Virus record (IMG/VR): IMGVR_UViG_3300006128_000068
Location: 1-22,715 of that record
Source of the DNA: a virus
Reading direction: 5' to 3' (one strand)
DNA length: 22,715 nucleotides
The notes under the pieces are model-generated. The model was not told where the DNA came from. It saw only the letters and a list, made by a program, of their open reading frames with translations, and made no database searches. Shown piece after piece: positions 1 through 22,715 of the stretch (positions are counted from its first letter, which is position 1; each line of letters begins with the position of its first letter). The translations under genes were made by a program, and so were the position numbers.

Positions 1-23
1 GCTGTATAAACGTATGATGACAT
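1..23 (-). CDS. Start of a gene truncated by the left edge
   Basis: Only seven codons and two bases are visible, reading MSSYVYT from an ATG at 23-21. It is called because an AGGA ribosome-binding sequence lies eight bases upstream of the ATG, and a late-type octamer GATAAATA (49-42) lies just beyond that, overlapping the end of the fibre gene. The product cannot be identified from so few residues. By position it belongs to the same late, minus-strand region as the fibre protein. Confidence 0.6.
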
Positions 24-41
24 TTTCTTATTCCTGTAATG

Positions 42-49
42 TATTTATC
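42..49 (-). promoter_or_regulatory. Late-type promoter octamer GATAAATA
   Basis: On the minus strand the octamer GATAAATA, followed by C, differs by one base from the T4 late -10 element TATAAATA. It lies immediately after the TAA stop codon of the fibre gene and 18 bases before the ATG of the next gene (23-21). No -35 element is expected for T4-type late promoters. Function is inferred from sequence and position. Confidence 0.55.
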
Positions 50-2590
50 TTAGAGTCTACCAATTGCCACTTCAATGACACCTTCGCCTTCGTGGTTCTC
101 TAATGCTTTACCAATAACTGTTCCCATGCCAGGATTAAACCCTGGTCTTGCATATCCATTACCACCGCTAACTAGCAAGTCACCTTTCTTGATCAGTCCA
201 CGAACTTTAACTGGAACACGACCTTGTAGAGCAATTGCTACTGCGATTCCCGGACATGTTGAGTTCATAACATATGCAGGGTTAGTAGACACTACGCCTG
301 CTACTCTACTTGTTCCGTCTTGAGCAATAGTAACTTCTTTATCACCACCAAACTCTAATACAGTTCCAGGTTCATAATCTTGATCGGCTTCATAGTACTC
401 AGCCAAGTCAGCGTATGTTGCTTGTAGTCTTGAACCTGATGATAATTGTAAGTTACCTGTAAATGTTAATACTGTTGTGTTTGATCCAGCATTGATAGTA
501 GTTAAACCATTCAATGTTGTGATGTTGTTTTGAACTGCACCAATAACAGTAGTTGCGTTTGCTACAGTACCTGTTACATTAGCACCTGTAATTGCTGTTA
601 AACTACTACCAGTACCTGTTACTTGTAAATAACTTGCGGCCGCAACACCACCCAAATAACTTGAATTATTGGCAGTATTTGCAAATGTTGCGTTGGCAAT
701 TGCAGTATTTGATAATGCATAATTAGCGGCTGCAACTCCACCTAAATAAAGAGCATTGTTTGCAGTAGCAACTGTGCCACTTACATTAGCACCTGCTACA
801 CTATTAGCAGTAGTTGCGTATGCTACTGCCCCACTTACATTAGCACCAGCAACTGAGTTGGCAGTTGTTGCGTATGCGACTGCTCCTGTTACATTAGCAC
901 CAGCAACTGAGTTTGCTATAGTTGCGTATGCTACTGCCCCACTTACATTAGCACCTGCTACGCTATTAGCAGTGGTAGCATATGCAACTGCTCCTGTTAC
1001 ATTAGCACCTGTAAGTGCGCTCAATTGAGCACCGTTACCACTTATATTGCTAAACACGCCATTGGTTGCGCCAATATTGCCAACGTTAGCATTACCTGTA
1101 GCATTTAATGTTCCTGCTGACACATTGTTATTTGTTACTAAATTGCCACCGTTAATATTTGCAGTTACAGCAAGGATCCCAGCAACACCCAAATTAACAC
1201 CAATATTAGCATTGCCTGTAATGTTTAAATTAGTTGTTGATAGATTGCCAGTTGCGGCATTAAATGATAAGTTAGCGTTTGCATATTCGGCAACGTTACC
1301 TGATGTTGCATTTGCTAACATCAGATATGATGTACCACTTGAAGTAGTAGTAATGTTAGCGTAATCAGCAACGTTAGCATGGTCAACGTTTAAGTTTGCA
1401 ACACGTGTAGTTGATGTTACAATTAATGGCGCTGTACCTGTAGCGATATTAGAAGTCAAATACTTTGCTGAAACTAAATTGCTAGCAATAAAGTTATTAG
1501 CAACAACATTACCACCATTGACTGTTAAAATCGTATTAGCAAAATCGTAAGTGAAGTTTGCATTACCTGCTAACAAATTGTTATCGTTAAACTGTACAGA
1601 TAAGTTAGAACCTTGTGCTCCGTTGCCGCCGCCACTTCCACCAATAGAAGAGATTACTCTACCACCTGTACCATAAACTGTTGCTGTTAATCCACTTGTA
1701 GTTTGTAATGGTAAAATAGGACCTGCGGTTCCGTTTGGATAAATTGAGTTTGAAACAGTAATCGTAGTGGCACTAGGAATACTGTTGATGTAATATGTTG
1801 TATTGGCTGTAAGACCACTAGTAGATAAACCACCCAAGAACACAACAGGTTGATTTACTTCAAACAACACGTTAGCATTAGCAACTGAGTTACCAATGTT
1901 AATTACGTTTGTTGCCACTGTTGTAGCAGTAACGTTACTGCTGTATGAATATGCGTTATGACCTGTACCACTATAAGGTGTTGATAGTGAAGGGTCAGTA
2001 TACAATGCAAAAGTGTTTGATGTTTGGGCTTTTACGTAATAGTTACCACCATTTAGTGCATTACCAATACTGTTTGCAATGTTAGGTGCACCTGTAATTG
2101 TAATTGTTGCACCGTTAGTAAAATAGTTATTTTGTGTAGTAGTAATAACTACGGGACTAGTGTTACTTGCGTTTTCGATATACGCTGTGATTGTTGTTTT
2201 AGGAGCCCAAGATAGATTACCTAAGCCGTCAGTTTGCAATACATAACCAATGGCACCACCTGCAATAGTAACGTTACTGATGTTACCTAAATTGATATTG
2301 CCACCGGCGTTTCCACCTGCATTGATCCAGTTAGTACCGTCAAAAGCAAGGACTTGTCCTAAACCCACATCAACTGGATTAATGTTTAAGTTACCAACAC
2401 TACCGTCGATTTGACTAAAACTGATTCCTGAATAGGATGTTAATACTTCTACGTTTTCATTGGGAGTTGTTTTACCAATAAACAGACGTTTTTGGTCGCT
2501 TGCCCAACCAAATTCTGCTTCGTCTAATTGTGGTAGGTCAACTAAATTACCTGACCTTTGTTGAATCTTTGATATTTGTACGATTGACAT
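50..2590 (-). CDS. Repetitive tail-fibre or virion appendage protein
   Basis: An 846-residue protein rich in Ala, Gly, Asn, Thr and Val, with little charge until its C-terminus: the composition of phage fibre or adhesin stalks. The N-terminus (IVQISKIQQRSG... about residues 1-40, then LPQLDEAEFGWASDQKRLFIG) resembles N-terminal modules of virion receptor-binding or Mtd-like proteins. The centre holds four exact-period 18-residue repeats (GANVSGAVAYATTANSVA type) and further degenerate copies; YLGGVAAA occurs twice. The last 120 residues (727-846, beginning ADLAEYYEADQDYEPGT) are non-repetitive, more charged and probably a folded tip or chaperone-like module. It sits at the end of a minus-strand run behind a late-type promoter. 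It probably takes part in host recognition, but tail fibre, head fibre and whisker cannot be separated here. Start: ATG with AGGG 12 bases upstream. Confidence 0.75.
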   Translation of the reverse strand: MSIVQISKIQQRSGNLVDLPQLDEAEFGWASDQKRLFIGKTTPNENVEVLTSYSGISFSQIDGSVGNLNINPVDVGLGQVLAFDGTNWINAGGNAGGNINLGNISNVTIAGGAIGYVLQTDGLGNLSWAPKTTITAYIENASNTSPVVITTTQNNYFTNGATITITGAPNIANSIGNALNGGNYYVKAQTSNTFALYTDPSLSTPYSGTGHNAYSYSSNVTATTVATNVINIGNSVANANVLFEVNQPVVFLGGLSTSGLTANTTYYINSIPSATTITVSNSIYPNGTAGPILPLQTTSGLTATVYGTGGRVISSIGGSGGGNGAQGSNLSVQFNDNNLLAGNANFTYDFANTILTVNGGNVVANNFIASNLVSAKYLTSNIATGTAPLIVTSTTRVANLNVDHANVADYANITTTSSGTSYLMLANATSGNVAEYANANLSFNAATGNLSTTNLNITGNANIGVNLGVAGILAVTANINGGNLVTNNNVSAGTLNATGNANVGNIGATNGVFSNISGNGAQLSALTGANVTGAVAYATTANSVAGANVSGAVAYATIANSVAGANVTGAVAYATTANSVAGANVSGAVAYATTANSVAGANVSGTVATANNALYLGGVAAANYALSNTAIANATFANTANNSSYLGGVAAASYLQVTGTGSSLTAITGANVTGTVANATTVIGAVQNNITTLNGLTTINAGSNTTVLTFTGNLQLSSGSRLQATYADLAEYYEADQDYEPGTVLEFGGDKEVTIAQDGTSRVAGVVSTNPAYVMNSTCPGIAVAIALQGRVPVKVRGLIKKGDLLVSGGNGYARPGFNPGMGTVIGKALENHEGEGVIEVAIGRL
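781..1010 (-). repeat. Tandem 54-bp in-frame repeats in the fibre gene
   Basis: The plus-strand string ttacattagcacc starts at 781, 835, 889, 943 and 997, an exact 54-bp period. Each unit encodes 18 residues of the form GANV(S/T)GAVAYATTANSVA. A degenerate relative starts at 574. The copies differ mainly at synonymous or conservative sites, so this is an expanded stalk repeat and not a CRISPR or a mobile element. Confidence 0.9.
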
Positions 2591-2617
2591 AAGTGTATCT
2601 TGCCCTAATACACTTAT
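2589..2617 (-). promoter_or_regulatory. Inverted repeat covering late promoter and fibre start codon
   Basis: A perfect 10-bp inverted repeat has arms at 2589-2598 and 2608-2617 with a 9-base loop (2599-2607). In minus-strand RNA the 3' arm contains the A and U of the fibre gene AUG, and the loop carries a possible AGGG ribosome-binding site. The 5' arm overlaps the late octamer GATAAATA (2622-2615). A transcript starting about six bases after the octamer (about 2609) would lack most of the 5' arm, whereas read-through RNA could fold and hide the start codon. Confidence 0.6.
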
Positions 2618-2622
2618 TTATC
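2615..2622 (-). promoter_or_regulatory. Late-type promoter octamer GATAAATA for the fibre gene
   Basis: The minus-strand GATAAATA lies 24 bases before the fibre ATG at 2590, in the 39-base gap after the nuclease gene. It is one base from the T4 late consensus TATAAATA. It overlaps the 5' arm of the inverted repeat at 2589-2617, which suggests that start-codon access depends on where transcription begins. Confidence 0.6.
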
Positions 2623-2629
2623 TAATTAC

Positions 2630-3316
2630 TTATAGGAATTTTGTGTAGTATTCTTCTAGTTTTTTGAACCAAAGATCAGTATACTTGTCGAATTCAGCAC
2701 CCTCAATGATAAATTCTGCATATACTGCGTTAGGGTCGCACATAAAAATTACACCCTTACGGATATTTGTGCCCCAAACTTCATTATGAGCATTTGCATA
2801 GGCTGCTGTCTGAATAAAGTAATCTTCAATCCATTCACGCTTTTTGATTTTGTTTGCTTGTTTGTGATCCATGATAGCCTCTTGGCCATTATGTATACCG
2901 CATAAATCGGTTGTACCTGCATAAATCTGTGGGAAATAAAGACTGACTTCTGTACCCCAAAACTCGCTACAGTTCACAAGACCCTGAGCAATAATGCTAT
3001 GTGCCATTTTATGACTTTGTACAGAGTACGGATTGCTACCAGGCTCCCCGGTCTCACCTGTTTTGACATAATTTTCAAGCCACTTGTGCATACGTGTGCC
3101 ACGCCCCGCAGCCTCGGTAGTAATCTCTTGTGCTTTTTGTACACCTACACGTTTACGCCAGTTTTGTAATGCTTGTTTGCTTTCTTCGCTTTTAGTTGCG
3201 TCTAGGATAGTTGTTACGCTGGGGACTCTATATCCATCAGGGGTAACATATTTTCGTGATCCATCAATAGTTTCTTTTTTTAATTGTACGTAGTTAAATT
3301 TGTTAGGGTTATACAT
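2630..3316 (-). CDS. PD-(D/E)XK (RecB/Cas4-like) nuclease
   Basis: A 228-residue protein with the motif order of the RecB-type PD-(D/E)XK nucleases: GRGTRMH with His77, a conserved Glu123 before a strand, YAGTTDLCG with Asp137, the IMDHKQ strand carrying Asp150 and Lys152, and the helix QTAAYANAH (Gln169, Tyr173). These residues should bind Mg and cut DNA. The family acts in phage recombination, end processing and host DNA breakdown. Three cysteines (116, 139, 193) are too few and badly placed for the 4Fe-4S cluster seen in Cas4 or AddB. It overlaps the end of the upstream SGNH gene by eight bases, so it is probably translated with it. The fold is well supported; the biological substrate is not known. 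Confidence 0.85.
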   Translation of the reverse strand: MYNPNKFNYVQLKKETIDGSRKYVTPDGYRVPSVTTILDATKSEESKQALQNWRKRVGVQKAQEITTEAAGRGTRMHKWLENYVKTGETGEPGSNPYSVQSHKMAHSIIAQGLVNCSEFWGTEVSLYFPQIYAGTTDLCGIHNGQEAIMDHKQANKIKKREWIEDYFIQTAAYANAHNEVWGTNIRKGVIFMCDPNAVYAEFIIEGAEFDKYTDLWFKKLEEYYTKFL

Positions 3317-3992
3317 TCTCTATCCAGTTGTGGTCTTCATAGGGGTTTTCGTCATTGTAAAATTTATGGTATTCTTTTAGTGTGGTATAGGGCAAATTAA
3401 TAGGTTTAATATCCCCATACCTTTTAATAATTTCTGCATAGCAATAATCTGCTAAAACATATTGTGCTTCATAACCATCGTGTGCATCTTTCTTTGAAAC
3501 CCTAGGATACTCCCTAGTAATCTCATTAAAATTTTTAAGTTTATTTGGATCATTATAAACTTGATTATGCAAATCAGTATATTTTTCTAATGAACCTTCA
3601 CGTATATTATGCCAACTAGGTAAAAAATCACTCACGACATAAGGTATGTTATTACTTTTAAATAGGTTTACACAGTTTAGCCAATATATTAATTTTCTTA
3701 ATTCAAACGTATAATGATTGAGTTTTAAAAAACTTTGTATAATATCCTCTTCACGTGTAGCATGGGAAAATCCAATAATATAAAAAGGTTTAGTATTTTT
3801 GTCCATATAAAAATATTCATATGTTCTTCTAACAATACTATTATTATTGGATCCACGTAAAGCCAAATTAACTACAGGGACATTTAATTTTTTAGCCAAT
3901 AATGCAGGCCAGCCTACTTCCATTGGATTTTCTAATCCCTGACAATAAGTAAAACTGTCTCCGTTGACAACTAAATGTGATATTTCTAACAT
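3309..3992 (-). CDS. SGNH/GDSL-like hydrolase, paralogue A
   Basis: A 227-residue protein with SGNH-hydrolase hallmarks. GDSF near the N-terminus gives nucleophile Ser13, followed by VVNLALRGSNN (block II-like). A C-terminal segment KKDAHDGYEAQ supplies the candidate catalytic His171, with Asp169 two residues before it; the usual Asp at -3 is Lys168. The usual GxND block III is not visible; the equivalent strand reads FYIIGFSHATR. It is clearly paralogous to its upstream neighbour along its whole length (shared GWP, RRT.EY, RKLIYW, NNIPY and LKNF.EIT blocks). SGNH enzymes are esterases or deacetylases, often acting on acylated glycans. Here the substrate is unknown; surface-glycan or virion modification is only a guess. 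It begins three bases after the stop of the upstream paralogue. Confidence 0.75.
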   Translation of the reverse strand: MLEISHLVVNGDSFTYCQGLENPMEVGWPALLAKKLNVPVVNLALRGSNNNSIVRRTYEYFYMDKNTKPFYIIGFSHATREEDIIQSFLKLNHYTFELRKLIYWLNCVNLFKSNNIPYVVSDFLPSWHNIREGSLEKYTDLHNQVYNDPNKLKNFNEITREYPRVSKKDAHDGYEAQYVLADYCYAEIIKRYGDIKPINLPYTTLKEYHKFYNDENPYEDHNWIENV

Positions 3993-3995
3993 GCT

Positions 3996-4811
3996 TTATA
4001 CATCAAGTCCATAATGATATGGTAAATTCATTTCTTTTCTATACCATTGATTAATATTTTCAAATGTTCTTAATGGATATTCTGATGGGTAATCTTTTAA
4101 TGATAAAAAATTTCCTTGTACAGGTTTAAATTCACCGTAAATACTGGTTGCCTGTTCATATATAAATTCTGCCAATGCAACTTGTGCTTGTTTACCATGA
4201 TGTGCTTTATCTAATGCTTTCGGGTAATGCGTTGTTATTTCTGAAAAATTTTTTAATCTGCATATATCAGTATTGACATTTGCATATAATGATAAGTGAT
4301 TTTTTATGATATAATCGTTAGTTGTTTGAGTGTAATCAGGAAAATAATCTGAAGTAAGATATGGAATATTATTAACTTTGAAAAGATTTACTATAGAGTT
4401 CCAGTATATTAATTTACGAACTTCGCTCATTAATATACCAACGTCATCCATTTGTTCATACACAGGTTTACTAATTCTAGATCGGCTTTCACTATCTGAA
4501 TATGCTATAATTTGATAATTTTGGACTGGTTCATTATTACAGACGGAATGATATTGTTCTAATCTGGTATTCTGTGACATAGCAACAATGAAAAAAGGCT
4601 TGCTATTCGTTAATAGATTTTTGTAATAATATTCAAATGTTCTTCGATATATGCCGTCGTTACCCAATCCACGCACACCAAGATTAACAATAGGTACACC
4701 AAACTTATCAGCAACTAGTTTGGGCCAACCTTCATTGGGCGGATCATATAATGCTTGACAGTAAGTAAAACTACATCCAAGCGTTACTACGTGTGTTATT
4801 TCTGTTGCCAT
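3996..4811 (-). CDS. SGNH/GDSL-like hydrolase, paralogue B
   Basis: A 271-residue paralogue of the next gene. The block I motif reads LGCSFTYCQ, so Asp of GDS is replaced by Cys13 while the candidate nucleophile Ser14 is kept. Block II is VNLGVRGLGND. The C-terminal motif DKAHHG gives a canonical DxxH pair, Asp201 and His204. Relative to its sister it carries an insertion of roughly 40 residues (about 86-125) after FFIVAMSQNTR. Its ATG overlaps the TAA stop of the Fe-S carrier gene by one base (TAATG), so it is probably translationally coupled. The family call is good; activity and substrate are unknown, and the two copies may have diverged in specificity. Confidence 0.72.
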   Translation of the reverse strand: MATEITHVVTLGCSFTYCQALYDPPNEGWPKLVADKFGVPIVNLGVRGLGNDGIYRRTFEYYYKNLLTNSKPFFIVAMSQNTRLEQYHSVCNNEPVQNYQIIAYSDSESRSRISKPVYEQMDDVGILMSEVRKLIYWNSIVNLFKVNNIPYLTSDYFPDYTQTTNDYIIKNHLSLYANVNTDICRLKNFSEITTHYPKALDKAHHGKQAQVALAEFIYEQATSIYGEFKPVQGNFLSLKDYPSEYPLRTFENINQWYRKEMNLPYHYGLDV

Positions 4812-5137
4812 TAAACTCTAAAACTTTCGCCGCAACCGCAACGATCACGTTCATTGGGATTGTTGAATTCAAACCCTTCGTTAAGACCTCTTTTAACATA
4901 GTCTATTTCCATACCATCCATGTATACTAGGTCTTTGCCATTAACATAAACAGTGGCTCCGTGATTTTCGTATTTCATCCAGTCACGGGTAACAGGTGCA
5001 ACATCCATGTATTCTAATACATATGCCATTCCACTACATCCTGTGGTTTTTACCCCAATGCGAATTCCAACGCCCTTACCGCGTTTTTCTAATTGATTTT
5101 TTATTTTGTTGGCTGCGGGTTCTGTGATTGTAAGCAT
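4811..5137 (-). CDS. A-type Fe-S cluster carrier (IscA/SufA/ErpA family)
   Basis: A 108-residue protein spanning the full HesB/IscA length. It opens MLTITEPAANKI, has TTGCSGMAY with Cys34, and ends DRCGCGESF with Cys100 and Cys102, so all three cluster-binding cysteines of the family are present. Such proteins accept Fe-S clusters from a scaffold and pass them to client enzymes. In this window the obvious possible client is the radical SAM protein, which needs at least one 4Fe-4S cluster. The ATG is only five bases after a late-type octamer AATAAATA (5150-5143), with no Shine-Dalgarno at normal spacing, so a leaderless mRNA is possible. The family assignment is firm; which A-type subclass it belongs to cannot be told. 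Confidence 0.93.
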   Translation of the reverse strand: MLTITEPAANKIKNQLEKRGKGVGIRIGVKTTGCSGMAYVLEYMDVAPVTRDWMKYENHGATVYVNGKDLVYMDGMEIDYVKRGLNEGFEFNNPNERDRCGCGESFRV

Positions 5138-5142
5138 ATAGA

Positions 5143-5150
5143 TATTTATT
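5143..5150 (-). promoter_or_regulatory. Late-type promoter octamer AATAAATA before the Fe-S carrier
   Basis: The minus-strand octamer AATAAATA ends exactly five bases before the ATG of the Fe-S carrier gene (5137-5135). With T4 late spacing (octamer at -13 to -6) transcription would start on the A of the ATG. The only ribosome-binding-like string, AGGA, is about 17 bases from the ATG and overlaps the promoter region. Confidence 0.5.
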
Positions 5151-5202
5151 TTATCCTACTATGCAGTATACAATAATTTTTTACGAATGTCTAGTGTTAT
5201 GG

Positions 5203-5868
5203 TTATTTAAACCCATATGCATAATAATTTTTACCAACTATAGGTCTTAATCGTTTCCAATCGTTATAGAATTTTAATACCACATCAGTATTAATTGGAA
5301 CCAAATTCATTAAACCGCAAACTCTAGTGTATTCTTCTATGAAAGTTTCATCACTATTCGTTAGTAAATCCATATCTATAGGTTCTGAATTTACCGTATT
5401 AATTACTTCATTTACATATTCAATTTTATCTGCATTATGAACTTTAATTTGATCTCTCATATTATCATACAAATTGTCACTAATTTTTATATGAAAAAAC
5501 TTTTCTTTGATATTATCTCTGAATGCATATCCAAATTGTTTGTAACTTTCTAATTCATAGATAAAATGATGATAATGGAAACATGTAATTATAGTAGGAT
5601 TGGTTTCCCAATTATTGTGTATATCAAATAATAAATGCGCACCAGAAGGTGTCATGTGTGCATCTGCCATCCAGTTCTGCATATCATCACGATATGAATA
5701 GTATTTTAATTTTTCTTCGAGGCTATGATCTTTTGGTCTACATCCACATGTTCCTGTTTTCCAAAGAAATTGTGTGGTATCACTTAAACTAAACAGTCTT
5801 GTTAAAAAGTTGCCACCTTCACCTATTCTATAAAAAATAAGATTTAGGTTCTTGCTGTCACTAGCCAT
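5203..5868 (-). CDS. Conserved phage protein of unknown function, GEGGNFL motif
   Basis: A 221-residue soluble protein with no signal peptide or membrane segment. Near the N-terminus, strand LNLIFYRI is followed by GEGGNFLTRL (about residues 17-26), a glycine-rich turn after a beta strand that recalls the phosphate-binding loop of sulfotransferase-like and related nucleotide-binding folds; this resemblance is weak. A short CGC (residues 41-43) and aromatic-rich FHYHHF follow, and the C-terminus ends RPIVGKNYYAYGFK. The gene lies three bases after the 111-residue gene and before the Fe-S carrier promoter. I do not recognise the family with confidence. It is called on its open frame, packing and start codon. 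Confidence 0.7.
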   Translation of the reverse strand: MASDSKNLNLIFYRIGEGGNFLTRLFSLSDTTQFLWKTGTCGCRPKDHSLEEKLKYYSYRDDMQNWMADAHMTPSGAHLLFDIHNNWETNPTIITCFHYHHFIYELESYKQFGYAFRDNIKEKFFHIKISDNLYDNMRDQIKVHNADKIEYVNEVINTVNSEPIDMDLLTNSDETFIEEYTRVCGLMNLVPINTDVVLKFYNDWKRLRPIVGKNYYAYGFK

Positions 5869-5871
5869 AAC

Positions 5872-6207
5872 TTACTTATCTAGTGCGTGTTTTGCCATTT
5901 GTTGGACGACTTTCTTTTGGTCGTCTGCTTGTGCAGGTTCAGCGTTTGGAGTTTCTGGCTGACCTTTGAATGTTACTTTGTCACCTTGAATGTTAGTGAT
6001 GACAGATTTTAGTGGGGGAACTTTAATCATATTGTACAAGTCGTTCTTGTCCAATACTAAATCATAATTATAAAAATAGTTCAATAGGTCATCTACAGAA
6101 AAATCTTGAGGGATTTTTCCCTTCTCTAAATCGTTCTGTAGTTGACTTGTTAGTACCACCAGTTTACTGATAGTGGCACTATTTTGATCGAACTCAAAGA
6201 GCCTCAT
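5872..6207 (-). CDS. Hypothetical phage protein (MRLFEF N-terminus)
   Basis: A 111-residue, hydrophilic and mainly helical protein of unknown function. It begins MRLFEFDQNS, similar to the starts of the 236-residue (MRLNDL) and 441-residue (MKLNEF) proteins in this window. It ends in a low-complexity tail rich in Pro, Ala, Gln and Lys. It starts one base after the TAA of the upstream gene with AGAGATAAC before the ATG, so both are in one transcript. Its position among late genes suggests a morphogenesis or internal-virion role, but no motif proves this. Confidence 0.7.
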   Translation of the reverse strand: MRLFEFDQNSATISKLVVLTSQLQNDLEKGKIPQDFSVDDLLNYFYNYDLVLDKNDLYNMIKVPPLKSVITNIQGDKVTFKGQPETPNAEPAQADDQKKVVQQMAKHALDK

Positions 6208-6208
6208 G

Positions 6209-6919
6209 TTATCTCTTTGATCTGCCGACGCTACCTGCTGGCTCTTCTTCTTCGGGTGCTGGGGGTGTTTCTGCTGTTAGACCAGGCTCTTCTGGCATTT
6301 CTGCACCCATGTCGCCTAAATCTGCGCCGTCTTCTTCACCTGCTGTTGGAGTAGGCATACCTACTTCACCACCAAAGTCTGCACCACCTTGACCAGTGAT
6401 GCTGTTCAATGCGCTCTTTAGTCCTTGTTCGCTTTGTGTTAATGCAGCCTGTAATGAAGTTAATGCTTCGTTTGCTTGCCCAGTGAATTGTTCACTTTCG
6501 TTAACACCAATTTCACTTTGAATGCTGTCAGACAATGCTGGTAGTTCTTTAACTAACATATCGCTAACTTCTTCAATCATCTTACGTACTGAATCTACTA
6601 GATCCTGAGCGGCTAATACAACCTGTGACTTTTCAACTTCTTCGTTTTCAAAAACGATACGTGTAGAAGGTCTGCTCATTAATTGATTGAAATGACTAGA
6701 CAATGCTTGTTCCATAAATACTAATTTCAAGTATGCAGGACTGTTCTGATTGCTGTGGAAATCAGATGCTTGTCTTGATTCTTTGATAAGACCGTGAACT
6801 CTGTTCAACATTGTTTGGGTCTTGATCTTGTCTAAGTTTGAAACATCGAAATTAAATTCGAAATTTTGTTTCAATGCTGTAGACGCATAATTTTTTGTTT
6901 CTAAGTCGTTTAGTCTCAT
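6209..6919 (-). CDS. Hypothetical late protein with acidic Pro/Glu-rich tail
   Basis: A 236-residue protein. The first two thirds are predicted helical, with SRQASDFHSNQ and long amphipathic stretches. The last 60 residues are low-complexity and acidic (GEEDGADLGDMGAEMPEEPG, then PPAPEEEE), ending in a basic VGRSKR. Helical protein with an acidic tail is the composition of phage prohead-core or scaffold proteins, but no specific homology is visible. It has its own late-type octamer GATAAATA (6951-6944), which overlaps the stop codon of the preceding gene. The N-terminus MRLNDL resembles two other proteins here. Assignment as a core protein is speculative. Confidence 0.7.
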   Translation of the reverse strand: MRLNDLETKNYASTALKQNFEFNFDVSNLDKIKTQTMLNRVHGLIKESRQASDFHSNQNSPAYLKLVFMEQALSSHFNQLMSRPSTRIVFENEEVEKSQVVLAAQDLVDSVRKMIEEVSDMLVKELPALSDSIQSEIGVNESEQFTGQANEALTSLQAALTQSEQGLKSALNSITGQGGADFGGEVGMPTPTAGEEDGADLGDMGAEMPEEPGLTAETPPAPEEEEPAGSVGRSKR

Positions 6920-6943
6920 GGTTGTTATTCCGTTTTGATTAAG

Positions 6944-6951
6944 TATTTATC
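6944..6951 (-). promoter_or_regulatory. Late-type promoter octamer GATAAATA overlapping a stop codon
   Basis: The minus strand reads TGATAAATAC. TGA is the stop codon of the 161-residue gene, and GATAAATA is one base from the T4 late consensus. The ATG of the 236-residue gene follows 24 bases after the octamer. The GATAAATAC string is identical to the one at 49-41. Confidence 0.6.
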
Positions 6952-7435
6952 ACAATTTCTTAAAACCCGGGGTTTTATTGAACTTGCGTTCTTGTAATAT
7001 TCTAGAACTATTTATGAAAGAATCCAGTTCTTCTGATAGTAATTTCTTTTTACGTGCATCCTCTTCCCATTTAATGGTATAAATTAGTTTGGATCCGTTA
7101 TCTTTTGCTTTTTTTGCCAATTTCTTGTGAATTTGCATGTCTAATTCATTGCTGGATAATCGTAAATCTAAATCTATTACACGATTGGCATCTCTGTATT
7201 GTCTGGCATTGTCAAATGTACACCAGGCTGTTGCGTTTTTGAGAGTAGTAAATTCATATGAACGGTCTATTGGAGTTAAAAATGTGACCAAATATCCAGT
7301 AGGTGTCTTAGATATCTTATATTTTTGAAACAATTCGTACCCACCATCAGGGGTACGCATAATCACAACTTCTTTTAACTCATCATTAACAAGTTGCTTA
7401 TTAATAAATTGATCTATTTTCTTATCGTATTTCAT
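6950..7435 (-). CDS. Conserved hypothetical phage protein
   Basis: A 161-residue protein with a beta-rich first half (YELFQKYKISKTPTGYLVTF, about residues 33-52) and a basic helical second half with KKLAKKAKDNGSK and ARKKKLLSEELDSF. There are no membrane segments and no motif I can name. Its ATG overlaps the TGA of the 147-residue gene by four bases (ATGA), so the two are very likely translationally coupled. Function is unknown. Its lysine-rich C-terminal half would be compatible with binding nucleic acid, but nothing specific supports this. Confidence 0.75.
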   Translation of the reverse strand: MKYDKKIDQFINKQLVNDELKEVVIMRTPDGGYELFQKYKISKTPTGYLVTFLTPIDRSYEFTTLKNATAWCTFDNARQYRDANRVIDLDLRLSSNELDMQIHKKLAKKAKDNGSKLIYTIKWEEDARKKKLLSEELDSFINSSRILQERKFNKTPGFKKL

Positions 7436-7875
7436 AGCACCTCAAAATGAATGTTTTTTAATTCAGGTGTCACATCTAAAAATGCAGGGGTATTTTCATA
7501 TTGACCCTTACATTTAATCATTGGTACACCTTCACAGTCTGTATATAATGCCCCTAAGGGAATTATTCCGTTTTCAAACACACTTGGATGTTGTATCTCA
7601 AATTCAAACTTCCAAACTGTGTAAGTTTTATCTTCTTCTTGCTCATAAAAGAAACCAAATTGATCAAATTCATCAAAACGTATTTCTGTTTTATAAGGTA
7701 CTTTAACTACTTCAGGTTGACTACGTAACGATATTACTTGTAATATAGTATCATAGTTACATTGTGTATTTCTTCTGTGCATCCATGATTCTATGTCATC
7801 CCCTATAGGTTTGTTTCTATTCATTACTCCAGTCTGAGTAATGTCAAATAGGGTATAACAACAGATGCGGTACAT
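7432..7875 (-). CDS. Conserved hypothetical late protein
   Basis: A 147-residue protein beginning MYRICCYTLFDITQTGV, with many aromatic residues and a beta-rich pattern such as YTVWKFEFEIQ. Function is unknown. The ATG at 7875 follows the exact T4 late octamer TATAAATA (7888-7881) by only five bases, so the predicted mRNA would be leaderless. An internal ATG at codon 17 (MNRNKP) has a better ribosome-binding site, GGAGTA directly before it, and would shorten the product to 131 residues. I prefer the longer form because the frame-opening residues look like folded protein and fill the space to the promoter exactly, but the start is not certain. It overlaps the next gene by four bases. Confidence 0.75.
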   Translation of the reverse strand: MYRICCYTLFDITQTGVMNRNKPIGDDIESWMHRRNTQCNYDTILQVISLRSQPEVVKVPYKTEIRFDEFDQFGFFYEQEEDKTYTVWKFEFEIQHPSVFENGIIPLGALYTDCEGVPMIKCKGQYENTPAFLDVTPELKNIHFEVL

Positions 7876-7880
7876 AGTGT

Positions 7881-7888
7881 TATTTATA
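7881..7888 (-). promoter_or_regulatory. Perfect T4 late promoter TATAAATA
   Basis: The minus-strand octamer matches the T4 late -10 consensus at all eight positions. It lies just after the terminator at 7894-7924 and five bases before the ATG at 7875, so a new transcription unit begins here immediately after the previous one ends. Confidence 0.75.
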
Positions 7889-7893
7889 GAGGT

Positions 7894-7924
7894 AAAAAAA
7901 CCCGGGAATTAATTCCCGGGTTTT
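7894..7924 (-). terminator. Strong intrinsic terminator
   Basis: A perfect 28-bp palindrome (7897-7924) with a GC core of CCCGGG on each arm and AATTAATT at the centre is followed on the minus strand by a run of seven T residues. It lies 22 bases beyond the stop of the 138-residue virion protein. The run is seven T on the minus strand but only four on the plus strand, so it chiefly terminates minus-strand transcription. Confidence 0.9.
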
Positions 7925-7946
7925 CATGTTTAGTTACAAACTAAAA

Positions 7947-8363
7947 TTAAGCGCCGTAAACTGTAGTGAACGTAGCTGCGTTTGTACCAGTTGTTGTGTT
8001 AGCAACTGAAGCGTTAGTTAAGGCTGCGTTAACAGCTGCAACAACGTTAGCACCTGCTGAACCGTCTACTGACCAAGCACCTGTTGGATAAGTTGCGAAA
8101 GCAAATGTATCTGAAGTTGTGTTTGTGTATTCGTAGATGTAAATTGTTGCTAATTGTTGAACTGTTTCGATAATAACATTAGCCTGTGTTGCACTGAAGT
8201 GAGTGCCTGAAGCTGCTGTGATTGTCATGAAGTCTAATTTTGGACCTTGTGGTTGAACTACATAGCCTGAATCGATAGCATTAACGCCAGCGTTTGTATA
8301 TGCAGGATAGTCAAGGTTTAATACGGGATAGAAGTCACCGTTTGTACGTGTAAATTGTGCCAT
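7947..8363 (-). CDS. Small, probably abundant virion structural protein
   Basis: A 138-residue protein, nearly free of Lys and Arg, rich in Thr, Ala, Asn, Val and Tyr. It begins MAQFTRTNGDFYPVLNLDYP and ends ATFTTVYGA. The composition is typical of small capsid-decoration or tail-associated virion proteins, and I believe relatives occur widely in marine T4-like phages, but no specific role can be read. The gene stands alone: a late-type octamer and 5' stem-loop precede it, AAGGA sits eight bases before the ATG, and a strong terminator follows. That arrangement fits high, independent late expression. Confidence 0.8.
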   Translation of the reverse strand: MAQFTRTNGDFYPVLNLDYPAYTNAGVNAIDSGYVVQPQGPKLDFMTITAASGTHFSATQANVIIETVQQLATIYIYEYTNTTSDTFAFATYPTGAWSVDGSAGANVVAAVNAALTNASVANTTTGTNAATFTTVYGA

Positions 8364-8386
8364 TTTGAAAATTCCTTAATGTTTAT

Positions 8387-8403
8387 TGAAGCCTACTGCT
8401 TCA
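8387..8403 (-). promoter_or_regulatory. 5'-terminal mRNA stem-loop
   Basis: The minus-strand RNA UGAAGC-AGUAG-GCUUCA forms a 6-bp stem with a 5-base loop. The predicted start, six bases after the octamer at 8417-8410, is about 8404, so the stem-loop would sit at the very 5' end of the mRNA, as in stabilising 5' hairpins. Role inferred. Confidence 0.5.
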
Positions 8404-8409
8404 TATCTG

Positions 8410-8417
8410 TATTTACA
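8410..8417 (-). promoter_or_regulatory. Late-type promoter octamer TGTAAATA
   Basis: The minus-strand TGTAAATA is one base from the T4 late octamer and lies 46 bases before the ATG of the 138-residue protein. The 153-base gap in which it lies (8364-8516) holds no other gene I can support. Confidence 0.5.
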
Positions 8418-8516
8418 CTTTTTTCAAAAAAAGTCGGTTTTATGGTATCTTTTTGGTGCATTTTTTAAGTAACTGTTAAGGGGGAAACATAAATGCAGAG
8501 GAAATTGGAAATTAGT

Positions 8517-9674
8517 TTAACGACCCTGAAGGTTCTGTCTACTAAAGCCCATACGATCTACAAACTTAAGACCATTAGCAACGAAACCTTCTTGTGTTTC
8601 AGTACCGTCTTGTAAGAAACCCTTAACTGGGCTAGACTTTGCGGCTTTATCTAGTTGCTTAACAACATCCATCTTTAAATTGTAGATAGCGACCCAAATT
8701 TTAAATGCACCCAATACACCTTCTTTATTGACTTTAAGATGTTCCATGATTTTGGCCTTCATCTTATCTGTCATAGGTCTTGATTCAACGTATTCTAAGA
8801 ATCCATTGTATAGATTACTTAAATTACCTGATACAATACGTTTGTTGATATATGTAGTGAATAGTTGATTGAACGTATTACGTGCTTGTGGTGCAGTATT
8901 CATTAAATCTTTTACTGCGGCACCATATGTGTTTAGTTCTTTAATAGCAGTATTCTTTAATTTACTATTAACTCCTAAGTCAGGAGTAATAGGCATCTTA
9001 CTTGGAATAATAGCAACATTACTGTTGTTCTTTAGATTACCAATGCTACCGTCAAGGCTTGTTGCTTCGTCAGTAGTACTTGCATCAGCAGGAATAAATT
9101 GATGCACAGCAATACCTGCATCTTTACCTGCCATTAATTTACCAACTTCACTATTTGCATTTACTGTATAAGCAATGCCGTTAGGATTTGCTTTAAATCT
9201 ATAAACACCTTTTTCATCTTTTAAAGGTTTGCTGAATAACAAATCGCCCCAGTAATAACCATTACCACCACGGTCTGCTTGTTCTAAACCAGGCCAAATA
9301 CTAGCAATAAGTGCATATAAATCACCACGATTTACGCCTCTGGCTGCATCATATTCTACAAATTGTTCTGGGCTGTAGACATGACGACCTGAGCCATCTT
9401 TTTTGTTGAACATATGCTTGTCCATGATACTAAACTTACCGTCAGTACCACGTCCAAAGATCAATGCAGGATATCCATCCCACTTGATTGTGACTGCATT
9501 TGGATTTGTTACAGTCTTTTCAATAGCCTCAATAGCATGTCTAGCACCTTCTTCATCACCAAGGAACACTAAGTCCTCAGGATGGTCTAAGTGACCCTTA
9601 GCCTCTTTGATAACTACACGGTCAATGTTATCTAATTGACCTTTTAACTTTGCTAGTGATTCGGCTAAATTCAT
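8517..9674 (-). CDS. Phage protein with KWDG nucleotidyltransferase-like motif
   Basis: A 385-residue protein. Residues 61-75, reading VTIKWDGYPALIFGR, match motif I of the covalent nucleotidyltransferase (DNA/RNA ligase and capping enzyme) superfamily, KxDG followed by an Arg, with Lys64 as the would-be adenylated residue. YYWGDLLF (140-147) sits where motif III (hydrophobic-G-E/D-L) is expected, and NGIAYTVN (166-173) resembles motif IV (EGxVxK). I cannot find a clear motif V KxK pair, so activity may be absent or changed. The C-terminal half is helical and ends FVDRMGFSRQNLQGR. Its ATG overlaps the upstream stop by four bases. Marine T4-like phages carry related proteins of unknown function; the ligase-fold reading is my inference. 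Confidence 0.8.
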   Translation of the reverse strand: MNLAESLAKLKGQLDNIDRVVIKEAKGHLDHPEDLVFLGDEEGARHAIEAIEKTVTNPNAVTIKWDGYPALIFGRGTDGKFSIMDKHMFNKKDGSGRHVYSPEQFVEYDAARGVNRGDLYALIASIWPGLEQADRGGNGYYWGDLLFSKPLKDEKGVYRFKANPNGIAYTVNANSEVGKLMAGKDAGIAVHQFIPADASTTDEATSLDGSIGNLKNNSNVAIIPSKMPITPDLGVNSKLKNTAIKELNTYGAAVKDLMNTAPQARNTFNQLFTTYINKRIVSGNLSNLYNGFLEYVESRPMTDKMKAKIMEHLKVNKEGVLGAFKIWVAIYNLKMDVVKQLDKAAKSSPVKGFLQDGTETQEGFVANGLKFVDRMGFSRQNLQGR

Positions 9675-10996
9675 ACTGCTTTACGAACTTTACGTTTTGC
9701 TTCTGCTACTCTAAGATTTGGTGCCTTAGGTTCTGCTTGTGCTTGTGGATTGTTTGTTGCTTGATTACCAGCCGCCACCTTAGGAGGTTCTGTATTTGGT
9801 GATTTAGCAAGTTGTAACGATTTGACTAACTGATTGTATGCTTCAATGTCAAGGTGTGATAACTGTTGCAATTGTTTCTTAATCTGAGAAGCCATTTGGA
9901 AACTATTTGCTTGACCTGCGCCTGCTGCCGCTCCGGCTGATGCTTGAGGTTTAGCACCTTGATCTTGTTTACCTTGATCTTGTTTATTTTTTTCGGCATC
10001 TGCTTCGGGTTTAGTTTCAGAACTTGAACCGCCACCTATTTTACCACCTGATTGTTGTACAGCATAAGCAATACCTGCTAATGAAGTTAACGCGGCTTGT
10101 GCATTTTTACCTACTTTATTTCCGTCTTGTGCAATAGCCTTGTCAAGTGCGTTGATAGCATTTTTAACATCGTCGGCTTCTTCGCTCCAATCAATTTTGC
10201 CCATGAAATTATTAAACCATTGCATCATATATTGACCAACAGTTTTACCTTCAGTCAACATACTCTCAAAGATGCTGTTTAGTTTTAAATATTTTGTTTC
10301 AGCAATATAATATGTCTTGCCTTCTTTAAGAACACTTAAGCCTAATTCTTTCCATGTAATACCAACTGCTTCAAGTAGTTTGTTGATATAATAAATTCTC
10401 CAGGCTTCGCTCATTGTTTGACCGGCTTTTAGACGATTGATAGCGCCGTTAGCAAAGTTAGGATCAGGATTACCCTTCTTGATAATCTGTTGAACTGTTG
10501 CTACACCGTTGTCCCATTCAGGATAACCCTTACGGTCAGCCATGTAATTGACTAATTCTTTAGTCAATGCCATTTTTTGATTCTTATCTTGTGTGCTGTT
10601 GATTGCTTTGGCTGCGCCCTGAACATATTGATTCATGTTCTGAGTTTGTTGAACCTGTTGATTGTATTTGCCAACAGCCTTACTTGTATCTGGTTTGGCT
10701 TGAGATTGTGTTGATTGAGGTGCAGTTGCCGGTGTTCCTGGTTGATTTGGTTGAGGAGTTACAGTACTAGGATTGACTTGAGTTGCCCCGCCACCTGATG
10801 CGCCACCTGGAGTGATCAATCCACTTTTGATACCAGTGTTTAACGCATTGGTTGCGTTGGCCACAAAGTTCTTCATAAAGATACCTTGTGTCTTGTTTGA
10901 TAGTTTAGTCTGAGGATCAGCAAATGCGCCCTTAACTTTACCGGCTAGATCACCAAAAAAACCTTCTTCAATATCTTTAAATTCATTCAGTTTCAT
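9671..10996 (-). CDS. Large low-complexity protein, possibly internal virion protein
   Basis: A 441-residue protein beginning MKLNEFKDIEEGFFGDL. A linker rich in Pro, Gln, Thr and Gly (about 65-105) is followed by a helical central region containing RKGYPEWDNG and WRIYYINKLLEAVGITWKEL. A second Lys/Gln/Ala-rich low-complexity segment (about 325-360, with a duplicated KQDQG) precedes a basic C-terminus, KRKVRKAV. No enzyme motif or membrane span is visible. Composition and late-region position suggest a virion or scaffold-like protein. The ATG has GAGGAAG upstream and overlaps the previous gene by 14 bases. The same N-terminal pattern occurs in two other proteins here. Function unknown. Confidence 0.75.
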   Translation of the reverse strand: MKLNEFKDIEEGFFGDLAGKVKGAFADPQTKLSNKTQGIFMKNFVANATNALNTGIKSGLITPGGASGGGATQVNPSTVTPQPNQPGTPATAPQSTQSQAKPDTSKAVGKYNQQVQQTQNMNQYVQGAAKAINSTQDKNQKMALTKELVNYMADRKGYPEWDNGVATVQQIIKKGNPDPNFANGAINRLKAGQTMSEAWRIYYINKLLEAVGITWKELGLSVLKEGKTYYIAETKYLKLNSIFESMLTEGKTVGQYMMQWFNNFMGKIDWSEEADDVKNAINALDKAIAQDGNKVGKNAQAALTSLAGIAYAVQQSGGKIGGGSSSETKPEADAEKNKQDQGKQDQGAKPQASAGAAAGAGQANSFQMASQIKKQLQQLSHLDIEAYNQLVKSLQLAKSPNTEPPKVAAGNQATNNPQAQAEPKAPNLRVAEAKRKVRKAV

Positions 10997-11231
10997 TTTT
11001 CTTCCTCAAAGTCTTTGCGAATCTTGATTGATCCTTACCCTTGATAGCACTTAAGAGTTTCTTTTCCAACAATTCGGCTCTTTCAGGCGAATAATGGCGG
11101 CTCATTAACTCAACCAGATTGATAGCACTCGTAATAATATTTGAGGCGCGGGATTCAATGATATGGTTAATATCACGCTTTTCTCCCATCGATTGAAGTT
11201 CTTCCAAAAGGCTCTTAGTTTTCTTTTGCAT
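10983..11231 (-). CDS. Small helical phage protein of unknown function
   Basis: An 82-residue, highly charged and helical protein (MQKKTKSLLEELQSMGEK) with a basic C-terminal segment (RFAKTLRKKNETE). It has no named motif. A late-type octamer ACTAAATA lies 18 bases upstream, and its 3' end overlaps the 441-residue gene by 14 bases, so it heads the cluster 11231 to 8517. A small DNA- or protein-binding role is possible but unsupported. Confidence 0.7.
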   Translation of the reverse strand: MQKKTKSLLEELQSMGEKRDINHIIESRASNIITSAINLVELMSRHYSPERAELLEKKLLSAIKGKDQSRFAKTLRKKNETE

Positions 11232-11249
11232 ATTATAGGATCCTACATG

Positions 11250-11257
11250 TATTTAGT
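11250..11257 (-). promoter_or_regulatory. Late-type promoter octamer ACTAAATA
   Basis: The minus strand reads GACTAAATAC, the same ten bases as at 14508-14499. It differs from the T4 octamer at its first two positions. It lies in the 33-base gap after the helicase gene and 18 bases before the ATG at 11231. Confidence 0.5.
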
Positions 11258-11264
11258 CTAGATG

Positions 11265-12674
11265 TCAATTTTGTTTCTTAAGTGAATTAAGCATTGTTTG
11301 AAGTTTTGCACTTTGAACGTCTACAACCACACGTTTTTCTTGAACTTCTATGGTCTCATGTACTGCTTGATTTACTGCCCCAACCTGACTTGTAGTCTTG
11401 ATTTTATTCAAGATTTCATTAGATGATGGTTGTGCCCTAGTCTGTTCAGGATCGCTATCGCTGATACGCATAGTTTCGATATTGTAGTCTAAATCGATCT
11501 TTTGACCAACACCTGTCGAACTACGACTTTTCATACACTGAATCTGATACTTGCCACGCTCTTTCATAGAACGTGACGTAAAGATACCGAACACATAGTC
11601 AGCAGTATTGATCTTACTGATACCACCTGCAATGTGACTATGATCAAACTCAATTTCTTCCACAGCACTACGATTCAACTGACTTGCAGTAATCATCAAT
11701 AGTCCAAGTTCTTTTGCTAGATTACGCAATTCTTCAGCAACATACTTGTCCTTAACGAATTGATCAGTTGGGCTGACTTTAACGCTTACTGGCATCAGCA
11801 AATCCAAATAGTCAATCATAACAAAATCAACTTTAATACCAGTTTGAATCTGTACTTCTTTTAAATATGCACGAACATCGTTGACATTACTTTGTGCAGG
11901 TAATGACTTAACACGATACTTACCTGATTTAGTGCTATGCATTTTAACCTTGATGGTCGCATCATCGATATCTCTGCGAATATCTTTTGTACCCATGTTA
12001 GTCAACATCGCATCAGTACGCAAACTAGTTAGTTCTTCACTCAATTCAAGTGTGATATAAACACCACTTAGTCCTTGCTGTAACCAGTTCAATGCAATGT
12101 TCATCATGACCAAACTTTTACCTGAACCACTACCACCAGCAAAGATGTTCAATTCACCACGACTCATGCCACCATACATAACACGATCAAGTTGTGGCCA
12201 GCCTGTACTAACCTGACCACCTTGATTGAAATAACGATTCAATCGATCCTTGGGGTCAGCAAAGTAATCAGTACCCATGTCACGTTGCAAACTGATTTGT
12301 ACAGCATCTTTGATTAGTTTTTCAACTGGATCAAAATCACCCTTCTCAAGCATATCGGCTGCTTTAAGAATCGCACGTTCAAGTTCTTGGCGCTTAGTAA
12401 ATTGTTCAAATTCTTCTAAGAACCAATCATAATGCCCACTATCCAGTTCTTCAACTGTGTTGATCTCTACACCAGTTGTTGCTTTGATCTGTGTGGGATC
12501 GGGAATAACATTATATTTCTTGCTATGCTCAACAATAAATTCTGCGGCAGGTCGCAATCTACGATCAAAGTTTTCTGGGTTAATGATGTTAATAACCCTA
12601 GTATACAACTCTGCGTTTGTAACCATCATTCGCAAGAATAATGTTTGAACATCTGTATTATAATCTTTTATCAA
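11265..12674 (-). CDS. Replicative DnaB-type helicase (T4 gp41-like)
   Basis: A 469-residue RecA-fold helicase that would unwind the lagging-strand template ahead of the replisome as a hexamer with the primase. The N-terminal helical domain (about 1-130) is followed by Walker A GGSGSGKS (180-187), catalytic Glu210 in TLELS, Walker B VMIDYLD (285-291), the TASQLNR sensor loop (Gln332) and MKSRSS (381-386) carrying the likely arginine finger and piston Lys. Length matches T4 gp41 (475). The initiation codon at 12674 is TTG, preceded by a strong AGGAG five bases upstream, and overlaps the primase gene by 17 bases, so its expression is probably coupled to primase translation. Confidence 0.95.
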   Translation of the reverse strand: MIKDYNTDVQTLFLRMMVTNAELYTRVINIINPENFDRRLRPAAEFIVEHSKKYNVIPDPTQIKATTGVEINTVEELDSGHYDWFLEEFEQFTKRQELERAILKAADMLEKGDFDPVEKLIKDAVQISLQRDMGTDYFADPKDRLNRYFNQGGQVSTGWPQLDRVMYGGMSRGELNIFAGGSGSGKSLVMMNIALNWLQQGLSGVYITLELSEELTSLRTDAMLTNMGTKDIRRDIDDATIKVKMHSTKSGKYRVKSLPAQSNVNDVRAYLKEVQIQTGIKVDFVMIDYLDLLMPVSVKVSPTDQFVKDKYVAEELRNLAKELGLLMITASQLNRSAVEEIEFDHSHIAGGISKINTADYVFGIFTSRSMKERGKYQIQCMKSRSSTGVGQKIDLDYNIETMRISDSDPEQTRAQPSSNEILNKIKTTSQVGAVNQAVHETIEVQEKRVVVDVQSAKLQTMLNSLKKQN

Positions 12675-13629
12675 GTTTTCTCCTACTCATTTCTATTTTA
12701 ATTTTACTGTTTGTTGCGTTTTGTAGTATACTTAGTAATGTAGGCAGTCGCCCATATTTTACCACTGCGTCATTAACGTCTTTTACACCCTCTGCCCATT
12801 CGGGGATACTAACATAAAAGCCCAAATCTAATGCTCTATCGCATATTTCTAGACCTGTTTTGTCTTGGTCAGGTACTACAATAATCTTTCTGTTAAGTCT
12901 ACGTAATACTTCTACCTGATCATCATTGATTGTGTTATGTGTTAATGCGCATCCATTGATACTAAGTGCATCAAAGATACCTTCTACTACAATACATACT
13001 TCCCAATTAGGTTTTTGAAAGTCATATCCAAATACATAACCAGGTTGTTGTTCGTTGATAAACTTTGGCTTTCTGTCATCTAAGAATCTGCTAGTATGTC
13101 CTACTATCTTGTTGTCGTGTGTGAAGGGAATGATGATACGATTATTATATCTTCCTTCAGCGTCGGGAGTAACCATAAAGGGATACTCAGTTGGTTGCAC
13201 ACCGCGCTTTAATAGATAGTCAACATATATTTTATGTCGAGGATTATTAGTATCAATCAACTCAGCATCAGGTAATACAAGTTCTTTAAATTTAACTTTA
13301 TTCTTTATCTTTTTAACTTGAATAAAGTCTAATGCATCTTTGTGTTGTAAACTTTCTAAGTTCCAACGATTGATTTGATTATCATCAACACCGCACCAAG
13401 ATAAAAATTGACGGGTATTCTTTGTAAGATGTTTACCTAATCCAAAACCACATTTAAAGTTACAGTTGAAACAATGAAATGACCAGTTAGTTCCATCTGT
13501 TTTGATACCACCTCGCATACGCTTGTCAGATGAATGCCCACGATTGTGGCAACATGGGGCATTAAAACTATACCATCCACTTTGCGTTAATTTCTTTTTA
13601 CCCGGAACAACCGTTAGGATATCAAACAT
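12658..13629 (-). CDS. DnaG-type DNA primase (T4 gp61-like)
   Basis: A 323-residue primase, close to T4 gp61 (342). The N-terminal zinc-binding domain has Cys26/Cys27, His28/His32 and Cys53-x2-Cys56 within about residues 26-60. The central RNA polymerase region includes RIIIPF and HTSRFL. The TOPRIM fold follows, with VVEGIFDAL (Glu216) and VVPDQDKTG (Asp254 and Asp256), the metal-binding acidic residues. It makes RNA primers for lagging-strand synthesis with the adjacent helicase. A sigma70-like promoter lies directly upstream, with no Shine-Dalgarno between it and the ATG, so the mRNA may be leaderless. Confidence 0.93.
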   Translation of the reverse strand: MFDILTVVPGKKKLTQSGWYSFNAPCCHNRGHSSDKRMRGGIKTDGTNWSFHCFNCNFKCGFGLGKHLTKNTRQFLSWCGVDDNQINRWNLESLQHKDALDFIQVKKIKNKVKFKELVLPDAELIDTNNPRHKIYVDYLLKRGVQPTEYPFMVTPDAEGRYNNRIIIPFTHDNKIVGHTSRFLDDRKPKFINEQQPGYVFGYDFQKPNWEVCIVVEGIFDALSINGCALTHNTINDDQVEVLRRLNRKIIVVPDQDKTGLEICDRALDLGFYVSIPEWAEGVKDVNDAVVKYGRLPTLLSILQNATNSKIKIEMSRRKLDKRL

Positions 13630-13635
13630 AATACT

Positions 13636-13663
13636 ATTGTAACATATCTCTAGGAAAAATCAA
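13636..13663 (-). promoter_or_regulatory. Sigma70-like promoter before primase
   Basis: On the minus strand, TTGATT (13663-13658), a 16-base spacer and TACAAT (13641-13636) with an extended TGT just before it. The hexamer ends six bases before the primase ATG, so +1 falls on or next to the A of ATG. The same TGTTACAATA-N5-ATG layout occurs at 21566. Confidence 0.6.
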
Positions 13664-13677
13664 GAGATAAGGTACAA

Positions 13678-14391
13678 TTATCTTGACAATACGTTAGTTA
13701 CTTCACCTGCATTGCTGTTAAACTGTACTCTAACAAATGGGTGAAATCCTCTTACTACATATCCATAAGTGCTACTATCATTGCTATAGTTTGCACTTGC
13801 TAAGATTGGATACCAATCTGTGTCTACTTGAGTAGAACCTTGAATAATAATGTTACCAGTATATTGATTTAAGTGTGTTTGAATAGTCAATACTGGGTTA
13901 TTGTTTGTGCTAATAACACTGGTATAGTATGAGGTATTATTACTTGTACTATAAGGTTGATCATTGGCATTGAAGTCATAAGTCAAATTGGGGAATGGTT
14001 GACCAGTTGGAATTGATACTTCTGCTGAAGGAACAAAGCGCGGTAAAATACTATCTACAATATAAAGATCACCACGACCTCCCTGGTTTTGATCTACGTA
14101 CACAGGATAATTAAATGATCCAACAGGGATTTCTAATGTGTAATAACCTTTTTGTGCTGAGATACCTGCTAATTCTGCAGGAGTAGTTTGCAATACCATG
14201 ATACCATTTGCTGGAAATAAAGGTACCAAATAAGTTTGTAGCAATACTTGTGTGCCAGTAATATCAAGCGCCCTAAATGTGATATTAGCCCCAGTAACGT
14301 CAACTGGTTTCTGTTCTTGATTTAAGAACTGAAATTGTAATTGATTATCAACACCTCTGTTAAGAGTTAATGGTTTAGAATATTGTGGCAT
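13678..14391 (-). CDS. Virion structural-type protein
   Basis: A 237-residue protein beginning MPQYSKPLTLNRGVDN, beta-rich with many Asn, Thr, Tyr and Gln, no cysteine and no membrane segment. The first 100 residues (QLQFQFLNQEQKPVDVTGAN and what follows) look like an Ig-like or baseplate-type beta sandwich. It is probably a tail or baseplate accessory protein. I choose ATG 14391 because GAGGATTTTT precedes it. The frame stays open upstream to a GTG at 14478, but those residues (VFYYIPRQIVVLLSGN) look non-native and lack a good ribosome-binding site. It lies among replication genes, which is unusual for a late gene. Confidence 0.7.
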   Translation of the reverse strand: MPQYSKPLTLNRGVDNQLQFQFLNQEQKPVDVTGANITFRALDITGTQVLLQTYLVPLFPANGIMVLQTTPAELAGISAQKGYYTLEIPVGSFNYPVYVDQNQGGRGDLYIVDSILPRFVPSAEVSIPTGQPFPNLTYDFNANDQPYSTSNNTSYYTSVISTNNNPVLTIQTHLNQYTGNIIIQGSTQVDTDWYPILASANYSNDSSTYGYVVRGFHPFVRVQFNSNAGEVTNVLSR

Positions 14392-14425
14392 AAAAATCCT
14401 CGGAGAGTTACCTGACAGGAGTACA

Positions 14426-14485
14426 ACTATCTGACGTGGGATATAATAAAAAACTTGAGTTGAAAATGATGAGAACACGCAAACA
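14426..14485 (-). CDS. Possible 19-residue leader ORF
   Basis: ATG at 14485-14483 has a strong AAGGAG two bases upstream and encodes MFACSHHFQLKFFIISHVR before TAG. It lies between the late-type octamer (14507-14500) and the ATG of the structural gene at 14391, in a different frame from the upstream extension of that gene. It could be a translated leader or simply an early loading site for ribosomes. Evidence is the start signal alone. Confidence 0.3.
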
Positions 14486-14499
14486 TCGCTCCTTTGTTG

Positions 14500-14507
14500 T
14501 ATTTAGT
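14500..14507 (-). promoter_or_regulatory. Late-type promoter octamer ACTAAATA
   Basis: The minus strand reads GACTAAATACAAC. The predicted start is near 14494, at the 5' edge of an AAGGAG sequence. It faces away from a plus-strand octamer at 14511-14518, giving a divergent promoter pair within 19 bases. Confidence 0.5.
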
Positions 14508-14510
14508 CGA

Positions 14511-14518
14511 AATAAATA
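14511..14518 (+). promoter_or_regulatory. Late-type promoter octamer AATAAATA, plus strand
   Basis: AATAAATA on the plus strand, 50 bases before the ATG of the only plus-strand gene. A second candidate, ATTAAATA at 14546-14553, lies nearer the gene. Either could serve it. Confidence 0.4.
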
Positions 14519-14568
14519 TGAAAATATTAAGTATGGGTTTTTCCGATTAAATAACAAAGACGAACATT

Positions 14569-14946
14569 ATGAATCAAGATTTTTTTAAAAAACTCACTGA
14601 GAATCACCCCTTTATCACGATTTGTTCCTATGCCAGTCAAGATTATGTAGGCATTATACAAAATCGTGATGATCTAGTTACTACAATATATGATTATGGT
14701 TCTATTGTAGAAGCAGAATTAAGGGCTAAATTCTTAGAATTAGGAGACATTTGGTGGTGGGAATCAAATAGAGCAATTCCCATTAATCTATTCCTTAGGG
14801 AGGAATGGGCCGTATTTAAACCCTATATTAGGACTTTTAATAATAAGAGTTTAGATATTGTTCATGGACCTGTGGTAAGCATGACTGACTTTACCAAACG
14901 CAGGGGCAAACGCAAAAGCATTACACTAGTTAAGAAGATTCCTTAA
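14569..14946 (+). CDS. Conserved phage protein of unknown function, only plus-strand gene
   Basis: A 125-residue protein with a central block GDIWWWESNRAIPINLFL (about residues 59-76), which looks like a conserved core, and a basic C-terminus, TKRRGKRKSITLVKK. There is no membrane span or known catalytic motif; the basic tail would suit nucleic-acid or phosphate contacts. All other genes in the window run the other way. It starts divergently from the structural gene and its last 21 bases overlap the 3' end of peptide deformylase. The ribosome-binding site is weak. The open frame and ordinary amino-acid make-up support it as a real gene. Confidence 0.75.
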   Translation: MNQDFFKKLTENHPFITICSYASQDYVGIIQNRDDLVTTIYDYGSIVEAELRAKFLELGDIWWWESNRAIPINLFLREEWAVFKPYIRTFNNKSLDIVHGPVVSMTDFTKRRGKRKSITLVKKIP

Positions 14947-15435
14947 TTTTTTATCTTTCTTCTTTCTGCGTTCTTTAGCCATTTGTAATCCCAAAGCACT
15001 AGACCTCTCATCAAACGTCACACCAATAAGGTGATCGAATTCGTGTAAAAACACTCTAGCCCTTATCCCACTCAATTCCTCTTCAATAATTGCCCCACTG
15101 ACATTTTGATATCGTACTTTAACTTCAGGTACACGTTTGATATTCAACCACAGTCCGGGGAAACTCAAGCATCCTTCTAAGTATATTTCAGGTTCACCCT
15201 TGGTCGCAATGATCTCAGGATTAATACAAGCAACAAGATTGTCTTTGTTACCCATAACAAAAATTCGTTTGGACACGCCGCATTGCGGGGCAGCCAAACC
15301 AATACCCTCACTCACAAACATAAGTGTAGACATTTCTTTGACTAGTTCAGTAGGGTCTCCATCAACTTCAAAATCCCATGCTTTTGAGATTTGATTAAGT
15401 AGAGGATCATTCTCTTTAAGTAAATTAAGTTCCAT
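14926..15435 (-). CDS. def: Peptide deformylase
   Basis: A 169-residue metalloenzyme that removes the formyl group from the N-terminal methionine of new proteins. All three motifs are present: GIGLAAPQ (44-51, the GxGxAAxQ motif), EGCLS (87-91, metal ligand Cys89) and HEFDHLIG (131-138, His131 and His135 as metal ligands, Glu132 catalytic). Length and motif spacing match functional enzymes; a lysine- and arginine-rich tail (ERRKKKDKKLRNLLN) follows the core. Phage deformylases occur in marine T4-like phages and are thought to speed maturation of phage or host photosystem or virion proteins. It overlaps the upstream DnaE-like gene by 11 bases and the convergent gene by 21. GGAAG lies before the ATG. 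Confidence 0.95.
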   Translation of the reverse strand: MELNLLKENDPLLNQISKAWDFEVDGDPTELVKEMSTLMFVSEGIGLAAPQCGVSKRIFVMGNKDNLVACINPEIIATKGEPEIYLEGCLSFPGLWLNIKRVPEVKVRYQNVSGAIIEEELSGIRARVFLHEFDHLIGVTFDERSSALGLQMAKERRKKKDKKLRNLLN

Positions 15436-16000
15436 TTTCTTCCAATAAATTCATGTGTACTGTTACTAACTGAGCATATGCAATTGCATGGCTCTTTTTA
15501 AAACTATAACCTGTGTGATCTTTTTCCCACACGGTTTCATTGATTTCTTTCCAACTCTTTCCTATCAAATGACGTTTAGCAGGTCTGATAACTGCCAAGA
15601 ACATTGCTAGTCGTGGAATACTATCAACTGATTCTGGCATTCTACGCAATGTATCAAACTGCTGTCCTAAGTGAATTAATTTTTCAACAAAATCTTTTCT
15701 ATTTAATAATTTCCAATTAGGATCACGCATTAATTCAATCAAATGTAACTCGTCACGTACTTGATTATACACGTGAACATTCAATAAGTCTAATTTAAAG
15801 TATCCACGTTTTTCTGCGTCAGCATAGTGTATGCTAGACATTTGATGTACAGGATCATAAGGAATCTCTGTGATATAAACCCCAGTTGGATGTTTACGAA
15901 TAGGGTCAACATTGAGCATACTTGCAGGTGTGTGAGGAATCAACTTTAGTAAGTCATCCCTTGATCCAAAATCTATATCTATATCACTATCTATCTTCAT
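15425..16000 (-). CDS. Miniature DnaE-like (C-family polymerase core) protein
   Basis: A 191-residue protein holding, in the DnaE order, short versions of bacterial Pol III alpha motifs. SDIDIDF (5-11) corresponds to the PDIDIDF catalytic Asp pair; KHPTGVYIT (36-44) to the HAAGVVI block; GYFKLDLLNV (66-75) to the GLVKFDFLG strand with the third Asp; FLAVIRPAKR (134-143) to the ALYRPGP block; and FKKSHAIAYA (167-176) to FNKSHAAAYA. The PHP domain, most of the fingers, the clamp-binding and the tau-binding regions are absent (DnaE is over 1,100 residues), so a normal polymerase is unlikely. It lies between exonuclease and deformylase genes. Similar proteins exist in marine T4-like phages; their function is not known to me. 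Confidence 0.8.
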   Translation of the reverse strand: MKIDSDIDIDFGSRDDLLKLIPHTPASMLNVDPIRKHPTGVYITEIPYDPVHQMSSIHYADAEKRGYFKLDLLNVHVYNQVRDELHLIELMRDPNWKLLNRKDFVEKLIHLGQQFDTLRRMPESVDSIPRLAMFLAVIRPAKRHLIGKSWKEINETVWEKDHTGYSFKKSHAIAYAQLVTVHMNLLEENGT

Positions 16001-16025
16001 TATCTATTTCTTTGACTTACAGTTA

Positions 16026-16580
16026 TCACCATGCCAATCCTGCTTTCATTAATTTCATATATGCACGTTGTACAACAATTGCTTGATGTTCTGCGTCATC
16101 AACCGCCTTGTGACTAGTAACGTGCTTTTCATCTTTAAGACTTACACCTGCAACTTCATATAGTGTACGTGTGTCACGCATAGTCCAAAAGGGCCAAGGT
16201 ATGGGGTTTGGCTTGTCACTTGTTTGTCGCCATGCATGTTCCATAACTACCAAGTCGAAGGGAGCACCGTTGCTCCATACTGCTCTGCGATTCCAACAAA
16301 ACTTGTAAAGAATTTCCATGCAATCTTTAAATGGTTGTCGATCACGATCACCCATAGCCTCTTCAATTGCTTCGGGACTTTGTTCACCCCACCAACGTAG
16401 TGTGTCATCATTGATACTACGATTGTAGATTTCAGTTTGATCTTCAATTGTTGGACGTAATTCTAATCGTTCTGCGATACCGTTGCCCTTAGGGTCAAAA
16501 CGCACAGCACCAATAGTAAGTATAACACAATTAGGTGTTGTATCCAAACTTTCAATGTCAACCATAATATCATTAGCCAT
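16026..16580 (-). CDS. dexA: DEDDh 3'-5' exonuclease (Rv2179c/DexA-like)
   Basis: A 184-residue RNase H-fold exonuclease. Visible catalytic residues are Asp8 and Glu10 in MVDIESLDT, Asp109 in NGAPFDL, and His157 and Asp162 in the motif HKAVDD, making a complete DEDDh set. The central RSINDDTLRWWGEQSPE segment is typical of the Rv2179c-like 3'-5' exoribonuclease family, to which T4 DexA belongs. It would degrade single-stranded nucleic acid, with roles in RNA turnover or DNA end trimming. It begins two bases after the stop of the 93-residue gene and ends 25 bases before the DnaE-like gene. The symbol follows the T4 relative; substrate preference is not visible. Confidence 0.85.
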   Translation of the reverse strand: MANDIMVDIESLDTTPNCVILTIGAVRFDPKGNGIAERLELRPTIEDQTEIYNRSINDDTLRWWGEQSPEAIEEAMGDRDRQPFKDCMEILYKFCWNRRAVWSNGAPFDLVVMEHAWRQTSDKPNPIPWPFWTMRDTRTLYEVAGVSLKDEKHVTSHKAVDDAEHQAIVVQRAYMKLMKAGLAW

Positions 16581-16582
16581 GT

Positions 16583-16864
16583 TTATCCAAACTTTAATAT
16601 AAAAAATATATATTTTTTCTCGTCAACAATTTCAAACTTATCTGTAATGTTGCCGTCTAATATGTTCATTTTGAATCCGTAATTTTCTTTTACGTATTCT
16701 TCAAAATCATATGCATCAAACTGACCATCCAAATCAGCTATGTCTTGCATATACTCTTTACGAATCTTTTTTAATGATTCCCAATAATTCCAACGCTTCT
16801 TTCGAAACTCAATCTCAGGATCATTTTCATCATAGTCCTGAAATGATTTTGGCATGTTACTCAT
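16583..16864 (-). CDS. Small protein with C-terminal DEKxY module
   Basis: A 93-residue acidic protein, helical in its N-terminal half (FRKKRWNYWESLKKIRKEYM). From residue 62 it becomes beta-rich: YGFKMNILDGNITDKFEIV then DEKKYIFFILKFG at the C-terminus. The end matches those of the 104- and 77-residue proteins on the other side of the radical SAM gene, giving a shared (I/V)-x-D-E-K-x-Y-x3-(F/W)-x-L type motif. It starts eight bases inside the end of the radical SAM-oxygenase gene, so the two are translated from one message. Function unknown; partner or substrate of the neighbouring enzyme is a hypothesis only. Confidence 0.75.
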   Translation of the reverse strand: MSNMPKSFQDYDENDPEIEFRKKRWNYWESLKKIRKEYMQDIADLDGQFDAYDFEEYVKENYGFKMNILDGNITDKFEIVDEKKYIFFILKFG

Positions 16865-18965
16865 TACTTTTCCAAATATTGTCCACTTGTCTTACTTCGT
16901 CAATTATATCTTTATGTAGGTAATTAATCAACAAAACTGGGCGATTTTTTGAAGTTGGGTTTGGCATACTGCTGTGCAATAGTCTTGTGTTGTATATTAA
17001 CACATTACCTTTAAAAACATCTGGTTGAATATAATTTTGTAAAAACCAAACGTTCATATCTCCATTATAACACTTGTTAATATCAAAGTCCATTTTTTGA
17101 CTATGCGGTACAATTCCCGTACCAGCAGTATCTTTACCCATTTTATCTAATGGTATAATAACTTGTACACCTAAAAGTCTTTTATCTGTATTCCATTTGT
17201 CAAAACGATTTGGAGTATCAATATGTGGACTGATCCAAGTACTTCCTGCATTGATAGTTACAATATCACTTGAATACATTACTGCATCTTTAAGGTACTT
17301 TGTGATATACATATTGATTTTATAATCAATTTGTTGTACTTCAGGCCAATCTAATACGCTTTGGCTCCACCATACACTAATATCAGATAAATTTTTGATA
17401 TCATCACGTTCGGCATATTGTTTGCTACTGCTTGATGCACGTACTGGATACAATGTATCTAATTTAGATTCTATACTTGTAAGTATTTCATTACCAATGA
17501 TAGTATCAGTAATTACATAACCCGGACCATCTATTAAACTATTGGCATAACCATGTACAGGATTTTTACCTCTAATATAAAAATCACCCGGAATGATTCC
17601 ATGATCCCAAATCTTGTGTAATTCATCCCATAATAAAGGTAAACTATCTTGCAGTTTTCTATTTCTATATTGATCAGATTCAGTAATAAAATGCTTTAGT
17701 TGTGACAATGAAGTAGAGTTAACAATTTGTGGTTCTTCTAACCACTTGATAACAATATTAATTGTATCAATTAATCCACTGTTTACTTTGTCATTTAAAT
17801 CATTGGGATGTTCATTATTAAATCTGTCTAACAATTTCTTTGCTTTAACTACTCCCAGTTGTCTATACTCAGGAGTTAATAAACTAATCAATGAGTATTC
17901 AGGATGTGACACACGATTGGCAAACACACTGGCATGATATACCAATGTTTTTTCTTCCATGATAATAGGAAACTCATTGAATAAATCATACCAAAATTCA
18001 AGTAAGTCTACGCAATCAATTGCATTGAAAAGGCTTATAGTGCAACTTAATCCAACTGTAAACTTAGTATCAGTAGAGGAAGAATCTGTGTGCATTGCCA
18101 ATCTACTTTTATGAACTAAGCCCACATATGTTCTAAGATTGCTTTCTACTTTACTCCACTTGAAAGGATAACGAATATATTCGTTGACTTGTTTATAACC
18201 GTCAATAGAAACAGATACGTGAACACTACCAAAGTTATTCCAAATATCAATTAACTCATCAGAGATACCAGTTAAGTTAGTAACATAACTTAAGCGAATC
18301 TTTTTAGCACGTCCTGTGGCAATGATTAATTTTAAGAACTTGATGTGTTCTTCTGAAATAGTGGGTTCACCTCCCACTAGACTAATAAATTCTACGTTAG
18401 GAAAATCATCTACTAATTTTTGTGCAGTTTCGTTATCAATAGAAACTCGTTTGTATTGAACTTTTTGCTCTGGTTGTATTCTCCAAATATCATTCCATTC
18501 TTCTTCCCAAAAATCACTAAGAATAGAACTGCATGTCATGCACTTACTATTGCACTTTGTACCAAATGTCAAATCTAGATATTTGATGTCGGTTGGATTG
18601 ATACTTTTATTCATTGGAACAAAATCATTTATGTTCTTATTCCAAATAGTACGCATGGATGCAATGTCGTTTTCTTCTGCTTGTTTACAATTCAAACAGG
18701 CATCGGGCCATTCTCCATTAATTAATTGTCCTCGCAACTCTCTAAGATTCTGTGCGTTGATTCTGACCTTAGGGTCTCGTCCAACTACTCCATAGTCATA
18801 GTGACCATCTTTATACATTTTCCAATGGTCGGTACGAATATTACAGCAAGGAATATACTCGCCAAATGCGTTGATTGATGCTGAGCCAAACGCTAGGCTA
18901 CAATATATAGGTTTCTTAGTATCCGTATTATTCACATAATTTCCAATGCACGTATGTTTTTTCAT
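16857..18965 (-). CDS. Radical SAM enzyme fused to Fe(II)/2OG (phytanoyl-CoA type) oxygenase
   Basis: A 702-residue two-enzyme fusion. N-terminal cysteines (22, 40, 41, 90, 93; YCSLAFG, PCCNIR, CLNC) are arranged as in twitch/SPASM-related proteins. The radical SAM motif CNSKCMTC follows (Cys138, 142, 145), then LVGGEP (about 197-201) and a barrel pattern ending near residue 450. The last 200 residues are a PhyH-type oxygenase: SPHID (His581, Asp583), GTGIVPHSQ, RLLHSS (His664) and Arg675 for 2-oxoglutarate. Both active sites look intact. I start at ATG 18965; the frame extends to 19052, but that would overlap the upstream gene by 125 bases. AGGAG is 15 bases upstream, which is not ideal. The substrate is unknown. 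Confidence 0.85.
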   Translation of the reverse strand: MKKHTCIGNYVNNTDTKKPIYCSLAFGSASINAFGEYIPCCNIRTDHWKMYKDGHYDYGVVGRDPKVRINAQNLRELRGQLINGEWPDACLNCKQAEENDIASMRTIWNKNINDFVPMNKSINPTDIKYLDLTFGTKCNSKCMTCSSILSDFWEEEWNDIWRIQPEQKVQYKRVSIDNETAQKLVDDFPNVEFISLVGGEPTISEEHIKFLKLIIATGRAKKIRLSYVTNLTGISDELIDIWNNFGSVHVSVSIDGYKQVNEYIRYPFKWSKVESNLRTYVGLVHKSRLAMHTDSSSTDTKFTVGLSCTISLFNAIDCVDLLEFWYDLFNEFPIIMEEKTLVYHASVFANRVSHPEYSLISLLTPEYRQLGVVKAKKLLDRFNNEHPNDLNDKVNSGLIDTINIVIKWLEEPQIVNSTSLSQLKHFITESDQYRNRKLQDSLPLLWDELHKIWDHGIIPGDFYIRGKNPVHGYANSLIDGPGYVITDTIIGNEILTSIESKLDTLYPVRASSSSKQYAERDDIKNLSDISVWWSQSVLDWPEVQQIDYKINMYITKYLKDAVMYSSDIVTINAGSTWISPHIDTPNRFDKWNTDKRLLGVQVIIPLDKMGKDTAGTGIVPHSQKMDFDINKCYNGDMNVWFLQNYIQPDVFKGNVLIYNTRLLHSSMPNPTSKNRPVLLINYLHKDIIDEVRQVDNIWKSNE

Positions 18966-19242
18966 CCATGATGATGTATTCTCCTGCTTTGAACCAAGAT
19001 CCTTGGTACACAGGCTCGCCATAGTATTTAATGCACCATAGTTCCATAGCACTTTTTATGCCACGCATTCTATTAGGTGGCATCATTTTAATAAATGTCT
19101 TTTCTACCCACTGATTATTTTCCCAAAATTTCTTTTTAGCCTTTGTAGCGATACTAGGATCAAGGTCATAAAAGTGACCAGTGATTGGATCACTTAATCC
19201 TCTGTCTATTGAAATTAATTTTTTAGTTGAATAGCCTGCCAT
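18928..19242 (-). CDS. Small protein with C-terminal DEKxY module, upstream of radical SAM gene
   Basis: A 104-residue basic protein starting MAGYSTKKLISIDRG, with GGAG five bases before the ATG and its start one base after the previous stop. The end reads YYGEPVYQGSW, then EYIIMDEKTYVHWKLCE, closely like the C-terminus of the 93-residue protein (YG then FEIVDEKKYIFFILKFG). It overlaps the radical SAM gene by 38 bases if that gene starts at 18965, implying coupling. No enzyme motif is present. Function unknown. Confidence 0.75.
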   Translation of the reverse strand: MAGYSTKKLISIDRGLSDPITGHFYDLDPSIATKAKKKFWENNQWVEKTFIKMMPPNRMRGIKSAMELWCIKYYGEPVYQGSWFKAGEYIIMDEKTYVHWKLCE

Positions 19243-19243
19243 G

Positions 19244-19477
19244 TTAACTCCACCTCAATGTAAACATTATATAATCTTTTTCATAACGAAACTTAAACTT
19301 CATTTCTCCGTCATCTAATATTATCCAACGTGTATGTCTTTCAAATTTATTGTTATTATTTCTTAACCATTCAAGTATTTCATTGTAATGCTTTACATGT
19401 GCTGATGCTTGATGCCAACCCGGGTTAGTATGTTCCCAACCTTTAGGATCGTGATAATTGTACACATCAATATCCAC
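19244..19477 (-). CDS. Small protein with related C-terminal module
   Basis: A 77-residue Trp- and His-rich protein starting with GTG at 19477, 11 bases inside the end of the zinc-finger gene. The N-terminus MDIDVYNYHDPKGWEHTNPG is unlike its neighbours, but the C-terminus (WIILDDGEMKFKF then RYEKDYIMFTLRWS) aligns with the 93-residue protein's NILDGNITDKFEIV and DEKKYIFFILKFG. There is no ATG alternative and only a weak ribosome-binding site. It is called because the frame is open, tightly packed and shows this similarity. Function unknown. Confidence 0.65.
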   Translation of the reverse strand: MDIDVYNYHDPKGWEHTNPGWHQASAHVKHYNEILEWLRNNNNKFERHTRWIILDDGEMKFKFRYEKDYIMFTLRWS

Positions 19478-20165
19478 CAGCAGCCAATAACTCTTTTACT
19501 TGTGGCACGATATTGCTATTACGCTTAAATCTAATAGCCCATTGTTCGGGGTCAATATATTCAAGAATCATTTTTTGCTGTGATTCATCTAATCGTTCAA
19601 TCAAGCCAATGCCACTAGTACTTTGATATAGCATCCATGGACTGATTCTACCAGCGGTGATAGCATAGCAAATTTTATTTGCATTACCATATCGCAAATA
19701 ATCTTTGCTTAGTATACCTTCTGCTTTTGCAAGTTCAATTGTTGTTTCAATACTACGTGCAATAGCATCTAGTGGGTCTTCGTTTTTCATATGGTCAATC
19801 AAAAACTTTGTGTAGTTTGTGTCACTACACCAACTATCAACTTTGATATTATTTTTTAGTAACCAATCAGCGTATCGTTCAACATTGATAACATTGACGT
19901 TGACACAATAATGTCCGAACTTAACAAAGACCAAATAATAAGAACTCTTAATAAAGTCTAAGTATGTTTTAGTCTTTTTAGTTGGTGTGTTCTTTTTATA
20001 AAAAGATAGCCATGTTTGAAAACCAATACGGTTACCCGTTTGGTCTTTGTCTTGCCATCTGCGTTTGTTTTCACATAAGTGTTTATCTAATGTGGACTCA
20101 CGCAGAAATTCTCTGTTACAAAAATCGCAACTGTGTTTTACCTCAGTTACCGCTGTCTTCTTCAT
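19467..20165 (-). CDS. Conserved phage protein with N-terminal C2HC zinc finger
   Basis: A 232-residue protein. The first 40 residues hold a zinc-binding motif, CDFCNREFLRESTLDKHLC (Cys13, Cys16, His29, Cys31), a C-x2-C-x12-H-x-C pattern, followed by basic KRRW. The remainder is helical with DPLDAIARSIETTIELAKAE and RISPWMLYQSTSGI, which look like a conserved core. A DNA- or RNA-binding role is likely; the exact function is unknown, and relatives appear common in marine T4-like phages. I use ATG 20165; the frame opens upstream to a GTG at 20198 without a clear ribosome-binding site. It overlaps the upstream gene by 23 bases. Being among replication genes, it may act with the replisome or in late transcription. 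Confidence 0.8.
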   Translation of the reverse strand: MKKTAVTEVKHSCDFCNREFLRESTLDKHLCENKRRWQDKDQTGNRIGFQTWLSFYKKNTPTKKTKTYLDFIKSSYYLVFVKFGHYCVNVNVINVERYADWLLKNNIKVDSWCSDTNYTKFLIDHMKNEDPLDAIARSIETTIELAKAEGILSKDYLRYGNANKICYAITAGRISPWMLYQSTSGIGLIERLDESQQKMILEYIDPEQWAIRFKRNSNIVPQVKELLAAGGY

Positions 20166-20730
20166 ATTGTTTAATGTCTTTATCTGTAACAAGGTCACTT
20201 AATAACTCAATTTCATCAAATTTTAAATTGGGGAATTTCTCAGCAAGATACACTTTGCGTTTATGATTATCTACAAAAGCCTCGGATATCAATGCAATGT
20301 CGCTATCACTAGTCTTTGGATAGATTTTTTTATAATATTCTTTGATATCTTTTAGTTTTGCAGGTTCACGCAACTCACTTACTTTTTCTTTAATGTGAGG
20401 TATCCACTGATGAAACTGCTTGCCTAATCCCGGGCTAGCCGCACACAACATCAACCATTGTAGTTTAGGATGATGATATACGTTTTCATTAAACAAATAT
20501 TTGTTTGCATGGTAGTTAGTGCTTTGCAAATAATATGATTGCAAATCACTATTACCCTTGATTGCACTAACCCAATGAACTAGCATAAAAGGTACAATTT
20601 TCTTTTGCTGTTCTTGTGTTAGTCTATCATAGAAGCCATAGTCTTTCTTATCAATAGCCGCAAGAATATCAAACAAGGCTACGTCTTGATTTTCAAACTT
20701 TTCCTCAGTTGATACTTTTTCTTTTGCCAT
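20143..20730 (-). CDS. Possible clamp-loader small subunit (T4 gp62-like)
   Basis: A 195-residue helical protein, close to T4 gp62 in size (187). Features in the right order include FDILAAIDKKDYGFYDRL, PFMLVHWVSAIKG, an Asn-rich NYHANKYLF helix, KLQWLMLCAASPG, and WI preceding EYYKKIYPKTSDSDIALIS. These recall the conserved core of gp62 homologues (PFMxNRxxS ... W ... Y ... A), but similarity is limited and neither gp44 nor gp45 is in the window. If correct it would help load the sliding clamp. It is adjacent to replication and recombination genes. It shares one base with the upstream gene (TAATG). Confidence applies mainly to the gene; the function call is tentative. Confidence 0.6.
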   Translation of the reverse strand: MAKEKVSTEEKFENQDVALFDILAAIDKKDYGFYDRLTQEQQKKIVPFMLVHWVSAIKGNSDLQSYYLQSTNYHANKYLFNENVYHHPKLQWLMLCAASPGLGKQFHQWIPHIKEKVSELREPAKLKDIKEYYKKIYPKTSDSDIALISEAFVDNHKRKVYLAEKFPNLKFDEIELLSDLVTDKDIKQYEEDSGN

Positions 20731-21041
20731 TAGTTTTTCAACATTTCGTATGTAATAACGTGTGCAATACCTTGACCCAATTCTTGTTCACTAGGGATAA
20801 TATGTAGTGTTTGATTGTGACGGTCAGTGCGTTCGTCATACTTACTGTATTCCATAACATATCCACCGTTAGCATGATAAATTGTAAAATTCATACCACG
20901 TTGGTCAAGAATTCTACCTCTACTATGACCTACACTTGCTATAGTAACATGATTGCCATTATCAGCCTCTACCATATTCCTAGACTCTTCCCATGCTTGC
21001 TTGCACTTGTTTACAAACCATTTATTAAACCAATTAAACAT
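20730..21041 (-). CDS. Conserved small phage protein of unknown function
   Basis: A 103-residue protein beginning MFNWFNKWFVNKCKQAWEES, an amphipathic aromatic helix, followed by a beta-rich domain with GMNFTIYHANGGYVMEYSKYDERTDRH and IIPSEQELGQGIAHV as apparent core blocks. No transmembrane pattern is convincing despite the aromatic start. GAGGA lies 6-7 bases before the ATG. It is 12 bases from the preceding gene and overlaps the next by one base. Function unknown. Confidence 0.75.
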   Translation of the reverse strand: MFNWFNKWFVNKCKQAWEESRNMVEADNGNHVTIASVGHSRGRILDQRGMNFTIYHANGGYVMEYSKYDERTDRHNQTLHIIPSEQELGQGIAHVITYEMLKN

Positions 21042-21053
21042 ATTTTTCCTCTT

Positions 21054-21554
21054 TTAAAATGCTTGACTATAATCTACTATCTCACAATTGCGACTTACTT
21101 CTTTTACAAAATAAACACATCTTGGTTCTTTACTATCATCGATTGGTACACATAAGAACTGACCGTTACGTAATCGTGGCGCATACCATGTTACATCAGG
21201 ATAGATATCTAATATCTCAACTGGAATAAACGTTGGACTAAAACTAGTCAATGGATTAAACTCAAATGCATTAAAGCCACGATCATTGAGACTACTCAAT
21301 GGAAGTGTTTCTAAGTCTCCATGTTCTTGTTCACCGATCAGTATCTGCCAATCAACGGGCATCTTGATTGTCTTGTTGCCAATCTTTAATACCAATGCAG
21401 GACTATTAAAACTCTCCAAAAAGATTAGTGGGATGTAATGATAGTCTACATTACTTGGATTGGAATTATCGAGGATAGCAAATCGCAAATCATCGATTTC
21501 TTCTGGAAGCGTTTCTAAATTATAATAGATATTATCTAAGGTAAGTATTCTCAT
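21054..21554 (-). CDS. Conserved phage protein of unknown function
   Basis: A 166-residue beta-rich acidic protein with MPVDWQILIGEQEHGDLETL, NDRGFNAFEFNPLTSF and TWYAPRLRNGQFLCVP as the most structured blocks. There are no membrane segments or catalytic motifs I can name. Proteins with similar blocks (DWQILIG...GDLE) seem to occur in marine T4-like phages. A sigma70-like promoter with a perfect -35 lies directly before it, so it begins a transcription unit leading into the replication cluster. The ATG follows the -10 by six bases with no Shine-Dalgarno at normal distance. Function unknown. Confidence 0.8.
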   Translation of the reverse strand: MRILTLDNIYYNLETLPEEIDDLRFAILDNSNPSNVDYHYIPLIFLESFNSPALVLKIGNKTIKMPVDWQILIGEQEHGDLETLPLSSLNDRGFNAFEFNPLTSFSPTFIPVEILDIYPDVTWYAPRLRNGQFLCVPIDDSKEPRCVYFVKEVSRNCEIVDYSQAF

Positions 21555-21560
21555 AGTCGT

Positions 21561-21589
21561 ATTGTAACAACTCCTTTGGTGTTTGTCAA
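21561..21589 (-). promoter_or_regulatory. Strong sigma70-type promoter
   Basis: On the minus strand, TTGACA (21589-21584, perfect -35), a 17-base spacer and TACAAT (21566-21561), preceded by an extended TGT. The -10 ends six bases before the ATG at 21554, so +1 would be the A of ATG. It lies in the 39-base gap after the UvsW-like gene. An AGGAG string is part of the spacer, too far upstream to act as ribosome-binding site for this ATG. Confidence 0.75.
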
Positions 21590-21593
21590 CATA

Positions 21594-22715
21594 TTAATAG
21601 TCCAATTTCTCCAAAGTAAATGGATAGTTGGCTTCTTTGTAAAATGCTTTACGCTGTGTTAAGTGACGTTTAGCAAACTTACAACTGCTAGTGATATCCC
21701 AAATCTCTACGTGATCTTTGTCTTCGGCTTTACGAATACCACGACCTATACTTTGAATAACTCTAACGAACGATTTACCAGGCTCCAACAGAACCAAGTT
21801 AAAGATACGAGGTATATTGATACCAACAGCCGCGACACCATAGGTCGCAACAATAATTTTGTTACTGCTTGTTTTAATTTCGTCATATTCTTCTTTACGC
21901 TCAGTCAGTTTTGTTTCGCCACTGACAAATACGCTATCGGGTAGTCGTGTGATTAATTCTTTACCTGCGTTAACACGATCAACCAATACCAATGTATTGC
22001 CTGTCTCATTGATTTTGCTAATCAATTGTGCAATCTTGTCTAATCGTTTACTGTCTTCTAATAAATGTTTTAGTTCGCTTTGATAGTTAGTAAACTCAAC
22101 ATGGTCTTTTAGTTGAACAATATTAACGTGACATTGTGCAAGTACGCCCTTGCTTTGTAGTTCACTTGCAGCCAGTTTACCGATCACTGGTCCTAGGCTT
22201 ACTAATAGTGATACTTGTTCGTGCTTTGCTTTAGGAATAGTTCCTGTTAGTCCCCAACGAATTGGTACTGCGCTGAACACACCTGTTAGTAATGTTTTAA
22301 GTGCATCGGCTTTGGCCATGTGAACCTCGTCAACCATGACACAAACAACGCCTTCAATAAACTCACCAATTGGAATTTCTGCTTCGCCACTCTTTGTACT
22401 CTTTAGCATATTGTTTAGACTTTGCCAAGTACAAATCGTATGTGTCTTGTTGTATTCTTTTCTGTCACCAAAGTAAACACCTACATCTAATCCAAGATTG
22501 ATGTAATCTGTTTCTGTTTGTACGACTAGTGACTTGTTGGGAACAATAACAATACTACGACCATATGCCTCTACACTTTTACTAAGTGCCGCAGTCATTA
22601 ATGTCTTACCTGCGCCTGTAGCGATCTCTTGTAGACTTTGTGGATTGTTCAAAAAGTTGTTGACGATTTCTACTTGATAGTCACGCAACATAATAGGCTG
22701 ACCTTCACGTTCATG
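21594..22715 (-). CDS. uvsW: UvsW-like SF2 DNA helicase, 5' end outside the window
   Basis: A DEAD/DEAH-type superfamily 2 helicase that in T4 reverses forks, resolves branched recombination intermediates and removes R-loops in the late phase. From ATG 22691, visible motifs are RDYQ, motif I ATGAGKTL (24-31), motif II DEVH (121-124), motif III LTGT (148-151), VATYGVAAVGINIP (281-294) and motif VI QSIGRGIRK (313-321). The frame stays open to the right edge (HEREGQPI before that Met), and T4 UvsW is 503 residues with an N-terminal domain, so the protein most likely starts beyond the window. The stop lies five bases from the promoter at 21589. Confidence 0.9.
   Translation of the reverse strand, partial: HEREGQPIMLRDYQVEIVNNFLNNPQSLQEIATGAGKTLMTAALSKSVEAYGRSIVIVPNKSLVVQTETDYINLGLDVGVYFGDRKEYNKTHTICTWQSLNNMLKSTKSGEAEIPIGEFIEGVVCVMVDEVHMAKADALKTLLTGVFSAVPIRWGLTGTIPKAKHEQVSLLVSLGPVIGKLAASELQSKGVLAQCHVNIVQLKDHVEFTNYQSELKHLLEDSKRLDKIAQLISKINETGNTLVLVDRVNAGKELITRLPDSVFVSGETKLTERKEEYDEIKTSSNKIIVATYGVAAVGINIPRIFNLVLLEPGKSFVRVIQSIGRGIRKAEDKDHVEIWDITSSCKFAKRHLTQRKAFYKEANYPFTLEKLDY

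Follow-up and report, generated by a model that had tools for sequence, protein, structure and literature searches.

Can two enzymes whose chemistries make opposite demands on oxygen work together within a single phage protein, and if so on what? The question is raised by the window, a 22,715-nucleotide stretch of viral DNA in which one minus-strand frame carries a radical SAM domain and, after it, a PhyH-type Fe(II)/2-oxoglutarate (2OG) oxygenase domain. Radical SAM clusters need reducing, low-oxygen conditions; 2OG oxygenases need O2. An earlier note had read the frame as a single phage protein in which both catalytic domains are intact, and this reading is borne out by profiles, conserved residues, a structural model and homologues that cross the domain junction.

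The open reading frame extends over 16857..19052 (minus strand) and encodes 731 amino acids from a GTG at 19052. The gene had at first been taken to begin at the first ATG (16857..18965), and a GTG at 18935 (16857..18935, 692 amino acids) now appears the likelier true start, since it lies inside the 3' end of the small gene upstream and a comparison with L003, a related 88-kb contig, indicates translational coupling to that gene. Homologues of the fused gene were found in L002, L003, L018, L019, L020 and L255. Five other IMG/VR contigs (L002–L006) hold homologues at 80–100% identity: the same frame occurs at 100% in L002, with parts of it in L004 and L005, and a frame 80–81% identical occurs in L003, with part of it in L006. 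The domain junction is spanned in L002, L003 and L006. Since independent contigs carry the junction at both levels of identity, 100% and about 80%, misassembly of two genes, a concern raised in the earlier note, was ruled out, and 16857..18935 was confirmed as encoding a single intact protein with both enzyme domains. Between the window and L003, dN/dS is 0.06 for the twitch domain, 0.10 for the radical SAM domain and 0.07 for the oxygenase, values that are rough because synonymous sites are near saturation and in which purifying selection is still clear.

The radical SAM half (described here in P0001 numbering, which runs 29 higher than that of the earlier note) comprises an N-terminal twitch, or auxiliary Fe-S, domain at 18603..18908 and a radical SAM core at 17625..18590, both on the minus strand. 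The NCBIfam model NF033640 (N_Twi_rSAM) takes in both, matching residues 49–476 over model positions 3–396 of 398 with 259.4 bits against a cut-off of 170 (E 6e-77); PF04055 matches the core with 37 bits against 29.5 (E 4e-9), and a weak match to PF13186 (SPASM) covers residues 51–123. The CX3CX2C motif (C167, C171 and C174; 18531-18554, minus strand) is invariant in 33/33 relatives, as are GGEP at 227–230 in the same number of aligned relatives and five N-terminal cysteines (C51, C69, C70, C119 and C122), which are the extra cysteines that had been noticed there before. These five are also constant in distant jumbo-phage and Vibrio-phage members and would suit an auxiliary Fe-S cluster, the twitch domain here preceding the core, not following it. 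By such matches the half is assigned to the N-terminal-twitch radical SAM family, and the assignment rests on sequence profiles because the 50 Foldseek matches listed all fall in the oxygenase. All scores against RiPP-maturase equivalogs were far below cut-off (the best, YhhB, 33 bits against 445); of the prokaryotic viperin models, NF038283 reached 26 bits against 180 and PADLOC pVip just 27 bits, over the core.

The oxygenase half lies at 16863..17537 (minus strand) and matches PF05721 at residues 596–705 with 29 bits against a gathering cut-off of 22 (E 1.6e-6; 32.1 bits in another search), over part of the model (98–212). The profile search that the earlier note had proposed thus places both halves over cut-off (NF033640 and PF04055; PF05721). 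The HxD metal ligands (H610 and D612; 17217-17225), distal histidine (H693; 16974-16976) and 2OG-binding arginine (R704; 16941-16943), all on the minus strand, had been picked out correctly as H581/D583, H664 and R675, and the CX3CX2C cysteines as C138/142/145. Of 48 relatives, 45 retain all four oxygenase residues. The others (L041, L042 and L050) keep the distal histidine alone, and in each the fused second copy adjoins an intact separate oxygenase gene. In their fused oxygenases (L041 2162-3973, L042 888-2696, L050 7995-9806), H has changed to E or Q, D to A or G and R to Y. They are likely pseudo-oxygenases that act as a scaffold, and since they are without metal ligands, tethering can outlast catalysis, a point that tells against the two-step reading set out below.

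Structure prediction with AlphaFold2, also proposed in the earlier note, gave a two-domain model from a 70-row alignment (mean pLDDT 89.9, pTM 0.71), in which a single inner segment falls below 50, namely the interdomain linker (residues 453–462 of model m35e335f5a6f0; 17550..17579, minus strand). The oxygenase half matches PhyH-type folds: Foldseek against the PDB placed FtmOx1, AndA, KanJ and HygX first, with a probability of 1.00 at 11–17% identity. A sequence search of solved structures returned weak PhyH matches only, with none for the radical SAM half, and no cellular homologues of the oxygenase were found in the genome contigs searched with the patterns used.

How often the halves occur fused or adjacent, a count that the earlier note had suggested, was determined among relatives from a radical SAM alignment scan of IMG/VR (335 relatives, 80 kept) and an oxygenase alignment scan (274 relatives, 80 kept). 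Among 58 non-redundant oxygenase domains found with our own profiles, 10 are fused to a radical SAM domain, 15 lie next to a radical SAM gene (at no more than 100 bp from it and in most cases overlapping it) and 33 have none within the retrieved flank, a figure that is an upper bound on absence because contigs are fragments and some flanks are short. None of the 58 has a radical SAM gene elsewhere in its locus, away from the oxygenase; where both enzymes are present, they are fused or touching/overlapping in 25/25 non-redundant loci. The states seen among close relatives are fusion, separate genes that touch or overlap in either order (radical SAM before oxygenase, R>X, or the reverse, X>R), the oxygenase alone and the radical SAM alone; as each enzyme also occurs without the other, neither strictly requires its partner.

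On an IQ-TREE tree built from the radical SAM domain, the distribution of fused and split states requires two changes, and forcing all fused rows into one clade was rejected (AU p = 0.009); fusion originated at least twice. Repeated fusion and touching genes imply that the radical SAM and oxygenase work as a pair, for which we propose that the overlapping two-gene arrangement is the usual state and that fusion tethers the partners via a flexible linker. The earlier statement that the two are usually separate genes in marine T4-like phages held as regards their separateness, the label "marine T4-like" being unconfirmed for the window. Its further suggestion, that one substrate is modified in two successive steps, is fitted indirectly by the recurrent fusion and adjacency, the presence of both domains in one protein being established. 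A search of 50,697 isolated-phage records yielded no relative of the oxygenase half; for the radical SAM half it yielded a distant one in three Vibrio phages only. A search of open-access literature, which takes in few subscription papers, on radical SAM/2OG fusions and on twitch radical SAM enzymes in phages turned up no account of such an architecture; the fused form is probably new, and both component families were already known.

All loci share one syntenic accessory island between conserved replication genes, the order being UvsW, proteins of 166, 195 and 243 aa, the island, an Rv2179c-like exonuclease, a 191-aa protein, (deformylase), primase and DnaB helicase, where UvsW, primase and DnaB helicase are presumed assignments. 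In the window the island is bordered upstream by the conserved 243-aa protein (phrog_11058; 19467..20198) and downstream by the Rv2179c-like 3'-5' exonuclease (PF16473; 16026..16580), both on the minus strand. Co-location alone is weak evidence, because one hotspot is common to all loci and accounts for part of the co-occurrence, but the hotspot does not explain immediate adjacency, for which a rough calculation that assumes random gene order gives a chance probability of ~0.001 (2/n for five lineages, with n about 9, 3, 11, 6 and 16 island genes). Elsewhere in the window, 4811..5137 (minus strand) encodes an A-type Fe-S carrier, IscA/HesB (PF01521), which is a plausible supplier of clusters to the enzyme; in environmental genomes of T4-like phages, Fe-S carriers and as many as 12 genes for radical SAM enzymes are reported (PMC5332604). 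Positions 3309-3992 and 3996-4811 encode tandem, mutually similar proteins, one with a weak, below-cut-off match to GDSL lipases.

Small genes overlap the fused gene at both ends, all on the minus strand. A 104-aa gene (ending HWKLCE; 18928..19242), whose product belongs to the small-protein family, overlaps its start and is preceded by a 77-aa protein (ending FTLRWS; 19244..19477) with a predicted beta-alpha-beta-beta-alpha domain, and a 93-aa protein (ending FFILKFG; 16583..16864) overlaps its end. This family, which crowds the island, is undescribed and hugely expanded, the profile of the 77-aa protein recruiting 1060 ORFs in the retrieved loci (a redundant count). Its signature is F..EKD...FxL[RK]W at the very C-terminus, and tandem arrays reach about 20 members; arrays occur in the window (18928-19477 and 16583-16864), in L003, L047, L137, L180, L203 and L248, and in many more loci. 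The 77-aa member has no Pfam match over cut-off, only marginal PHROG matches and no significant Foldseek match among solved structures.

Two roles for these small proteins were considered and rejected. A strict C-terminal LRW serving as a modification tag is at odds with its coding: AGG encodes the Arg in 67% of 479 cases, against a background of 8%, and AGGTGGnnATGA at the LRW end supplies the ribosome site and the start of the next gene. In the predicted structure the motif is a helix within a folded domain. The RW codons at the same time provide the ribosome site for the overlapping ATG that follows, and each gene therefore carries an interchangeable cassette end, the commonest being AGGTGG followed directly by TCATGA (566 unique ORFs). 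Nor are the proteins with a C-terminal LRW obligate substrates, as a pattern scan found their arrays in many phages that do not have this radical SAM, and the radical SAM/oxygenase loci all lie in one hotspot; 13 of 30 long contigs with such arrays, which may be incomplete, have no N_Twi_rSAM.

Another small protein, P (114–149 aa), is encoded beside the enzyme in relatives. In most R>X and fused ones its gene runs up to the start of the radical SAM gene or ends 0–24 nt within it. Every profile match above 105 bits lies immediately upstream of the radical SAM, save in L311 (which has no radical SAM) and L041 (where it follows the oxygenase), whose matches are immediately upstream of the oxygenase. 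High-scoring P occurs across both fused clades, and weaker homologues are scattered through other arrays. As the window, L024, L031 and L032 are without P, it is a candidate partner or substrate and not an obligate part. In the window the 104-aa gene abuts the fused gene; in L003, P comes after the KLCE gene and before the fused gene, a comparison by which 18912..18935 (minus strand) would be the scar of a P gene that the window has probably lost.

The explanation toward which we lean, with modest confidence, is that the two halves form a bifunctional, two-step C-H-functionalising module, both acting on one substrate and coupled within an island of a T4-like phage lineage. Carrying an auxiliary Fe-S cluster in its twitch domain, the radical SAM half would make a 5'-deoxyadenosyl radical, which would functionalise an unactivated C-H position. 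After or before this, the PhyH half would use Fe(II), 2-oxoglutarate and O2 to hydroxylate or desaturate the same molecule, its Fe(IV)-oxo chemistry acting at the same C-H position as the radical or at a neighbouring one, and the substrate would be passed between the halves within the tethered pair. The activity of both halves, their action on a single substrate and the order of the steps are what we infer. Our guess is that the substrate is a polypeptide, possibly, though less likely than not, a small protein of the same island; otherwise it would be a host protein, a nucleotide or a metabolite.

A specific form of this explanation has the enzyme modify the small proteins of the island, chiefly P, in the manner of RiPP maturases with a neighbouring precursor. 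The constant place of high-scoring P immediately upstream of one enzyme or the other fits this, nearly every radical SAM of the clade that was checked lies in or beside a small-protein array, and there is precedent in the polytheonamides, where the radical SAM enzymes PoyB/C/D and the 2OG enzyme PoyI act on one peptide (PMC9505594). Yet four loci, the window among them, do without P, the same arrays occur in many phages that lack this radical SAM, the 77-aa relative has the predicted structure of a folded domain rather than that of a leader-core precursor, and the RiPP-maturase scores are all far under cut-off, so that we hold this form to be possible, if on the unlikely side. More ambitious, and in our judgement quite improbable, is the idea that P, R and X constitute a phage protein-modification system in which one, often fused, enzyme adds a two-step modification to small proteins of the tandemly expanded family and so tailors many products.

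The position of the island among replication and exonuclease genes could instead point to nucleic acids, with the pair making a hypermodified base or tRNA nucleoside. A radical SAM step followed by an oxygenase step on one nucleoside is known from hydroxywybutosine, made by the radical SAM TYW1 and, later, the JmjC oxygenase TYW5 (PMC4417183), but no base-modification genes recur beside the pair in its islands and no consistent nucleotide pathway emerges from the gene neighbourhoods of the wider family, which makes this decidedly doubtful. It is also unlikely, if not to the same degree, that the enzyme tailors a small metabolite or glycan in host auxiliary metabolism; although the closest solved oxygenase folds (FtmOx1, AndA, KanJ and HygX) act on small molecules, likeness of fold at 11–17% identity says little on substrate, and the island shows no recurring pathway for sugars or metabolites. 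Finally, the two could be independent cargo genes with unrelated substrates, joined by chance through the overlap of neighbours in one hotspot. Fusion would come easily to overlapping genes in a single syntenic hotspot, where many islands hold only the oxygenase or only the radical SAM, but it has occurred repeatedly, both gene orders exist, 25/25 loci with both enzymes have them fused or adjacent, and both halves of the fused protein are under purifying selection; chance joining is accordingly an unlikely account.

Neighbours of the distant bacterial radical SAM relatives reveal no common pathway, except for a recurring Asp/Asn beta-hydroxylase (PF05118). Its genes overlap or nearly touch N-twitch radical SAM genes in phage contigs (L072, L093) and bacterial MAGs (L331, L345, L346, L366, L349), and 8 of 10 PF05118 matches, some from the same genome, have a radical SAM gene at a distance of about 40 bp or less (genes at L072 7373-7996, L093 6181-6951, L331 1526-2269, L346 13946-14671 and L349 9314-11269). 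Judged by gene position, this is a second, independent radical SAM/2OG pairing, and it speaks for the coupled-module reading. Arrays of up to 10–11 N-twitch radical SAM genes per about 17 kb were seen both in large phage contigs (L069, L070, L072, L087, L090 and L093) and in MAGs, of which many belong to Bdellovibrionota (bacterial loci L334, L345, L353 and L356); the 328-kb record of L070 has 21 N-twitch radical SAM matches.

The joining of both chemistries in one phage polypeptide, at least twice, offers a compact test case for their combination on one substrate. With the oxygenase, the N-twitch radical SAM family, of which environmental phages carry many copies, would gain a first probable functional partner. 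Natural variants (fused, split, P-containing and with a dead oxygenase) make the search for the substrate tractable.

Set against known systems, the window protein resembles N_Twi_rSAM (NF033640) in its full-length match over cut-off, its CX3CX2C motif and its N-terminal auxiliary-cluster cysteines, and differs in adding a C-terminal oxygenase domain outside the 398-position model. That oxygenase shares the HxD...H triad, 2OG-binding Arg and cupin fold with FtmOx1, AndA and KanJ (PhyH, PF05721), whereas it belongs to its own phage family, at 11–17% identity, and is fused to or paired with a radical SAM. In the PF05118 loci the same radical SAM family touches a 2OG oxygenase gene, but one of another oxygenase family, not fused, amid arrays of many radical SAM copies. 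From radical SAM/SPASM RiPP maturases it is set apart by missing the equivalog cut-offs; P overlaps the radical SAM gene in most R>X relatives and is absent in the window. The Poy enzymes are separate bacterial proteins with a known precursor, and the hydroxywybutosine pathway has steps far apart, a tRNA substrate and, in TYW5, a JmjC and not a PhyH enzyme. What we propose that the window protein has in common with them is, with polytheonamide maturation, a substrate on which a radical SAM enzyme and a 2OG enzyme both act (PMC9505594) and, with hydroxywybutosine, the meeting of two opposite C-H chemistries on one molecule (PMC4417183).
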